Source: a virus | DNA: 64,000 nucleotides | Strand: one strand, 5' to 3' | Virus record (IMG/VR): IMGVR_UViG_3300033153_008400 | Location: 1 to 64,000 of that record | Part shown: positions 1 through 64,000 of the stretch, piece after piece | How positions within the stretch are numbered: position 1 is the first letter of the stretch | Layout of the letters: each line of letters begins with the position of its first letter | Program-made: the position numbers and the translations under genes | The notes under the pieces: model-generated | The model's database searches: none | Seen by the model: only the letters and a program-made list of their open reading frames with translations | What the model was told of the DNA's origin: nothing

Positions 1-474
1 TAACATTTCTACCATACCTCTAACTTCATTCTCCTCATAAGGTTCATCAATATCTAGTATCCATTTCTTATCTGAGTCATCATTAAAAGCACCCACAACA
101 CTGTTATATGCTTTATGCACTTTGTTGTGAGTACCATCAATAAGTTGTAATGTAATTTTTTGAAGATGTTTCAATTGCATTTTCTTAAAACTTCTTCTGT
201 TAAGATTAATACCTGCTCTGGCATTAAATATCTTGCAAAGTTGTATAATCTCGGGCATGACAAATTCAAGATGTTTTAAAGATTTTATATAATATGCATG
301 TACTAATCTTGAATTATTGTTGGCACCATTGATCTTTCCCTTTTTGTGATCTTTCTTTCTTTGTAATACCTGTATAAAATAAAAATCATCTTCTGATCTA
401 AATTCTAAAAGCTCACTTATTTGTTTAAAGTTATTAAATTTTATTATTATATTAATAATTTTTAAATTCTCCAT
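1..474 (-). CDS. Hypothetical protein, 3' end outside window
   Basis: The frame is open from an ATG at 474 to the window edge (158 codons, no stop seen). The start lies inside the end of the PurA-like gene, overlapping it by 23 nt, which suggests translational coupling. The protein is basic and rich in Lys, Asn and Ile, beginning MENLKIINIIIKFNNFKQIS. A WILDID segment near residue 141 recalls DxD motifs of nucleotidyl-transfer folds such as archaeo-eukaryotic primases, but this is too little to assign a function. Confidence 0.7.
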   Translation of the reverse strand, partial: MENLKIINIIIKFNNFKQISELLEFRSEDDFYFIQVLQRKKDHKKGKINGANNNSRLVHAYYIKSLKHLEFVMPEIIQLCKIFNARAGINLNRRSFKKMQLKHLQKITLQLIDGTHNKVHKAYNSVVGAFNDDSDKKWILDIDEPYEENEVRGMVEML

Positions 475-1537
475 ATACAGAGTTAGATACCTTGATATTA
501 AACCATTCTGAGCATAATAACATAGCATCAAATTTGTCTTCTTCATGCATTTGATTACAACAAGTAACCATTAATGTCTGAGGATATCCTTTAGAATACA
601 GAGTCTCAATAGCAGCGCCATAATCTACTAATTCATAATCCAGGCGTGCTATTTTAAATGGACCTTGCCATTCATTCATATAATTTGTCTCATGATTATC
701 AAATTGAAGTTCTATTTCATCATCATGAAAACAACCTTCTCCGTGTCTGGTGTGATATGCTCTAGTAACACAATACACATGACGATCTTTGATTTTTAAC
801 TTATCACAGACCTCCATAGCATTCTTGCTAGTAGTATTTGCATATGTAACATTTGGAAAGGAACCATGGTCTTTATCTAATAGTACTCCTTGGGAGCCTT
901 CAAAGATTAGATTATCATATCTTAACAAATGTTCATAATCAGCTACAGCAAAGTTTAAAACTTTAATAGCTTTTATGAATTCTTCCATATCTCTTTCAAA
1001 CCAATCAGGCATAGGAACACAAGTATTCCTTACACTCATTTCTATTTGTATCAACTTTTCTTTAAAAGTAGGCATATGCATAAGATCGATAGCAGTTAAA
1101 TTAAGATTCTTTTTAATACTACGATGCATAGTTTTACCTACACCTAATCCACATGTACCATGAGATACATTTTTATCACAATTTCTATTATCATAAACAT
1201 CCCATGGTGTAGTTATTTTAGCCATAGGATGAAATACTAAGACAGGGTACTTAATTCCCTTACTCTTTAATACTTCCATCTCCCTAGCAATTGTAACTGG
1301 ATAAAATGTTGTGTGTTCTGAAAAATAAGTAGGAACATCTAAAAGTACTCCTGATCCAAAATTACTGCAGGTATGCTTGATGTCTCCTACATGGACAGTG
1401 TGTCCAGCCTGTTGACCTCCACTATATCTAATGACTATAGGTTTTTTACCAGCTTTACATAATTCATTAACAGTCATACCCTTTCCTTCATCGCCGTAGC
1501 CTAAGCCAACAACGATACTTGCTTTATTTTTATTCAT
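452..1537 (-). CDS. purA-like: Adenylosuccinate synthetase-like enzyme (PurA/PurZ family)
   Basis: The family joins aspartate to a purine monophosphate using a nucleoside triphosphate: IMP in PurA, dGMP in the phage PurZ branch that leads to diaminopurine DNA. Visible motifs are the P-loop-like GLGYGDEGKG (residues 11-20, with Asp16 and Lys19 in the catalytic positions), GGQQAGHTV with His46, HGTCGLGVGKT, the substrate segment FEGSQGVLLDKDHGSFPNVT, and RAYHTRHGEG. At 361 aa it is shorter than bacterial PurA (about 430 aa) and near the size of archaeal PurA and phage PurZ. The catalytic Asp is kept; PurZ is reported to have replaced it, so ordinary PurA chemistry or an intermediate enzyme is possible. 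Substrate cannot be decided by eye. Confidence 0.9.
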   Translation of the reverse strand: MNKNKASIVVGLGYGDEGKGMTVNELCKAGKKPIVIRYSGGQQAGHTVHVGDIKHTCSNFGSGVLLDVPTYFSEHTTFYPVTIAREMEVLKSKGIKYPVLVFHPMAKITTPWDVYDNRNCDKNVSHGTCGLGVGKTMHRSIKKNLNLTAIDLMHMPTFKEKLIQIEMSVRNTCVPMPDWFERDMEEFIKAIKVLNFAVADYEHLLRYDNLIFEGSQGVLLDKDHGSFPNVTYANTTSKNAMEVCDKLKIKDRHVYCVTRAYHTRHGEGCFHDDEIELQFDNHETNYMNEWQGPFKIARLDYELVDYGAAIETLYSKGYPQTLMVTCCNQMHEEDKFDAMLLCSEWFNIKVSNSVYGEFKNY

Positions 1538-1562
1538 TTTAGTATTTTAAGAATTTAATTAT

Positions 1563-2273
1563 TTATGAACCCATAGACAAAAATTTATCTGTAAAATCAT
1601 CTAATTTTAAATCTACCAAACATTGATAATTTTTATTAAAAGATTTTCTAAATTTATCAAACATGAATTTATCTTTAGTTAATCTAACATGATGAAATGC
1701 TAATAACATTCTACCACTCATTTTAAACTCCAAAGTTCTTGCTAAATCCAAAGTAGTTAAGGTAGATTCCCTTGCTAATATTTTAAAAGTACCTTTTTTA
1801 AGAGATTTTCCTACTTTTATAGACCTAGCTATATTTCCACTTAATAGTGTTGCTATAGTATTAAGATATTGCCCGTTTTCTCTGCCTAATCTCACTAGTT
1901 CTAAATAATCTAATTTACCTATAGAAGCATAAGCTTTACAATAAGTATCAAGTCTCCAAGCCACAGATGTATTATTATATATTGCAGTTAATTCTACCAA
2001 CTCTTCGGGAGTTTCTGGAACTACTTCTAGAATACCTACTTGGAAAGGTATATCTAAATATTGTGCAGCTAATGCCCTGTTTTGTCCATCTAAAAGATAT
2101 AATAATTTACCCATACCAAAAGCTTTTGAATAACAACAATATATTACTGTTATAAATCCATTTTTTTGTATAGATTCTATTAAATCTGGTCTAAGAGTAA
2201 ACTCTCTATTAAATGGTAAATGAGATATTTTTTTATAATCCTTTACTCCATTAAATTTTTTAATTGTTAACAT
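1563..2273 (-). CDS. ParB/sulfiredoxin-type N-terminal domain protein
   Basis: This 236-aa protein has the ParB N-domain pattern in residues about 20-90: RPDLIESIQKNGF, then a strand, then LLDGQNRALAAQYLDIP. The DGQNR motif corresponds to the DG(x)HR nucleotide-binding motif of ParB-like CTPase/nuclease domains. The remainder is helical and basic with no recognised domain. Phages use such proteins as DNA-binding or modification factors; no parA-like partner is visible in this window, so a partition role is not supported. It lies 25 nt upstream (in transcription) of the PurA-like gene. Confidence 0.7.
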   Translation of the reverse strand: MLTIKKFNGVKDYKKISHLPFNREFTLRPDLIESIQKNGFITVIYCCYSKAFGMGKLLYLLDGQNRALAAQYLDIPFQVGILEVVPETPEELVELTAIYNNTSVAWRLDTYCKAYASIGKLDYLELVRLGRENGQYLNTIATLLSGNIARSIKVGKSLKKGTFKILARESTLTTLDLARTLEFKMSGRMLLAFHHVRLTKDKFMFDKFRKSFNKNYQCLVDLKLDDFTDKFLSMGS

Positions 2274-2304
2274 TTTTTAAGATTTTATTTAAGATTTTAT
2301 TTAA

Positions 2305-2526
2305 TTATATTTCTTCTACTTCAGGTTGTTCATTTATACCGAGATTAGGAAATTCATCAACTCCCTCAGATGTCCATTCAAAATCTCTTACATTATCATA
2401 ATGTACGAGTAATGCAGGACCTTCTCTTTCTAATGCATTTTTAATAGCATCTTCTTCAGTATCTGCTTCAACAATTGTTGAATAAGGTGTCATTACGTAT
2501 ACCGTTACTTTATATTTTTTGCTCAT
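2305..2526 (-). CDS. Small acidic hypothetical protein
   Basis: 73 aa, beginning MSKKYKVTVYVMTPYSTIVE and continuing with ADTEEDAIKNALE; the strand-helix start resembles small phage proteins that keep a beta-hairpin followed by a DAxxxA helix. The C-terminus is strongly acidic. It follows a terminator hairpin (2541-2570), so it may begin a separate transcript with the ParB-like and PurA-like genes. Function unknown. Confidence 0.75.
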   Translation of the reverse strand: MSKKYKVTVYVMTPYSTIVEADTEEDAIKNALEREGPALLVHYDNVRDFEWTSEGVDEFPNLGINEQPEVEEI

Positions 2527-2540
2527 AATTATCTAAATTA

Positions 2541-2570
2541 AAACAGGTACACTGATTAGCATACCTGTTT
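2541..2570 (-). terminator. Intrinsic terminator after the vWA gene
   Basis: A 9-bp inverted repeat (AAACAGGTA/TACCTGTTT, loop 12 nt) sits 6 nt past the vWA stop codon. On the minus strand the second arm runs into TTTTAATTT. It would separate the vWA operon from the downstream 73-aa gene. Confidence 0.7.
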
Positions 2571-2575
2571 GGTTA

Positions 2576-3460
2576 TTATAAAACTTCTTCTGATGTTGAA
2601 TCATCGCCCGTTGTAACAACATCTCCTTTGGGACCAGTATTACAGTTGTCTCTTTCGCACACATTCAAGACGAGTTTAGAAACAAGCATTGGAACATCTT
2701 TATAATCATCACATCCAACGTAGTTCTGACCAATAAAATCTGTCCAATAACTCTTAGCGTCTCTCCAACTCACTGATTGTGCCGCTTTTGGGTTAATATG
2801 ATATACTTTCCACTTCTCCTGAACTTCCTTTAACATATCAACGTCGGTAAATCCTTCGACCTGTTGGTTGCCCATGATTTCTTTGATTGCCCTCGTAGGA
2901 TATGCTTTAAGGTTAGGTTCGTCACCAATGGTTATAAGGACACCTTTTTGCTTTCTTTTCTCCCAGGCATCAGTTACAGTATGTCTTGAGGCAAAGTAAT
3001 GAGCTAATGAATAGCTCTCTCCTTCGTTACTACCTCCTCCTTGCTCTAAATATGACCGTGTTAACCATAAATCCAATTCTTCATCACCAGATTCAAATTG
3101 TCCTATTTGAAGAGGAAACTTATCAACTTCATGATCTCCTATTCCTAAGAATAAGATAGCAGGATGTTGTACACCTCCTTGAATAATAGAGCTAACCATT
3201 TTAGGTAAACCCTCTTGTATCAGGTTTTGTGGTATCATTCCCATACTTGCTGTAAAGTCCAATGCTAAAATAATAGGAAAAGAGACAGGATTTACATCAC
3301 TGTCTCTTGCTTCCCGAAGAAAAATTCCTTGAGATTTCATACTATCATGTGCTTTCTTTTCAGCTATTTGAGTAAAATTCTGTGCAATAGTATTAGTATA
3401 AAAAGCATTTACACTTCTAGTATTCTCAGCATTTGAAGCACTATATACTGTGCCTCCCAT
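2576..3460 (-). CDS. von Willebrand factor A (vWA) domain protein
   Basis: 294 aa. The vWA domain spans about residues 60-270. The metal-binding MIDAS motif is ALDFTASMG (Asp68, Thr70, Ser72; Thr replaces the usual first Ser), followed by GGGSNEGES and the LITIGDEPN strand that supplies the late acidic ligand. Such domains bind protein partners through a divalent metal. There is no signal peptide, so it should act in the cytoplasm or virion. Its start overlaps the stop of the upstream 122-aa gene (TAATG), indicating coupled translation. The nearby YfaP-like gene (8862-10853) is a plausible functional partner because such domains often travel together, but that is inference. Confidence 0.85.
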   Translation of the reverse strand: MGGTVYSASNAENTRSVNAFYTNTIAQNFTQIAEKKAHDSMKSQGIFLREARDSDVNPVSFPIILALDFTASMGMIPQNLIQEGLPKMVSSIIQGGVQHPAILFLGIGDHEVDKFPLQIGQFESGDEELDLWLTRSYLEQGGGSNEGESYSLAHYFASRHTVTDAWEKRKQKGVLITIGDEPNLKAYPTRAIKEIMGNQQVEGFTDVDMLKEVQEKWKVYHINPKAAQSVSWRDAKSYWTDFIGQNYVGCDDYKDVPMLVSKLVLNVCERDNCNTGPKGDVVTTGDDSTSEEVL

Positions 3461-3828
3461 TATTCTACTTCATAGGTATGACCAAACAAATAGTTGTATC
3501 GTTTTTTAGCGATACTTAATTTGATTGTTTCATTATGCATCAATAAAGCTGTGGCCAAATCTTCATCTTTAACTTGCCCAGCGTCAAAGTCTTTACCCAT
3601 AACCAATGATTGGCTATTAGTAGGAGAAAAGTCAAAGGCATTTGTTTGTTGCCTTTCTAATCTCTTAATTACAATTCTTTTGTCTTCAATTTCTCTTTTG
3701 TAGATCATCTCCAAATCTTCAGCAATCGCGTCACCACGTTCTAATCTGATTTGTTTATTACTTCTACTTAAAGATTCTTGTACAAATCCTTTTTTTACTT
3801 CTACTGTTTCTTCTGTGTCTTTAGACAT
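3460..3828 (-). CDS. Hypothetical protein coupled to the vWA protein
   Basis: 122 aa, helical and highly charged with a Lys/Glu/Arg-rich probable coiled coil in residues 15-65 (RSNKQIRLERGDAIAEDLEM). The stop codon shares a base with the vWA start (TAATG), so the two products are probably made in fixed proportion and may bind each other. An A-rich leader with AAAAACTAG precedes the ATG. No family recognised. Confidence 0.75.
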   Translation of the reverse strand: MSKDTEETVEVKKGFVQESLSRSNKQIRLERGDAIAEDLEMIYKREIEDKRIVIKRLERQQTNAFDFSPTNSQSLVMGKDFDAGQVKDEDLATALLMHNETIKLSIAKKRYNYLFGHTYEVE

Positions 3829-3871
3829 AATTTCTAGTTTTTATTAAATTATTTAATGATTGTTTAAAAAA

Positions 3872-3932
3872 GATAAAAGAGGAACCCTATCCTCTTTTAT
3901 CAAAATGAAGAGTCTAACCCCTTAGACTCTTC
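3872..3932 (-). terminator. Tandem hairpins ending in a strong intrinsic terminator
   Basis: Two adjacent hairpins lie between the 155-aa and 122-aa genes: an 11-bp stem at 3907-3932 with loop CCCC/GGGG, then a 12-bp stem at 3872-3901 (GATAAAAGAGGA/TCCTCTTTTATC) followed on the minus strand by TTTTTT. The second has full rho-independent form. Confidence 0.85.
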
Positions 3933-3950
3933 TAAAATTCTAAGTTAGAA

Positions 3951-4418
3951 TTATTTTACTACTCCTTTAGTTAAACGTGCAATACGTTTAGTTCTAATAG
4001 CTTTTTGTTTGTTGAGGTTTTCCAGTTTTTCTTTGTGAACTTCTTTAGCTTTAGTGATTTTTTCTTCAAATCCTAAGACAAGTCCTTCAGCTTTATCAAT
4101 TGCTTCAAGATAAATTTCTTTATAGACACGTTGAGCAGCGTTGTCTTTTAAATCTTTAGGATCAATAGATGTGTAAGCCTCTTCAACGGCAGTTTGAGCA
4201 TCTTCCAAATCATCATTCATTCCTCTAAGTTCTGTTTTTAGATTGTGTTTGGCATTGGCAATACTCTGGTCAATGGTTTCACTTTCACGTTCCAAGGCTT
4301 TTGCAGTTCTTTGAACGAAATTTTCTACTTTTCCATAATCTCCTAAATTTAATGCTACTACTACAGCATTAACAATTGCAAATTTACTTAACTTTTTTAC
4401 TTCTCTTGACTGTGTCAT
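3951..4418 (-). CDS. Coiled-coil hypothetical protein
   Basis: 155 aa, almost entirely predicted helix with long heptad-like stretches (residues 30-150; KAKEVHKEKLENLNKQKAIR). It is bounded downstream by a double-hairpin terminator. Its position beside the vWA gene recalls PspA-like or accessory coiled-coil partners of vWA systems, but no diagnostic motif is visible. Function unknown. Confidence 0.75.
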   Translation of the reverse strand: MTQSREVKKLSKFAIVNAVVVALNLGDYGKVENFVQRTAKALERESETIDQSIANAKHNLKTELRGMNDDLEDAQTAVEEAYTSIDPKDLKDNAAQRVYKEIYLEAIDKAEGLVLGFEEKITKAKEVHKEKLENLNKQKAIRTKRIARLTKGVVK

Positions 4419-4444
4419 TTTTAACGGTTTTATTTATTATTAAT

Positions 4445-6211
4445 TTACTTTTTTACTTTAATTGTTCTATCTTTTACAGATTCTAATTCAATGATTAATT
4501 CTGGATTATCTTTAACAAATTTATCATTTTTATCAGGTATATGTTGTGATTTAACTACTCTATTTTTTATTACAGGTTCTTTAATATTTTTTTTACCTTC
4601 TTTAAGGTCAAAATCAAAAATATTTTTTTTAGCTTTTCTATCTGTTAAAGCATGTACATAAGGATCTATTCCTCCTATATGCCTAGAAGGATCAAATACA
4701 CCTAAATTTCCTTGATGCATAAAAATACCCTCTCTAGTTGCAGATCTAAGGCCTTGAGGGCTTCTTTGTCGTTGTATCTGATGTTTATGAAATGCACTTC
4801 CTAATTTATTTATTGTTTTTTTTGTAACCTCAATATCATCTTTATGCACTTTATATATTCTTCCCTGTGGATAACGATTATAAAATTCAATATCACAATG
4901 TGGACCAGGATATACTCCTATAATAAGTCCTATACAACCACGCGTATAATCATATCCCATTATATCTCTAGTAACTATTACATGTTCACCAACTCCAAAA
5001 TTCTTAGAATATTTTCTTCTTTGAATTCTTAAATCTTCAGGAGAATTAGTAACAGGTCCCGAAGCATAACGTAAATCTTCAAATTTGCAAAAATATCTAA
5101 CCTCTTTTATATCTGAACCACTTGCATCATAAAAACCAATATTTAGCATATTGTTTGAATCTACTACCCATCCTATTTGTCCTACTAAATGTTTGATTTT
5201 TAAGTTTTCAGTATATATAAGTTTAACGGCATCTCCAGTATTGAAAGAGTGTTGAGCAACATAAGAAACATCACTACCACTACCACTATCACTACTAATA
5301 TTACTTAAACTTATACTTCCTGTAGTTCCTACATCTGTAAGAATACTTTCTGTTTCTTTTAATCCTTTATCATAGGCTTCTCCTTCTTTTCCTCTTTTAA
5401 TAAGTTCTATGTCTTTATTACTATAATTGAATTTATCCTCAAGTTCAATAGTTAAACCATTATCATGTCTAACTGTACCTAATGCTCCAATATGATTTTT
5501 CATACTTTGTACTTGAGTACTGTGTTTTATACTAGTTACCATAACTTCATCTCCTATAAAATATTTATCCCTCATTTTATCAGGATCAGGTGGTCTAGGA
5601 AAAGAACTAGCTATGACTTCTTCTTTATCTAATAATTTCTCAAATCTTTCTGTTTTTTCTACATCTACTTTGTCTTCTTCATCTTCATCAAAACTACTAC
5701 CAAATTTTTCAGATATAAAATGTGTTAAATCCTTATACTTATACCTAGGTTTGCCAGAAGTAGCAAAAATTGTCCAATAACTAGATCTACTCCAAGCATA
5801 TCCAGCATTTCCTGGTTCTTTTAAATCTGAATTACATCTATCGGCTAAAAAGTGTCCTAACTCTGATTTAGCATCATCACACCATCCTTCAATAGGAAAT
5901 TTAGCTAATTTAACTACTCTATCTGAAGGTAAATCATTGAATTTTCTTTCAAGTTTAAGTCCTCTATTTTCTACTGCTTGCCAAAAATTATTGATTTCTT
6001 TTTTTGTAGCAGAATAAACATTATAAGAGAAACGATTAAAATCTCCATCACTTACAGCCATTATAGAGGCATCACTTGTACTCCAATATGCTGTACTATG
6101 TGTTGTTTTTTCTCCTACTTCTTTTACTTGTGCAATATAATCTGAATAGGTACTTATATTAAATCTATATACTTCTCCAACAATTAAGTCTTTATGTTCT
6201 AATTTTTCCAT
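4445..6211 (-). CDS. Large protein with three SH3/KOW-like barrel repeats
   Basis: 588 aa. The first about 180 residues are rich in Trp and Tyr and of unknown fold. Three small beta-barrel-like repeats follow: about 217-270 (FIGDEVMVTS...GALGTVRHDNG...IELEDKF), about 318-380 (FNTGDAVKLIY...GQIGWVVDSN) and about 402-462 (FGVGEHVIVTRD...GCIGLIIGVYPG). Each has the turn-rich G(D/E)xVxVT...GxxGxV pattern of SH3, KOW or Mib/Herc2-like domains, which bind peptides or RNA. An Asp/Glu run and a Ser/Gly linker separate the domains. The C-terminus is Lys-rich. A role in transcription or host takeover is a guess only. Confidence 0.75.
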   Translation of the reverse strand: MEKLEHKDLIVGEVYRFNISTYSDYIAQVKEVGEKTTHSTAYWSTSDASIMAVSDGDFNRFSYNVYSATKKEINNFWQAVENRGLKLERKFNDLPSDRVVKLAKFPIEGWCDDAKSELGHFLADRCNSDLKEPGNAGYAWSRSSYWTIFATSGKPRYKYKDLTHFISEKFGSSFDEDEEDKVDVEKTERFEKLLDKEEVIASSFPRPPDPDKMRDKYFIGDEVMVTSIKHSTQVQSMKNHIGALGTVRHDNGLTIELEDKFNYSNKDIELIKRGKEGEAYDKGLKETESILTDVGTTGSISLSNISSDSGSGSDVSYVAQHSFNTGDAVKLIYTENLKIKHLVGQIGWVVDSNNMLNIGFYDASGSDIKEVRYFCKFEDLRYASGPVTNSPEDLRIQRRKYSKNFGVGEHVIVTRDIMGYDYTRGCIGLIIGVYPGPHCDIEFYNRYPQGRIYKVHKDDIEVTKKTINKLGSAFHKHQIQRQRSPQGLRSATREGIFMHQGNLGVFDPSRHIGGIDPYVHALTDRKAKKNIFDFDLKEGKKNIKEPVIKNRVVKSQHIPDKNDKFVKDNPELIIELESVKDRTIKVKK

Positions 6212-6240
6212 TATGATTTATTTATAATTGTATTTTAAAC

Positions 6241-6277
6241 AAAAACCTCCTTTAATATCACTAAATATTAAAGGAGG
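6241..6277 (-). terminator. Strong intrinsic terminator
   Basis: A perfect 13-bp inverted repeat (CCTCCTTTAATAT / ATATTAAAGGAGG, loop 6 nt) is followed on the minus strand by TTTTTGTTT. It ends the transcript carrying the small gene at 6367-6585 and the upstream RNA genes. Confidence 0.9.
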
Positions 6278-6366
6278 AAATTATTATGAATGAAATTCAT
6301 GAGGCTAAAATTGCGTAACTAGCCTAGTTTAAAGAACATTTAAATATACAAATTTTTTTATAATAT

Positions 6367-6585
6367 TTAATATTCTTCTATAGATTTCTTTTGAATATAT
6401 TTTGTAAAATGCTCAAAATCTTTGAAATCTTCAAATTTATAATCTTTATAACTTTGTTTAATATATGCTTTACCTTTAATAATAAAACGATGTCGCCAAG
6501 CTTTTACATTATTTTTTGTATCTTTGAAACTAGAAATTGATTCATTTGGCGATAGTCTCTTATACTCCAATGTTAATTTTGTCAT
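6367..6585 (-). CDS. Small basic hypothetical protein
   Basis: 72 aa, Lys-rich, starting MTKLTLEYKRLSPNESISSF. I chose the ATG at 6585 over an in-frame TTG at 6591 because the A-rich leader AAAAACCTTGAAT lies directly upstream of it, as at other starts of this arm. No recognised domain. Confidence 0.65.
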   Translation of the reverse strand: MTKLTLEYKRLSPNESISSFKDTKNNVKAWRHRFIIKGKAYIKQSYKDYKFEDFKDFEHFTKYIQKKSIEEY

Positions 6586-6637
6586 ATTCAAGGTTTTTAT
6601 GTGAATAAGGAAAGGGTCTAATTAGACTCTTTCTTCT

Positions 6638-6928
6638 TTATAATACTTCTTCTTCAGTGGATAAAAATTCATTAATTGAATTATTAACCATCTTACCTCT
6701 TTGTTTTTCTTCAATAATATATTTTACTACATCTAATTTGTCTTGGTTTATATTAGTAGATTTTCCTCCAAGTAAACTATCTTCATGCTCTTTTATATCT
6801 TTCATAATAGTTTTACCTATCCTATCTAAAGATTGTAATGATAAATCTAATAAATCTTCAATAGTTAAATTTCCCTTTCTTGAAGGAAATCTGTATTTGT
6901 TTCTTACTGCTTTTTCAAAAATGTTCAT
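6638..6928 (-). CDS. Hypothetical protein
   Basis: 96 aa, mostly helical, mixed charge, with no membrane segment and no recognised motif. It is the first protein gene downstream of the tRNA/tmRNA block, and its leader carries the recurrent element AAAAACTTAAAAC just before the ATG, so it may be translated from the same primary transcript as the RNAs. Confidence 0.7.
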   Translation of the reverse strand: MNIFEKAVRNKYRFPSRKGNLTIEDLLDLSLQSLDRIGKTIMKDIKEHEDSLLGGKSTNINQDKLDVVKYIIEEKQRGKMVNNSINEFLSTEEEVL

Positions 6929-6953
6929 ATTGTTTTAAGTTTTTAATTAATTG

Positions 6954-7027
6954 AAAAGAGAGCAGGACTCGAACCTGCGACCACCTCTTCCGTAGAAAGG
7001 AGCTCTAACCAACTGAGCTATCTCTTT
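6954..7027 (-). tRNA. tRNA-Arg (anticodon ACG)
   Basis: A complete cloverleaf: 7-bp acceptor AAAGAGA/TCTCTTT, D arm GCTC...GAGC, anticodon stem CCTTT/AGAGG around loop CTACGGA (ACG at positions 34-36), 5-nt variable loop, T arm GCAGG-TTCGAGT-CCTGC. No CCA is encoded. This is the only fully ordinary free-standing tRNA of the cluster. Confidence 0.93.
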
Positions 7028-7039
7028 TATTTACTATTG

Positions 7040-7120
7040 TCCAGGGAGTATGATTTGAACATACGACCTCTTTCTGTGTATGATACGAAAGTGCTCTGAA
7101 CCGAACTGAGCTATCCCTGA
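7040..7120 (-). tRNA. tRNA-like gene with enlarged 12-nt anticodon loop
   Basis: Acceptor TCAGGGA/TCCCTGG, D arm GCTC...GAGC, variable loop AGGTC and T arm GTATG-TTCAAAT-CATAC are all normal. The anticodon stem CTTTC/GAAAG however encloses GTATCATACACA, 12 nt instead of 7. One fold adds two pairs (GT/AC) plus a bulged A and leaves a 7-nt loop ATCATAC with CAT at the anticodon position flanked by T and A, which would make it a CAU tRNA (Met or Ile2 type). It may be functional but unusual, or decayed. Confidence 0.75.
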
Positions 7121-7127
7121 TTTTAAA

Positions 7128-7297
7128 ATTATTCTAAGAGGCTTTGTTTATACTCACTCATTGTCTACTATATAGCTGTAACAAGGCTTCAATGACTATA
7201 TAGAGTGTTTACTTTGCGAAGTCCCTGTGCTTGCCGTTTGTGAGACAGGTATAATTTAATCATTTTACCTCTTCATGCCTGAACCTCTTAGAATAAT
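7128..7297 (-). ncRNA. Putative structured RNA closed by a 14-bp helix
   Basis: A perfect 14-nt inverted repeat (ATTATTCTAAGAGG at 7128-7141 and its complement at 7284-7297) encloses about 140 nt with no reading frame. Internal inverted repeats are visible (CCTGT/ACAGG, ACTTCGC...AAAGT, CACTC/GAGTG with paired TATATAG segments), so a multi-branched fold is likely. It sits between tRNA genes and is probably released during tRNA processing. No known RNA family recognised. Confidence 0.5.
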
Positions 7298-7303
7298 TCT
7301 TTG

Positions 7304-7450
7304 TCGGAAGGAGTCGATTTGAACGACTGACCTCTTGTATATGGTAATCCCGACAGGATTTTAACCTGCGACCTCCTGATTAAGAATCAGGTGCTCTAAC
7401 AACTGAGCTACGGGATTGGCAAGTGCTCTACCAAGCTGAGCTACCTTCCA
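7304..7450 (-). tRNA. tRNA split by an inserted tRNA-Lys in its anticodon arm
   Basis: The 5' part (7450-7418) gives acceptor TGGAAGG, D arm GCTC-AGCTTGGTA-GAGC and the 5' anticodon strand CTTG. The 3' part (7341-7304) gives CAAG, variable loop AGGTC, T arm AGTCG-TTCAAAT-CGACT and acceptor CCTTCCG. Between them lies a whole tRNA-Lys. Removing 73 nt rebuilds a 74-nt cloverleaf whose stem can be CTTGT/ACAAG with loop ACCATAT (CAT at 34-36, but C instead of U at 33). Whether the two parts are ever joined is unknown. Confidence 0.65.
7342..7417 (-). tRNA. tRNA-Lys (anticodon CTT), nested, with encoded CCA
   Basis: Perfect 7-bp acceptor AATCCCG/CGGGATT, D arm GCTC-AGTTGTTA-GAGC, anticodon stem CCTGA/TCAGG with loop TTCTTAA (CTT), variable AGGTC, T arm GCAGG-TTAAAAT-CCTGT, discriminator A followed directly by CCA. 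It is 73 nt plus CCA. The T loop has A at position 56 in place of the near-universal C, which normally pairs with G19. The gene lies wholly inside another tRNA gene. Confidence 0.9.
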
Positions 7451-7455
7451 ATTTG

Positions 7456-7574
7456 TTGGAAAAACAGGATTTGAACCTGTGGCCTTCATTATGTTGAACC
7501 CAACGTCCCTTACGAGACGTTGCTGGAGTCGAACCAGCCTAGAATGACGCTCTACCGAACTGAGCTATTTTCCA
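7456..7574 (-). tRNA. tRNA split by a 45-nt insert in its anticodon loop
   Basis: Acceptor TGGAAAA/TTTTCCA with discriminator A, D arm GCTC-AGTTCGGTA-GAGC, variable AGGCC, T arm ACAGG-TTCAAAT-CCTGT, and anticodon stem TCATT/AATGA enclosing 52 nt where 7 are expected. The extra 45 nt contain a second T-arm-like hairpin (GCTGG-TTCGACT-CCAGC, 7522-7538) and an 8-bp hairpin with a GUAA tetraloop (7502-7521). Depending on where the insert ends, the loop could be CTAACAT (AAC, Val), but the anticodon cannot be assigned safely. Confidence 0.65.
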
Positions 7575-7576
7575 AT

Positions 7577-7985
7577 TTGGGGAGTATCGTTTCTCCCCAA
7601 CGTCTTATGCTGCCTGTCTTACAGGAGCATAAAAAAGTGTAATAACTTTTCCAGTTATTGGTTTATCATTAATACCCATTTACTTCACTTTACAACTGTC
7701 AAAACCCTTCGTCCCCATATGACACAGGAAAATACTATTATAGGCTTTTATTTAAGTATCTATTCTCACGTATTCTAGCTTCAAGGAACCTGTGTCTGTA
7801 ACGGCAGGAGTGTTATTCTCGATCAACTTAATGTAGGCGAGCACTCCCAAGAGTGGAGACGCTGGGAATCGAACCCAGGTCCAAATTGCTAGATTCATAA
7901 CCTAACAGTACTAATAATGTTTTAAAAACTCCTATGCCTGACTAATACAGACCGTAAACCGTATCGTTTAGATAGGAGTTAAAAG
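7577..7985 (-). ncRNA. ssrA-like: Candidate circularly permuted (two-piece) tmRNA
   Basis: The transcribed order is acceptor piece (7985-7854), spacer (7853-7717), coding piece (7716-7577). The acceptor piece ends AATTTGGAC, T arm CTGGG-TTCGATT-CCCAG, then CGTCTCC-A. The coding piece begins GGGGACG followed by the tmRNA-like D-loop sequence GGGTTTTGACAG. GGGGACG pairs with CGTCTCC over 7 bp with a G3-U70 wobble, the alanyl-tRNA synthetase identity pair. The acceptor piece also has a 9-bp helix (7972-7980/7927-7935) around a possible pseudoknot. The coding piece holds a frame ending ...YAPVRQAA-stop (stop at 7605-7607) and closes with an 8-bp hairpin (7577-7600). An 8-bp helix in the spacer (7721-7728/7789-7796) brings the two ends together. 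CCA is not encoded. The tag start and first pseudoknot are uncertain. The 120 nt upstream (7986-8105) show no gene and may be leader. Confidence 0.7.
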
Positions 7986-8105
7986 TATTTCTTTGTTTTC
8001 CTTGACTTACTACGTCTGTAGCTGTGGCTTATGCCTTGTCTCCTTCAAAAACTGTGGTCACAATATCAACTACGTTATTATTGACGGCAGTTTCATATAC
8101 GGGAC

Positions 8106-8294
8106 TTATACGTCATCTGTTTTCCCAAAATGCTTTATTTCTTTTACTTCACCTGTACCAATTATTTTTCGATAGCTTTCATCTTTAATTTGTTTCTTAT
8201 ACCAATTTAAATAATGTCCTTGATTATCAAATTCATATATTTTATTCTTAAAGCCTCCTGCAGTCATTTTAAAATTTACTCTTATTTTAAGCAT
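8106..8294 (-). CDS. Small hypothetical protein
   Basis: 62 aa, basic start MLKIRVNFKMTAGGFKNKIY followed by EFDNQGHYLNWYKKQIKDES. The strand-loop-helix pattern recalls small phage proteins of unknown role. It is the last protein gene before the tmRNA/tRNA block in the direction of transcription. Confidence 0.65.
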   Translation of the reverse strand: MLKIRVNFKMTAGGFKNKIYEFDNQGHYLNWYKKQIKDESYRKIIGTGEVKEIKHFGKTDDV

Positions 8295-8308
8295 AAGTAT
8301 GAATTTTA

Positions 8309-8334
8309 AGGGTAAAGTATTATAACTTTACCCT
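8309..8334 (-). terminator. Hairpin between genes, weak terminator
   Basis: A 10-bp inverted repeat AGGGTAAAGT/ACTTTACCCT with a 6-nt loop follows the membrane-protein gene. The downstream minus-strand sequence is TAAAATTC, without a good T run, so termination may be partial or the hairpin may be a processing site. Confidence 0.5.
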
Positions 8335-8339
8335 AATTT

Positions 8340-8858
8340 TTATCTATACTTTTTTCCTAAATTAAAAAAGAATAGAAATACTTTATTAAATCTATCATAT
8401 AACCAAGAACCTATTTGTCTTATAAAATCAGTAAGTAACCAATTAAACAACGATATAGGCCAAAGTGACCACCATCTTAAAACATTATCTTTTAATCCTT
8501 CAGATAATTTTTCATCTTGTTCTTTTAAATTTTGTTTTATCTTTTCTTCTGAGATTATTCCTATACCATTATATACAAGTTTCTTATTTCCATAAAGAAA
8601 AGCTCTTATTAATGCAAATACTGCACCTATAAGAAAATAATATCCTATTCTTTGCAAAGTTATAAAGGTAAATATTTTTATATCCCCCCAAAAATATACA
8701 ATGACAATAAATATCATTATAGATGATATAGAAGATATTGACCTTTCATGAAAATCCAAATAAAACAATAATGCTAACAATACTAAAGTACATGCCCAAA
8801 AAGCTACTACATTCCCAAATAGTGATACTTGGGGTAAAAATTCATTAACTGTTTCCAT
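8340..8858 (-). CDS. Membrane protein with about three transmembrane segments
   Basis: 172 aa. Hydrophobic helices are visible at about residues 13-34 (VSLFGNVVAFWACTLVLLAL), 42-58 (SISSIMIFIVIVYFW) and 64-85 (TLQRIGYYFLIGAVFALIRAF), followed by a charged segment (EEKIKQNLKEQDEKL) and an amphipathic aromatic C-terminal region (WWSLWPISLFNWLL). It starts 3 nt after the YfaP-like gene ends, so the two are co-transcribed. Envelope location is likely; the role is unknown. Confidence 0.75.
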   Translation of the reverse strand: METVNEFLPQVSLFGNVVAFWACTLVLLALLFYLDFHERSISSISSIMIFIVIVYFWGDIKIFTFITLQRIGYYFLIGAVFALIRAFLYGNKKLVYNGIGIISEEKIKQNLKEQDEKLSEGLKDNVLRWWSLWPISLFNWLLTDFIRQIGSWLYDRFNKVFLFFFNLGKKYR

Positions 8859-8861
8859 ATT

Positions 8862-10853
8862 TTAAAATTTAATTTTTAATAATCGTTTAAATTTACCCTC
8901 TACTCTTAATATAACTTCAGATGCTATAGTCTCACTGAAACCAATTCCTGATAGTTGATCCTGAGAAGCAACAACTGACATCTTATTTCCCATCACTTCA
9001 AACACCTTTCTATTCTCATTAAATTCTGATTTTAAGAATTCATTAAAGAATGGTCTAACTACTTCATTGTTAACACAACCATCTAACATAAACATAAAGT
9101 GTTTATTACCAGTACCAATACCTTCCCAGTAGTTAGGAGACAAAAGTAAGTGTTTTACTTTAATAAAACTATTAGTTTCTAATCCCCATTTTTGTTTAAC
9201 AGCTACTTTGGAATCAACTTCCTTAGAAAATGTTATCCCTTTGAAGCTATCATACATGATGTCTATTATGGCTTGTTTAAATCCTGCTTTAGGAGACTTA
9301 TCAAAGTGCATATCAGTGATATTACCATCATGTTCAATTTGTATATCAAATCCTACATCAACAAGTTCTCTTCTGCTATATTGATTAACCATAACCCTGT
9401 ATGTACCATTGTCCATAGTGTGTTTATCAGGAAAGATAATATTTTCTACAGCCTCACGGGTGTTTCCTCCTCCTGCATTCATATCAACATCAAGGTTACC
9501 TTTTGTACGTCGGTCTACTTTATTTGAAAAGTAAATCTCATTACCTTGAGGTGTTACAACATGTAAATCAAGGTCATCAAAGTTATACCAAGATAGTGAT
9601 GCACGTAATTCTCCTGTTACTTGTCCACCTGCTCGTTTGACACGTTCCTTGATACTATCAGTGATTCCTCCTGTATACGACCATGAAAACAGGTTATTCC
9701 ATTGAAACAGACTTGTTGCATCCTTGTTTTCACCAGTTATCAAGCTACATAATTTTGCTAAGTGATTGTTCTCTAGAAATAATTCTATACTCTTTGCAGT
9801 AGGAAGTACATCACTGATAAATTTCTCTATAGTAATTTCTTCTACTTTCTTAAGTGTCTTGACATTGATGCGTTTCTTACTTTCAGTAGACATCTCATCA
9901 AATACATCAGTCAATTCGCTACTGCGATCAACAAATAAGAAATTTTCTGCACTAAGGTCAGTCTCAATAGCAAATCTTCTCTCCAAGGAGTCAAGAAGTC
10001 CTAACTCAGTAAGTTTAGCTTTAGCATTTTCTATCATACGAGGAGTAATAAGTGCTGTAGGCCTTTTATAATTAGTAGGTGCAACAACAGCTTCAAATTT
10101 AGTTACAGCCATGTCTAATTCCATACCCTCACTTAAGTTTACAAGTAAGGTACCAATAGATGTGTTTCGGATACCAACAACAGGTTCAGATACACCAGAT
10201 ACACTTTTCCAAGTAAAGTTTACACGTTCATCTTCATCTACTATATTACGATAATCAGTTAAAACACCTATAAAATCATTAATCATGTGAGTATAAGTAT
10301 TACCTCTATATAAACTTCCCTGAGCTATAAGCTCATTTACAGTCAATAATGCATCAGGTTTTAATTCCTTAAGAGCTCTTTCAAACATCTTCCTATTTGT
10401 TCTGAATTTACCACGCTTTTTGTCTATTAATCCATTCTCTACAAAACGAGATGGCGTCATAAAATATAAATGACTCCATGTAATAGTATCTGCACCATTC
10501 CTATTCTCATCTACACCACAATGCTTATCATCTGTTAAGAAGATATCAGTAATAGGTAAGCTATGAATATATAATGCTATTTCATCTATACTTGACTGAA
10601 ATTCTGCAGGTGCATCAATGTTGTCCCAAATGCTGACTCTCTTGTAGCCTTCAATAGCGACAATACCAGCATACTTACGTAAGAAACCTTTACAATTATT
10701 GCAATTATGTTCTTGTTTGTGATCATCATGGAAACTTTCTAAATATTTTTCCCATACCTTATCTTTACTAATTTGAGTATAAAATAATACATCACTATTC
10801 TCAGCCATTTTATCAAAGTTGGCTCTAACTTGTCTTTTTAAGTCTTTAAACAT
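8862..10853 (-). CDS. Large protein with YfaP/DUF2135-like beta-sandwich domain
   Basis: 663 aa. Near the N-terminus HNCNNCKGF (about residue 49) is a small Cys cluster. Residues about 415-525 match the YfaP/DUF2135 pattern: LSWYNFDDLDLHVVTPQGNEI, NLDVDMNAGGGNTREAVENI, and NGTYRVMVNQYSRR. In bacteria this domain is often found with vWA proteins; here a vWA gene lies in the same arm. The N-terminal 400 residues and the C-terminal 140 residues match nothing I know. No signal peptide. The gene is followed closely by a membrane protein gene. Confidence 0.75.
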   Translation of the reverse strand: MFKDLKRQVRANFDKMAENSDVLFYTQISKDKVWEKYLESFHDDHKQEHNCNNCKGFLRKYAGIVAIEGYKRVSIWDNIDAPAEFQSSIDEIALYIHSLPITDIFLTDDKHCGVDENRNGADTITWSHLYFMTPSRFVENGLIDKKRGKFRTNRKMFERALKELKPDALLTVNELIAQGSLYRGNTYTHMINDFIGVLTDYRNIVDEDERVNFTWKSVSGVSEPVVGIRNTSIGTLLVNLSEGMELDMAVTKFEAVVAPTNYKRPTALITPRMIENAKAKLTELGLLDSLERRFAIETDLSAENFLFVDRSSELTDVFDEMSTESKKRINVKTLKKVEEITIEKFISDVLPTAKSIELFLENNHLAKLCSLITGENKDATSLFQWNNLFSWSYTGGITDSIKERVKRAGGQVTGELRASLSWYNFDDLDLHVVTPQGNEIYFSNKVDRRTKGNLDVDMNAGGGNTREAVENIIFPDKHTMDNGTYRVMVNQYSRRELVDVGFDIQIEHDGNITDMHFDKSPKAGFKQAIIDIMYDSFKGITFSKEVDSKVAVKQKWGLETNSFIKVKHLLLSPNYWEGIGTGNKHFMFMLDGCVNNEVVRPFFNEFLKSEFNENRKVFEVMGNKMSVVASQDQLSGIGFSETIASEVILRVEGKFKRLLKIKF

Positions 10854-10873
10854 TTTTTAAGATTTTAAGGTTT

Positions 10874-11128
10874 TTATTTTATATTTTCTGTGAAATTGTC
10901 ATCAAGGGCTATTTTTAACCACTCTTTAAGGGAAAGCAAATATAATGTACGACATACATACAATATACTTTCCTGTCTGCTTATTTTATACCAACCTCCC
11001 TGACCTTTCATAAAGCATTTAGATGCATTATTGTATATTAAAAAACTATCTAACATACGCGTATCAGTAGGTGGTTTTTTAGGATTTACTTTTTTAAAAG
11101 CATCCCTATGCCATATTTTAGTAATCAT
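10874..11128 (-). CDS. Hypothetical protein
   Basis: 84 aa, basic, rich in aromatic residues (IWHRDAFKKVNPKKPPTDTR; KGQGGWYKISRQES), then a Leu-rich helix. No known domain. Its stop region overlaps the A-rich leader of the following gene (10863-10875). Confidence 0.65.
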   Translation of the reverse strand: MITKIWHRDAFKKVNPKKPPTDTRMLDSFLIYNNASKCFMKGQGGWYKISRQESILYVCRTLYLLSLKEWLKIALDDNFTENIK

Positions 11129-11134
11129 CTTAAG

Positions 11135-11512
11135 TTAATTTATTTCAATTACTGGAAGTGCTAAAATAGATCCCTTCAAAATCATACTACCCATATTAGT
11201 AGCAAACCATTGTCTGATACGTGGTTTTAACCCATAAGTCCAAGTATCATCTTGTGATTTATATACTTTAGCAACTGAATAGGATATTACCTCATATTGT
11301 TGAGTTTTTCTATTCCAATCATAAGTACTATATTCACTATCAACACTTTTTATATAAAACTTAACCATAGAATTCCAATTCAATGGTATATTTGATTTTA
11401 AACATTTATGAAGAACTTTTAATAAAGCTTGTTGTTTTACATTCAATTGATTATTGATACCAACACTCATTAAAGAAATTGCTTTCCCATTCAACGTTAT
11501 TATATTACTCAT
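11135..11512 (-). CDS. Hypothetical protein
   Basis: 125 aa. A helix at residues 24-45 is followed by a Trp/Tyr-rich segment (WNSMVKFYIKSVDSEYSTYD). No cysteine cluster, signal peptide or membrane helix. Tightly packed, 6 nt from the next gene; no recognised family. Confidence 0.65.
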   Translation of the reverse strand: MSNIITLNGKAISLMSVGINNQLNVKQQALLKVLHKCLKSNIPLNWNSMVKFYIKSVDSEYSTYDWNRKTQQYEVISYSVAKVYKSQDDTWTYGLKPRIRQWFATNMGSMILKGSILALPVIEIN

Positions 11513-11520
11513 AATTGATT

Positions 11521-11736
11521 TTATTTACATTCATTACACGTTACATTCAAAATTGTATGCTCTGTTATTTTTTCACAAAAAGGACACTTCATTTTACTCA
11601 TTTCTTTGTGATATGTTCCAACAAGAACAGATATTTCTTTATATAAATTTATTCTTAGTTTTTCTTGTTCAGTATTAATACCATTTGAAGGTAAATACTT
11701 ATCCAACAATTTTGATACTGTTATTGCTATAGTCAT
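11521..11736 (-). CDS. Small zinc-ribbon-like protein
   Basis: 71 aa with a C-terminal CPFC...CNEC pair (residues 52-70: CPFCEKITEHTILNVTCNEC), the spacing of a small four-cysteine zinc ribbon. The N-terminal 45 residues form a helix. Such proteins often bind nucleic acid or protein; role unknown. Confidence 0.7.
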   Translation of the reverse strand: MTIAITVSKLLDKYLPSNGINTEQEKLRINLYKEISVLVGTYHKEMSKMKCPFCEKITEHTILNVTCNECK

Positions 11737-11737
11737 A

Positions 11738-12049
11738 TTATTTAACAGGTTTCATTACTTGAGCTAACCAATATGGTATTTCAAGAGTGCTTTCGCATTG
11801 ATTTATTGTACATTGAGATTTCGGAACCCAAAATCTATACACATCTTCGGCGACTTTAATATCCATAAGCCATGCCTTTTCAGTTTCAACGATTATTTCT
11901 GTTATATCTCTGATGATAGGGTCTCTTTCTTGTTCTAAGTATACTCTACCAGATGTATTATTAGGGCCACATTCGTCGTAATAACCACCATAGTCATCAA
12001 AACCGTAATCTGAAGGGATATTGTATCCCATTTCTTCTGCAAAACTCAT
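11738..12049 (-). CDS. Hypothetical acidic protein
   Basis: 103 aa, Tyr/Gly/Asp-rich N-terminus (GYNIPSDYGFDDYGGYYDEC), then a beta-like segment IIVETEKAWLMDIKVAEDVYRF. One nucleotide from the next gene. The end (YWLAQVMKPVK) is basic. No family recognised. Confidence 0.65.
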   Translation of the reverse strand: MSFAEEMGYNIPSDYGFDDYGGYYDECGPNNTSGRVYLEQERDPIIRDITEIIVETEKAWLMDIKVAEDVYRFWVPKSQCTINQCESTLEIPYWLAQVMKPVK

Positions 12050-12058
12050 ATTTTTATT

Positions 12059-12340
12059 TTAAATAGAATTAATTAACCAATCCCTAGCATACCTAGGAAG
12101 AGTTGATTTATTTTGTTTTATTAATTCAATCTCATCAAAAATACCTCTGTTTGTGCGAAGTAAATGATGAATTACTTTGTTTCTAATGAATAGAAATCTA
12201 TTATGTGTCTTATGCACTTTTCTCTGCTCCTTTGTATAAGGTACAGTAGACCATGATTTACCATCAGGTTTTGTAAATACTCCTAATGGTTCATAAGTCA
12301 AAGAGTCCCCATTCTTATCTGTCCAACCTGATATAAACAT
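12059..12340 (-). CDS. Hypothetical protein
   Basis: 93 aa, basic, starting MFISGWTDKNGDSLTYEPLG and continuing with a helical Arg/His-rich segment (HKTHNRFLFIRNKVIHHLLR). The N-terminal strand pattern resembles a small barrel. One base separates it from the gene upstream. Function unknown. Confidence 0.65.
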   Translation of the reverse strand: MFISGWTDKNGDSLTYEPLGVFTKPDGKSWSTVPYTKEQRKVHKTHNRFLFIRNKVIHHLLRTNRGIFDEIELIKQNKSTLPRYARDWLINSI

Positions 12341-12341
12341 A

Positions 12342-12920
12342 TTAATTTACTGTTTTTTCATCTACAAGTGTTAAATCATCTATATAGCGACCATTTTGTC
12401 TTAATAAACTACCAATACCACAATAATCATATTTAGGATTCATAATAGCTTTTTTATGTAAAGGAGAACCAAACCAACCATAACCATTTCTAATTACTTT
12501 ACCATCTTTATCTAAAATTGGTTCTCTACCTACAACTGTTAAAGGAGTTCTATAATATTTATTAATTAAATCAGCACTACCATCTGCACCATCTATTTTT
12601 AATTCAAGTGCTTCATTACGTGATTCTTTATGATCTATTTGATTAAGAGTATCCATTTCTACTACTCTGCCTTGAGCTTTTGTCATTATATTATAACAAA
12701 TCTTATATGGTTTTCTACCACGTTTAACAACTTCTTTATTTAATAATATAAATATATCATGTTGTCGTTTTAAATTATCTGCCCATGCTACAGGTTCACA
12801 TGGAAATATTATATTAGGTATTGGTTTATTCTTTTTTCTAAATCTTAAATAATTCTTGATTACTAAATAGGCTATTAAACCTAAAGCAAATCCTATAATA
12901 AAATATTGATATACTGGCAT
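12342..12920 (-). CDS. Membrane-anchored CAP/SCP-domain-like protein
   Basis: 192 aa. Residues 5-22 form a transmembrane anchor (YFIIGFALGLIAYLVIK), followed by a basic stretch. From about residue 55 the sequence follows the CAP (SCP/PR-1) pattern: a helix NKEVVKRGRKP, AQGRVVEMD, HKESRNEALEL, then WFGSPLHKKAIMNPKYDYCG with GIGSLLRQNG, resembling the W..S..HR..I+.P....G+G core. CAP proteins are secreted or surface proteins of varied function. The anchor topology would place this domain at the envelope of the infected cell. The match is by eye and weak at the N-terminal end. Confidence 0.55.
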   Translation of the reverse strand: MPVYQYFIIGFALGLIAYLVIKNYLRFRKKNKPIPNIIFPCEPVAWADNLKRQHDIFILLNKEVVKRGRKPYKICYNIMTKAQGRVVEMDTLNQIDHKESRNEALELKIDGADGSADLINKYYRTPLTVVGREPILDKDGKVIRNGYGWFGSPLHKKAIMNPKYDYCGIGSLLRQNGRYIDDLTLVDEKTVN

Positions 12921-12937
12921 AATTTTTTAATTTTAAG

Positions 12938-13234
12938 TTAAAATATATCCCTACGATGAGAATGTGTTAATTTTTGCATTCTCATTCCAGGATATAGATG
13001 AATGTTATCTCGAAGTTCTTGTTCTGTATTAAATCGCTTTATTATCTCACCAACATCTCCATCTCTTACTATGTATCTTTGCATCCTTGAATGATGTCTA
13101 CAAAAATAATGTGTTCCATTAAAATAAGTAGCAAGTGTAGTACATGGTGATTTACCTCCTTTGCCCCAAGGAGTGTGATGTTGTTTCATTTTACAACATA
13201 TAATATTAGTTGTATTATTAAATAATTTCATCAT
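12938..13234 (-). CDS. Cys/His-rich hypothetical protein
   Basis: 98 aa. Cysteines and histidines cluster in residues 13-55 (CCKMKQHHTPWGKGGKSPC, then YFCRHHSRM), compatible with a treble-clef or zinc-binding fold. The rest is charged. Two adjacent ATG codons (13234, 13231) could start it. Function unknown. Confidence 0.65.
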   Translation of the reverse strand: MMKLFNNTTNIICCKMKQHHTPWGKGGKSPCTTLATYFNGTHYFCRHHSRMQRYIVRDGDVGEIIKRFNTEQELRDNIHLYPGMRMQKLTHSHRRDIF

Positions 13235-13447
13235 TTAATCTTCTTCTTTAAAATCTCCATCAGCGTCACAATGACTTGGTGGATAACCGTGTTTTCTAAT
13301 GTTCCAATGTCTTAATGGTCTATTAATAGCTATTATTAATACTTGTGCAGGAATACCTAACATCATTCCTACCATTATCCAATAACCACAAAATTTCCAA
13401 AATCCTCCACTTACAGATTCTATTATTATTTGATGTATTATTTCCAT
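13235..13447 (-). CDS. Small single-membrane-span protein
   Basis: 70 aa from the ATG at 13447 (preferred over an in-frame TTG at 13459 because the upstream gene ends at 13450). One hydrophobic helix at about residues 18-42 (FCGYWIMVGMMLGIPAQVLI), basic after the membrane and acidic at the end (DADGDFKEED). Role unknown. Confidence 0.65.
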   Translation of the reverse strand: MEIIHQIIIESVSGGFWKFCGYWIMVGMMLGIPAQVLIIAINRPLRHWNIRKHGYPPSHCDADGDFKEED

Positions 13448-13449
13448 AA

Positions 13450-13692
13450 TCAAAACCAATTTCCTTGTGAATCTTGTAATACTGCTTTACTACATCTTGG
13501 ACACTTTCCTGTAGAAGAGCATCCATTAAATCCTATTATTTCAGGTCGTTTATGCCATCCCCAAAAGGAACAGAACCATTTATTATCAGAATAATAATTA
13601 ATGATTAGCATTGGTAGACATATAATTATAAGTATTGGTAGCATCCACCATCTTATATCTGATAATTCTTTTTTAATTGTTCTTGTTTTCAT
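13450..13692 (-). CDS. Membrane peptide with C-terminal zinc-ribbon motif
   Basis: 80 aa. A membrane helix at residues 16-33 (WMLPILIIICLPMLIINYY) is followed by WFCSFWGWHKRPE and a CxxC pair (GKCPRCSKAVLQ). The combination of anchor and small metal-binding knuckle is common among phage accessory proteins that touch the membrane. Function unknown. Confidence 0.7.
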   Translation of the reverse strand: MKTRTIKKELSDIRWWMLPILIIICLPMLIINYYSDNKWFCSFWGWHKRPEIIGFNGCSSTGKCPRCSKAVLQDSQGNWF

Positions 13693-13712
13693 AATTTAAT
13701 TAAATTTAAAAA

Positions 13713-13785
13713 CCACCATAGTATGACCATATCCGACTAACTCGAGTATAATGGTTTACCTCTTGCGTGGACTTTACTATGGTGG
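13713..13785 (-). terminator. Branched hairpin with T run, terminator or small RNA
   Basis: An 11-bp helix (CCACCATAGTA/TACTATGGTGG) closes 73 nt containing a second helix (ACCAT/ATGGT) and the palindrome ACTCGAGT. On the minus strand the last arm is followed by TTTTTAAATTT. It lies between the YkgJ-like and membrane-peptide genes. It is larger than a plain terminator. Confidence 0.65.
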
Positions 13786-13791
13786 AATATT

Positions 13792-14385
13792 TTATAATTT
13801 AGATAATACTTTTTGTAAATGATATCTTCCATTGTTTCCTTGTTCTTGGTCAAATAACATAAGGGCCGCGGCAATTGCAAAGCCATCAATAGTTCTGAGA
13901 GTACCAGTGTCAGGCATTTTATGTTGCTCATTACATTCCTTAGGATCATCTACACTATTGTACAATCTACATATAGAAGGTCTGTAATCATATACTTTGC
14001 ATTCACCTTTATCATCTAACAAAGCACAACGCTTATCTGCATATTTTAACCTATGATGAGGTTTATTATTTTGTCGTTTAATTAATTCCTTATCAATAGA
14101 TATCTTAAATTGTTTAATAGCTGAATAAATAACAGTAGACTCTACATATGATAGCTCAATTTCTCCATAGCAACAAAAATGACATCCTACCTTACATGAA
14201 ATTTTCGCTGTAAGTCCTGAGCCATCATTAGTGGCATCGATATATTTGTGCGCATAATCTGTGACTCCCTGGGGACCATGTTTCTTATAAGCCTCATGAA
14301 ATACAGGAGCTATTTGTATAGCCTTAGCTGAAATCTCTTTAAAATTCTTTTCTAAGAAATCTTTAATACCTTTTTTCTTACTCAT
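13792..14385 (-). CDS. YkgJ-family Cys-cluster protein
   Basis: 197 aa. The metal-binding signature is clear: CKVGCHFCC (Cys64, 68, 71, 72) and later RCALLDDKGECKVYDYRPSI followed by CR, which is the RCxxLd..G.CxvYd.RPxxCR pattern of the YkgJ/UPF0153 family, proposed to bind zinc or iron-sulfur. The cellular role of this family is poorly known. The start overlaps the end of the upstream gene by 8 nt, indicating an operon. Confidence 0.85.
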   Translation of the reverse strand: MSKKKGIKDFLEKNFKEISAKAIQIAPVFHEAYKKHGPQGVTDYAHKYIDATNDGSGLTAKISCKVGCHFCCYGEIELSYVESTVIYSAIKQFKISIDKELIKRQNNKPHHRLKYADKRCALLDDKGECKVYDYRPSICRLYNSVDDPKECNEQHKMPDTGTLRTIDGFAIAAALMLFDQEQGNNGRYHLQKVLSKL

Positions 14386-14683
14386 TGTTTAATAAATTTT
14401 TAATTATCCATCTTAATCCTGGTTTCTTCCATTTATTTTTCTTTCTGATAAGTAAATTATTAGCCTTAGGAAAATAGTCTATAATACCATATTTAAATGT
14501 AGATATACTATAACTACCATTATTTCTATATACTACAGGATATCGCATCTCAAGAGGCTTTAACCAACCATCTACAAATTTTTCACTCCTGCTTTCACGG
14601 AGAGCTTTACATAAGATGCCAAGGGCTTTAAGATCATTTTCTTCCATACTTGCTTCTAATTCCAACGCTTTAGATTTTTTCAT
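14378..14683 (-). CDS. Hypothetical protein
   Basis: 101 aa, basic and helical (LKALGILCKALRESRSEKFV), with Trp and Tyr in the second half. Overlaps both neighbours by a few bases (14378-14385 and 14680-14683), so it is translated as part of a three-gene unit with the YkgJ-like protein. No family recognised. Confidence 0.7.
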   Translation of the reverse strand: MKKSKALELEASMEENDLKALGILCKALRESRSEKFVDGWLKPLEMRYPVVYRNNGSYSISTFKYGIIDYFPKANNLLIRKKNKWKKPGLRWIIKNLLNNE

Positions 14684-15018
14684 ATCGTAATAATATCTTT
14701 TGTAAACAATTTCTCTGCTTCATATTCAGCTATACGATACATATCTTTAAGCTTTAATGTAAAATATGTTTCTTTAAATATAAGACTTGCAGTAGTTTTT
14801 TTAAATTCTACATTAAGAGGATTTTCAATGGATTTAACCTTATCATTTGCCCTGTATGCAAGAATATAATTTAAACATTTTAAGAATTCCTTTAAAGTAA
14901 TATTTTCTTTTAAAATAACCTTAGGTGTCCATTTTGTTAATTTGCTAAATACTAATGTAATGACAACTTCATTATCTTTTACACTAGCTTTAGTATTAAA
15001 TAAGTCTGCTTTTTTCAT
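14680..15018 (-). CDS. Hypothetical protein
   Basis: 112 aa, mixed alpha/beta, starting MKKADLFNTKASVKDNEVVI. No motif recognised. The leader AAAAACTTAAAACT (15022-15035) is one of the clearest copies of the recurrent element of this arm. First gene of a unit that continues with the 101-aa and YkgJ-like genes. Confidence 0.7.
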   Translation of the reverse strand: MKKADLFNTKASVKDNEVVITLVFSKLTKWTPKVILKENITLKEFLKCLNYILAYRANDKVKSIENPLNVEFKKTTASLIFKETYFTLKLKDMYRIAEYEAEKLFTKDIITI

Positions 15019-15042
15019 GATAGTTTTAAGTTTTTAATTATT

Positions 15043-15126
15043 AAAAAAGAGTAGATCACGCTCAATATAGGAGGTGTGTACAGCTATATTTTAACTGTTG
15101 GTGATTTTAGAAGTAACTACTCTTTT
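15043..15126 (-). ncRNA. Putative structured RNA or terminator, about 84 nt
   Basis: A 10-bp closing helix (AAAAGAGTAG/CTACTCTTTT) encloses further pairings: AATATAG/CTATATT, ATCAC/GTGAT and ACAG/CTGT. The minus strand ends in TTTTTT after the helix. No reading frame. Its design matches the element at 13713-13785. Confidence 0.5.
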
Positions 15127-15176
15127 AAGTTTTTTGAAAAGACACCTTCTGTCTTAGGATTTAGTATGTTTTATAA

Positions 15177-15392
15177 TTAAAACTCCAACGCAACGCTAGA
15201 AAAAGATAAATTAAAAGTGTTTTAGGATAATAGGCCATCACGTCCTCGTCACAGACTCTCGCACTAATTTCAACTACTAAAGTTACTCCTTCTCTATTGA
15301 GTGGGACATCTTAGCAATACTTACCATTCTGGTTCTTTTTAGAGTTTTAATGTTAATCAATACCTCTTGACGAACTCGCCTCTAAAACACCT
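15177..15392 (-). ncRNA. Putative structured RNA with interleaved long-range helices
   Basis: A 10-bp inverted repeat (ATTAAAACTC at 15177-15186 with its complement at 15341-15350) is crossed by a 9-bp repeat (GTGTTTTAG near 15217 with CTAAAACAC near 15382). The two would form a long-range pseudoknot. The stretch from 15019 to 15395 contains no gene; this element and the one at 15043 fill most of it. Confidence 0.4.
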
Positions 15393-15395
15393 TAT

Positions 15396-15668
15396 TTATT
15401 GTTCTCGCCAACCTTTACCATATTTAATGTTAATTGTTTGACGACATTCATTAACAATTACATTTTCATTCTTATCAGGATTAGTAAATTTAGTTTCCTT
15501 AATTAAAATAGCTAACTCTTTACGAATTACTTTAGTTCTTTTAGAATATTGAGGACTATTATAAAATCCTCTCATCATAGTACGTGGAAATCCTTCACCT
15601 CCACCTAACCATTCTCCTGTTTGTTCATCAACATCTCCATTGATGATATCATCTGCATTATCTCCCAT
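15396..15668 (-). CDS. Hypothetical protein
   Basis: 90 aa, acidic and Gly-rich N-terminus (MGDNADDIINGDVDEQTGEW), then a basic helical part (SKRTKVIRKELAILIKETKF). Its ATG is 6 nt after the stop of the 33-aa membrane peptide gene. Function unknown. Confidence 0.65.
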   Translation of the reverse strand: MGDNADDIINGDVDEQTGEWLGGGEGFPRTMMRGFYNSPQYSKRTKVIRKELAILIKETKFTNPDKNENVIVNECRQTINIKYGKGWREQ

Positions 15669-15674
15669 AATATT

Positions 15675-15776
15675 TTATTGTAAACCAAACAAGGTATCTA
15701 ATATCCATACTAATGTCATAACACCAACAACAATAATTAATGCTAATATCCATTGATTTTTTTGTTTTTTATTCAT
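15675..15776 (-). CDS. 33-aa single-span membrane peptide
   Basis: Begins MNKKQKNQWILALIIVVGVM and ends LVWILDTLFGLQ. A Lys-rich head, one hydrophobic helix and a short tail are typical of phage micro-membrane proteins. The start overlaps the stop of the 55-aa gene (ATGA), which supports it as real although it is very short. Confidence 0.65.
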   Translation of the reverse strand: MNKKQKNQWILALIIVVGVMTLVWILDTLFGLQ

Positions 15777-15940
15777 AAGTCAAGTTGTTTTAAGGTTATG
15801 TCAACTATTTCAGAAATAGTTAAACGTGGATTGCTTTTAGCTATTAATATACAAGCTACTATTACATTAACAGGATCATCATCTTCTGCTTTATCTAATA
15901 ATATAGTAATGGCTCTTTGTTGTAATTCATCTGTGGTCAT
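15773..15940 (-). CDS. 55-aa acidic helical protein
   Basis: Starts MTTDELQQRAITILLDKAED and is helical and acidic. It overlaps both neighbours by 4 nt (ATGA at each end), so three tiny genes (16032-15675) form a tightly coupled unit. No family recognised. Confidence 0.65.
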   Translation of the reverse strand: MTTDELQQRAITILLDKAEDDDPVNVIVACILIAKSNPRLTISEIVDITLKQLDL

Positions 15941-16032
15941 CTTTTGGTTTTTTTACGTTTCTTTTTACGCTTAGCTTTAGCTTTGCGTGCTTGTTGTTCT
16001 TTTTGTAATTCTTTAGTAGTTCTTAAACTCAT
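15937..16032 (-). CDS. 31-aa highly basic peptide
   Basis: MSLRTTKELQKEQQARKAKA followed by KRKKKRKKTKR: about half the residues are Lys or Arg. It could bind nucleic acid or be a ribosome-associated peptide. Supported by ATGA overlap with the next gene and by 2-nt spacing from the preceding stop. Function unknown. Confidence 0.6.
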   Translation of the reverse strand: MSLRTTKELQKEQQARKAKAKRKKKRKKTKR

Positions 16033-16034
16033 AA

Positions 16035-16418
16035 TTATTGTTTTTGAAATAGAAAATCATCATTAAATTTTTCTTTATGTAAAGAAGATGCTATAACCAT
16101 ACCTCTTACCATACTATCATATCCTCCTTTACGTAACAATCTGCGTTCAGCTTCAAACATATTAACTAACATATCCTCCCCAGGAGGAAGAATAACATCA
16201 TTAACTTTAATGCAGTGAAACTTACGTTCAATATCATTATAGTCTATCATGTCAATAGCTACAGCTTTATTATCAATAATAAGAGCTGATTTAGTACTAT
16301 CATTCAATTCTAATGCTCTAAATATTTTACCTTGTAATTCTTCAGGTGTATGCATTACTGCATGTTCACATTTAGCATCATTTTTTACTAATACATATCC
16401 TGTTATATCTCCTAACAT
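16035..16418 (-). CDS. Hypothetical protein
   Basis: 127 aa, mixed fold, starting MLGDITGYVLVKNDAKCEHA. A segment ALIIDNKAVAIDMIDYNDIE suggests beta strands. Two nucleotides separate it from its upstream neighbour. No motif recognised. Confidence 0.7.
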   Translation of the reverse strand: MLGDITGYVLVKNDAKCEHAVMHTPEELQGKIFRALELNDSTKSALIIDNKAVAIDMIDYNDIERKFHCIKVNDVILPPGEDMLVNMFEAERRLLRKGGYDSMVRGMVIASSLHKEKFNDDFLFQKQ

Positions 16419-16420
16419 AA

Positions 16421-16624
16421 TTATTTATCTTCGTTTTTATTATCTAATCCATCACAATTATCAGACTGTGCACGCATTTGTGATACTCTTAAATCAATGA
16501 TAGTTTTAAGTGTACCTAATTTTTCACATTCAAATCCATTAACTCCAACAGTTAAATATCTACAACATTTTTTACCTTGACCTATTTTACAAGTTTCAGT
16601 CATATATTCATTACTTATTCTCAT
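16421..16624 (-). CDS. Cys-containing hypothetical protein
   Basis: 67 aa with CKIGQGKKCCRYLTVGVNGF and a later Cys in EC, a spacing seen in small metal-binding phage proteins. The leader AAAAACTTGAA (16631-16641) matches the recurrent element. Function unknown. Confidence 0.7.
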   Translation of the reverse strand: MRISNEYMTETCKIGQGKKCCRYLTVGVNGFECEKLGTLKTIIDLRVSQMRAQSDNCDGLDNKNEDK

Positions 16625-16643
16625 AATTATTTCAAGTTTTTAA

Positions 16644-17339
16644 TTATTTAAGGTTATTTTTAATCCATTCATTTATACCCCATTCAGATATTTGTTCTCC
16701 ATGACATTTATTTAATAATATTATCACTTCCTCTTTAGACCAACTATCCTTAACTGAATGAATAGTAATAGTATTATCTGAATCTACTTTGAGATTTCCT
16801 GGATAAGTATCCATATCAAATGAATCAGCACACATTATTGTATGATATTCAACCATGACTTCATTAATACCACCTTTTCTAACATATTTATCAATAAACA
16901 TTTGATGTGGTTGAGGTAATTTACCGTTAGAACCAGCTACAATTTTACCATCAACTGCCATAGTTTTAAAAACATTAAGACTAGAATCAGTAGTAGCTAT
17001 AATCTTTCTACAATCTTCACAATGCCAACCTAAAGTTTTACCAAGTTGTCTACCATCTATATCATAATGACAATTAGCTTGACCTACTTCTCTAGTACTT
17101 GTCACTTTTCCTATAAAATGAGAATTATAATCAGGATTATTATAGCCAGCTACATCATAAGTTACCCAATCATCCTTTTCAATTCCATCATCTGTTACAA
17201 AATATAAATGTACTGCATGCCAATTTTCATTAGTAAACAAATCTTTTCTAGTTTTAATAGCATGCCCTGTTTTGGATTTATATAAATCACTATTATTAGT
17301 TGTTGGTAACATTATTACCTTTGCTCTTTTAAGTTCCAT
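16644..17339 (-). CDS. Hypothetical protein with CxxC knuckle
   Basis: 231 aa. The first 90 residues look like a small beta-rich domain (DDWVTYDVAGYNN...SHFIGKVTSTRE). A CHC-type knuckle follows (GWHCEDCRKIIATTDSS). The C-terminal part has a DSWSKEEVIILLNKC helix and ends IKNNLK. The layout resembles proteins common in Bacteroidota phages that pair a strand-rich domain with a zinc knuckle, but no named family is assigned. Confidence 0.7.
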   Translation of the reverse strand: MELKRAKVIMLPTTNNSDLYKSKTGHAIKTRKDLFTNENWHAVHLYFVTDDGIEKDDWVTYDVAGYNNPDYNSHFIGKVTSTREVGQANCHYDIDGRQLGKTLGWHCEDCRKIIATTDSSLNVFKTMAVDGKIVAGSNGKLPQPHQMFIDKYVRKGGINEVMVEYHTIMCADSFDMDTYPGNLKVDSDNTITIHSVKDSWSKEEVIILLNKCHGEQISEWGINEWIKNNLK

Positions 17340-17363
17340 GTATTTATTAATTTTTAAGATTAA

Positions 17364-17412
17364 TTAGTAGAGGAAACTGGGCAGCAACCACGCATACCCA
17401 GAACCTTCCACT
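17364..17412 (-). terminator. Imperfect hairpin between genes
   Basis: ATTAGTGGAAGG...CTGGG pairs with CCCAG...TTTCCTCTACTAAT over about 15 bp with bulges (17364-17412 on the plus strand), followed on the minus strand by TAATCTTAAAAA. Possible weak terminator or processing site upstream of the 231-aa gene. Confidence 0.45.
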
Positions 17413-17419
17413 AATAAGA

Positions 17420-17689
17420 TTAAAGAGAAGTGATAGTTATATAACCAGGCTCTCCTTCGCGTAAAATATTTCTTACCCAATTGGCAAAAGACATATCCTT
17501 AGGACAACGTCGTTTAATGTGCTCTTCTTCATTATATTTCTTCACAGACTTTAAAATGCCTGGTGTACAATCAGGACATACAGCTTTAGAACCAAATTCT
17601 ACTCCTCCTGATTCATCACTGTCGGTATAGTCCTTATTACAAAGGTCACAATTGACCTTATCTCCTAATATTACTGTTTTATCCTTCAT
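17420..17689 (-). CDS. Small zinc-ribbon protein
   Basis: 89 aa. Four cysteines in CDLC and CPDC pairs (residues about 15-40, CDLCNKDYTDSDESGGVEFG then SKAVCPDC) make a classical zinc ribbon. The C-terminal half is charged (EEHIKRRCPKDMSFANWVRN). It overlaps the end of the preceding gene by 11 nt. Likely a nucleic-acid or protein adaptor. Confidence 0.75.
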   Translation of the reverse strand: MKDKTVILGDKVNCDLCNKDYTDSDESGGVEFGSKAVCPDCTPGILKSVKKYNEEEHIKRRCPKDMSFANWVRNILREGEPGYITITSL

Positions 17690-17951
17690 AATTCAATATT
17701 TCTGGTTCTTTTATAATAAGAGTAGTAATATCTCTAACATCTGTATAAGTTAGACCAGAACATGCATTAATAAGGTCTAAAGTATGACCATCTTTCCTAG
17801 CTATTTCACTAGCTATTCTATCTATTGTCATAAATAGTACATTAAATAATAAGTCCTTGTCTAATCTTTCAGTAGCATTCATGCCATCCTGGAATTCAGC
17901 TATTTTGTCAATTCTTGCTAATAAATATATGTAATACGCATTTTTATTCAT
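17679..17951 (-). CDS. Helical hypothetical protein
   Basis: 90 aa, predicted all-helical (LARIDKIAEFQDGMNATERL), no cysteine cluster or membrane helix. Coupled by overlap to the zinc-ribbon gene downstream. Function unknown. Confidence 0.7.
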   Translation of the reverse strand: MNKNAYYIYLLARIDKIAEFQDGMNATERLDKDLLFNVLFMTIDRIASEIARKDGHTLDLINACSGLTYTDVRDITTLIIKEPEILNYEG

Positions 17952-17960
17952 AATTTAAAT

Positions 17961-18332
17961 TTAAATATTCTTATTTCTTATTATTTTTCTACTACTTTCC
18001 CATGCCTTATTTATCAACGCACTCGCATGTGTTGCTGTAAATGATAAGGGTTCTACCTTATAAATAACAACTTCTTTGTTGAGTGCAGTCTGATATGCAA
18101 TCTCTCTTAGGATATCATACATTGATTGATCCTTTCTGTCCCCACTGGAGCTCACTGATGCTATTGCATAACATTCAGCTAACATTTGAAGTGGTTTCTT
18201 TGTCTTAGTGCCATTATTGACTACAACAATAACTTCTAAATGTTCTAATAACATGTAGAGGTATTGATTATAGACTTCTCTAGCAGCACATATACTGGCT
18301 ATTTGTTCTAATCTATCGTTAAGATCTATCAT
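17961..18332 (-). CDS. Helical hypothetical protein
   Basis: 123 aa, helical, starting MIDLNDRLEQIASICAAREV. It resembles in size and composition the 90-aa neighbour and may be distantly related, though no clear alignment is visible by eye. The leader contains AAAAACCTA. Function unknown. Confidence 0.7.
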   Translation of the reverse strand: MIDLNDRLEQIASICAAREVYNQYLYMLLEHLEVIVVVNNGTKTKKPLQMLAECYAIASVSSSGDRKDQSMYDILREIAYQTALNKEVVIYKVEPLSFTATHASALINKAWESSRKIIRNKNI

Positions 18333-18353
18333 CCTATGTAGGTTTTTCGGTCA

Positions 18354-18599
18354 TCATATTATCTCTCGCTTAGAATCATATCTTAAATTAGCATAATAAA
18401 ATGCATGCTTAAGGGTAATTAATAAATATACACTCACAATAAGATTCATTAGAAACATCAATGATGCATAATAATTCTCTTCATAAGTAGCAAGAGTAAA
18501 ATATGTATTCATTGTTATCAATATTATTAAAATCATTATCTTAAAAGTATGTATAATATAAGCCCTTTTCATTCTTTTTTTAGTCTTTATATAACTCAT
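18354..18599 (-). CDS. Membrane protein with two spans
   Basis: 81 aa. Hydrophobic helices at about residues 15-37 (IHTFKIMILIILITMNTYFT) and 44-66 (SLMFLMNLIVSVYLLITLKH), with a basic N-terminus (KTKKRMKR). Overlaps the preceding gene by 20 nt. Probably sits in the host inner membrane; role unknown. Confidence 0.7.
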   Translation of the reverse strand: MSYIKTKKRMKRAYIIHTFKIMILIILITMNTYFTLATYEENYYASLMFLMNLIVSVYLLITLKHAFYYANLRYDSKREII

Positions 18600-18771
18600 G
18601 TCTTTTTAGTTTAAAGATTAGCATACTTCCATCTGATTTAGGACTACAATGTTCACTGAATAGCTTACAAAGAGTACTCTTATCATCAAATTTACAACCT
18701 TTACATATTCCAGAAAACCCGTCCTGGATCTCCTGTCTGTAAATTTGACCTCTGTATTTAACTTCTTTCAT
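18580..18771 (-). CDS. Cys-rich small protein
   Basis: 63 aa with CKGCKFDDKSTLCKLFSEHC (residues 23-42), four cysteines spaced as in a small zinc knuckle common in Bacteroidota phages. Overlaps the downstream membrane protein gene by 20 nt. Function unknown. Confidence 0.7.
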   Translation of the reverse strand: MKEVKYRGQIYRQEIQDGFSGICKGCKFDDKSTLCKLFSEHCSPKSDGSMLIFKLKRHELYKD

Positions 18772-18925
18772 TTAATGTATTTTAGAATTTATTTAGTCGC
18801 TGATAATATGGCATTAATAATAAACCCAATACTACACACACATATTATGCAGTATCAGGTTTATAATAGCAGACTTAGTCTATTTTCAGTATTTATCTAT
18901 ATTTTATCTAATGATTATAAGAACG

Positions 18926-18950
18926 AAAAGGGAGGTTGTTGTCACCTCCC
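18926..18950 (-). terminator. Intrinsic terminator
   Basis: A 7-bp GC-rich stem GGGAGGT/ACCTCCC with loop of 7 nt is followed on the minus strand by TTTTCGTTC. It ends the transcript of 18996-20341. The 150 nt beyond it, up to the 63-aa gene at 18771, show no gene and presumably hold a promoter for the downstream unit, though no consensus is recognisable. Confidence 0.85.
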
Positions 18951-18995
18951 TAAAATATGTCTACATTGGTTCCATAATCATTAAGTATTAGTTGC

Positions 18996-19388
18996 TTATC
19001 TAAGTTTCTTGATCAGATGTTGAAGAAATATTATCTTCTCTCTGTTTATAGCTATATTAACTGTGTTTGAATCAGGATTACCATCATAATTCCACCAAGG
19101 TACATCTACAGTTAAAACTTCATCATTATTTCTAAATAAAGGTAACTCAAATATTACCTTATTCTTAACCTTTGTAGGCATCTCACCATGTAAATAAACT
19201 AGAGCATTCGGTAATATTCTATCATTCAATCCACATTTTGCTTTATAGCCTTTATCATTGTATTTACAAAGATCTCTGTCCATATTACATAAGAAATTAG
19301 TACCACTAACTAAATGTTTCTCAATATAAGAGATGTACATTAAGTACACCTCTTGTATTTCTACGCGTTCTTTCTTTAAATATCTCAT
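18996..19388 (-). CDS. Hypothetical protein
   Basis: 130 aa from the ATG at 19388, which overlaps the stop of the upstream gene as ATGA; an in-frame TTG at 19394 is less likely. Contains several Cys (CNMDRDLCKYNDKGYKAKCG) and a Trp-rich segment (VPWWNYDGNPD). Bounded downstream by the terminator at 18926. Function unknown. Confidence 0.75.
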   Translation of the reverse strand: MRYLKKERVEIQEVYLMYISYIEKHLVSGTNFLCNMDRDLCKYNDKGYKAKCGLNDRILPNALVYLHGEMPTKVKNKVIFELPLFRNNDEVLTVDVPWWNYDGNPDSNTVNIAINREKIIFLQHLIKKLR

Positions 19389-19693
19389 ACACAATTCTTT
19401 AAAGATAATATACTAGGAACATAAAGTATCCTGACTCTTTTATGATGTCTCTTGCGTTTAATCCTTTTCAAAGCATAATGTCTTATCTTAGCTATCAAAG
19501 GCTGATGAGTAATATTCAATTGCACATGTTCTACTTTATCAGTTTCCATTGCTCGAACAAACTGCTCGTCGTGGGTAACGAGCATAGTTCTATTGAATTC
19601 AAACTTGTGATATTTCTTAGCATTGTCATTTAATGCTGTGCCCAAGTATACAAGGTCTTTTAAATCGGTAGTATCTAATACTATTGTTTTCAT
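19385..19693 (-). CDS. Basic hypothetical protein
   Basis: 102 aa. N-terminal half alpha/beta (MKTIVLDTTDLKDLVYLGTA), C-terminal half very basic (HYALKRIKRKRHHKRVRILY), suggesting nucleic-acid binding. Stop overlaps the next start (ATGA). Leader contains AAAAACCTAA. No family assigned. Confidence 0.7.
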   Translation of the reverse strand: MKTIVLDTTDLKDLVYLGTALNDNAKKYHKFEFNRTMLVTHDEQFVRAMETDKVEHVQLNITHQPLIAKIRHYALKRIKRKRHHKRVRILYVPSILSLKNCV

Positions 19694-19721
19694 TTGTGGT
19701 TTAGGTTTTTAAGGAATTTAA

Positions 19722-20066
19722 TTAATATTCATCTAAATGATCGTACTCTTCCTGTATGTATTTATCCTGTTTAGAGCGACATTTGCTGCAAACATAATAA
19801 ACAGGCCCATTTAAGCCTTCTTCAAAGTCACGTATTGGTGTTAAATGTTTTTTATGCTTACACCAGTCACATATTTCGTCTTCTTGCTTGTCTTCGTCTT
19901 TCATACACTTCGACACACAACTATCACAATAATAGTGATATTCTGCTCCAAAGGAGTCAGTTTCTCCTTGCAACCTGTTAGTCACTAAAGAGGTACATTC
20001 ACAATTGTATCCATCACACACTTGGTCTAGTGTATGGAATTTAATAATATCTCCAGGTAGTCCCAT
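19722..20066 (-). CDS. Multi-CxxC zinc-binding protein
   Basis: 114 aa with ten cysteines arranged in pairs: CDGYNCEC, CDSCVSKC, ICDWCKHKKH and YVCSKCRSK. This could fold as two zinc fingers or ribbons. Three nucleotides separate it from the lipoprotein gene upstream. Function unknown. Confidence 0.75.
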   Translation of the reverse strand: MGLPGDIIKFHTLDQVCDGYNCECTSLVTNRLQGETDSFGAEYHYYCDSCVSKCMKDEDKQEDEICDWCKHKKHLTPIRDFEEGLNGPVYYVCSKCRSKQDKYIQEEYDHLDEY

Positions 20067-20068
20067 AA

Positions 20069-20341
20069 CTATTTAATTCTAACTGCAGTTGCATATTGAT
20101 ACCTAATACCTGATGATGCCGTTGCACCTTTAGGCAATGTTCCCTTATACTTGCCATACAATGTAGTTCCACTACGAGATGACAACATTACTACTACAGT
20201 ATCACCTACTTCAACGACTGAGTGTGTGTCTGTTACTGATGTAATTCTTCCTGAAGTTACTTCTTCAACTATAATGTACCTACTATGACATGCTGTTAAC
20301 ATGAATACAAGAACTATTATTAAAAGGTTTAATCTTTTCAT
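20069..20341 (-). CDS. Small lipoprotein
   Basis: 90 aa with a clear lipoprotein signal: MKRLNLLIIVLVFMLTAC, lipobox LTAC with Cys18. The mature part is a small beta-rich domain (SGRITSVTDTHSVVEVGDTV). It would be anchored in the host envelope, a place where phages put superinfection-exclusion proteins; that role is inference only. Confidence 0.8.
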   Translation of the reverse strand: MKRLNLLIIVLVFMLTACHSRYIIVEEVTSGRITSVTDTHSVVEVGDTVVVMLSSRSGTTLYGKYKGTLPKGATASSGIRYQYATAVRIK

Positions 20342-20824
20342 TATTAGTGGTTGTTTTTAGGCTTATTAGTGTTAAAAAGGTCATTTACAGCCTATAAATG
20401 TCCTAATTGTTCCTAGTATACTACTAGTGAACATAATTACTTGATACTATTCTATTAATGTCTTAATGCTATGCTTACCCCATGAATATGTATTTTGAAC
20501 AATTCTTAAATACACTTTAAAGGTGGATGAGGTCATGCCTCTGAGCACGAACTTACACACAAACACACAGTATTTCGTGTGAGATGAGCTAAATTCTATT
20601 GCATTATTCGCAACAAGTAGCTGATTTCTCCCGAGGGAAATATGTAAGATTCGCAATGAAAGTCCAAATAGCTGAGAATAGTGCAAAAAGAGGCTTAAAA
20701 TGATGGAAAGGTCGCTCCACCCCACCCCTGGGCTTGTAAATCCCTATATTGCTCGCGTAATGTTGGCACGATTCGTTCTCGTTACAAGTATCACGAACTG
20801 TTGGCACGTTATCTCTCAATAGGT
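20342..20824. other. Noncoding region of unusual composition with short repeats
   Basis: About 480 nt with no convincing gene; two overlapping minus-strand frames of 87 and 92 codons lack good starts and protein character. The sequence is richer in G and C than its surroundings. TGTTGGCACG occurs twice (20761-20770 and 20799-20808), and a CACACAAACACACAG stretch near 20553 is followed by its approximate complement. It could be an untranslated RNA, a leader or an origin-like region. Confidence 0.45.
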
Positions 20825-20852
20825 AAAAGAGAGAGCGTGGGGAACTCTCTCT
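20825..20852 (-). terminator. Intrinsic terminator after the 216-aa gene
   Basis: An 8-bp stem AGAGAGAG/CTCTCTCT with loop TTCCCCACG is followed on the minus strand by TTTTACC, 16 nt past the stop codon of the 216-aa gene. Clean rho-independent form. Confidence 0.85.
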
Positions 20853-20867
20853 GTTGAGGACAATCAA

Positions 20868-21518
20868 TTACAATGACCCGTCCAATACTTTACTCAAAAT
20901 ACCACTATCGCGAAGAGCTGTTGGGTCTGCTGAGAACGTATTGGGATTAAAGATTGCAGACTTGAACTTATCCATTCGTTCGTAGTCGTGGTCTTTTTTA
21001 GAAACAATAGTGTTGATTTCCCAACGGACTTCAGGACGCTGTTCATCGTACTCTGTAGCCTTTAAGGTGCGACCCGAAACGACTGATGTAAGTACAAAAG
21101 AGTGAACATCTTTGTTAAGAAAGTCTTTGATGAACTCTCTGTCGTCCGAAATGAAAGGTATTTCAAGACTACCCTTTTTGTAAAGAAAGGCGTCAAACCC
21201 AAGTGGATGTTTCTTAACTGCCGAAGGTTTAGTGTACTGACGATTGTATTTGTGACGAACGTTGGTAATCTGTTCACGACCAATTACAATATCAATGCCG
21301 TCGTCTGTCGGAACAGTAGGTGCAGGTCTTTTAACTATTACTTGGTCGTCGGTGTAGGGTGATATAACACCGTCGTCCGTGGTTGGCACGATAGGTGTGC
21401 TTGCCACTATTGGTAATCCATTGTCTTTGGATAATTGCTCCAAAGTTTCTTTGTTGTCCGTCGACGAGTACTGAACATTGTTAGCGTCTAACTGAGCTTT
21501 TAATTGAGCTACGGTCAT
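20868..21518 (-). CDS. Hypothetical protein with N-terminal HeH/SAP-like motif
   Basis: 216 aa. Residues 1-30 (MTVAQLKAQLDANNVQYSST...TLEQL) match the helix-extension-helix pattern of HeH/SAP/LEM domains that bind DNA or ends of phage structural proteins. A Pro/Thr/Asp-rich linker follows (TPIVPTTDDGVISPYTDDQV), then a folded region of about 130 residues with no recognised family. Codon use is richer in G/C third positions than in neighbouring genes, which together with its own terminator and first position in the leftward arm suggests high early expression. Confidence 0.8.
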   Translation of the reverse strand: MTVAQLKAQLDANNVQYSSTDNKETLEQLSKDNGLPIVASTPIVPTTDDGVISPYTDDQVIVKRPAPTVPTDDGIDIVIGREQITNVRHKYNRQYTKPSAVKKHPLGFDAFLYKKGSLEIPFISDDREFIKDFLNKDVHSFVLTSVVSGRTLKATEYDEQRPEVRWEINTIVSKKDHDYERMDKFKSAIFNPNTFSADPTALRDSGILSKVLDGSL

Positions 21519-21720
21519 AATCGTTTATGATTTAAATTAATAAAATAAGAAAGAAGGTCTACCTACCATTGAAGGCGGGGCTACCCCAGTCTGCTAAATA
21601 ATAGGTGGGGTTTGATTATGATGTACCCTCACCAAGTACACATACGACAATTTTTGGGGATCGGTATGGGGGTGTTATGAGATTGGGATATAAAATTTCT
21701 AACTAAATCTGTTAGCCAAA
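21519..21720. promoter_or_regulatory. Divergent control region between the two arms
   Basis: About 200 nt without genes. The leftward gene begins at 21518, the rightward set at 21775. A GGGGTAGCCCC-type hairpin lies near 21573-21585. I could not identify the leftward promoter; no TAnnTTTG element is visible on the minus strand, so early genes may use another promoter type. Confidence 0.5.
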
Positions 21721-21752
21721 TTTGAAATTTATAATTTTTTAAGTTATCTTTG
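21721..21752 (+). promoter_or_regulatory. Bacteroidota-type promoter for the rightward genes
   Basis: TTTG at 21721-21724, a 20-nt spacer, then TATCTTTG at 21745-21752: an exact match to the primary sigma consensus of Bacteroidota (-33 TTTG, -7 TAnnTTTG). The ATG of the first rightward gene follows 22 nt later. Good evidence for the host phylum and for transcription by host RNA polymerase. Confidence 0.8.
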
Positions 21753-21774
21753 GGCTAACTACATAAAATAAGAT

Positions 21775-22140
21775 ATGGAAGTACAGAGATTGAATAAACA
21801 AGTAAAGGACTCTTTTGCATTAGCCCAGAAGTATTATCAGATAATTAGTGTGCTGAATGATTTAGGGTTAGCCCAGGGAGAGATACAGTTAGTGGCGTAT
21901 AGTGCGATAATGGGGAATATGGCTGATCCTACCTTGAGGAAGGCTTATTGTGAGCAGTATGGGACGACACCTGCGACTATTAATAATATTGTATATAGGT
22001 TGAAGAAGAAGAATATCTTTTTAAAGAAGGATAAGAAGATTTTTGTGAATCCTAGTTTGACGAAGTTAGATTTTTCTAAGGCAACGACGTTGGTTGTGAG
22101 CCTGACACTTCAGACAAAGCCTACAGTGAAAGATGAATAA
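21775..22140 (+). CDS. Winged-helix-like DNA-binding protein
   Basis: 121 aa. A helix-turn-helix is plausible at residues 55-80 (RKAYCEQYGTTPATINNIVY) followed by a wing (KKNIFLKKDKKIFVNPSLTK). First gene after the promoter and first of the packaging cluster. Its position before the IHF-like and terminase genes makes it a candidate regulator or small terminase-like protein; neither is proven. Overlaps the next gene by 8 nt. Confidence 0.7.
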   Translation: MEVQRLNKQVKDSFALAQKYYQIISVLNDLGLAQGEIQLVAYSAIMGNMADPTLRKAYCEQYGTTPATINNIVYRLKKKNIFLKKDKKIFVNPSLTKLDFSKATTLVVSLTLQTKPTVKDE

Positions 22141-22510
22141 ACCAAGGACAATGAGTGTAAAGGAGCATGTTTATAGGATGGTCTCCCAGGAGCTAGATGT
22201 TCCTCATGATACTGTCAAGAGGGTATTGGACAATCAGTTTCGGACTGCCCTCAGTGCCTTGAAGGATAATAATTCTTTAGAGATAGCAGGGTTTGGGAAG
22301 ATACTTATGAACAGGCACAGGTTACGAAGTCACATCAGGCGTCAGAAAGAAGTAATTAAATATTATAAGAAGCAGATAAAGGATTCTTTAGTAAAGGAGA
22401 CAGTAAAGGTAGATTTTAGAGAAAGATTAAAGGTAGAGATCATAGAGTTGAAAGATTTAGAATTAAGAGCAATTAAATACGATCAGACTCATGGAAACAA
22501 TGAAAAGTAG
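22133..22510 (+). CDS. HU/IHF-family DNA-bending protein
   Basis: 125 aa. The N-terminal half follows the HU/IHF pattern: MSVKEHVYRMVSQELDVPHD, TVKRVLDNQFRTALSALKDN, then SLEIAGFGKILMNRHRLRSH, where IAGFGKI is the conserved turn. The C-terminal half is a basic helix. crAss-like phages carry IHF-like subunits near the packaging genes, which fits this context. Likely role: DNA bending in packaging, replication or transcription. Overlaps both neighbours. Confidence 0.8.
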   Translation: MNKPRTMSVKEHVYRMVSQELDVPHDTVKRVLDNQFRTALSALKDNNSLEIAGFGKILMNRHRLRSHIRRQKEVIKYYKKQIKDSLVKETVKVDFRERLKVEIIELKDLELRAIKYDQTHGNNEK

Positions 22511-22796
22511 TATAGAGGAAAAGTTAGCTAAGGCTAACAAGCTACTCTCAGAAATAGCTGAGGGGTGGAGGAATCATGCAATCCCACCAAAGAATCTCGA
22601 AGGAATTATTAATTCTGTCAGTAAGTACAGGGTTACTATATGTGAGACTTGTCCGTTTCACAGTAAGTTTCACAGTACACCTTTAAGACCTGATAATCAC
22701 TGTACGGATTGTGGGTGTACTTTAGCAGCTAAAACAAAATGTTTATCTTGCAGGTGTCCTTTAGGGGATCCTAAATGGGTAGAAGTACAAACTTAA
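22491..22796 (+). CDS. Zinc-ribbon protein of the packaging cluster
   Basis: 101 aa. C-terminal half has CETCPFHSKF, HCTDCGCTL and CLSCRCPLGD: eight or more Cys/His ligands in CxxC pairs, as in small zinc-finger proteins conserved next to crAss-like terminases. The N-terminal 45 residues are helical. Overlaps both neighbours. A structural or assembly role is likely; unproven. Confidence 0.8.
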   Translation: METMKSSIEEKLAKANKLLSEIAEGWRNHAIPPKNLEGIINSVSKYRVTICETCPFHSKFHSTPLRPDNHCTDCGCTLAAKTKCLSCRCPLGDPKWVEVQT

Positions 22797-23050
22797 ATAA
22801 TATGATAGCGAGTAGTAGTAGTTATAGTGGTAGTACTTTAGATATTACAGATACTACAAGTAGTAGCGATTGTACAGCAACTGTTACGGAATATTATGAT
22901 ACGCCTTATTCTTATGTTAAGGAAGAAGAAGTAGAACAAGAGATATTACCTCCAAAGGTAGATATTTCATTTAAGAGTAGGAATATTTCATATAAGAACA
23001 GGCTTAATAGTAAAAATAAATTTAGAACCCATAGAACCAGAAACAGATGA
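22775..23050 (+). CDS. Ser/Thr-rich hypothetical protein
   Basis: 91 aa. First 45 residues are low-complexity Ser/Thr/Tyr (SSSSYSGSTLDITDTTSSSD), then acidic, then a strongly basic tail (RNISYKNRLNSKNKFRTHRT). It overlaps the end of the zinc-ribbon gene. Probably disordered; function unknown. Confidence 0.65.
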   Translation: MGRSTNLNNMIASSSSYSGSTLDITDTTSSSDCTATVTEYYDTPYSYVKEEEVEQEILPPKVDISFKSRNISYKNRLNSKNKFRTHRTRNR

Positions 23051-23313
23051 AAACAACTGTAACAGTAAAGAAGATACCTACGGATGCTATTTTTGAGATT
23101 ATGTTAAAGATGAGGGAAGCAGGTGTAGAGCATGTGAATTTTGTGTGCGAAATGACACCTACACAGGATAATGTAACTGTAGTAGAATACAGACCCACAG
23201 GGAAGGACTCTAATCAGCATACTTTAGATATAGATTTTGAAAATGTAGAAGAGCAACGTATAGATTATATTAAGAAAATTTTAAAAGGCGACAATGGCAC
23301 CAGCAGCAGCTAA
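23047..23313 (+). CDS. Hypothetical protein
   Basis: 88 aa, alpha/beta, starting MKTTVTVKKIPTDAIFEIML and ending in a Gly/Ser tail. Overlaps both neighbours by 4-20 nt, so it is part of the tightly packed packaging operon. No family recognised. Confidence 0.65.
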   Translation: MKTTVTVKKIPTDAIFEIMLKMREAGVEHVNFVCEMTPTQDNVTVVEYRPTGKDSNQHTLDIDFENVEEQRIDYIKKILKGDNGTSSS

Positions 23314-23653
23314 ACCTCTACTTATAGAGTATGAATTAAAGTTCTTAGAGAAGAAACTTAAGGAATTAAAGCAGTATATTGCGGCTAATCCTTATAATAA
23401 ATTAGATGACAGGACTGTTATCAGTGGGACTAAGAATTTTAAGGATGGGTCCACTTTTGATACTTATAAAATAGTAGCGACAAAAGAAGCCCAACGCAGA
23501 GATTTGACTTCGGCATTGAAAGATTATGCTGAAATTGTAAGGACTGTTGATGAAATGAGAACTCAGGAAGAGAAGAAGAAGATAGCTGTAAGGGGAGATG
23601 AGACATTAGGCTCTCAGGCTGAGAAATTCTTAGCCTCCAGAGAGAAAAAATAA
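23294..23653 (+). CDS. Coiled-coil protein upstream of terminase
   Basis: 119 aa, starting MAPAAAKPLLIEYELKFLEK; helical with coiled-coil stretches (EKKLKELKQYIAANPYNKLD and AEIVRTVDEMRTQEEKKK). Three nucleotides before the terminase gene, which is where a small terminase subunit often sits. No DNA-binding motif is visible, so that role is only a suggestion. Confidence 0.7.
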   Translation: MAPAAAKPLLIEYELKFLEKKLKELKQYIAANPYNKLDDRTVISGTKNFKDGSTFDTYKIVATKEAQRRDLTSALKDYAEIVRTVDEMRTQEEKKKIAVRGDETLGSQAEKFLASREKK

Positions 23654-23656
23654 TAT

Positions 23657-25678
23657 ATGGAAGGTCTTAGCAATATAGAGTATAAAGATTTTTATTTAAA
23701 TTCAGGTAGGTTACCTGATGAACAAAGCGCAGAATATAAGGAGTTTTATGAAATGCATAAAGGTTTTTGTATCGATGGGGTTATGATGGACGGTGTCTAT
23801 ATTAACCCTTTTCTTTATTGGCATCTGAATTTTTGGCACACGGAAGTAGATTTCGTAGATGCACGGGGAAGGATTTCCCAGAAGTATGCGAATCCTCTGA
23901 TGAGAGATAATGAGTGGCTGATCACTAATGAGATCGATAGAGCACATCATGAAAGGAAAGGCCTCGTCTTATTAGGGATTAGACGTTCTGCCAAGTCTGT
24001 TATAGAAAGTTCCTATATTGGATGGGGTGCTACCTTTGATGAGAACTCACAAAATGTAATAGCAGGATTGAATGCTCCTGATATTAAATTGATCACTGAT
24101 AAGTTAGATAAAGGACTCAACTTTGTACCTAAAGCGTGGAGGTGGCAAAGGGTAGAAGACAACTGGACAAAACAAGTTACATTAGGGATAAAAACAAAAG
24201 CTGGAGAAAGAATACCTTTTAGTCAAATATTAATTCGTAACTTAGACGGTGGTGCAAATGAAGAAGCAATTGCAGGTACAAAACCAAGAAAACTAATTAT
24301 TGATGAGATAGGAAAGGGTAGTTTTTTGAGAGCACTCCAGGCAGCAATACCTGGGTTTACTACACCTTACGGGTGGGGTTGTTCTCCTATTTTGACAGGA
24401 ACAGGTGGAGACATGAAAATGTTTCAGGACGCTAAAAGTCTGATGTTCGATGTAGAGAATTTTAACTTCCTTCACTATCAGAATGAGAAAGATACCAGAA
24501 GTTTTCATGGTTTGTTTGTAGGGCATAAGTATCGTATGGAGGCCAAAAGACCTTCTACGTTAGGAAAGTTTTTAGATAAACCTCTTGATAGTAACCTACA
24601 CAAGATGCCAATGCTTGTAGGTGACTTTGATGAAGCTGAAAGAATTACAAATGAAAATTTAATTAGGCTAAAAAAAGCTGGAGACAGAGTAGCTTATTTA
24701 AAAGAAAAGATGTACTTTCCTAAGGAAGTAGATGATATCTTTTTGAATGAAGATACCAACATCTTTGATATAGAGGCTGCCAAGCGACAAAAAGCTAGGC
24801 TACTGGATCAGGAAAGATTAGGAACACCTGTAGTTTTGTTCGATGATGGTGATGGTGTGAAACATGAGTTCACAGATAAGTTACCTATCAGTAACTTTCC
24901 TTTAAAGGCTATAGATGATAAAAATGCTCCTGTAGTAATATATGAGTATCCTATAGAAGATCCTCCTTATGGATTATACGTAGCAGGCGTCGATCCATAC
25001 AGACAAGGTAAAGCTGCATACTCTGATTCCCTAGGAAGTGTGTATATTTACAAAAGAATGCATGAAATCACTGGGGAAAAATATCAGGACATGTTCGTAG
25101 CAAGTTATAGTGCGAGACCTGATAAAAAAGAAACCTGGGAACAGCAAGCCAGATACCTAATTAAATATTATAACGCTCGTACTCTTTGTGAGAATGATGA
25201 AATTTCCTTTATAGATTATATGATCGCTAAAGGAGATTCTCGATATTTAGAGCGTCAGCCTGAGTGGTTAAAGGAAATCGTTCCTAATACTACAGTGAGG
25301 AGAGACTTCGGTATACACCGTAGCTCAGAAAAGGTCAGGGATTTTTTACATGGGGCGCTGAAGAAGTACTCAGAAGAAGTTATTAACAAAGTTTTAAACG
25401 ATGATGGAGAGGTCATAAAACAGGTAAAAGGGATGGGTAAAATATTAGATCCTGTACTATTGGAAGAGATGATACAGTATAATGAGATAGGAAACTTTGA
25501 TAGGATTATCGCAGCAGAGTTAGCAGTAGCACTAGCAGCAAAATTAGGAATTACAATGGGTACGATAGGAGGAAGAAAAGACCCTAGGATTTTAGGATTT
25601 GATAAGAAGAGTGCAAATACTTTATTTGCAGGAAGTAATAAAATGTTCACTAAGAGAAAATCTAAATTATTCAGATAA
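23657..25678 (+). CDS. terL: Terminase large subunit
   Basis: 673 aa. The ATPase drives DNA into the capsid and the nuclease cuts the concatemer. A variant Walker A is GIRRSAKS (residues 107-114), with Arg-rich replacement of the usual Gly positions, as in crAss-like TerL. Walker B is KLIIDEIGKG (Asp216, Glu217). The RNase H-like nuclease starts at YVAGVDPYRQG (Asp near residue 445), with later acidic residues in ENDEISFIDYM. The stop overlaps the portal start as TAATG. Confidence 0.95.
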   Translation: MEGLSNIEYKDFYLNSGRLPDEQSAEYKEFYEMHKGFCIDGVMMDGVYINPFLYWHLNFWHTEVDFVDARGRISQKYANPLMRDNEWLITNEIDRAHHERKGLVLLGIRRSAKSVIESSYIGWGATFDENSQNVIAGLNAPDIKLITDKLDKGLNFVPKAWRWQRVEDNWTKQVTLGIKTKAGERIPFSQILIRNLDGGANEEAIAGTKPRKLIIDEIGKGSFLRALQAAIPGFTTPYGWGCSPILTGTGGDMKMFQDAKSLMFDVENFNFLHYQNEKDTRSFHGLFVGHKYRMEAKRPSTLGKFLDKPLDSNLHKMPMLVGDFDEAERITNENLIRLKKAGDRVAYLKEKMYFPKEVDDIFLNEDTNIFDIEAAKRQKARLLDQERLGTPVVLFDDGDGVKHEFTDKLPISNFPLKAIDDKNAPVVIYEYPIEDPPYGLYVAGVDPYRQGKAAYSDSLGSVYIYKRMHEITGEKYQDMFVASYSARPDKKETWEQQARYLIKYYNARTLCENDEISFIDYMIAKGDSRYLERQPEWLKEIVPNTTVRRDFGIHRSSEKVRDFLHGALKKYSEEVINKVLNDDGEVIKQVKGMGKILDPVLLEEMIQYNEIGNFDRIIAAELAVALAAKLGITMGTIGGRKDPRILGFDKKSANTLFAGSNKMFTKRKSKLFR

Positions 25679-28263
25679 TGGCAATTATAAAACATACTAA
25701 AGACTCAGCAGAAAAATATGCTTATCTTAATATTTTTCCAGATCAATTTAAAACTGAAAAACAAAAACAAGAAGACAGCTATGTAAAGAATTCGTTAGAT
25801 TATTTTGCGAACAAGGCATATGCAGAGTACGTAAGGAACAAAAAAGACTTCGTAAAAAATTATGACCTACTGAAAGGTATCCTGACAATACAGGATTTTT
25901 ATCAGGAACCACAGGTCAAGTCCTTTACAGAGATGCTCACTCCCACAGAAGAATTACCACTACATGTAAAACAATACTCAATAATGACTACTCCTATAAA
26001 TGAATTAGTAGGAGAAATCAGTAAGCGACCAGATTCATACAGGGTGAAAGCCTTTGATGATGATTCCAAATCTGAAGAACTTAAATTCAAGACAGATATA
26101 TTGCATGAGTATATTATCACTACTGCGAGACAGAAGATAATGGAAAAGGCTGCAATGGAAGGACAACAAATAGAACCTGAACAGTTAGAGAAGATGACAA
26201 TGAATCAGGTTCAGGAGCAACTAGATACTTATTCCTCCACTGCAGAAAAATGGGCTAATCATGTACTGACATCTACTAAGGCAGATTTTAATACCAAAGA
26301 GATGAGTGAGGACGCCTTTAGAGATTTACTAATTAGCTCCAGGGAGTACTATCATATATATGAGGATAATTCTAAGCTAGGATTTAATATAGAAGTCGCT
26401 AACCCTAAAAATATATGGTTCTTATCAACACCTGACAGGAAGTATATTTCTGATCCTTCTGGAAGGAACAGAGGTGCTTATGCTGCAGGTATTGTAGAAG
26501 TAATGGAGCTTTCTGAAATCATTGAGAGTTGTCCTGAACTTACTGAAGAAGAAATTACTCACCTGCGTACCAGCCTTAATGATTATGGTCTTATTGATGT
26601 AAGAGAATCTAACTTAGGTAAATCTCAAAGTATTGCAGGAGAAGACACTGTTATTTATGATACATATGATCCTTTAGTACTTCAGTCACGAATGATGATT
26701 GAATCGGAGATGAAGGAAAATAAGGATGACCTTAAAGATTTCTTAGGTCTGACCAATAACGTATCTTCTTTCGGATACAAGTATGTAGTAATGACATGCT
26801 ACTATATCTCTAAGAAAAAGGTAGGTAGGGTAGAATTTTTAGATGATGCAGGTAATGTTCAATCTATGTTAGTAGATGAGACCTATAAGTCAGGAACTAT
26901 TCCTACACAGACATCTATAGAATGGGGATGGATCAATCAGTGGTATCAAGGCAAGAAGATAGGACCAGATATCTATCACTCTAAACCATTCGACCTTTTG
27001 ACATATTGTCCAATCATAGGAACCTTACATGAAGTAAAAAATACAGAACCCAGGTCATTAGTAGATTTGATGTTACCATTTCAGGTAATATATAATGTAT
27101 CACTTAATCAACTATATGAATTACTAGAAAAGGAGATAGGTCAGGTACAATTAATGTCTCTGAGACACATACCAATCCCTAAGGATGGAGATGCACAGGA
27201 TGCTCTCGATATATGGGAAGCTGAAGCAAGAGAAAGAGGTGTTGTGTTCATCGATGACTCACCTGAAAACCTTAAGGCGCCGAGTAGCTTTAACCAATTT
27301 ACATCTTTAGACCTTACACGGACGAAGGAAATTCAGAGCAGATACACTTTAGCTCAGCAAATGAAGATAGAGTGTTGGGAACTTATAGGTATGAGTAAAC
27401 AACGTATGGGAGATGTATCTGCTTCAGAGACGGCTACAGGAACCAATACTGCAATGCAACAAAGCTATTCTCAGACAGAACCTTTATTTGTAGCTCATGA
27501 GTATGTACTAGGTCAATTGTATCAGGCCATTATAGATGCAGCTCTATATATTGAAAGCGCTAAAGAAGAATCAACCTTATCATACATCACCTCCGAAGGG
27601 GAATCTGCTTTCGTAAAAGTAAATGGTTCAGATATTAGGTTTAGAGACCTGAAGGTATTCCCAACCAATAGACCAGAAGATACTAAAATGTTTACTGAAA
27701 TACGTATGCTATCTCAGGCTATTTTACAGAATGGTGGTTCTTTATATGATGTAATAGAACTATATACTACCAAGTCTCAAAGAGATATGAAGAAAACCTT
27801 CAAGGATCTTAAAGATAGACAAGATGCACAGATTCAGACTGAGAATGATCAGAAACAACAAGCTCTTGACCAATCACAAAAACAGTTTGAAAGAGGTTTA
27901 GAAGAGGCTGAAAGAATCAGACAAGATGAGCAGATTAATGAGAACTATCAGAAAGAATTAGATAGAATTAACAAGAAAGAAGTAGCTGCAATCAATGCTC
28001 TCAGACATAATGAGAATGCTACTGCAGATGATGATAATTCTGGTATAGCAGACTCATTAGAGGTAACCAATCAAATGAACGCTAAGTCAAAAGCTAATCA
28101 AGATTATCTATCTAAGTTAGCCGATATTAGAACTAAAGCATCTACTGAAAGAGCTAAATTAGCAGTAAAACGTGAGGAGATTCAAGTCAATAGAGAGAAT
28201 CAAGTCAATGATTTAGCAATTGCTAAAGAAAATGCTAAGGGACGCAGTAAAGTAGGTAAATAA
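25678..28263 (+). CDS. Portal protein
   Basis: 861 aa, directly after TerL, the usual portal place. N-terminal half alpha/beta with the clip and wing regions not separable by eye; residues about 535-610 (TSLDLTRTKEIQSRYTLAQQ, then GMSKQRMGDVSASETATGTN) resemble the conserved segment of large phage portals. The C-terminal 160 residues are a Gln/Glu/Lys-rich coiled coil, as in crAss-like portals, likely lining the barrel. The dodecameric ring forms the DNA channel. Confidence 0.85.
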   Translation: MAIIKHTKDSAEKYAYLNIFPDQFKTEKQKQEDSYVKNSLDYFANKAYAEYVRNKKDFVKNYDLLKGILTIQDFYQEPQVKSFTEMLTPTEELPLHVKQYSIMTTPINELVGEISKRPDSYRVKAFDDDSKSEELKFKTDILHEYIITTARQKIMEKAAMEGQQIEPEQLEKMTMNQVQEQLDTYSSTAEKWANHVLTSTKADFNTKEMSEDAFRDLLISSREYYHIYEDNSKLGFNIEVANPKNIWFLSTPDRKYISDPSGRNRGAYAAGIVEVMELSEIIESCPELTEEEITHLRTSLNDYGLIDVRESNLGKSQSIAGEDTVIYDTYDPLVLQSRMMIESEMKENKDDLKDFLGLTNNVSSFGYKYVVMTCYYISKKKVGRVEFLDDAGNVQSMLVDETYKSGTIPTQTSIEWGWINQWYQGKKIGPDIYHSKPFDLLTYCPIIGTLHEVKNTEPRSLVDLMLPFQVIYNVSLNQLYELLEKEIGQVQLMSLRHIPIPKDGDAQDALDIWEAEARERGVVFIDDSPENLKAPSSFNQFTSLDLTRTKEIQSRYTLAQQMKIECWELIGMSKQRMGDVSASETATGTNTAMQQSYSQTEPLFVAHEYVLGQLYQAIIDAALYIESAKEESTLSYITSEGESAFVKVNGSDIRFRDLKVFPTNRPEDTKMFTEIRMLSQAILQNGGSLYDVIELYTTKSQRDMKKTFKDLKDRQDAQIQTENDQKQQALDQSQKQFERGLEEAERIRQDEQINENYQKELDRINKKEVAAINALRHNENATADDDNSGIADSLEVTNQMNAKSKANQDYLSKLADIRTKASTERAKLAVKREEIQVNRENQVNDLAIAKENAKGRSKVGK

Positions 28264-28316
28264 CTAACTTAATGCGATATTATGGTTAAAAATTTAAAGA
28301 TTAGAGTTTTAATCAT

Positions 28317-28347
28317 TTTGTTATTTGCTTAACATTAATTACATTTA
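28317..28347 (+). promoter_or_regulatory. Possible promoter before the scaffold-like gene
   Basis: TTTG (28317-28320), 19-nt spacer, TACATTTA (28340-28347): one mismatch from TAnnTTTG. The 113-nt gap between portal and scaffold genes is large for this arm, which makes an extra promoter for capsid genes reasonable. Confidence 0.45.
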
Positions 28348-28376
28348 CACGTACAACGAATATAATATAACTACAT

Positions 28377-29681
28377 ATGGCCAAAGATGACGTAAACTCA
28401 GAGATGAGTAATTTCAGTATCCAGGATACTATGAATATGGGAGCAGGAAGCACTGAATTACTAGAAAACTTATTAGCTCCTGAAACAGCAGCAGGTAAGC
28501 CAGAAGATCTTAAACCAATAATCAAAGAAGTTATTGATCCAATAACTAAAAAGGTTATTACAACGAAGGATGATACTACAGTTGAAGACGCTAACAAGAA
28601 ACCTGATACATCTATACAGGATTTTTTAGCGAGTACAGATGAGACAACGACGGATGAGACAACAACAGATGAAACAACACAAACTGTAACCGACCAGACT
28701 ACGACGGATGAAACAACAACAACGAGTGACGAGACCACACAAGCACCAAAAGGAGCAGAAGAAGGTGAAGGCACGGGAGAAGATGGAGAGGAGGGGAATG
28801 TACCTTTTAAAGCATTATCCAAAGAGTTAACAGATTTAGGTATTTTTTCAGCGCAAGAAGATGGTGAAGATCCTATTGAAACTCCAGAACAGTTTTTAGC
28901 AAAGTTTCAAAGTGAAAAACAGAATGGTGCTATAGAAATGGTAAACAATTTTATAGGACAGTTTGGAGAAGAATACCAAAGTGCTTTTGATTCTATTTTT
29001 GTAAAAGGTGTTGATCCTAAAGAATATTTTAATACCTTTAATAAAATAACTGATTTTACAAATCTTGATTTAACTAAAGAAGATAATCAGAAATTAGTAT
29101 TAAGACAAACTTTAACTGATCAGGGATTTGAAGGAGAAGATATAAATTTAGAGATTGAGAAAATAAATAACTATGGAGATTTAGAAATTACTGCTCAACG
29201 TTATCATAAGGTTTTAGTAAAGAAGGAAGCTCAGAATCTGAAAGACATGGATGCAAAAGCTTCTGTAGATTTACAAAACAAAACGGCTATAAAGAATGAA
29301 TATATAACTAATGTACGAACTATATTACAAGATAAAGTAAAAGAAAAAGGTTTTGATGGGATACCTTTAAATCCTAAAATGGCAAACGAACTACATGACT
29401 TCCTATTAGTCGATAAGTACAAAACTTCCTCAGGGGAGACTTTGACTGATTTTGATAGAACGATCTTAGATTTGAAAAAACCTGAGAATCATGCTACCAA
29501 AGTTAAAGTTGGTTTGTTACTCAAGATGCTTGAAAAAGATCCAACATTATCTACTATACAAAAGACTGGGGTTACTAAGAAGACCAATAAGTTATTTTCG
29601 GAAGTTGCAAGACAAGTTTCAAAGCCAACTGTAATTAAAAAAGTACCTACTGGGCCTGCGCCTAGTTGGTTTGTAAAATAA
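28377..29681 (+). CDS. Acidic scaffold-like protein
   Basis: 434 aa, between portal and major capsid genes. Residues 80-140 are low-complexity Thr/Asp/Glu with repeated TTDET units (STDETTTDETTTDETTQTVT), then Glu/Gly-rich. The C-terminal 250 residues are helical and end in a basic segment (SKPTVIKKVPTGPAPSWFVK). Position, acidity and helical content fit a head scaffolding protein; no protease motif is visible. The Thr repeats here differ from the pure Thr tracts of the fibre genes. Confidence 0.7.
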   Translation: MAKDDVNSEMSNFSIQDTMNMGAGSTELLENLLAPETAAGKPEDLKPIIKEVIDPITKKVITTKDDTTVEDANKKPDTSIQDFLASTDETTTDETTTDETTQTVTDQTTTDETTTTSDETTQAPKGAEEGEGTGEDGEEGNVPFKALSKELTDLGIFSAQEDGEDPIETPEQFLAKFQSEKQNGAIEMVNNFIGQFGEEYQSAFDSIFVKGVDPKEYFNTFNKITDFTNLDLTKEDNQKLVLRQTLTDQGFEGEDINLEIEKINNYGDLEITAQRYHKVLVKKEAQNLKDMDAKASVDLQNKTAIKNEYITNVRTILQDKVKEKGFDGIPLNPKMANELHDFLLVDKYKTSSGETLTDFDRTILDLKKPENHATKVKVGLLLKMLEKDPTLSTIQKTGVTKKTNKLFSEVARQVSKPTVIKKVPTGPAPSWFVK

Positions 29682-29728
29682 AAAGCAGCACCATGCTGGT
29701 TTAATTAATTAATTTAAAATAAATAAAG

Positions 29729-31282
29729 ATGGCAATTCAAACAATTCCTGGATTAACTGGTTTTTCGTATGCAAGGGTGGCTTCAATGGACAAACGTGCA
29801 GTAGGGAAATTAACAGACGCAAATCACTTGGAATCGTTTCACTCTACTGAGCCTGCTGACTATGATAAGAAAATCATCAGTCTGTATACACAGAGCACAT
29901 TGTATAGTAACGATTTTCTCGACATGATCAACAAGAGCACACCTTTTTACATTGATAACAATAGTGATGCTTGGAAGTGGGACATAGCAGTTCCTTATAA
30001 ATTTCCAAAAATTTTAACCGTACCCACATCAACACAAGACAATGCCAAGCCTGGTATTGATGGTCAAGAATTTAATTTAGTATTAGATACTAATGAATTC
30101 TCTAAAAATGCCATCATCTCCTTGGGTAGTAGACAATATGGGCCTCGCCTGTATGTTGTAAAAGACCCACAGCCTTGGAATAACGGTTTCCTATATTCCT
30201 TTACTTTAGTTTCTGACAACCCTATGGTTGACTTTATTACTTCTACATTCTTACAAATTGGTATCGAATGTGAATTAGTGGATGCTGCTATTGGAGAATT
30301 TGATCAAGACTTGTTAGGTCTTCCTAGATTAGGTGAAAAAATAACTATGTTTGAATCTCTTGGTTCTGGATATGGTTACGAACACAAAATCACAGAATGG
30401 GCAGATCATAAAATGATGAGAGATGCTAGTGGGAAACCATTAGATATCTTAGTATATGCACCTCAACGAAGAAATCAATTACCACTAACTCGTAATGATA
30501 TTAAGTGGGAACCATTTATTGAGTTCTGGATGCGTAAGTCTATGATTGAAATGAAAGTTAAACGTATGATCTGGGCTAAGCCTGGAACGGTTAAGACAAG
30601 TGGTTCCAAGCAGGAAGTGAAAAGAACATCAGCAGGTGTTTATCACAGAATGCGTAATAATGGTAACTTGGTTCAGTATAACCGTGGAGAATTTTCTGCT
30701 AATCTGATTCGTTCAGTATTTGGAGATCTTTTCTATCGAAGAGTAGATGTTAAAGACAGACGAGTTAAGATGTATACTAATGAAGCTGGATTCGATGTAT
30801 TCCAACAAGCTTTAAAAGATGATGCATTGAACTCTGGATTGACTTTCATGGCTGATTCTGGAAACAGATACTTGCAAGGTGAAGGACAACATATCACTTA
30901 TAACTTTGCATTTGATGCAATGGTTACCAGAGAAACTGGTCGTGTTGAATTGATTCACTTGAAAGAGTTGGATTTACCACAAACTAATTTAGAATTTGGA
31001 CAAAACAAGAAATCAACTCCTGTATTTATGGTGTTTGATGTTTCTCCTAGTTCTGATGGTTCCATGATTAATAACATTAGAGAAGTTCGTATGAAGGGAG
31101 CACCTTCTATGACTTGGGGTTATATTGATGGTACAGCTCATCACTTAGGTTTTGCGAAATCTCAAGGTATGAGTTCTGCTAACAAATTCCCAGGATATGA
31201 AATCTGGATGAAAGACAGATGTGATATCTTTATTGAAGACTTGTCTCGTACAGTTCTGATAGAAGAAATTCCACAGTTCTAA
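29729..31282 (+). CDS. mcp: Major capsid protein
   Basis: 517 aa, preceded by scaffold and followed by a strong hairpin, and of the size usual for crAss-like major capsid proteins. Alternating alpha/beta content, for example SVFGDLFYRRVDVKDRRVKM and the C-terminal FPGYEIWMKDRCDIFIEDLS, fits an HK97 fold, which I infer from family knowledge. Start MAIQTIPGLTGFSYARVASM follows an A-rich leader (AAATAAATAAAG). Confidence 0.85.
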   Translation: MAIQTIPGLTGFSYARVASMDKRAVGKLTDANHLESFHSTEPADYDKKIISLYTQSTLYSNDFLDMINKSTPFYIDNNSDAWKWDIAVPYKFPKILTVPTSTQDNAKPGIDGQEFNLVLDTNEFSKNAIISLGSRQYGPRLYVVKDPQPWNNGFLYSFTLVSDNPMVDFITSTFLQIGIECELVDAAIGEFDQDLLGLPRLGEKITMFESLGSGYGYEHKITEWADHKMMRDASGKPLDILVYAPQRRNQLPLTRNDIKWEPFIEFWMRKSMIEMKVKRMIWAKPGTVKTSGSKQEVKRTSAGVYHRMRNNGNLVQYNRGEFSANLIRSVFGDLFYRRVDVKDRRVKMYTNEAGFDVFQQALKDDALNSGLTFMADSGNRYLQGEGQHITYNFAFDAMVTRETGRVELIHLKELDLPQTNLEFGQNKKSTPVFMVFDVSPSSDGSMINNIREVRMKGAPSMTWGYIDGTAHHLGFAKSQGMSSANKFPGYEIWMKDRCDIFIEDLSRTVLIEEIPQF

Positions 31283-31288
31283 AAAATA

Positions 31289-31325
31289 AATTAATCTCCT
31301 CTATTAACTTAGAGGAGATTTCTTA
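31289..31325 (+). terminator. Hairpin after the capsid gene
   Basis: A 10-bp stem AATCTCCTCT/AGAGGAGATT with an 8-nt loop, followed by TTTCTTATAAAG, 10 nt past the capsid stop. Likely a terminator or 3' stabiliser giving the capsid gene extra expression. A TTTG near 31344 with a poor TACTTTAC (31363) might restart transcription. Confidence 0.75.
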
Positions 31326-31395
31326 TAAAGTATAAACTATAGGTTTGTCTCTTCGATGAGAATACTTTACAGATATAAATTAAAACTACATAGCG

Positions 31396-32364
31396 ATGGG
31401 TAAAATGGGAAAAATCTCTGTAATATTGAGAGAATTTGGTAGTTCAGGCCTGCAAACAATGCAACATGGATTAGCTAAGAACAGAATGTCTAGGATTCCA
31501 GGTACAGGAGTATTCAAGTATCCTTATAAGGAATTAGATGGTAAATATAGAACAGGATTAGATCCTAAAGCTTCTTATATTCAAAGGATACAAGACCCTT
31601 TGGAGAAGAAGTTAGAACTTGAAAGAATTAAAAGTACTTTAGCCAAATTAACGAAAGAATTAGGTAATATTGATTTAGGGCCACGCTCTACTTTCTGGAA
31701 TTATAGTCTTTCTCTTTCTCCTACAGATGGAACACATGTTCAACCTGTAAAGTTATTAGATTCAGATAATTATTTTGATTTAAATATACCATTTCAAGAA
31801 ATAGCATTCTCTTGGTTACGTGTTCATCCAACAATTGCTTCCAGCTATCAAGCCTGGGAACGAGGTGAATATCCAGCAGATACCCAATTCTATGTAGCAG
31901 ATGAAGAAATAGAACAAGCTCTTATCTTTAAAAAGAAAAGAGGAATCAATAAAGCAATTGCTAAGTTTGATTCAATGACACCTGCGAAGAAAAAGAAAGT
32001 AGGAAGACTCTTAGGATTAGCAGTAAGTGATGATACTACTGAAGATGTAGTATATAATTTAGTAGATAATATCCTTAAAAAAGGAGAGTTTGAATCTGGT
32101 AAGTTCCAGGGACTATCTACTATTGAAGTCTTTAGTCGTTTTGCAGATATGAAAGAAAATCTGTTACACGTTAAAGATTTGGTAAAACAAGCAATAGTTC
32201 ACTCTATTTACAGAGTCAAGAATAGTGGTAAAGTTTATGAAGGAGAATATGAAGTAGCTAAAGATGAAGAGGAATTGGTAGTATACCTTGTAAATGAGGA
32301 CCATCAAGATGATTTACTCACGTTAGAAGGTAAACTGAAATCAAAAAAGTTAACATCAGTATAA
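31396..32364 (+). CDS. Virion protein, probable head or connector component
   Basis: 322 aa, basic, first gene after capsid. Middle part (FWNYSLSLSPTDGTHVQPVK, then DLNIPFQEIAFSWLRVHPTI) is beta-rich, the rest helical with Lys clusters (AKKKKVGRLLGLA). In crAss-like phages the gene after the capsid encodes a conserved structural protein. Role inferred from position. Confidence 0.7.
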   Translation: MGKMGKISVILREFGSSGLQTMQHGLAKNRMSRIPGTGVFKYPYKELDGKYRTGLDPKASYIQRIQDPLEKKLELERIKSTLAKLTKELGNIDLGPRSTFWNYSLSLSPTDGTHVQPVKLLDSDNYFDLNIPFQEIAFSWLRVHPTIASSYQAWERGEYPADTQFYVADEEIEQALIFKKKRGINKAIAKFDSMTPAKKKKVGRLLGLAVSDDTTEDVVYNLVDNILKKGEFESGKFQGLSTIEVFSRFADMKENLLHVKDLVKQAIVHSIYRVKNSGKVYEGEYEVAKDEEELVVYLVNEDHQDDLLTLEGKLKSKKLTSV

Positions 32365-32374
32365 TAATATAATT

Positions 32375-33103
32375 ATGATATCAGTAGATAGTTTATTATA
32401 TAAAATAGATCAAAAGTTAAATAAACTATCTTCTAATTCTCATCAGAGGATTCAGTTAGAAGATAAGGTTTTAGCGCTTAATGAAGCACAGATCAAACTT
32501 ATAAAACAGAAAGCTGATGGTATTAGTATTATTAGTGGATTAGGATTTGATTCTTTTAAAAAGAGATATGATGATTTACAAAATTTAGTCGTAAATTTTA
32601 GTGATCCTCTTACTTTAACTGAAGTTAATAAAGATTTGAATGAATGGGAAACTACTATTGAAGGACTAGATCCTCAGTATATGTTTTATGTCGATAGTTA
32701 TTTTTTAGCTGATAAAGGAGAATGTACAGACAGGATTATCTGGACAAACCCAGATTTATTAAAGCATGGAGACTTACAATTACTCCTGAATAATGTCAAT
32801 ACTAAACCTTCTTTTGAATATCAAGAGACATTTAATTCGATTTCTTCAAATAAAATAAGTATATTTACAGATGGGACGTTTACTCCCAAAAAACTATATC
32901 TTATGTACATTCGCTACCCACAGTATATCAATAAAGCTGGGTACGTTATGTTAAATGACGAGAACTCAGTCGATAGTGACTGTGAACTTGCCAGTTATCT
33001 CGAAGATGAAATCTTAGACTTAGCAGTTCAAAACTTAGCGATGTACACAGAAAATTCTTCTGCTGTGCAGAGTGCTCAATTTAGGATACAAACAAATGAA
33101 TAA
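32375..33103 (+). CDS. Ring/adaptor-like structural protein
   Basis: 242 aa. N-terminal coiled coil (DKVLALNEAQIKLIKQKADG); C-terminal beta region (TFTPKKLYLMYIRYPQYINK) and a helix LEDEILDLAVQNLAMYTENS. The last segments are reminiscent of crAss-like portal-vertex ring proteins. It probably links portal and tail; assigned by pattern and position. Confidence 0.65.
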   Translation: MISVDSLLYKIDQKLNKLSSNSHQRIQLEDKVLALNEAQIKLIKQKADGISIISGLGFDSFKKRYDDLQNLVVNFSDPLTLTEVNKDLNEWETTIEGLDPQYMFYVDSYFLADKGECTDRIIWTNPDLLKHGDLQLLLNNVNTKPSFEYQETFNSISSNKISIFTDGTFTPKKLYLMYIRYPQYINKAGYVMLNDENSVDSDCELASYLEDEILDLAVQNLAMYTENSSAVQSAQFRIQTNE

Positions 33104-33145
33104 GAATAATAAAATAAATATTAATTTAATCTAAAAATTTAAACA

Positions 33146-34327
33146 ATGGATTTTTCTTTAACAACAGTAGTGGTAGTCCCACCAGGAGCAACAGTAGCTC
33201 CAGTAACGGATTCAACACAGGACTTACTTGCTGGTGAAGTAGGATTTTTCGGAGCTGATTACGTAGGTGTAAGTGCAGGTACAATAGCTGCCCAACCTTA
33301 TTTTTATGTAGCGCAGGGAAGAGAGAATACTTACCTTCAAGGAACAAAACGTTCTGATAAAATTAGTGGATGTCCTCAAGCAGGGGTAGCATGTAACACT
33401 AATGTAACCGAATGGTATAAAGTTGCAGGTTGCATAACACCTACAAATCAAATTGTAGAGATAGATGATTTCACTGTAAAATGTGGTGAAAAACTAACAT
33501 TAACCTTAAGAGGACATTCTAGTTATCTGGATACCCTTTATTTCAACGGATTTACTCGTTCAGTAACTATCAACGCTCCTTGCTGTGACTGTCCTGCTGA
33601 CAATTGTACGGATGTTGATGCAGAGGCTCTGGTAGATGCTCTTATTGTTGCATTGGAAGCAGGTGCTCCTGGGACTAATTCAGACAATATTCTCTTAACA
33701 GATTTTTATACTTTTAGCAAGTTTGGAAGTGGTGCAACTACCAAATTAGTTATTACAGGTGTAGCTGTAACTAAAAACGGACAACCTTGTGATGTCGCTG
33801 CTTATCCAGCAGAATATGATAGAATGTGGTTTAATGTTTGGGTTATTGAAGGACCTGCAACAACTGTAGATTTTATTGTGTATGATGCATGTGAACAAGT
33901 AGCTACGGCGACTGTAACACAAACTTCTAATTATCCTACGGGAACAGCAGAAGAAATTGCACAGTTAGAGAAAAATTACTATAGCTATCAAGTTGGTTAC
34001 CTTAAGCATCTTTACAGAACTGCAGGGTACAACCAAAACTTTGAAAGCCATGTAGTAGCAGGAACTACATATGACACTTACTATATTAAGTTCAATGAAC
34101 TTGATAAGAGTGCATATCAATGGGGTGATTATATCCAAGAAGATAGCACAGTTATCATCGCTATCCCTACTGGAGATGCCGCTGCTTTTGAGGCTATTTT
34201 AGTAGCTGGTTTAGGAGCTGTTGCAGCAGATAATGCTTGTGTAACTACCACAACAACTGTAGCACCGTCGACTACGACAACTACAACTGTTGCGCCAACA
34301 ACTACAACTACTACAACAGGAGCTTAG
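33146..34327 (+). CDS. Structural protein with Thr-tract tail
   Basis: 393 aa. Residues 1-360 are Ala/Thr/Gly-rich and beta-like, with Cys pairs (CCDCPADNC near residue 150). The C-terminus is a stalk of three Thr tracts, TTTTTVAPSTTTTTTVAP then TTTTTTTGA-stop. It carries no GPF-LYS domain. The gene is followed by a strong terminator, so it is likely abundant: a decoration, head fibre or tail-tube protein. The Thr end may be glycosylated or may bind other Thr-bearing fibre proteins. Start follows an A-rich leader. Confidence 0.7.
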   Translation: MDFSLTTVVVVPPGATVAPVTDSTQDLLAGEVGFFGADYVGVSAGTIAAQPYFYVAQGRENTYLQGTKRSDKISGCPQAGVACNTNVTEWYKVAGCITPTNQIVEIDDFTVKCGEKLTLTLRGHSSYLDTLYFNGFTRSVTINAPCCDCPADNCTDVDAEALVDALIVALEAGAPGTNSDNILLTDFYTFSKFGSGATTKLVITGVAVTKNGQPCDVAAYPAEYDRMWFNVWVIEGPATTVDFIVYDACEQVATATVTQTSNYPTGTAEEIAQLEKNYYSYQVGYLKHLYRTAGYNQNFESHVVAGTTYDTYYIKFNELDKSAYQWGDYIQEDSTVIIAIPTGDAAAFEAILVAGLGAVAADNACVTTTTTVAPSTTTTTTVAPTTTTTTTGA

Positions 34328-34350
34328 TAGTAAACAAAATAGTATAACCT

Positions 34351-34397
34351 AAATGTCAGGGGAAAGAGGATAACTCCTATCCTCTGACATTTTTTTA
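34351..34397 (+). terminator. Strong intrinsic terminator
   Basis: AAATGTCA/TGACATTT and AGAGGAT/ATCCTCT pair with a small internal bulge, followed by TTTTTTTATTTT. It separates the 393-aa structural gene from the next gene, whose ATG is only 12 nt further. Confidence 0.9.
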
Positions 34398-34408
34398 TTT
34401 TACAAAAA

Positions 34409-34999
34409 ATGGCAACAACTACCACCACGACAACAACAGTAGTAGCCCCTGATTTAAGGCTAGATATATTTGTTCTCGAAACTTATAATGTAAAAACAAT
34501 AGCATTCTCTGATGCATCTATATATCCAAATGATCCTCCAGAAGTAACTCTTCCTACTATAAGGATTACTCCTCCTGGGTTTGATGAAGTCGCACTCCCT
34601 TTTTCAATGGAAACTTATAATGTATACAATTCTGCATCTTTATTAATTTCAGAAGTAGGGACAGAAGACCCTTTACCTGATGGTGTCTGGTCTGTATCTT
34701 ATAGTGTTTTTGATACTAAAACGGTGTGTATAACCAAGTCATTTATGAGGGTTAATAAGATTCAAGAAAAATTTGATAATGCTTTTATGACATTAGATAT
34801 GATGGAATGTGATAGTAAAATTAAGGCTCAAGCTAAAATAGAATTAAATTCCATTTGGTTTTTCATTCAAGGATCAATAGCAGCAGCCAATAATTGTGCT
34901 ATTTTACAATCTGAGAAATTATATGCTAAAGCAGATTCAATGCTTACACGTTTTTTAAACAATAATTGTGGATGTAGTGGATCTTTATACAACTATTAG
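34409..34999 (+). CDS. Hypothetical protein with N-terminal Thr tract
   Basis: 196 aa starting MATTTTTTTTVVAPDLRLDI: here the Thr tract is at the N-terminus. A beta-rich domain (residues 18-110, VTLPTIRITPPGFDEVALPF) is followed by a helical segment with MMECDSKIKAQAKIELNSIW and a Cys-bearing end NNNCGCSGSLYNY. Perhaps a fibre or assembly protein that pairs with Thr-ended partners. Its stop is directly followed by the 36-aa gene. Confidence 0.7.
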   Translation: MATTTTTTTTVVAPDLRLDIFVLETYNVKTIAFSDASIYPNDPPEVTLPTIRITPPGFDEVALPFSMETYNVYNSASLLISEVGTEDPLPDGVWSVSYSVFDTKTVCITKSFMRVNKIQEKFDNAFMTLDMMECDSKIKAQAKIELNSIWFFIQGSIAAANNCAILQSEKLYAKADSMLTRFLNNNCGCSGSLYNY

Positions 35000-35110
35000 A
35001 TGGCAAATTGCAAAAAATGTGGTGCCAAAGTAGGATGTGGGTGCCAATTAATAAATGGATTGTGTGCAAGTTGCAGAGCAATCGCAAAAAAATTTAAAAC
35101 ATTATGCTAA
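35000..35110 (+). CDS. 36-aa Cys-rich peptide
   Basis: MANCKKCGAKVGCGCQLING followed by LCASCRAIAKKFKTLC: CxxC pairs at both ends as in a minimal zinc ribbon. ATG adjoins the previous stop (TAGATG) and the end overlaps the next ATG by 7 nt. These couplings support it as a real gene although it is very short. Confidence 0.7.
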   Translation: MANCKKCGAKVGCGCQLINGLCASCRAIAKKFKTLC

Positions 35111-35487
35111 CTATCAAAATGACAGATTGTGATCAATGTGGTGATATTTTAGCACTAATATCAGGAATCGATTGCACTATTACAAAGATTGGGAATGACA
35201 TATATAATGACCTTATATTTGCTCTGAACAAATCTTGTAGAACTAGTGATATGTCTGATCTTCTTCATTACAGAAGAATTTTGATAAATAAGTGGTGTAA
35301 TCCTTATTATACTGAAGATTATACTACTTTACAAATAGCTAGTAAAGTACAACTCATGACATCAGGATGTATTCCACAGGAATGTTGTGATGAATGTGAT
35401 TATGATGAATGTGATTATGATGGAGGTACAGTAGAAAGAGTAGCGCTAGAGTGTAATTATGATGGAGGTACTGTAGATCGTATATAG
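35104..35487 (+). CDS. Cys-rich protein with C-terminal repeat
   Basis: 127 aa, starting MLTIKMTDCDQCGDILALIS. Residues 95-127 contain a duplicated motif: CDYDGGTVERVALECNYDGG then TVDRI, matching a 26-nt direct DNA repeat (35410-35435 and 35452-35477). Paired cysteines suggest metal binding or disulfides. Probably a small virion or assembly protein. Confidence 0.65.
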   Translation: MLTIKMTDCDQCGDILALISGIDCTITKIGNDIYNDLIFALNKSCRTSDMSDLLHYRRILINKWCNPYYTEDYTTLQIASKVQLMTSGCIPQECCDECDYDECDYDGGTVERVALECNYDGGTVDRI

Positions 35488-35521
35488 AAGACTAAGTTTG
35501 AATAAAATTAAAATATAAAAA

Positions 35522-36364
35522 ATGAAGATACTTATAACACTTGCTCCCTTTGGAGAGGACTTAGGGCCATTCGATTTATACTCTGATGCAGATAATTATG
35601 CTGTTCCTTTTGATACGAATATCCTAGCATCAGAAATTGAGGCAGGATACACTAGTGTATTGGCTCCCGATGATGCTTTAATTATAAGAGCATTATCTAC
35701 AGGTACTTGTACTAATTATTTAAATTTAGTATTACCAACTACCACGACTACTACAACAATAGCCCCTTCTACTACAACGACAACAACATTAGCAGGAATA
35801 TTATGTGAAGAGACAGTTGCCTCAGGAGGATATGGAGTGACTGACAATATTGTAGTTATGGCTTCTGATACAGAAGGTACAGGAGGTATCATCATTATTG
35901 ATTTATCTTGTGTTTCTGTTCCAGATAAATTAGAGATAATTCATAATGGTGTCAAAGTAGCAACAACAGGTGTAGCTGGTGGTAATGCTGGACCATTTGA
36001 TAATGTATATGGAATTCCTAGTAATAACTATCCTACTGGTAGTGGAGATGTACTTCTTATTGACCAATTTGTTGGAGATGGTAAGCCAGGATCTAATCCT
36101 TCAAGGGATGCAGAGTTCTTAGCAGATACAGGTATTCCAGGTATCACAGCTAATAAACAACAATTAATCTGGTGGGAATATACTACTATAGATTATGCAG
36201 TTTCTACTAGTGTAACTATAAGAGTTGTTGGTTATCCAGGAACTTATTGGGAATTTACAAGAAGATGTCCTGCTGTAACAACGACTACTACAACAACAAG
36301 TAGTCCGACAACGACAACGACAACAACAGCTAGTCCTACAACAACGACTACAACGACAATATAA
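35522..36364 (+). CDS. Fibre-region protein: GPF-LYS domain plus Thr tracts
   Basis: 280 aa. Residues 1-72 are the recurrent domain (ITLAPFGEDLGPFDLYSDAD...PFDTNI...CTNYLNLVLP). A linker TTTTTTTIAPSTTTTTT leads to a beta-rich middle domain (residues about 95-255) rich in Gly, Val and Ile with YGIPSNNYPTGSGDVLLID. The C-terminus is three Thr tracts split by SSP and ASP, ending TTTTTTTI-stop. Probable tail or head fibre; the ligand is unknown. Confidence 0.75.
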   Translation: MKILITLAPFGEDLGPFDLYSDADNYAVPFDTNILASEIEAGYTSVLAPDDALIIRALSTGTCTNYLNLVLPTTTTTTTIAPSTTTTTTLAGILCEETVASGGYGVTDNIVVMASDTEGTGGIIIIDLSCVSVPDKLEIIHNGVKVATTGVAGGNAGPFDNVYGIPSNNYPTGSGDVLLIDQFVGDGKPGSNPSRDAEFLADTGIPGITANKQQLIWWEYTTIDYAVSTSVTIRVVGYPGTYWEFTRRCPAVTTTTTTTSSPTTTTTTTASPTTTTTTTI

Positions 36365-36393
36365 AATGAAAATATTAATTTAATAAAAAAAAT

Positions 36394-37491
36394 ATGAGCT
36401 GCAAGAATTGTTTTAACGGATGTGCTAGTATAACATCAGACAAGTGTGTAAAATATACAGGAGTTAGCATTCCTGCACTAGGAATAGATAAAGGAGATAG
36501 CTTGTTTGTTGTAGAAAATAATATTTTACAACATCTCTTAAACTTAATAGATGGCACAGGTATTATAGTCAAGATACCTGAAGAGGCTCTTTGTGCAGTA
36601 ATAGAGAGTTATTTGCCAACTAGTGGAGACATAAGTATTGATCAATACATCACTGCTTTGATACAATCTGTTTGTTTTTTACAAGCTGAGGTTGATGCTA
36701 CAGATGCAAGAGTTAATAAGATTGAGGCTAATTATACGAAAGGATGTTTAACAGGAATAGATGCTGATGATGGAACACATGCCTTCCTTCAAGCTACTAT
36801 AGATTTTCTATGTACTTTGAATACTACAGTAGTTGCTTTATCTTTAAATTTAGCCAGTAACTATACAACTACTGCAGATTTACCTGCTCTTATAGAAACT
36901 CTAGTTGCAGAAGAACCAGAAACAAGTTTATATAAAAATAAAATGATTCCTATGACTGTAATGGAATACTATGGTTCTACAGGAAACTTCGATGGTTCGG
37001 GTGCAGGTATAGGAGATTACATAGATATCTATTTATGTAATGGTGATAATGGTACCCCTGATAAAAGAGGTAGAGTAGGTGTTGGTGCCACTACAGGAAT
37101 GGGTGGAGGTGCTATGGCGCCTGCAGTTGATCCTGGTGTATCTGGCAATCCTGGATATACTTTATTATCAGCAGAAGGTGCAAACACAGTAGCTTTGTCT
37201 ATTTCTCAAATGCCTACACATACTCATACAGCTTCTGCTACTTCAGAGGGAGACCATGTACATGCATATGGCACAGGATATGTTAGAACTGATGATGATG
37301 AGCCAGGAAATGATGAAGAAGCAGTCAGACATTCAGGATCTGATGAGCATAACAGAGCAAGTACTACTTCTACTCTAGGAAATGGAGCACATGGACATAC
37401 TATTACTGTAGATGCTGTTGGCGATGGAGATAGTCATGATAATATTCAACCAGTATTAACTTGTTACTATATAATGTATATACCATCTTAA
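36394..37491 (+). CDS. Tail-collar-domain fibre protein
   Basis: 365 aa. N-terminal Cys-rich region (MSCKNCFNGCASITSDKCVK), a helical middle with a coiled coil (SVCFLQAEVDATDARVNKIE), then a C-terminal tail-collar domain: DIYLCNGDNGTPDKRGRVGV, SQMPTHTHTASATSEGDHVH, and HDNIQPVLTCYYIMYIPS. The HTH and HVH/HGH pairs resemble metal-binding HxH motifs of T4 short-tail-fibre type domains. No Thr tract. It is likely a receptor-binding fibre. Confidence 0.85.
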   Translation: MSCKNCFNGCASITSDKCVKYTGVSIPALGIDKGDSLFVVENNILQHLLNLIDGTGIIVKIPEEALCAVIESYLPTSGDISIDQYITALIQSVCFLQAEVDATDARVNKIEANYTKGCLTGIDADDGTHAFLQATIDFLCTLNTTVVALSLNLASNYTTTADLPALIETLVAEEPETSLYKNKMIPMTVMEYYGSTGNFDGSGAGIGDYIDIYLCNGDNGTPDKRGRVGVGATTGMGGGAMAPAVDPGVSGNPGYTLLSAEGANTVALSISQMPTHTHTASATSEGDHVHAYGTGYVRTDDDEPGNDEEAVRHSGSDEHNRASTTSTLGNGAHGHTITVDAVGDGDSHDNIQPVLTCYYIMYIPS

Positions 37492-37506
37492 TAAACACTT
37501 AAGAGC

Positions 37507-37752
37507 ATGACAGGAATTGTAACACTATTGGCAGCAGGAATTGATTCAGGCCCATTTAATCTTTATTCAGATGTAGATGGGTTTGTAGTACCATTTGAGA
37601 GCTTAATAGATAAGGCACTGCTATTAGCTGGCTACCCAGTCAACACGATCCCTGGGGGAACGACTAGTATAAGAATTAAGTCCATAAGTGCTGTTTGTTC
37701 AAATTATGTAGATGTAGTAATGCCGACTACAACTACGACAACGACAATATAA
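37507..37752 (+). CDS. Stand-alone GPF-LYS domain ending in a Thr tract
   Basis: 81 aa: only the recurrent domain (LLAAGIDSGPFNLYSDVDGF...PFESLI...CSNYVDVVMP) followed by TTTTTTTI-stop. It is a complete copy of the N-terminal module of its neighbours with nothing attached, and its last residues match the end of the 280-aa protein. It may be a stump left by recombination or a separate stalk subunit. Confidence 0.75.
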   Translation: MTGIVTLLAAGIDSGPFNLYSDVDGFVVPFESLIDKALLLAGYPVNTIPGGTTSIRIKSISAVCSNYVDVVMPTTTTTTTI

Positions 37753-37761
37753 AATTAATAT

Positions 37762-40700
37762 ATGATAGTATTATTAACTTTAACAACAGCAGGAACAGAT
37801 ACAGGACCATTTGATTTATATTCAAATGTAGATGATTTTATAACTCCTTTTGAAACAGGGATATTAAAAGCAACTCTTATAGCAGGGTATTCAACTACTG
37901 TGCCTGATGCTGCAACAGTTGTTAGAGTTCAATCTAATAATATTTGTACTAATTATAAAGATATTGTTTTATATAAACCACAATGTTCTCCTTTTGAGGG
38001 TACTGCAGGAGTTCAAACTTATTTTAATCAATATCTTGCACAAGTAATAGCCTTAGATAATTGTAATATTTTTTATTATGGTTATCAATCTTCATATGTT
38101 AACAATCCTGTTGATGAACTTACATATAATTCTAATAGAATTACACTCTTAGATACTTGTGGAAATATTAATCAATCATTTCAAATTAGTTTTGAAACTG
38201 GTTTAAATAGTGTGTATGCTTATACTAATGAAGGTATAGATTTTGATATTGATGGAAATCTTTATATAGGTGGTAATTTTACTACTGTACAAGGGCTTTC
38301 TTATGTAAGACTTGTAAAAATAAAACCTGATGGAACTATAGATTTAACATTTATAGTAGGTACAGGATTTACTGGAGGAGCAAATACAGTTTCCAGACCA
38401 TTTGTAGATGATGCTAATCAGAATGTTTGGGTAGGTGGTAATTATAATACTTATAATGGTTCAGGAGCTTTACAACTTGTAAAACTTGATATGTTTGGTG
38501 CTATAGATCCTTCCTTTACTTCTTTAGGATTTAATAATACAATAGAAGGAATATTAGAAGCTGGTGGTGGTAAAATATGGGTACATGGTTATTTCACTCA
38601 ATACAATTCAATAAACAGAGGTCACTTTATTTTATTGAATAAATCAGATGGTAGTGTAGATGAGAGTTTTGTTTGTCCAACGGGTCCTAATCAATATGGT
38701 AGCCCAGGGGAAGAACCAGCATGTGTAGTAACTGATGGAGATGATTTAATGTTTGTGAGCTTTTATGGAAATACCACATTTGATGGAGTATCTTGTCCAA
38801 GAGACATATTCAAGATAAAACGTAATGGTTCATTAGATGCTACTTTCTCAGCGAATGTAGGTACAGGATTTGATACAGGTGGAATGAGAGTTATTAATGA
38901 TGGTGGTAAATTTGTTATTACTTGTTATTTTACCAATACTACATTGAATGGTGTACCAATACCTAAAATAATTCGATTAAACAATGATGGTACTATAGAT
39001 AATGCCTTTAATTTTGATATGACATCTTGGGATCACTTCTGGGATATTACAAGAGCAGGAGATAATTATTATACAATTGCTTCACCTGGAGACGGTTGGG
39101 GATTAGAGTATCCAATACAAATAGATTTAGATGGTACTGCTAGATTACAAAATGGTTGTCCTGATGAGGATCCTTGTATCGTTACAACAACTACAACCAC
39201 AACTGCTGGTCCTACAACTACGACCACAACAACGACTGCAGCTCCAACTACTACAACGACGACAATTGCGCCAACTACAACTACCACAACTACGGCTAGT
39301 CCTACTACAACTACGACCACTACTATTAGTCCTACGACTACTACAACAACAACTGTGGCTCCAACTACGACTACCACTACAACGGCTAGTCCTACGACTA
39401 CAACCACTACTACGGTTGCACCTACAACGACTACTACCACGACTGTTAGTCCAACAACAACAACTACAACTACCGTAGCACCAACTACGACGACAACTAC
39501 TACAGTTGCTCCGACTACAACGACTACGACAACTGTAGCACCAACAACAACTACCACTACGACTGTAGCGCCTACTACGACGACTACAACAACGATAGCG
39601 CCTACAACTACGACGACTACAACTGTGGCACCTACGACTACAACTACAACTACTGTTAGTCCTACAACTACGACGACCACTATTGCACCAACAACTACGA
39701 CTACAACTATAGCTCCGACTACGACTACGACTACTCTTAGTCCAACGACGACAACTACGACTAGTGCTGCGGCGCCTACTACGACTACAACAACTTCTTG
39801 TGAAGTTTTCCCAGATGGTAATTATTCTGAATTTGAATCTAGTGGAGCTGTAACAACGACTGGTGGAACTCAATTAGCTCTTGATGGTGATGAAGTATTT
39901 GAAGAAGTAACTATACCATTTACTTTTGATTTTTATGGTAACCCATTTACAAGTGTATGGGTTACAGATAATGGATATATGTCTTTTGATGAAATTGATG
40001 GTACAGATTATACTCCTACAGCATTACCTTGGGAGGATCCTAATAGTGGAGACCAATATAAGAACATGTTATTCCCTTATTTCTATGACATGGCTGTAGA
40101 AAATACTTATGGTTATTATATTTACAAGATTACAGAAGGAGTAACTCCTAATAGAGTTTTTGTATTGAGATATGAAAATACTAATTATGATAATAGAGAA
40201 ACTCCAGGTTTACCTGTAATTTTTGAAGTTAGATTATCAGAAACTTCAAATTTAATAGAATATAGATATGGAGTTAGAACAGGAGATGATGCTGGTGATA
40301 TGACTATAGGTGTACAAGAAAATGGAGGAGCTCATTATACTGAGTATGCTGACAGTAGTAATATTGTACCAGGAAAATCACTTATATATTCTCCTAATAC
40401 TTGTTATACACAACCAACAACTACTACGACAACTACTAATCCTTTAGCTCCTTTACTGATACTTAAGACATCTGGTGGATTTACAGGAGATTATAGTCTT
40501 ACTGATAATTATAGTTCTTTCCCATTGGAAGGTGGAAGTGGTATTGTAAATACAGGAGGAACAATAGATTGGGCAATAGATGATACTTTTGGTATTGAAC
40601 ATGTTTATGGAGATCAGCCTAATGATCCTGTTGATGTAATGGACTTTAGTAGTAACCCAGGAGAGATAACAATAACAATGTCTAATGTTCTTGATATGTC

Positions 40701-41814
40701 ATATATAAATCTGAATTACTATTCAGAGCTTACATACATTGAAGCTAAATATCTTCCTAATTTGACAACAATTATATCAGAAGCGTGTTATGTAGAAGAC
40801 TTAATTCTTACAGGAACTTCTAATTTAGAACATATAGAACTTCCAGCATCTAGTTCATATGGTAGTTTAAGTTCATTGACTTTATCACAATCATCTTTAA
40901 CTTATTTAGACCTTGATAATCATACTTTAATAACCTTTGATGCAAGTAATTGTACTGCTTTAGAGACTTTAAATTTACGTAGAAATAGTCTGACAAGTTT
41001 GACTCTTACAGGATTAACAAGTTTAACAGAATTACGTATAGATAATAATCCGTTTATAACTGGTCCTACTATGACAGGATTAACTGCTTTAGAAATTTTA
41101 TATGTAGATAATAATACTGTAATGACTTCATTTAGTATCGCAGCTTGTACAGGTTTATTACAATATCGTGGTGATAAAAATTATACTTTAACATCCTTGA
41201 GTTTCTCAGCAAATACTTTATTAACTTATGTAGATTGTTCTCAGAATTCAGTATTAACCTCTTTAGACTTTGTTAATAATACTGCTTTACTTACTCTTTT
41301 AGTTGATGCTTGTAATCTTTCAACTTTAACAAATGTGAAAAGTACTGTATTGACTAATATAAATTGTGGTAATAATTCAAGTCTTACTACACTTGATCTT
41401 AGTCTTTGTACAGCACTTACTTCATTCTCCTTTGCAAATTCAGGATTATTAGATATGGATCTTACAGCAAATACATTATTAGAAACAATGTATGGTGCTG
41501 GAAGTGATTTACAAGATATAGACCTTACAACATTAGATGTTCTTACATCATTTACAATGAATGATTGTGATTTAGGTTCTGGGGCTGGTATCGATTTAAC
41601 TGGATGTGATGTTTTAGCTTTTGTAAATGTAGAAGGAAATAGTATGACTCCTGCAATGACAGATCAATTGTATATTGATTTAGCAGCAGGAACAGTAGAT
41701 TCAGGTACTTTAATATGTAGAAACAATAGAACAGCAGCTAGTGATGCTGCTCGTGCAACATTATTAGGAGCACCAAGAGGTCCTTGGACTATTCAAGATT
41801 TTTATTCAACATAA
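37762..41814 (+). CDS. Giant modular adhesin
   Basis: 1350 aa. Domains in order: GPF-LYS domain (1-70); beta-propeller of delta-60/DUF5122-like repeats (about 75-470; GIDFDIDGNLYIGGNFTTVQ, KPDGTIDLTF, LNNDGTIDNAFN); stalk of 21 Thr tracts (475-678); a nidogen-like or similar beta domain (about 685-880; VTIPFTFDFYGNPFTSVWVT, then DNGYMSFD); another Thr linker; and a leucine-rich-repeat domain (about 990-1330; LTSLTLTGLTSLTELRIDNN). No signal peptide. The build matches a long virion fibre with several carbohydrate or protein-binding heads. Assignments of propeller and LRR are by repeat pattern. Confidence 0.8.
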   Translation: MIVLLTLTTAGTDTGPFDLYSNVDDFITPFETGILKATLIAGYSTTVPDAATVVRVQSNNICTNYKDIVLYKPQCSPFEGTAGVQTYFNQYLAQVIALDNCNIFYYGYQSSYVNNPVDELTYNSNRITLLDTCGNINQSFQISFETGLNSVYAYTNEGIDFDIDGNLYIGGNFTTVQGLSYVRLVKIKPDGTIDLTFIVGTGFTGGANTVSRPFVDDANQNVWVGGNYNTYNGSGALQLVKLDMFGAIDPSFTSLGFNNTIEGILEAGGGKIWVHGYFTQYNSINRGHFILLNKSDGSVDESFVCPTGPNQYGSPGEEPACVVTDGDDLMFVSFYGNTTFDGVSCPRDIFKIKRNGSLDATFSANVGTGFDTGGMRVINDGGKFVITCYFTNTTLNGVPIPKIIRLNNDGTIDNAFNFDMTSWDHFWDITRAGDNYYTIASPGDGWGLEYPIQIDLDGTARLQNGCPDEDPCIVTTTTTTTAGPTTTTTTTTAAPTTTTTTIAPTTTTTTTASPTTTTTTTISPTTTTTTTVAPTTTTTTTASPTTTTTTTVAPTTTTTTTVSPTTTTTTTVAPTTTTTTTVAPTTTTTTTVAPTTTTTTTVAPTTTTTTTIAPTTTTTTTVAPTTTTTTTVSPTTTTTTIAPTTTTTTIAPTTTTTTLSPTTTTTTSAAAPTTTTTTSCEVFPDGNYSEFESSGAVTTTGGTQLALDGDEVFEEVTIPFTFDFYGNPFTSVWVTDNGYMSFDEIDGTDYTPTALPWEDPNSGDQYKNMLFPYFYDMAVENTYGYYIYKITEGVTPNRVFVLRYENTNYDNRETPGLPVIFEVRLSETSNLIEYRYGVRTGDDAGDMTIGVQENGGAHYTEYADSSNIVPGKSLIYSPNTCYTQPTTTTTTTNPLAPLLILKTSGGFTGDYSLTDNYSSFPLEGGSGIVNTGGTIDWAIDDTFGIEHVYGDQPNDPVDVMDFSSNPGEITITMSNVLDMSYINLNYYSELTYIEAKYLPNLTTIISEACYVEDLILTGTSNLEHIELPASSSYGSLSSLTLSQSSLTYLDLDNHTLITFDASNCTALETLNLRRNSLTSLTLTGLTSLTELRIDNNPFITGPTMTGLTALEILYVDNNTVMTSFSIAACTGLLQYRGDKNYTLTSLSFSANTLLTYVDCSQNSVLTSLDFVNNTALLTLLVDACNLSTLTNVKSTVLTNINCGNNSSLTTLDLSLCTALTSFSFANSGLLDMDLTANTLLETMYGAGSDLQDIDLTTLDVLTSFTMNDCDLGSGAGIDLTGCDVLAFVNVEGNSMTPAMTDQLYIDLAAGTVDSGTLICRNNRTAASDAARATLLGAPRGPWTIQDFYST
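39184..39795 (+). repeat. Thr-tract stalk repeat, 21 units of about 30 bp
   Basis: Units encode six to eight Thr plus a triplet such as VAP, IAP, ASP, VSP or LSP. All four ACN codons are mixed without a fixed order, so units are alike in protein but much less alike in DNA. Confidence 0.95.
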
Positions 41815-41830
41815 TTAAATAATTTAACAA

Positions 41831-42148
41831 ATGGCAATAACAGTATTAATTACAATAACAGCAGCAGGAAATGACCTAGATAATTTTGGGTTATACTCTG
41901 ATACAGATGCTTATGTTACCCCTTTTGAGACAGGAGTGAGCAGAGTGCAACTGTTAGCAGGGTATATTTCTACAGTAGTACCAGATGGAACAACAATCAT
42001 TAGGGTAACCTCTACAGGTTTATGTACAAATAGTGCAGATATTACTATAAATGTGGTGACGACAACTACCACAACAACTGTTGCGCCAACGACGACAACG
42101 ACTACGACAGTAGCTCCAACAACCACCACAACAACTACAACCCCATAG
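41831..42148 (+). CDS. GPF-LYS-like domain ending in Thr tracts
   Basis: 105 aa. Domain TITAAGNDLDNFGLYSDTDA...PFETGV...LCTNSADITINVV (GPF replaced by DNF) followed by three Thr tracts, TTTTTTTVAP twice and TTTTTTTTP-stop. Like the 81-aa protein it is a module without an effector domain. It lies just before a promoter that starts the tail-vertex genes. Confidence 0.75.
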   Translation: MAITVLITITAAGNDLDNFGLYSDTDAYVTPFETGVSRVQLLAGYISTVVPDGTTIIRVTSTGLCTNSADITINVVTTTTTTTVAPTTTTTTTVAPTTTTTTTTP

Positions 42149-42162
42149 GGCTAATTGTTTAA

Positions 42163-42194
42163 TTTGGTTTGTGTAAAACTATTATTTATCTTTA
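42163..42194 (+). promoter_or_regulatory. Bacteroidota-type promoter before tail-vertex genes
   Basis: TTTG (42163-42166), 20-nt spacer, TATCTTTA (42187-42194), seven of eight bases of TAnnTTTG with the same 20-nt spacing as the exact promoter at 21721. Lies in the 65-nt gap before the ATG at 42214. Confidence 0.65.
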
Positions 42195-42213
42195 CCTTAA
42201 TAAAAATTAAAAG

Positions 42214-42942
42214 ATGGCAACAGGAAGAAAATTAGTATCAGATGTAAGGTCAATGCATAAGCTTATCAGTGCTGATGCATCTATTACAGACCGTGCTATT
42301 TTATCTGAAGTTAGGAATAATTCACTTCTACTTATTAAACGAGAAACTAATCTTAGGAAACTTTGGGCTACTGATACTCTTTTTACTACATTGCCATGTT
42401 TAGAGATGATAGAAGTTCCTGTTTCAGAGTGTTGTGGGTATGTTGATGATCAGAAAATTGCAAGAACTAAATATAAAATACCTAATATAGCTGAAGGTAA
42501 TTATCAGTATGTTATCCAAGGAGTTTATTCTATTAATGCTCTTGGTGGCAGAGGTACAAAAATAAAAGAAATAACTATTAACAGATATATCAATTTATTA
42601 GAATTAGCCAAACGTAAGATAGAAATGTACTATATGATAATTAATGATTATTTATATATTACAAATCCAAATATTCAGGCAATTAGATTATCAGCATTAT
42701 TTACAGGAGAAGTATCTAATGATCTGCTTTACCCTGATTGCTGTTGTGGAGAGGAAATTACTTCTAAAGATGATATATGTATAAATCCACTAGACAAAGA
42801 GTTTCCTTTGCCTGGGTACTTAGAAGAACAAGTATTGAAACTAACTTCGATAAGATTATTAGAAAGTTATTTTAGACTTAAAACAGATATTGCAGCAGAT
42901 GGTATAGATGGACAAGCTCCTAATGCGCCTAACTTAAAGTAA
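42214..42942 (+). CDS. crAss-like tail/connector ring protein
   Basis: 242 aa. The segments LLLIKRETNLRKLWATDTLF, TLPCLEMIEVPVSECCGYVD, EGNYQYVIQGVYSINALGG and the end IAADGIDGQAPNAPN are what I recall as conserved in crAss-like structural proteins of the tail vertex. Cys pairs (CCCGEE) recur. It is followed without a gap by the 159-aa gene. The exact ring position cannot be given. Confidence 0.75.
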   Translation: MATGRKLVSDVRSMHKLISADASITDRAILSEVRNNSLLLIKRETNLRKLWATDTLFTTLPCLEMIEVPVSECCGYVDDQKIARTKYKIPNIAEGNYQYVIQGVYSINALGGRGTKIKEITINRYINLLELAKRKIEMYYMIINDYLYITNPNIQAIRLSALFTGEVSNDLLYPDCCCGEEITSKDDICINPLDKEFPLPGYLEEQVLKLTSIRLLESYFRLKTDIAADGIDGQAPNAPNLK

Positions 42943-42943
42943 T

Positions 42944-43423
42944 ATGAGAACAGCAGTAGATTGGATATCCTATGGAAGAAAGAATTATAAAGAATTTTGT
43001 ATAGGGAATCCAGAAATTAAACTTACATATGACGAATGGAGAAATATTCTTTATACGTTTAGTGAACAGTTTAAATTTTATATATTAGAAACAGGAGAAA
43101 AAGCGAGATTGCCGTTTGGTTTTGGAGATTTCGCAATAGGAAAGAAGAAAAGGAGAAGGATGAAAGGTCCTAATGACGAGTTCATCAATCTCCCAGTAGA
43201 CTGGAAGAAAACTAAAGAAAAGGGGAAGAAGATCTATAACTTCAACTATCATACAGAAGGATACTTCTTTGGTTGGCTGTGGTTTAAAAAGACAATCTTG
43301 TTTAAGAATTCTAAATTATGGTACTTTAAACCCTCAAGAGTTACTTCTAGGTTATTAGCACATTATATTCATTCAGATAAAAAGTATATGAATATATATC
43401 AAGAGTGGGATGCTAAAATGTAA
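42944..43423 (+). CDS. Conserved structural-region protein
   Basis: 159 aa, basic and aromatic: LPFGFGDFAIGKKKRRRMKG, LPVDWKKTKEKGKKIYNFNY, then HTEGYFFGWLWFKKTILFKN. This charged, Trp-rich pattern is, to my memory, shared among crAss-like phages in the same position between ring proteins. Probably a small virion component or assembly factor; no fold assigned. Confidence 0.7.
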   Translation: MRTAVDWISYGRKNYKEFCIGNPEIKLTYDEWRNILYTFSEQFKFYILETGEKARLPFGFGDFAIGKKKRRRMKGPNDEFINLPVDWKKTKEKGKKIYNFNYHTEGYFFGWLWFKKTILFKNSKLWYFKPSRVTSRLLAHYIHSDKKYMNIYQEWDAKM

Positions 43424-43497
43424 GTCAGAGAATAAGTGTCGCTTACGTCATGTTTATGGTAATAGATGTGTTTTATACACTTTTATAAATTAAGATT

Positions 43498-44448
43498 ATG
43501 TCATATTACTATAAGTACAATTTCACATCACCTAAACCAACCTATGCAATTGTAAAGGAAGAGTTAAAAAGTTATTTTGATACAGGTGCAGTAGATGATT
43601 TAATGTTTCCTACTTATCTCACTAAATGCTTAACCAAACTCAGCAGAGCTACAAAGCCTATTGATGAAGTACCTTTATTCATAGTGGACTTTGAAGCAAG
43701 ACTTCCAGATAATTTTCATGCTGCACGCGAAGTATGGATGTGTGCAGAAATAAATATGAGTCCTTTTCAAGACTCTAGTTCATTCTATTCTCAAACAGGA
43801 ACTTGTAGTATGCAAATATCTCCTATGATCGTAGATGGGAATACTTGTGATGGTAATTGTGATTGTCCTACTTGTCCTGACTGTGCAGATGAAGAAGTTA
43901 CTCAGGCTGTGTATAAGAATACGAATATTACTGATAGAGTGTTCAGACAAATGTATCTTTTAAAACCTGGGAATATTTCAGTTAGAAATGATTGTTCAGT
44001 AAATTATTACAGAAATTGGACTAGATATGGTCAAACACCTGGAGCTAACCAAATAGATTCATTCGATATCAGAGATAATAAATTGCAGACTAATTTTAGG
44101 AATGGAACAGTTCATTTGATCTTCTATGCAGAAGATTCTGATAAATGTGGAAATCAACTTATACCAGATAATTATCGTATCAAAGAATATGTTGAAGCAT
44201 TTATCAAATACAAAGTCTTTGAGATGCTTTCTAATCAAATAAATGATGAGACCTTTAATCAGATTCATCAGAAAATGCTTTATTATAAACAACTTTCTGA
44301 TGAGGCATATATTTTAGCTGATATAGAAGTCAAGAAAGAAACTATTGAGAAGAAAATCAGGAAAATAAAAAAAGATAAGAGAAGATTAAATAAGTATGAA
44401 AGAATAACTTCTTCAGGATATGGTTCATCTATTAAACGTAGTATCTAA
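43498..44448 (+). CDS. crAss-like tail vertex protein
   Basis: 316 aa. Start MSYYYKYNFTSPKPTYAIVK and following EELKSYFDTGAVDDLMFPTY match my recollection of a conserved crAss-like family just before the muzzle gene. A Cys-rich loop lies at about residues 117-130 (CDGNCDCPTCPDC). The C-terminus is a basic coiled coil (EKKIRKIKKDKRRLNKYE). Its stop shares one base with the muzzle start. Likely a ring or hub protein. Confidence 0.75.
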   Translation: MSYYYKYNFTSPKPTYAIVKEELKSYFDTGAVDDLMFPTYLTKCLTKLSRATKPIDEVPLFIVDFEARLPDNFHAAREVWMCAEINMSPFQDSSSFYSQTGTCSMQISPMIVDGNTCDGNCDCPTCPDCADEEVTQAVYKNTNITDRVFRQMYLLKPGNISVRNDCSVNYYRNWTRYGQTPGANQIDSFDIRDNKLQTNFRNGTVHLIFYAEDSDKCGNQLIPDNYRIKEYVEAFIKYKVFEMLSNQINDETFNQIHQKMLYYKQLSDEAYILADIEVKKETIEKKIRKIKKDKRRLNKYERITSSGYGSSIKRSI

Positions 44449-47400
44449 TGGCTAAGAAAAAAAGCAATGAGACTTCTAGTAAAAACAAGAGTCTTACCAA
44501 TATCATAAAAGAATATAACATAGCCAGACTGGGTATGGATATGGATAGCAGTACTGCTCAGATTGTGAAAGGTAAGCTTTCTTATGCTTTGAATGCTGTT
44601 GTTGAGAACTTTGATGCTAATTCTATTAATTATCAGAATGAACCTGGTAATATTTTTTGCTTAGATTTCCCTGAAGATTATATCTTAATAGGAAGATACT
44701 TCATAAATGAACAATATAAGCACATATTCTTTTTAACTAATCCAATCACAGGAAACAGCCAAATAGGATACATGGTCAACAATGATTGTGTATATCATAT
44801 ATTGGTAAAAGATCCTTGCTTAGGATTTGATGTTAATTTCCCTATACATAAAGTAGTACATAAGATTACCAACTGTTCTACAGAAATATATTGGACAGAT
44901 AATATAGCTAGAAGATATTTAGATATTGACAATATACCATATAAATTATTAAGTGGTACTGCTGCTTGTGATCCAATTTATTCAGATACAATAGATTGTA
45001 ATCAGCTTAAAGTTCAACCAAATTTTACAGTACCATCATTAGAGATAGTAGGAGTTAGTGCAGGAGGAGACCTCATCAGTGGTACCTATCAATTTGCTAT
45101 ACAGTATGCTGATGCCGTAGGTGAACCTTTGACATCTTATTATTCTATTACAAACCCTTGTCCTATAAATGACCCATTTACAGTAAGTGTAAATTATAAT
45201 ACTCCTGTAGGAAAATCAATTACAGTCAGAGCAGGTAACCTCGATACCTCAGGACAGTTTGAATATTTTAATTTAGCTGTAATCAAGACAATAAATAATA
45301 TTGCAGAAGTTGAGCTCGTCGGTACATACTCTCTCCCAGGGTTAACGAAGGATATTACTTACTCTGGTGCTAATAAAATATTAATTCCATTAGCAATAGC
45401 TGATATAACAGAGAAATTTCCATATTATGATCAAGCCGATGACATAACCACAGCTAGAGATATCCTTATATGGAAGGGACTAACTACTATTGATAGAATT
45501 AATTATCAATCAATTGCCAGTGATATAACATTGGATTGGGAGACACACCGTATTCCTGCTGATGAAAACTATGCAGATGAATTGAATGCTACAAATATGA
45601 GAGGTTACCTTAGAGATGAGGTATATCCTTTTGAAATAGTATTCATCTTAACCAATGGTAGACAAACTGATGGATTTCATATCCCAGGGAGAGAGATCTC
45701 CAGAGAGGAAAGTATTACACCTGAAGTATCTACAGCAAATGCTGATTTTATAGGACCTCCTGAGAGAATGTCAGGTGATATAGGATATAGTCCTTATTGG
45801 AAGATATACAATACTGCTAGTGTTACTGGGTATTCCCCAGGTAAACAAGATACTGATGATTATAAAGGGCCTTATCAATATGGTAAGTTCGCGTACTGGG
45901 AATCTAATGATGAGTACTCATGTAATGAAGATTTATGGGGAGACTTAGCAGGAAAGAAGATACGTCACCATAAATTTCCTGATGTAAATGTTTCTCCTAT
46001 TAATGAATCTTCTCCATTTACTACTTCTGAAGGAATGGTAATGGAAGATACTGCTATATATCCGATAGGTGTTAGAATTAGTTTAGATCAGGTAAATACT
46101 CTTATCAAACATTCAAATCTTTCTCAAGCACAGAAAGATGAGATTGCTGGTATAAAAATCATTAGAGGTAACAGAGGAACTAATAAGTCAATTATCGGTA
46201 AAGGTATTTTGCGTAATGTAGGAAAATATGGAAGAGAAGGAGAAGAATATTATTTCCCTAATTATCCTTACAATGATATAAGTGAAGATCCTTTTTTAAA
46301 TAAAATTAATAATGCTTGGTCTGCAGAATGTGATCAGTATATAATTGAAATAACTGAACTTGTAGAAGGAAAAGCTATTGTAACTTATAAAAATTGTGAT
46401 AATAATAAATCTGATACCAAGACATATGATAGTATAGGAATTCAAGAACCATTATGCTCTATAGGATTTCCTGTATTGAATGCTCCAGGCACTGTAAAAA
46501 TAGCTAATTATGAAATATGGAAAATCAATTCACATGAAGTATGGACATGGCATTTGATTCCTCCTCATTATGGGCCAAGTTTTTGTGCAGGATGGAAAGC
46601 AGAATGGATAAATGCTTCAGGAGAAGTACAGCAAGAATGGGTAGAAGGGTGGCCTACTTTTTCTTCATATGATATAGAAGTACTTCCAGGCACAGAACCT
46701 AAATGTATAGATGGATGTAGTCATTGTGGTAAATATATTAGTGATGGTCCTGTTAGTACGGTAGAAGGAACAGGTGCTTGTGATGATGAAACTCCTATGG
46801 ATCCAATAGAAGAATTAGATACTTTACGTCAAGTATTCAACTCACCTGAGACTTCGTTCGGTCAACCATTTTTAGGTAGTGTACTTAAATTAGAGAATGT
46901 ACTCTTTGGTAGAGGTAAAGCTCATTTTGTAGAGGTTAAAGATAATGCTAAGTATAAGTTACTTTCAATAGAAGCTCAACAAGATGCTGTAGAAGCTTCT
47001 GAAACTATAGGTTTAATAACTGATCCGTTTAATCCAGGTGGTTTTTTTGTATCATATCAAGCATACATGGAGATTTATATTAAGAGTATCTCAAGAAAGA
47101 ATTATGCTTATTCGTATAATTCTATTGCTAGTTATAACTACAATAAGAGTATACCTAATGGTTTAGGAATAAAACAAAGAAATTTAGACATTTATAGATA
47201 TTTAATTCCTGGAGTACAATCAATCGGAGAAGATATAACTATCAATAATTATAACAGAGAATCTTCAGTATTTTTAAAAACTGATGAAGAAGTATCTCAA
47301 TTACCTTTTCCTAAAGATAGCCTAAATATGCTTCCAACAGGAGTAGAGGATATTTCTAGGCACACTTTGTCAGAGAAAGAAAATTGTTCAACTCCTGCAT

Positions 47401-50081
47401 TAGAGGAAAATATTTCTGTAGTATCATATTATGCTTCTCTTAAGAATCCAATAATTAATCAATGGGGACAAATTTATTCGTATATTACTGTTGATACAGG
47501 GTTTCAAAGAACTATAAATGATCCTTATGAATATTATACAATATTTGGTGGAGATACATTTATCAGCAAATTTGCATTTAAAACAAAACTTCCATTCTTT
47601 ATAGATAATAGAGTAAATGGTTTAGATGATAGTGATATATTTTATGATGAGATTGGTAATATAGCTTATCCTAAATATTGGCATTCAGCAAGAAGTATAA
47701 CTGAAGATGTGACTATTTCAGGTGTGGGAACACTACCTAATTTTCTTTCATATAAGGCACATAATTTTGATTGTCCTAATAATCAAACATTAGGAACGGA
47801 TCCTGAAGAGCCTGAGAATACATTACCACCTAGTACAAATCCTGATAGAATGTTTTATGATGGGTACTACTATTTATTTGCATATGGTATTCCTAGTTTT
47901 TACTGTGAGAGCTCTTATAACTTAGATCTAAGACAAGCATTTAACGCGAGAGAAGGAGAATACTGGCCACATGTAAGCACTTCTATTCCTGATGATTGGG
48001 TACAAGAAAGTTATGTAAGTATTTTAAATGATAATACATATACCTATAATGTTACTTATTCTAAACAGAACAAAGAAGATTCTTTTACAAATCTTCCTGC
48101 TAATTGGAGTGATAAACTGTGTTACACTCATTTCCCTTTTAGAGCGATATATAGTGATGTACAAAATACCGATCAAGATAACAGATCTAATAATTGGTTG
48201 ATTTATAGAGCTGTTTCTTACTTTGATTTTCCTCAGAACTATGGTAAGTTTACATCAATAGATGGTATAGCAGATAAGGCAATTCTTGCAAGGTTTGAGA
48301 ACAAGTCTTTGTTATATAACAATTTGCTTACAATTGATACAAGTAATCCTCAAGCAGCCTATATAGGTAATAATAGATTATTTAGTGATGCACCTCCTGT
48401 TGATTTTGCTGATACAGACTTAGGATTTGTGGGCACACAAAATAAGATGTTGCTTAAAATACCTAATGGACAAATATCCGTAGATGCTAAGCGTGGACAA
48501 ATATTTTTATTGAATGGTACCAATGCAGAGATTATCTCTAAATATGGTAGTGGTATGAACAGTTTCTTAAAAGAACATTTACCATATAAAATGCTTAAAC
48601 ATTTTCCTGAGACCAAAATAACTGTTGACGACGACATCATCACTGTCCCAGGGATAAATATAGATAACAATTTCATAGGTGTAGGACTACATGGTGTATA
48701 TGATAATAGATTCGATAGAGTCTTAATCACTAAATTAGATTACTTACCATTATTTGATGATATTGAATTAGACCCTTATACTCAAAAGTTCTCACTTGAT
48801 GGTATAGATATTGAATTGACTGATCCTACATATTTTTGTAATAAGAGTTGGACATTATCCTTTAATTTGAATACGAAGAGTTGGATATCTTTTCATAGTT
48901 ATGTACCAAACTTTTATATAGCAGAGAATAACTTCTTTTATTCAGGATTGAATGATTGTTGTACTGCTGCTGCAATTAGTGGTAATGATGGGGGTAAAAG
49001 TTCTTTTGACTTTATAGTAGGAGAAATAATTGAGAATCCTATTACGACTACAACGACTACGGTATACAGACCTATTTGTACTCCATTGTTTGGAAATGCA
49101 GTACAACAATATACAGTAGAATGTGACCCATTAGAAGGAGAGGTAGAACTTACAGATTGTATAATAGTAGGTGTAGGAATAATAACTACAGGACCAGTTA
49201 TTCCTTGTGAACGTCCAGATGGTTTAACTTTAAATTATTTTATTACAGGATATAACGATGGTACCCCTGTAGATACTACTGTTTCTGAAATAGCTGCTTG
49301 TAGTGGAAGTTTCTTCTTAAAGAATACTATTGATCCTACAGTAACTGTTTCTGTCATAGAAGGAGAACATCAAGATATTGCTTTAAATAATATTATTTAT
49401 GCTGGTGTTGATTTAGAAGATTGTACTGTTATACCAGATGGTTGGTATTTTACTGATGAATTAATGTTTGAAGGAAAAGTAATACATGTAGTAGATGGAG
49501 AGATTGTGGAAATAGTTGAATGTGTATATACTACTACAACAACAACAACTGTAGCACCTACTACTACTACAACGACAATAGCACCTACTACTACTACAAC
49601 AACAACTGTAGCGCCGACGACTACCACTACTACAACAGTGGCACCAACAACGACTACGACAACAACTGTAATGCCGACGACTACTACCACTACTACGGTA
49701 GAACCAACGACCACTACAACAACAACTGCTATTCCATATGATTATTTCTGGGTACATGGTTGTCCTGGTTCTAATTATGAGAATAGAGATGCTGTTGTTA
49801 GATCATTATCTTCTAATAATTGGGGATCTAATGGTTCAGGGTATAGTGGAAATGTAAGATCAGAATTTGGACATACATTCTATTATAATGGAATAGCAGA
49901 TGATGGTGAAAATAGATGGAATACAACAAATGATTGGTCTAATTATGATGGTGATATGCATAGTGATTGGGGACATCAATATCATTTTGGAGCACCAACA
50001 CAAGTAGAATGTACACCAGTAACAACAACGACTACTACTACGGTAGAACCAACGACGACAACAACGACAACAACTGTATAG
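44448..50081 (+). CDS. Muzzle-like (stabilisation) tail protein with Thr-tract extension
   Basis: 1877 aa. N-terminus GLxxDxxxxxVxxGxxxxALNA style (ARLGMDMDSSTAQIVKGKLS, then YALNAVVENFD) is typical of the large crAss-like stabilisation/muzzle protein that closes the tail. The body to about residue 1530 is beta-rich. Added parts: a first Thr tract near 1530, a small beta domain, seven Thr tracts (about 1695-1760), a Trp/Gly/Asn-rich domain (YDYFWVHGCPGSNYENRD, NWGSNGSGYSGN), then two Thr tracts to the stop. The next gene begins 2 nt later and appears to hold the missing C-terminal part of the family. Confidence 0.75.
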   Translation: MAKKKSNETSSKNKSLTNIIKEYNIARLGMDMDSSTAQIVKGKLSYALNAVVENFDANSINYQNEPGNIFCLDFPEDYILIGRYFINEQYKHIFFLTNPITGNSQIGYMVNNDCVYHILVKDPCLGFDVNFPIHKVVHKITNCSTEIYWTDNIARRYLDIDNIPYKLLSGTAACDPIYSDTIDCNQLKVQPNFTVPSLEIVGVSAGGDLISGTYQFAIQYADAVGEPLTSYYSITNPCPINDPFTVSVNYNTPVGKSITVRAGNLDTSGQFEYFNLAVIKTINNIAEVELVGTYSLPGLTKDITYSGANKILIPLAIADITEKFPYYDQADDITTARDILIWKGLTTIDRINYQSIASDITLDWETHRIPADENYADELNATNMRGYLRDEVYPFEIVFILTNGRQTDGFHIPGREISREESITPEVSTANADFIGPPERMSGDIGYSPYWKIYNTASVTGYSPGKQDTDDYKGPYQYGKFAYWESNDEYSCNEDLWGDLAGKKIRHHKFPDVNVSPINESSPFTTSEGMVMEDTAIYPIGVRISLDQVNTLIKHSNLSQAQKDEIAGIKIIRGNRGTNKSIIGKGILRNVGKYGREGEEYYFPNYPYNDISEDPFLNKINNAWSAECDQYIIEITELVEGKAIVTYKNCDNNKSDTKTYDSIGIQEPLCSIGFPVLNAPGTVKIANYEIWKINSHEVWTWHLIPPHYGPSFCAGWKAEWINASGEVQQEWVEGWPTFSSYDIEVLPGTEPKCIDGCSHCGKYISDGPVSTVEGTGACDDETPMDPIEELDTLRQVFNSPETSFGQPFLGSVLKLENVLFGRGKAHFVEVKDNAKYKLLSIEAQQDAVEASETIGLITDPFNPGGFFVSYQAYMEIYIKSISRKNYAYSYNSIASYNYNKSIPNGLGIKQRNLDIYRYLIPGVQSIGEDITINNYNRESSVFLKTDEEVSQLPFPKDSLNMLPTGVEDISRHTLSEKENCSTPALEENISVVSYYASLKNPIINQWGQIYSYITVDTGFQRTINDPYEYYTIFGGDTFISKFAFKTKLPFFIDNRVNGLDDSDIFYDEIGNIAYPKYWHSARSITEDVTISGVGTLPNFLSYKAHNFDCPNNQTLGTDPEEPENTLPPSTNPDRMFYDGYYYLFAYGIPSFYCESSYNLDLRQAFNAREGEYWPHVSTSIPDDWVQESYVSILNDNTYTYNVTYSKQNKEDSFTNLPANWSDKLCYTHFPFRAIYSDVQNTDQDNRSNNWLIYRAVSYFDFPQNYGKFTSIDGIADKAILARFENKSLLYNNLLTIDTSNPQAAYIGNNRLFSDAPPVDFADTDLGFVGTQNKMLLKIPNGQISVDAKRGQIFLLNGTNAEIISKYGSGMNSFLKEHLPYKMLKHFPETKITVDDDIITVPGINIDNNFIGVGLHGVYDNRFDRVLITKLDYLPLFDDIELDPYTQKFSLDGIDIELTDPTYFCNKSWTLSFNLNTKSWISFHSYVPNFYIAENNFFYSGLNDCCTAAAISGNDGGKSSFDFIVGEIIENPITTTTTTVYRPICTPLFGNAVQQYTVECDPLEGEVELTDCIIVGVGIITTGPVIPCERPDGLTLNYFITGYNDGTPVDTTVSEIAACSGSFFLKNTIDPTVTVSVIEGEHQDIALNNIIYAGVDLEDCTVIPDGWYFTDELMFEGKVIHVVDGEIVEIVECVYTTTTTTTVAPTTTTTTIAPTTTTTTTVAPTTTTTTTVAPTTTTTTTVMPTTTTTTTVEPTTTTTTTAIPYDYFWVHGCPGSNYENRDAVVRSLSSNNWGSNGSGYSGNVRSEFGHTFYYNGIADDGENRWNTTNDWSNYDGDMHSDWGHQYHFGAPTQVECTPVTTTTTTTVEPTTTTTTTTV
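49530..49727 (+). repeat. Thr-tract stalk in the muzzle-like gene, 7 units
   Basis: Same TTTTTTTVAP-type units as at 39184-39795, here with VAP, IAP, VMP and VEP spacers, followed by a small aromatic domain. Two more units lie at 50022-50075, at the C-terminus. Confidence 0.95.
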
Positions 50082-50083
50082 AT

Positions 50084-50956
50084 ATGGGAACAAAGGTAAT
50101 TTCAATAAAAATAACAAGAGCAGGCAGTAAGACAGGCCCTTTTGATATCTATGATCAACTTGGTAATCTTATAGCAGAAGGTGTTTCTAAAGAAACATTG
50201 ATTTCTGGTATAAGTTATGTTGTGGATGAAAGTGTTACCTTAATTACTATTAGGTCTCTTAGTGGATGTTGTGTACAAGACGTATCAAAGAATTTAGAGG
50301 ATATCACTAAATCTCAATATAATTTCGTAGACTTAGAAAGACATATTACAGCTTGTCTGTGGACACATCTTATTGATCACACAATATATAATTCTTATTA
50401 TGGATGTATACAACCATACATTATAGAGTATCCTTTTGCTTATCAATACAGAGATGAGATTTTACAAAACGTAGAAGATTACAATAAAGTATTCAGATAT
50501 TTTAATGATGGTCTGCATATTTCTGATAGAAACAATAGAATCCAATTAGATACTGAATGGTTCAATAAGGCTGTAGTCTATAATGACCAACAATCTTCAG
50601 GTATTTTATTATTAGAGGCTAAGCCTATAAATAATATGAGTGAATATATGAAGTATCCTAAGTTCAATGATGATAATAAATCTATCATTTGGACTAAGGC
50701 AGATAATCTGTATCAATACAATACCTTCTGGTCTTTAGTCAAAGATAAATCTTCACCATTATTCCTTACTACTTGTGAAACTTTAAACATAGACAAGGTA
50801 GTAAATCAGACTAATATGGATTATTCAATCAGAGCATATCGTAAAGATACAATCAGAGCGAAAGATGTTAAGATTAGACATATATTGGATAACAAAGATG
50901 ATATTACAATAGTAACACAGTTCATTATTTCACCTGCACAAATATCTTACATGTAA
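50084..50956 (+). CDS. GPF-LYS domain fused to a probable muzzle C-terminal part
   Basis: 290 aa from the ATG at 50084, two bases after the muzzle stop; a longer in-frame start inside the Thr repeat of the previous gene gives out-of-frame shadow sequence and is rejected. Residues 1-65 are a divergent recurrent domain (ITRAGSKTGPFDIYDQLGNL). The rest (WTKADNLYQYNTFWSLVKDK, MDYSIRAYRKDTIRAKDVKI, RHILDNKDDITIVTQFIISP then AQISYM) looks like the end of crAss-like muzzle proteins. The last base overlaps the next gene. Confidence 0.7.
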   Translation: MGTKVISIKITRAGSKTGPFDIYDQLGNLIAEGVSKETLISGISYVVDESVTLITIRSLSGCCVQDVSKNLEDITKSQYNFVDLERHITACLWTHLIDHTIYNSYYGCIQPYIIEYPFAYQYRDEILQNVEDYNKVFRYFNDGLHISDRNNRIQLDTEWFNKAVVYNDQQSSGILLLEAKPINNMSEYMKYPKFNDDNKSIIWTKADNLYQYNTFWSLVKDKSSPLFLTTCETLNIDKVVNQTNMDYSIRAYRKDTIRAKDVKIRHILDNKDDITIVTQFIISPAQISYM

Positions 50957-53900
50957 TGGGATGGTTAGACAAATATAATGATATTCCTAAAGCCCAAAGT
51001 GGTAAAGTAATTCCTCTTGATGAGGTTGAGATTGAAGGTTATAGTAGAGATAAACAAGCTTTATATGATAGATATGTAAAAGATAATCATTTTGATTCTG
51101 ATTCTACTCATGGAATTAACTTTCTTTATGATAAATATGTAACTCCTGATAGAAACTATATGAAAGAAGGATATGAGAAAGATTTAGCTAAGTATAATGA
51201 TAGTTTAAAATTATGGAAAATAGGTGAAGAAGAAAAAAGAAGATATTTTGAACTCCTTAAAAAAAATAATTTGTCTGCTGATGATTTATGGAATTATTCA
51301 AAGGAGCAAGGTATGTCAAGATCTGCTAAAATACAACCTATAAATTATAACAGAGTTCTTCGTGCTCAAAATCCTGAAAATATGTGGGGACAACGTTCAA
51401 ACGAAAATTATTATAGAACTATTACTAAAGAAGAAGGAGTAGATGAAGATAAAAATACTTATAGGTATTCTATTGATGGTAAAATAAAAAAAATTCCTTG
51501 GGACAGTAAAACAGCTTTTGAAATAGATCAAGGTTATCACACATTTAAAAAACCAACCAGACCAGTTCCACCTAAACCTAGAAAGAAGGTGGAAGTAATA
51601 AAAAGTAAAACAAAAAAAGTTTCCTCTATAAAACAAAAAGAAAATAATACACTAATACCAAGAAGAGAAACTCCTGTAAATATTAAATCTTATGATGTAA
51701 CACAAATACATGATAAACATTCAACAAGAGGAAAACACACTACACCAGAAAAGACTGAAGAATTATTTGATGATTATCAAAGGTTTAAAGATATTGAAGG
51801 TGGGCCAAGATTGAAGGTGATTCCTAATTATCAAGATGGTGGATGGTTAGGTAAATATGAAAATGGTGGAGTAATAAAAGATAACCGTGGACAATGGGAT
51901 CACCCAGGAGAGATCACAGAAATATCAGGAAATAAAATGAGAACAGATGGTTATGGAGATACATCATTATATGTAGTACCAGATAAAGGAAGTCCTAAAG
52001 TAATCCATGCTAATACAGGAACTCATGAATTTCCTGGAGCTACAAAGTTTACAGAATATCCAATGGCTCAAGATCATGGTGATTTAATGAAGAAAGATAA
52101 TACTAGAGTAGCTTCTCCTCATGTTAAAACATTTAATCCTCAACAAATAGAGAATGTTGCAAATAGTAACTGGGCATTTGAAAGTAGAATTAGACTTGAT
52201 GATGAATTATGGCAAGAAAGAGAAGATAATACTGTTTACCCTCCTGAATGGCCTGAGTTAAATCTTAAAGATAAAAGAAAAATTAGAGCTACTACAGGAA
52301 AACCAGTAAGACCTAAATATGATTTAATAGGAGATAAATATCAGTTAAATAATATAGATGATATAATGCAATATGCTAGACATAAGGGACTTACTAAAGA
52401 AGACTTATGGAATTTGGCAGCGATTGAGATGCAAGAGACTGGTTGGGGAAAAAGATCAGAAGGAACTGTAGGACATGTACTCGGTAATTATGGTGGTAAT
52501 GATGATGCAGAAAATTTTGTTAATGCTTATATAGCTAAAAAAGCAGAGGCTAAAAGATTAGGAATTACTGATCCTGCAAAAATACTTCAAATTTATAATG
52601 GTACAGGTATAGTAAGAAAAGATACTGAAAAAGATGTTCATGGTTATGAGATGAAGAAAATTTATGGTGTTTCTATTCCTAAGGAGGGAATAGATATGTC
52701 TAAGAATCCATTATATGGAAAACAGATTATAGATATTAGAGATAATGTATTGAAAAATGATGTTAATGTAAAAAAGTATATAGACTCTACTGCAGCATCT
52801 AAAGAACCTTTTCCTCAATATTTAATGCCTGAACAAATGAACTCTCCTTGGGAGAAGTACTTATGGAAACTTCAAATAGAACAAGAAAAGAAAGATTCAT
52901 TATTACATGCAGAACAAGAAGAAAAGAGAGTTAGAGATCTTTCAGGTGGAGAACTTTTTCCTATTGAGAAAGAATTAAAAGGAGGTAAGATAGAACAAAA
53001 TGGTGGTTGGATAGATAAAATGCAAGATGGTAATACAGTTTCTCAAACATGGGAAAAAACTACTGGAACTAATTGGTCTCAAGCTAAAGAACGTGGTTTG
53101 ACAGATGGTTCTTATGATAATAATATTAAATTATTAAATGACCTGAAAAGTGGTATGTACGATAGAGATACACCAAATACACCTATTTCAGAAAATACTA
53201 ATTTTAATGAAGCTTTTGCTAAAGCTAGAAAGATTAAAGGAGCTAATAAATTATTTAGATACGAAGGTAAAATATATGGTACAAACATAGCTAATGAAAA
53301 ATTTAATCCTACTGATGCTGAATTAAAACAATTTAAAATAGATACTCCTGAAGTAAAACAAAATATTAAAGAAAATATTAAAATTATAAATTCACCTTAT
53401 GTTTCTACAGCTACAGTAGATAATACGCCTATAACAGGAGAACCAAAATGGCAGAATTGGAATGATATTAGAGCTAGGGATGCCGAACTTAATAAAATGA
53501 GTAATGTAGACCTAATCAATCAATATCATAAAAGAGATACCAAGACTACTAGTTATACAGTAAAAAGTGGAGATAACTTAAGTGAAATAGCTAGAGATAA
53601 TGGTGTTACTTTACAAGATCTTAAAACATCTAATAATTTAAAAAGTGATTTGATAAAACCAAATCAAAAGTTATCTATAGAAATTGCTCCAGAAGGAGCT
53701 ACTCAATATTTAATTATTGATAAGAAAACAGGGAAGAGTCATTTATATAGAGGAGGTAAAGAAGTAGCATCCTTTGATATGTTAGTAGGAGAAAATGAAG
53801 GAGATGCTCAAACTGTAACCAAAGTAAAAGATCCTTCTGATGATGGTATACCTATTACTAGTGAAGAATCTAAAACAGCAAAAGCAGATTGGCCTGCAGG

Positions 53901-54984
53901 AAATAAATCAACGGGTGCAGGAGAATTCACTATTAGTGTTGCTAGTCCAACATCTGAAAGACAATATGGTAGAGGACCTTCATTTAATTTAAAAAATAAT
54001 GTTGGTGATGAGATATCTACTACTTTGCATGGTGCTCCTGGGAGGAGAAATTATTTTGGTTCGAGTAATCCTAAACGTTCCAATGGTTGTATTAATGGTA
54101 AATGTAAAGATTTAGATGAGCTTTATAATACTTATGGTTTAACAAAAGGAGATAAGGTTTATATTTTACCTGAAGATGAAGGAAATAATTTTATTATAAG
54201 AAATAATAAATTAGTATTTGATGTTAATTCTGAAAAGGATTATGAGAACTATACAGATAAAAGAGGTAAACCACAAAAAGGTCAAGGTATAAATAGAACT
54301 GTAAATAGCTTAAAATATAACCCTATTAAAATAGAATTTGATGAAGGTAGATTTAGAGAGGAAAAATTTACTGCACTTGATTTTGATGATGAGAAAGAAC
54401 TAAATAATGTAGTTAAACCTTTTATAGCAGCGTTGTCAAAAGATAAACAGCAATTAATGAAAGATTTAAAAATAGATGGAGATATTTATAATGAAATAGC
54501 TAAAGCTACTTTTGGTATATTTGGAGTAGAAAGTACATTTGGAGACACAAACCTAGGTATAACTAATCTGGGTAAAGGTATTTACAGAAAAAGTGTAGAT
54601 TGGTTAAATGAGAAAGGTTATACTAATAAGAAAACTCCTGGAGCACCTGATACTAAAACAGAAAGTATGTATAATGCTATTATGGGAAATGAAGAATTTG
54701 CATCTTCTGGATTAACACAAGTAGTTTGGGGACAACTTTCTGCTTCAGAGAAAAAAACATTATATAAGTATAATATTTATAGTGTACGTAGTCTTAACAA
54801 TCCTAAAAAAGCAGCATTAGCTACATTAATTATACTAGGACACAGATATAATAATGAAATTAAAGGAAAGAAAAATCCTTCTAATATAGAGAGTGATTTA
54901 GCTTTTGCATGGAATCACGGTAAAAAATATGACATGAGAGTAAAACATGCCACAAGATTCATTAACTTAAAAGAATTAAGATAA
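50956..54984 (+). CDS. Giant virion protein with lysozyme-like, LysM and L,D-transpeptidase-like domains
   Basis: 1342 aa. N-terminus MGWLDKYNDIPKAQSGKVIP; a related motif recurs at about residues 295 (YQDGGWLGKYENGG) and 680 (QNGGWIDKMQDGN). Residues about 465-610 resemble a lysozyme or glucosaminidase-like fold (LTKEDLWNLAAIEMQETGWG). A LysM domain is clear at 865-910 (YTVKSGDNLSEIARDNGVTL, NLKSDLIKPNQKL). An L,D-transpeptidase (YkuD-like) domain follows (915-1065) with His1025 in TLHGAPGRR and Cys1045 in SNGCINGKC. The last 155 residues (FGIFGVESTFGDTNLGITNL...SGLTQVVWGQ) look like a second lytic-transglycosylase-type domain. It likely enters with the DNA or sits at the tail end to open the cell wall. 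Confidence 0.75.
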   Translation: MGWLDKYNDIPKAQSGKVIPLDEVEIEGYSRDKQALYDRYVKDNHFDSDSTHGINFLYDKYVTPDRNYMKEGYEKDLAKYNDSLKLWKIGEEEKRRYFELLKKNNLSADDLWNYSKEQGMSRSAKIQPINYNRVLRAQNPENMWGQRSNENYYRTITKEEGVDEDKNTYRYSIDGKIKKIPWDSKTAFEIDQGYHTFKKPTRPVPPKPRKKVEVIKSKTKKVSSIKQKENNTLIPRRETPVNIKSYDVTQIHDKHSTRGKHTTPEKTEELFDDYQRFKDIEGGPRLKVIPNYQDGGWLGKYENGGVIKDNRGQWDHPGEITEISGNKMRTDGYGDTSLYVVPDKGSPKVIHANTGTHEFPGATKFTEYPMAQDHGDLMKKDNTRVASPHVKTFNPQQIENVANSNWAFESRIRLDDELWQEREDNTVYPPEWPELNLKDKRKIRATTGKPVRPKYDLIGDKYQLNNIDDIMQYARHKGLTKEDLWNLAAIEMQETGWGKRSEGTVGHVLGNYGGNDDAENFVNAYIAKKAEAKRLGITDPAKILQIYNGTGIVRKDTEKDVHGYEMKKIYGVSIPKEGIDMSKNPLYGKQIIDIRDNVLKNDVNVKKYIDSTAASKEPFPQYLMPEQMNSPWEKYLWKLQIEQEKKDSLLHAEQEEKRVRDLSGGELFPIEKELKGGKIEQNGGWIDKMQDGNTVSQTWEKTTGTNWSQAKERGLTDGSYDNNIKLLNDLKSGMYDRDTPNTPISENTNFNEAFAKARKIKGANKLFRYEGKIYGTNIANEKFNPTDAELKQFKIDTPEVKQNIKENIKIINSPYVSTATVDNTPITGEPKWQNWNDIRARDAELNKMSNVDLINQYHKRDTKTTSYTVKSGDNLSEIARDNGVTLQDLKTSNNLKSDLIKPNQKLSIEIAPEGATQYLIIDKKTGKSHLYRGGKEVASFDMLVGENEGDAQTVTKVKDPSDDGIPITSEESKTAKADWPAGNKSTGAGEFTISVASPTSERQYGRGPSFNLKNNVGDEISTTLHGAPGRRNYFGSSNPKRSNGCINGKCKDLDELYNTYGLTKGDKVYILPEDEGNNFIIRNNKLVFDVNSEKDYENYTDKRGKPQKGQGINRTVNSLKYNPIKIEFDEGRFREEKFTALDFDDEKELNNVVKPFIAALSKDKQQLMKDLKIDGDIYNEIAKATFGIFGVESTFGDTNLGITNLGKGIYRKSVDWLNEKGYTNKKTPGAPDTKTESMYNAIMGNEEFASSGLTQVVWGQLSASEKKTLYKYNIYSVRSLNNPKKAALATLIILGHRYNNEIKGKKNPSNIESDLAFAWNHGKKYDMRVKHATRFINLKELR

Positions 54985-55026
54985 ATCATTACCTTTGAAT
55001 AAAATATAATTTAATACCTACACACA

Positions 55027-57864
55027 ATGAGAGCACAAATGTTTAAAATCGCAGGAGTTAAGACTGAAAAGGAGTTTTATAAGAAGTTTCCAAACGAAGC
55101 ATCTTTTATGAAAAAACATGGAAAAGCTTTTAAGAAAGCTCAAGATGGTTTTATGGATAAGATGGGAGGAGTTGCTGGTTTGGCAGGTATAGCTGGAGAT
55201 ACTGCAGGTATGATAAGTGCGTTTGGAAAACAGAGTGACATGGTTGATACTACTGAACAACAAAAACAAATCACTGCTCTTAATGTTCAGGCTATGGCAA
55301 TACCAGGAGAAAAAATTGAGAATCAATATTATCGACCTGAAGATGCTGCATTTTCATATGATCAGTTTAGCCCAGGTTCTGTAAATACTAATATTCTCAC
55401 ACAAGATGGTGGTATATTTAAAAAAGCTCAAGACGGCAAATATATTCCTATAGCTCAGAATAATTATAATTGGAATCCTAATCAGATGGTAGGTCCTAAT
55501 GACCAACCTGAAAATATTGGACAACCTAAAGTACCTCAATCAAACAATAGAACTGGATTTAAAGATTGGTTTGGAAAACCAGCAACATCAGATCAATTTG
55601 ATAAAGATGGTAATATACTTCAGACAGGAATGAATAATGGTCAAATGGTTGCTGAAACTATGGACAAAGTAGCTGGTGTAGCTGGTATGAAAAATCATAA
55701 ATCTGCTTATGGTAAGGCAGGTAAACTTATAGGAAATGTAGCAGGTAAATTTATTCCTATTCCTGGCGCAGGTGCTGTATTAGGTAAAGGTTTAGAATTA
55801 ATTGGTTCAGCAGTTGATCCTCAAGCTAGAAAAATCAAGAAAAACCAGAATGCGATAGAACGTAGTATGAATCAAATGACAGGTATGGGTGTAGGAGCTT
55901 CAGTCCAAGGAATGTATAGTGCAAATGTACAAGATGGTGGTGAGTATACTACTATGGATGAAGATGTACAAGTATTGGGAGATGGAGCAATTGAAACATC
56001 ATCATTTAATCCTACTATTGAAGGTGGAGGTGAATCTGCAAATATTTATGGTGATGCTCATCGTGGCCCCAATGGAGATGATGGTGGTGTAACTCTTGAT
56101 GTGAATGGTAAACGTATCAAAGGTGAGGGAGGAGAAGTTATCTCTTCGTTAGGAGATAAGAAGATAATATATGGTAATCTTCCTATAACTAAAATTACTG
56201 CAGATACATTGTTAGGAGACTCTATGGCCGCAGGTAAAAAATCTAAGAATTATGCTAAAGGTATTAACAAAGATGAGGATAAATCTAATAAAGCTTTAGA
56301 GAAGAATATGAAATCATTAAATGAATTGGTGGTGAGATCTTCTTTTGATAAGTTAAAATTAAAAGGATTAGAAGCAATGGATTTAGGACATAATATGAGG
56401 CTTGGTATAGCTGCTGAGAAAAAACAAAATTTAGCAGATTGGCAAAGCTCTGTTACTGAAACTGCAGATGAGTTTGGTATTGTAGCTAATGATTTAGCTA
56501 GAGGCAAAATTAAAGTTGATAAAGGTGCATTTACACCTTCTAATGCTACAACTGCTCAAGAGGGTATTGAAATTCCTATAGCTCAAGATCATGCTGGAGC
56601 TAAAGATCAAGAAGATAGAAAAACATTTACTAAAGGAGAAATAGAACAATATAAAAAAGATGGTTGGAAATTATCTGATGATGGAAAAACTCTTACACTT
56701 AAAGGTACAAATGAGACTAAAGAACTTGTATTTAAAGGTGAGGAAGGAAGTGGTGGAGATAGTAAAGTGATTAAAGGTAAATCTAAAACCTGGAATGAAG
56801 CGTGGAATACAAGAGATAAGAAATTATATCCAGAATCTGAATATACAAAAGAACAGTATATTGTTGAAGCTAAACGTCAAAAAGCTGCTAATCCTGAAAT
56901 GTATACAGAATATGAAGCAGGTAAAAAAGATCGAACGATTACTACTCCAATTGTGCAACCTACACAAGATAAGTATAAAACTATTCCAGGGTCTCCAGAT
57001 AAGAATATGTATTTAGATGACCCTACTGGTGAAGATGAAAAGAAAAAATTTGGTGTAGGAGATGCTATGGCTATAGCTAATGGAATACTTCCTTATGCGC
57101 GCCCTAGTGATGCAGATGATTTTGACCACAGACAATTATATGGAGAAATGTTTGCTCTTTCACACAATAAGGTAGAACCTGTAAAAGCACAACAATATCA
57201 CCCTCAATTAGATGTTCCTTTTGATATTTCTTTACAAGACCAAAGGAATGATGTTACAGCAGCGACTAGATCTGCGAGTAAATTAGCAGGATACAATCCT
57301 GCAGCTCAGGCAATGATAGCAGCTCAATCATATGAACCTCTTAATAAAATCAATGCAGAAGAATTTAGACTGAATCAAGCTAAAAAAGATCAAGTGTACA
57401 GTGATAACAGAGCTACTATGAATCAAGCTCAGCTTACTAACTTAGGTATATTAGATCAACAAGCTAATCGTCAATCAATAGCTAAATCTAATACTAAAGA
57501 AGCTACTCAATTAGCATTAAATTCTATTGGTGACAAATATGCTAAGCACAGATTAGAAAATAAGACTTTAGGTATTTATGAGAACATATACAACTATCGT
57601 TTTGGTGACAATAATATAGCTCAGAATATGAATCCTTTTGCTAGATTTAATATGCAAGGAAGTGGTAATATGGGCTCAATGACTAATGATCAACAACTTC
57701 TATATCTTGAAGATAAAGTAGATTATATGAAAAAAGCTAGAAAAGAAAGAATAAAGTCATCAGGTATTCCTAGTAACGCCAATCCTCCTTGGAATGGAGG
57801 ATATGGACAAGATGGGGTAACTATCAAAAAGACTAATCTAGTAAAAGCTCTTAAGAATTACTAA
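55027..57864 (+). CDS. Large internal virion protein, function unknown
   Basis: 945 aa. Basic start (MRAQMFKIAGVKTEKEFYKK) and recurrent short motifs AQDG or QDGG at residues about 39, 122, 134, 303, 517 and near the C-terminus (GYGQDGVTIKK). A Gly/Ala-rich helical segment at 200-265 (LIGNVAGKFIPIPGAGAVLG) may insert in membranes. Downstream of the muzzle-like gene, this place in crAss-like phages is held by cargo proteins ejected with DNA. Confidence 0.7.
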   Translation: MRAQMFKIAGVKTEKEFYKKFPNEASFMKKHGKAFKKAQDGFMDKMGGVAGLAGIAGDTAGMISAFGKQSDMVDTTEQQKQITALNVQAMAIPGEKIENQYYRPEDAAFSYDQFSPGSVNTNILTQDGGIFKKAQDGKYIPIAQNNYNWNPNQMVGPNDQPENIGQPKVPQSNNRTGFKDWFGKPATSDQFDKDGNILQTGMNNGQMVAETMDKVAGVAGMKNHKSAYGKAGKLIGNVAGKFIPIPGAGAVLGKGLELIGSAVDPQARKIKKNQNAIERSMNQMTGMGVGASVQGMYSANVQDGGEYTTMDEDVQVLGDGAIETSSFNPTIEGGGESANIYGDAHRGPNGDDGGVTLDVNGKRIKGEGGEVISSLGDKKIIYGNLPITKITADTLLGDSMAAGKKSKNYAKGINKDEDKSNKALEKNMKSLNELVVRSSFDKLKLKGLEAMDLGHNMRLGIAAEKKQNLADWQSSVTETADEFGIVANDLARGKIKVDKGAFTPSNATTAQEGIEIPIAQDHAGAKDQEDRKTFTKGEIEQYKKDGWKLSDDGKTLTLKGTNETKELVFKGEEGSGGDSKVIKGKSKTWNEAWNTRDKKLYPESEYTKEQYIVEAKRQKAANPEMYTEYEAGKKDRTITTPIVQPTQDKYKTIPGSPDKNMYLDDPTGEDEKKKFGVGDAMAIANGILPYARPSDADDFDHRQLYGEMFALSHNKVEPVKAQQYHPQLDVPFDISLQDQRNDVTAATRSASKLAGYNPAAQAMIAAQSYEPLNKINAEEFRLNQAKKDQVYSDNRATMNQAQLTNLGILDQQANRQSIAKSNTKEATQLALNSIGDKYAKHRLENKTLGIYENIYNYRFGDNNIAQNMNPFARFNMQGSGNMGSMTNDQQLLYLEDKVDYMKKARKERIKSSGIPSNANPPWNGGYGQDGVTIKKTNLVKALKNY

Positions 57865-57911
57865 CTAAGTTAGTTATAAATTATTAACTAAATTTGTTAG
57901 TTAGTAATTGT
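57858..57911 (+). repeat. Inverted repeats of CTAACTAA type after the 945-aa gene
   Basis: TTACTAACTAA at 57858 and its complement at the far end, about 57896-57907, enclose a second, smaller palindrome (TAACTAAGTTAG). Lacks a T run, so it may be a regulatory hairpin or operator rather than a plain terminator. Confidence 0.55.
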
Positions 57912-57947
57912 ATATAAATATAATAACATGTAAATTTGATAAATTTG
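57907..57947 (+). promoter_or_regulatory. Promoter candidate before the 964-aa gene
   Basis: ATTG (57907-57910), 20-nt spacer, TAAATTTG (57931-57938), with a second TAAATTTG at 57940-57947. The -7 element is exact and the spacing equals that at 21721; the -33 element has one mismatch. The gene starts at 57967. Confidence 0.65.
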
Positions 57948-57966
57948 CGTATTTAAAATAAACACT

Positions 57967-60861
57967 ATGGCCAGTTATACTGATAAAGCACCAACTTTTA
58001 GTCCTTATGTAGCACAGAAACCCGTTGATGCTATGGTTAAAGTTGGTATGTATAAACAAGCTCAGTATCAACAGGGGTACGAGAAAATACAAGATAGCAT
58101 TGACAATATTGCAGGGTTAGATATTGTTCGTCCACAAGATAAAGCACACTTACAGACTAAGTTAAATGAACTGGGTACAAAATTACAAAGTGTGGCTGCT
58201 GCTGATTTCTCAAACTTTCAATTAAGTAATTCTGTTGCAGGTATGGCAAGCAGTCTTATTAAAGACCCAGGTATAAGTGGGGCCGTAGGTGCTACTCAAC
58301 GTTTTAAAAGAGAACAAGAATTTGTTGCTGCTGCTAAAAAAGATGGTACATTGACTCCAGATAATTTATTACACTATCAAAAACAAGTGAAGTCATATTT
58401 TGATGATGAAGAAATAGGAGCTTCTTTTAATGGTCAGTATGTACCTCATTTTGATGTATTTGAATTTGCCAAAGAAACTTTCTCTGAGATATTACCAGAT
58501 GGTATGAGTTATGATGAAGTATTCATATTAGGTAAAGATGGTTTACCCGTAGAAGATAAAAACGGGAATTTGATGTATGCCCCTGCTATGACTAGAATTA
58601 TGAAAGAAGGCAGGTTCCCTGAAAAAGTCAGGCAAACCTTAAATCAAATTTTTTCTGATCCTAGAGTAGCTCAACAGTTACAAATTAGTGGAGAATATAA
58701 TTATCAAGGATTAGATTCGGATGCTCTGATTGCTAAAACTAATAGATTAAAAGATAAAGTATCTGCATCTTATGAAGAAAAAAGAATAGAACTTGGTGCT
58801 CAATTAATGGCAGGAAGAGATGTTCAAAAACAATTAGATGAATTAGATGTCCAAAAACAAAGGTCAATCGACTATTATGAATCATTAGCAGAATTAGCAG
58901 GAAAAGACTCTGAAAGAGCTAGAGGTGCCTTATATAAAGATGAAGTTAATTCTAGGTATACTACAATGTTTGGTCAAATTAAAACAGAGACACAAATATT
59001 ATCTAGTCCTCCAGCAAATTTTCAGTTTAAATTAAAACAGGAAGCTAATGATATATGGCAGTGGGAACAGGAACAACTATATAAAAGGGATCGAGATAAA
59101 ATAGAAGATTCACAGTGGCAAGCAACTCATGATCAAAGAGCAAAATTAGCTGGTGATAAATTAAAAGCTGATAATGCTGGATTAGATGGAGGAGGTACGG
59201 GGCCTGCAGGAAGTGGTGGTGCTCTTCAAGGACCTGAAGATGCTAATTTTGACAACTCTAGTTTCCAACAACAAAATTATATAAATGCTGGTGTACGTCT
59301 AAAAGAAGCTAATAATGCATTAGTATATAAATTTTTAACAGATACTAATGGAGTTCTTGAAGATGAAGTAAAGGATATGGTGACACAGGGAGTGTTATCT
59401 GAAACAGAAGCAATAAATTTTGTAATTGATAGGGAATCCAAAGGAGTTATACTTGATGAAGAGCTTCAAAGAGTTAATGCTATCAGAATATCAAATAGTC
59501 AAGAACCTCAAACTAAGCAAGAGTTATATGTTGAAAAAGTTATAGATGCTACTTCAAAGGAATTATTCAGTATGCGTCCACAAGACAGACAACAAAAGCC
59601 TATATCTACACATTTATTAAGAGAACAAATAAAAGCTAATAAAGCTTTTACTGCTGAAAGTCTTGATAATAAGACAATAGAAGATGCACTTCTTATAGAT
59701 TTTAAAGATCAATCCGAACCAGAGTTAATTGCATCGGTAGAGCCTCAAACTATGGTGTATAAGGATATAGAATATGAGTTATCCCCAAAAGATATAGTTG
59801 ACTTAGCTATTATTAGAAGAGGAACTAAGCATAGAATATTTGGATTTTTAGATAATAGATTGGCTAGAAGAGCAGCAGAACAGGCACAGAATAGACTTAA
59901 AGCAAATGGTAAAGGACCTGTAATTGATGCTATGCGTGCAGATTTAGTTGTGCATGATGCAAGTCAAGATCCATTTAATTATATACCTTCATTAATTAAA
60001 GATAATGTTATTCAGATAGGAATAGAAGCTTACAAATATGAATCAGAGAGAGGAGTTCCTACTAGAAAATGGGATCAAATGTTTAAAGTTTATGATGCAA
60101 TCAATAATGAGAAGTCTATACAGAGGATGGAGAGAAGAGAGGAAATTACAAAAGAAGTGTATTCTAAGAATCCTAATTTAAATACAGGACTTCTTACTGG
60201 AAACACAGAAACAGATAAAAAGACTATAACAGCGTTGTCACGAATGGCTGGAGAATATAATGAAATAGGACAAAATATGTCTCCTACTTTTGCAGCATTT
60301 TATACACATATAAATGATGCAAGGAAAAATGAGTATGGTATAGGCACAAGTGTAGTTACTGGTGCTGATAATCAGCCTGCAGTCTCTGTGAAAATATATG
60401 ATAGTACTCTTGATGGAGGAAAAAATACTCCTGCTATGGTTATTACTGATGCACAAGCGAAAGAATTACAAGTAGATACAGGAAGATTATTTGATACACC
60501 AGAGGTACACAATGTAAGAAAGACACTTGATAATCAAGGTAAGACTAGTAAATGGAATATTGAAGAATTATCTACTTATTTAAAAATTGGTGGAGGATAT
60601 TTTACAATGAATGATTTACCTTATTTAGAATCGAACATTGTGGATGTTCAAGCAAATATTGAAAAAAGAGGGAATATGTATTTTCCTATCCTTTATATCA
60701 ATAACGGGGAAGTGAGATTCACAGAATGGCTAACAGAGTCTTCTAATTTGGGTGATGTAGTAAGAGAAATAAAAAATAGTGATGCTCTATTAATTAATAG
60801 TTTAATATCAGAAGAATATGTCAAACGGCAAACCGAATACAATAACAGGGTCAAAGAGTAG
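57967..60861 (+). CDS. Large virion protein, function unknown
   Basis: 964 aa, mostly helical with long Gln/Lys/Glu-rich stretches (GMYKQAQYQQGYEKIQDSID), start MASYTDKAPTFSPYVAQKPV. A Gly-rich linker lies at about residue 406 (LDGGGTGPAGSGGALQGPED). No enzymatic motif recognised. Synteny suggests a cargo or internal virion protein. Own promoter candidate just upstream; the following gene overlaps its end by 44 nt. Confidence 0.75.
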   Translation: MASYTDKAPTFSPYVAQKPVDAMVKVGMYKQAQYQQGYEKIQDSIDNIAGLDIVRPQDKAHLQTKLNELGTKLQSVAAADFSNFQLSNSVAGMASSLIKDPGISGAVGATQRFKREQEFVAAAKKDGTLTPDNLLHYQKQVKSYFDDEEIGASFNGQYVPHFDVFEFAKETFSEILPDGMSYDEVFILGKDGLPVEDKNGNLMYAPAMTRIMKEGRFPEKVRQTLNQIFSDPRVAQQLQISGEYNYQGLDSDALIAKTNRLKDKVSASYEEKRIELGAQLMAGRDVQKQLDELDVQKQRSIDYYESLAELAGKDSERARGALYKDEVNSRYTTMFGQIKTETQILSSPPANFQFKLKQEANDIWQWEQEQLYKRDRDKIEDSQWQATHDQRAKLAGDKLKADNAGLDGGGTGPAGSGGALQGPEDANFDNSSFQQQNYINAGVRLKEANNALVYKFLTDTNGVLEDEVKDMVTQGVLSETEAINFVIDRESKGVILDEELQRVNAIRISNSQEPQTKQELYVEKVIDATSKELFSMRPQDRQQKPISTHLLREQIKANKAFTAESLDNKTIEDALLIDFKDQSEPELIASVEPQTMVYKDIEYELSPKDIVDLAIIRRGTKHRIFGFLDNRLARRAAEQAQNRLKANGKGPVIDAMRADLVVHDASQDPFNYIPSLIKDNVIQIGIEAYKYESERGVPTRKWDQMFKVYDAINNEKSIQRMERREEITKEVYSKNPNLNTGLLTGNTETDKKTITALSRMAGEYNEIGQNMSPTFAAFYTHINDARKNEYGIGTSVVTGADNQPAVSVKIYDSTLDGGKNTPAMVITDAQAKELQVDTGRLFDTPEVHNVRKTLDNQGKTSKWNIEELSTYLKIGGGYFTMNDLPYLESNIVDVQANIEKRGNMYFPILYINNGEVRFTEWLTESSNLGDVVREIKNSDALLINSLISEEYVKRQTEYNNRVKE

Positions 60862-63800
60862 AAGGGGAGAAAATTTCATAAATAGAAAGGCTACAGTTCC
60901 AAATTTACCTAGTACTCCTACTTTACCAATTGTAGAACCGTATAATACGGGTGCTCCTGGTGTGATGACAGCTAGAGACATATGGAATCAAAGATTGGCT
61001 ACTGGAAGTTATAATAAAATTGCTCCTCTTAACACTAAAGAAATTTATTCTGGACCTAGATATAATGAAACTATACCTGGTACAGACTATGAAGAAATGC
61101 ATGCCCAACAACAAAGCAATTGGGGAAAATGGAGCAATGCTACTGCTAAAATGATAGGGACAGCTTCTACTACTTTTGTTACTGGTACTGCAGGGCTTCT
61201 TTATGGTATGGGAAGTGCCCTCATAAATTTAAAATTATCTAATGTTGTGGATAATAGTGTAACTAGAGCTATGGATGATATCTCTAGGGGAATGGATGAT
61301 AGTCTTCCTAATTATTATACTCAGAAAGAAACAGAGGCTAAATGGTGGTCACCTGATAATATTATGACGGCTAACTTCTGGTCAGACAAAGTACTTAAGA
61401 ACTTAGGATTTTCTGTAGGTTCAATGGCAGGTGGTATGGCTTGGGGTGCTTTATTCAGATCTATTGGAATGACTAATCAATTAGTTCGATGGGGAAAAGG
61501 AAATGATTTAGCTACAGCAGTAGAAAAAAGACTGGCTGTTGCTCCAGCTTCAGCAAGATATCCTGCTTTTCAAAGTGCTTTGAATAAGACATGGACTACT
61601 GCTAAGATGCCTATGGCCGCTGTTGCCAAAAATTCAGACAGAATACTGACTTCTATAATGGCTACTGCAGGAGAAGCTACTATTGAAGGACTTCAAGCAA
61701 TGCATACATTGAGAGAAAGTTTACTTGATGAATTTAAGTTATCTCATGGTAGAATGCCATCTGGTCTGGAATTAAATGCTATCAATGAGACTGTACAGAC
61801 TGCAGGTCTTTATATATATGGAATGAATGGGTTGATTCTTACAGCAACTAACTACATTCAGTTAGGAAAAATAATAGGTAGTTCACGTAAAGCAGATAAA
61901 GCCTTAATCAATAGTATCAGAAGAAATGCTGATACAAGACTTTGGGAAGCTGCTCTTCCAAAAACTATTGCAGGAAAAGTATTAGGTGTAGCCAAACATA
62001 TAGGGAGGCTATCATTTGCCCCTGTGGAGGCATTAGAAGAAGGGTTACAACATGCTGCTACCACTGGTGTAGAGGATTATTTTTCTAGAGCATATAAAAA
62101 TAAGAATGAAACTAATGATTTACTAAGGGCTGTAGATGACAACATGTTAAATGTTTATTCTAATGTATACCTACATGGTTTACATGAAACTCTTAATACT
62201 AAAGAAGGACTAGAAAGTATGTTGATTGGGGCCTTATCAGGAGGTTTACAACAAATGGGTTTATTTGGTAGTTATAGGGATGAGAAAGGTAAAATCAAAT
62301 ATGGTGTAGGTAAATCTGGTGAAATAGGAGAATATGGTTTATTTGGTAGAGGAGGTACTCGAGGCATAAATACTAAACGAGCTGTTGAAGAATTAAATCT
62401 TAAACAAGTAGAAGATGTCATTAAAGATGGTGTAAACTATATGGGAGTAGGTATTGGTTCTCAAAAGCTAAGACAACAAGCAATTGAAAATGATGATATA
62501 CTTGCTGAGAAAGATGCTGAAGAAGATTATGCATTATCTTACTTGATGCCTAGAATTAAGTATGGAAAACTTGAGAGTGTAATAGAAGAGCTTACCAATT
62601 ACAAAACTCAGGCTATGAGTACAACAGGATACTCTGAATTAGTCACTGCAGGATTAGCGAATCAAAATGAAACTGCTGATGAGTTCATACAAAGAATAGA
62701 TAATTTATTAGAATCTGCTAATAAGACAGATAAGATGTATTCTTTATTGAATGACAGATATGAGAATGCCAGAAGTGAAGATGGAACAATTGCATATACA
62801 CCTGAAGTCATTGACAAGATGGTTTATGCTGCTGCTAAAATCGAAAACTACGACAAACGTATCGAAGAAGTCCAGACTGCTCTACTCTCCTCAGGGGTTG
62901 ATTTGACCTTGATAGATGAGATTATAAAAAACAAAGATGCTATTCCTACTGATGCACAATGGGAAGAAGTATCAAAGACTGCCGATAATGTAAAGATCAC
63001 AGAACAAGAGACTTTTTCTACTAATTTACTCGATTATGGTGAGTTATTATTGAGAAGAAAAAAGTTTGCTCAGGAGTATGAGACTATAAAAGATGCTCCA
63101 TATAATTATCGTGCTGTAGTAGGTGCTCTTCCTCCAGAAGAATCAGAGGAAATTAAATCTACTAAAGAAAACAGTATTACTGTACCTGTTACTACTGGTG
63201 GGGAGAAAACATATAATATAGATGATACTTATTATTTAGGTAATGTACTTGCAGATCAAATTGTATCTGGTGCTGATCTCTCAGCTCCACAAATGAAGAT
63301 TTTGAGTATGAATGAGGATGGTACAATTAAGATAATGACTCAGAATGGGAAAGAATTGGATATCACTGCAGGAGAATTAGAGCAACTTAAGTTAGGTAGT
63401 GTTAACAAAGCTCTTAAGGATAACAAGAAAGGTGAGTTTTATTTTGATAATTGGAATACTCCTTTCACTTTTAACTTCGGAGATAATGGTGGTTTTAAAA
63501 AAGGAAGAATAATTTATAATGAGAATGATGATAAGATGCATTTTGTCTATGTGGATGCATCAGGCAATACAAGGGATATAGAGGTTACGAATGACCAATT
63601 TGGGCCTAAAGGAGAAAATGAGGCACAGATACAGAGAGAAGAAGGTGTGAATGACTTCCAGGGAGGCGTAGAAGCACGTTTCCTTGCTGCTAAAGATGAA
63701 CGTAAGGATAAGAAACATGAAGATAGATTAAAGGTCTTAGGTGAGTTTGCAGAGGAGATGATGGTGAGACAAGCTGAGCTAACAAAGGTTATTAATAAGA

Positions 63801-64000
63801 GACAGGAAAATGTTGCTAGGACTAAAAAAATCTTAGGACTCTTACAGGAAGACCTTCTTAAAAATAAAGATAAGCGAACTAAAGATGCTTATACTATAGC
63901 TGGTCAGAAAATATTAACTAATATCAAGAGAACAGAAAAAGATTTAGAAGCACTTGAAAAAGTAGAAAGAGAATCTTCAGAAGAATTAAATGATATTACT
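60818..64000 (+). CDS. Giant virion protein, cut by the window end
   Basis: At least 1061 aa with no stop before 64000. Starts MSNGKPNTITGSKSRRGENF at 60818, inside the previous gene. Hydrophobic Gly/Ala-rich segments at about residues 112-135 (TTFVTGTAGLLYGMGSALIN) and 191-216 (LGFSVGSMAGGMAWGALFRS) could form membrane helices, as in ejection proteins that make a channel. The rest is charged and helical. In crAss-like phages very large proteins, including virion RNA polymerase, follow here, but no polymerase motif is visible in this part. Confidence 0.75.
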   Translation, partial: MSNGKPNTITGSKSRRGENFINRKATVPNLPSTPTLPIVEPYNTGAPGVMTARDIWNQRLATGSYNKIAPLNTKEIYSGPRYNETIPGTDYEEMHAQQQSNWGKWSNATAKMIGTASTTFVTGTAGLLYGMGSALINLKLSNVVDNSVTRAMDDISRGMDDSLPNYYTQKETEAKWWSPDNIMTANFWSDKVLKNLGFSVGSMAGGMAWGALFRSIGMTNQLVRWGKGNDLATAVEKRLAVAPASARYPAFQSALNKTWTTAKMPMAAVAKNSDRILTSIMATAGEATIEGLQAMHTLRESLLDEFKLSHGRMPSGLELNAINETVQTAGLYIYGMNGLILTATNYIQLGKIIGSSRKADKALINSIRRNADTRLWEAALPKTIAGKVLGVAKHIGRLSFAPVEALEEGLQHAATTGVEDYFSRAYKNKNETNDLLRAVDDNMLNVYSNVYLHGLHETLNTKEGLESMLIGALSGGLQQMGLFGSYRDEKGKIKYGVGKSGEIGEYGLFGRGGTRGINTKRAVEELNLKQVEDVIKDGVNYMGVGIGSQKLRQQAIENDDILAEKDAEEDYALSYLMPRIKYGKLESVIEELTNYKTQAMSTTGYSELVTAGLANQNETADEFIQRIDNLLESANKTDKMYSLLNDRYENARSEDGTIAYTPEVIDKMVYAAAKIENYDKRIEEVQTALLSSGVDLTLIDEIIKNKDAIPTDAQWEEVSKTADNVKITEQETFSTNLLDYGELLLRRKKFAQEYETIKDAPYNYRAVVGALPPEESEEIKSTKENSITVPVTTGGEKTYNIDDTYYLGNVLADQIVSGADLSAPQMKILSMNEDGTIKIMTQNGKELDITAGELEQLKLGSVNKALKDNKKGEFYFDNWNTPFTFNFGDNGGFKKGRIIYNENDDKMHFVYVDASGNTRDIEVTNDQFGPKGENEAQIQREEGVNDFQGGVEARFLAAKDERKDKKHEDRLKVLGEFAEEMMVRQAELTKVINKRQENVARTKKILGLLQEDLLKNKDKRTKDAYTIAGQKILTNIKRTEKDLEALEKVERESSEELNDIT

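What the first reader, a model, noticed from the sequence alone, without database searches (positions are those of the whole stretch)
7577..7985. Circularly permuted tmRNA in a phage genome
On the minus strand the tmRNA 3' domain (T arm CTGGG-TTCGATT-CCCAG, acceptor CGTCTCC-A) comes before the 5' domain (GGGGACG, then GGGTTTTGACAG). The two acceptor strands are fully complementary with a G3-U70 wobble, the alanine identity pair. The 5' piece contains a frame ending in Ala-Ala-stop. Permuted, two-piece tmRNAs are known from alphaproteobacteria and some other lineages; I know of none in Bacteroidota or their phages. It could let the phage rescue ribosomes with its own tag or replace host trans-translation.
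Basis: partly seen in the sequence, partly recalled or inferred. Interest (0 to 1): 0.85.

Follow-up and report, generated by a model that had tools for sequence, protein, structure and literature searches.

The report
Two-piece ribosome-rescue RNA in phage
A phage related to the gut crAss phages carries a working-looking, back-to-front gene for the RNA that frees stuck ribosomes, and at least 19 other uncultured viral contigs share this form, which looks like a separate branch from the three bacterial lineages where such genes are known.

Summary
Rfam RF04321 (tmRNA_permuted) matches 7605-7902(-) at 64.3 bits (cut-off 47, E 4e-10), and ARAGORN independently calls a permuted tmRNA with tag GKVITLFYAPVRQAA. 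I found 19 relatives in IMG/VR contigs. All keep the 7-bp acceptor stem and G3-U70 (20/20), the T arm and P2 co-vary (covariation 0.462 against 0.135 shuffled), and the tag frame is conserved, with a pseudoknot after it in most. This is a real, selected, two-piece tmRNA gene. Permuted tmRNAs in phages are not new as such (PMC9004378). What differs is the branch: GGTTTTGAC instead of GGTTTCGAC, no encoded CCA, unusual tags (K[TV]I..LF..Q[LV]RxxA or EMAMAA), and sometimes a tRNA inside the spacer. It resembles the one-piece tmRNA of a human-gut contig (L268) more than the alphaproteobacterial-type permuted references I had, which suggests a separate permutation in Bacteroidota or their phages. 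Host is not proven: the phage is crAss-like, but its nearest named relative is recorded from Leptolyngbya. No SmpB is encoded, so it would depend on the host's. Nested and interrupted tRNAs lie next to it.

The parts
7854..7918 (-). acceptor piece (3' domain): 3' strand of P2, T arm, acceptor 3' strand, A73; its 5' end is inferred
   Evidence: RF04321 match; coordinates; folds; co-variation
7862..7878 (-). T arm CTGGG-TTCGATT-CCCAG
   Evidence: 4 of 5 pairs with double changes in relatives
7855..7861 (-). acceptor 3' strand CGTCTCC (U70); A73 follows at 7854; CCA not encoded
   Evidence: pairs 100% kept in 20 sequences
7717..7853 (-). spacer (IVS) of 137 nt, predicted to be cut out by RNase P and tRNase Z
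   Evidence: processing inferred
7710..7716 (-). acceptor 5' strand GGGGACG (G3); predicted 5' end of the coding piece at 7716
   Evidence: G3-U70 in 20/20
7696..7706 (-). D-loop-like GGTTTTGACAG
7692..7697 (-). 5' strand of inner P2 (AGTTGT), pairs with GCAATT 7889-7884
   Evidence: co-varying helix 1, register from alignment A2
7665..7676 (-). 5' strand of outer P2 (GGTATTAATGAT), pairs with ATTATTAGTACT 7918-7907
   Evidence: constrained folds of window and L051; not tested by count
7641..7659 (-). hairpin AATAACT-GGAAA-AGTTATT with the resume codon GGA in its loop
   Evidence: unique in window, none in shuffles; same in L020, L051, L147, L207
7605..7652 (-). tag frame GKVITLFYAPVRQAA and stop TAA
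   Evidence: related tags in 12 class A relatives
7579..7602 (-). H-type pseudoknot after the tag: CGTT/AACG and GGGGAG/CTCCCC
   Evidence: stem 1 co-varies in 9 class A members
7455..7574 (-). adjacent tRNA (ARAGORN: Val AAC with a 45-nt insert); its 5' end probably sets the 3' end of the coding piece
   Evidence: (RF00005 55.8 bits); role inferred

Best explanation
It is a functional circularly permuted (two-piece) tmRNA gene. The transcript runs acceptor piece, spacer, coding piece. Host RNase P and tRNase Z cut at 7716 and 7854 and release the 137-nt spacer. The two pieces stay together through the acceptor stem and a long broken P2. CCA is added by the host, alanyl-tRNA synthetase charges the RNA through G3-U70, and with host SmpB and EF-Tu it enters stalled ribosomes, resumes at GGA, adds GKVITLFYAPVRQAA and terminates. 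One pseudoknot after the tag stands in for the usual ring of pseudoknots. The 3' end of the coding piece is made here by cutting the next tRNA, and in several relatives by a hairpin followed by U's. Most likely it raises ribosome-rescue capacity during infection under the phage's own tag. Shown: sequence, pairing, co-variation, tag conservation, absence of SmpB. Inferred: processing, charging, tagging and benefit. It belongs to a branch of permuted tmRNAs that looks closer to a one-piece, probably Bacteroidota, tmRNA than to the alphaproteobacterial-type permuted references at hand.
For: RF04321 and ARAGORN; 19 relatives match RF04321 at E <= 0.001, 18 over the cut-off; 93.9% paired cells against 77.0 shuffled, covariation 0.462 against 0.135 shuffled and <= 0.109 slid, G3-U70 20/20; tag family and A at -4 of the resume codon in all 20; pseudoknot stems co-vary, 27/27 and 35/35 pairs; no SmpB in G000 or 14 related contigs; GGTTTTGAC, no encoded CCA and AACTGGCGAA-type resume region shared with one-piece viral tmRNAs and gut contig L268, while alpha-type permuted L135 and L136 have GGTTTCGAC and encoded CCA.
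Against: No expression or processing data. Tag ends in RQAA rather than ALAA, so recognition by host proteases is uncertain. The window shows no recognisable promoter before the acceptor piece. Named relatives (Lbo-JY46, phi17:2, phi4:1, csAssE-Sib, Fpv2) lack the gene, so it is dispensable in the group. The GGTTTTGAC agreement is partly imposed by search patterns.
Confidence: 0.8

Rival explanations
1. A decoy: the RNA is charged and binds SmpB mainly to titrate it and block host trans-translation, as discussed for the TLD-only tmRNA of mycobacteriophage DS6A.
For: No phage SmpB, so it must compete with host tmRNA; a precedent is cited in PMC11915505 and PMC4131195.
Against: Tag frame, resume-codon context and the pseudoknot after the tag are conserved, which a decoy does not need.
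Confidence: 0.08
2. A decaying relic of a tmRNA picked up from a host.
For: The gene is sporadic among related phages, and the neighbouring tRNAs have inserts.
Against: Acceptor, T arm, P2, tag and pseudoknot are all intact and co-vary across 20 sequences.
Confidence: 0.07
3. A phage copy of the known alphaproteobacterial, betaproteobacterial or cyanobacterial permuted tmRNA, with no separate origin.
For: Same permuted order; the nearest named phage is recorded from a cyanobacterium; Melnitz-type phages carry alpha-type genes (PMC9004378).
Against: 42-82 bits in RF04321 against 100-153 for alpha-type contigs; GGTTTTGAC and missing CCA; resume region like one-piece L212 and L268. No tree was built.
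Confidence: 0.25
4. Chance assembly of tRNA fragments in a tRNA cluster.
For: Several tRNA genes or parts lie within 1 kb.
Against: E 4e-10 over 64 kb; homologous genes in 19 other contigs, many with no tRNA beside them.
Confidence: 0.01

Closest known systems
Rfam RF04321 tmRNA_permuted (two-piece tmRNA of alphaproteobacteria, betaproteobacteria and cyanobacteria)
   Same: Order of domains, acceptor and T arm, G3-U70, tag frame, score over the cut-off
   Different: GGTTTTGAC instead of GGTTTCGAC, no encoded CCA, lower score than alpha-type members, different tags
Two-piece tmRNA of phage Melnitz and other aquatic phages (PMC9004378)
   Same: Permuted tmRNA carried by a phage
   Different: Those are described as following the alpha, gamma and cyanobacterial lineages; Melnitz has a glutamine riboswitch; here neither was found (no riboswitch in the window)
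One-piece tmRNA of gut contig L268 (MT837283.1), tag GENNYALSA
   Same: GACCGGTTTTGACAG, AACTGGCGAA before and at the resume codon, GGACGAGAGTTCGAATCTC T arm
   Different: One piece, 389 nt, standard order (RF00023, 123.8 bits)
Nominally archaeal permuted tmRNA GCA-2688965 with tRNA-Ala in its spacer (PMC11915505)
   Same: Same architecture as L208, L216, L218 (tRNA-Ala UGC in the spacer)
   Different: Those three are virus contigs, and the window has no tRNA in its spacer; sequence identity with the MAG gene was not tested

Membership tests
Circularly permuted (two-piece) tmRNA | 3' tRNA-like domain encoded upstream of the 5' domain, separated by a spacer | tested here: met
Circularly permuted (two-piece) tmRNA | 7-bp acceptor stem between the two pieces with the G3-U70 alanine identity pair | tested here: met
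   100% paired, G3-U70 20/20
Circularly permuted (two-piece) tmRNA | T arm, D-like loop without anticodon arm, P2 joining the pieces | tested here: met
Circularly permuted (two-piece) tmRNA | Tag frame with resume codon and stop | tested here: met
   GKVITLFYAPVRQAA*, related tags in relatives, A at -4 in all 20
Circularly permuted (two-piece) tmRNA | Two mature RNAs made by removal of the spacer | not testable with these tools
   needs RNA end mapping
Circularly permuted (two-piece) tmRNA | Alanine charging and SmpB-dependent tagging | not testable with these tools
   needs biochemistry; no phage SmpB
alpha / beta / cyano permuted lineages | Lineage sequence features: GGTTTCGAC and encoded CCA as in the RF04321 consensus and alpha-type contigs | tested here: not met
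   GGT[TA]TTGA[CT] and no CCA in 20/20; L135 and L136 have both features, L137 was not located fully
Standard one-piece tmRNA (RF00023) | 5' domain before 3' domain, score over 47 bits | tested here: not met
   27.4 bits only, order reversed
Phage of Bacteroidota (crAss-like order) | crAss-like terminase, portal and capsid; Bacteroidota host | tested here: inconclusive
   Proteins crAss-like, but the best named match is a phage recorded from Leptolyngbya; host not shown

The most novel reading that the evidence does not exclude
A fourth, independent lineage of permuted tmRNA that arose in Bacteroidota or in their phages, spread among unrelated phages (crAss-like and others), and whose tag was re-made (KxIxLF..QLRAVA) so that proteins rescued during infection meet a different fate from those tagged by the host RNA.
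Probability: 0.4. Interest if true: 0.75.

Novelty: new variant of a known kind. Interest (0 to 1): 0.55.

Why it matters
Permuted tmRNA is a textbook case of a gene rearrangement tolerated by RNA processing, described for three main bacterial clades. A separate phage-borne branch would be a further origin to compare, would show that phages carry and exchange ribosome-rescue genes, and offers a test of why phages encode a tag of their own. It may also explain a stray 'archaeal' permuted tmRNA with a tRNA in its spacer as phage DNA.

Tried and rejected
The one genome-contig scan returned no tmRNA when checked. BLASTN of tmRNA regions against named phages gave T-arm, tRNA or chance matches, apart from the one-piece gene in L268. 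Named relatives searched with RF04321: none. The last viral scan for window-like tags gave only L051 again plus coding-sequence matches. Promoter idea: TAnnTTTG 46-54 nt before the T arm in 6 of 20 (simulated mean 1.1, maximum 5), supportive of Bacteroidota for those contigs but absent in the window. RNA ligase for the interrupted tRNAs: RtcB and RNA_ligase not found; the T4 Rnl1 search is uninformative because no control rang. One search was a query with a made-up peptide and carries no evidence. In some searches the L147 row was first read from an aligned copy with gaps; it was de-gapped for alignment A2 and re-extracted from the locus.

Full report
Observation. ARAGORN calls a permuted tmRNA with tag GKVITLFYAPVRQAA. 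The standard model RF00023 stays below threshold (27.4 bits). The window is part of a 122,743-bp IMG/VR record.

The phage. Terminase, portal and capsid resemble crAss-like phages. The best named match is Leptolyngbya phage Lbo-JY46 (terminase 39.5%, capsid 26.8%, portal 27.4%), followed by csAssE-Sib and Cellulophaga phi17:2 and phi4:1 for terminase, Flavobacterium phages for the capsid, and gut cr-phages for the portal. The host is therefore open: Bacteroidota is likely from the known hosts of crAss-like phages (general knowledge), while a cyanobacterium is on record for the nearest relative.

Relatives. A first pattern scan gave L020 and L051 among many unrelated tRNAs and tmRNAs, and further scans gave more. 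Twenty permuted genes were collected. Class A (13, with the window) has tags such as SKVITLSFAPVRLAA (L051), AKVITPSFTQLRAVA (L020), GKVINMFGQPQLRAVA (L147), PKVINLFEPQLRAVA (L207), GKTIPLFSNAQVRLAA (L211) and GKTINLFERTQLKAVA (L223). Class B (7) ends mostly in AMAA, in four of them after a short tag such as GEQVEMAMAA. Rfam confirms 19 of 19 relatives at E <= 0.001, 18 over the cut-off, at 42-82 bits; alpha-type contigs score 100-153. The nearest relative, L051, lies in a contig with a crAss-like terminase and a portal 30% identical to the window's.

Structure. On alignment A2 (spacer replaced by GAAA), acceptor, T arm and inner P2 give 93.9% paired cells against 77.0 shuffled, 55 double-change cells against 14.3, covariation 0.462 against 0.135, and at most 0.109 when slid by 1-3 columns. 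G3-U70 is in 20/20, although for 18 of the 20 no search pattern fixed U70. Outer P2 helices appear in constrained folds but were not counted. After the tag an H-type pseudoknot is present in 9 of 13 class A and all 7 class B genes: in class A the 3-bp core of stem 1 switches between CGT/ACG, CGC/GCG, CGG/CCG and AGC/GCT (27/27 pairs; 5 of 5000 shuffles as good), and in class B stem 2 co-varies (35/35; 3 of 5000). These stems were chosen by eye, so the shuffle figures are not blind tests. The base at -4 of the resume codon, the position of E. coli A86 (general knowledge), is A in all 20 (listing, read by eye). In the window the pseudoknot ends 4 nt before the next tRNA; in L206 a tRNA also follows closely, while L020, L147, L207, L223 and L236 have U runs after the hairpin.

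Mechanism. Shown: sequence, pairing, co-variation, conserved frame, no SmpB in G000 or 14 related contigs. Inferred from the two-piece tmRNA pathway (PMC3985003, PMC3968760): release of the spacer by RNase P and tRNase Z, CCA addition, alanine charging, SmpB-dependent entry and tagging. Why a phage carries it is not shown; extra rescue capacity during infection with its own tag fits best.

Compared with what is known. Phage-borne two-piece tmRNAs are known (53 predicted in a 2021 phage database, mostly marine or aquatic; Melnitz; PMC9004378). The tmRNA database describes three main bacterial clades (PMC11915505); its supplementary taxonomy could not be read here, so minor Bacteroidota cases cannot be excluded. 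The present branch differs by GGTTTTGAC, missing CCA and tag type, and matches the one-piece tmRNA at the end of a human-gut contig (L268: GGGGATGACCGGTTTTGACAG, AACTGGCGAA, tag GENNYALSA). That this is the Bacteroidales form is my recollection, not a test. Part of the GGTTTTGAC agreement is imposed by search patterns; the CCA and resume-region agreement is mostly not. Six contigs carry the Bacteroidota -7 element TAnnTTTG (general knowledge) just before the acceptor piece.

Spacer tRNAs. L208, L216 and L218 carry an intact tRNA-Ala(UGC) inside the spacer and L229 a tRNA-Met. PMC11915505 reports such a tRNA-Ala as unique to one nominally archaeal gene; these viral contigs suggest a phage origin for that record (inference).

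Verdict. Confirmed, functional-looking two-piece tmRNA; new variant of a known kind; interest 0.55.

Noticed in passing
window 7302-7451 (-): A tRNA-Lys(CTT) gene (7342-7417) sits inside what looks like the anticodon loop of another tRNA (halves 7418-7451 and 7302-7341, with matching acceptor, D, anticodon and T arms): a tRNA nested in a tRNA.
   Followed up: partly
window 7455-7574 (-), insert 7496-7540: tRNA (Val AAC by ARAGORN) with a 45-nt insert in the anticodon loop made of a T-arm-like hairpin and an 8-bp hairpin AACGTCTC-GTAA-GGGACGTT, which repeats the tmRNA acceptor words CGTCTC and GGGACG; perhaps a degenerate permuted tmRNA acceptor domain, perhaps chance. L211 also has a tRNA with a 63-nt insert next to its tmRNA.
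   Followed up: partly
window 7039-7120 (-): tRNA with an enlarged anticodon loop: ARAGORN reads a 4-base anticodon (atca), or Asp(atc) with a 5-nt insert.
   Followed up: no
L208, L216, L218, L229 (tmRNA spacers): Intact tRNA-Ala(UGC) or tRNA-Met gene inside the spacer of the permuted tmRNA gene.
   Followed up: partly
PP438436.1 and PP395634.1 (Leptolyngbya phage Lbo-JY46, Microcystis phage Mel-JY01): Both are recorded from cyanobacteria but are the nearest named relatives of a crAss-like phage and of a phage otherwise closest to Flavobacterium phage immuto; their host records may deserve a check for heterotrophs in the cultures (speculation).
   Followed up: no
window 452-1537 (-): Diverged phage adenylosuccinate synthetase (PF00709 145 bits; below NCBIfam cut-offs for PurA and PurZ); whether it serves modified DNA is open.
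   Followed up: partly
window 7927-7980 (-): A 9-bp inverted repeat AACTCCTAT...ATAGGAGTT followed by T's lies just upstream of the acceptor piece.
   Followed up: no
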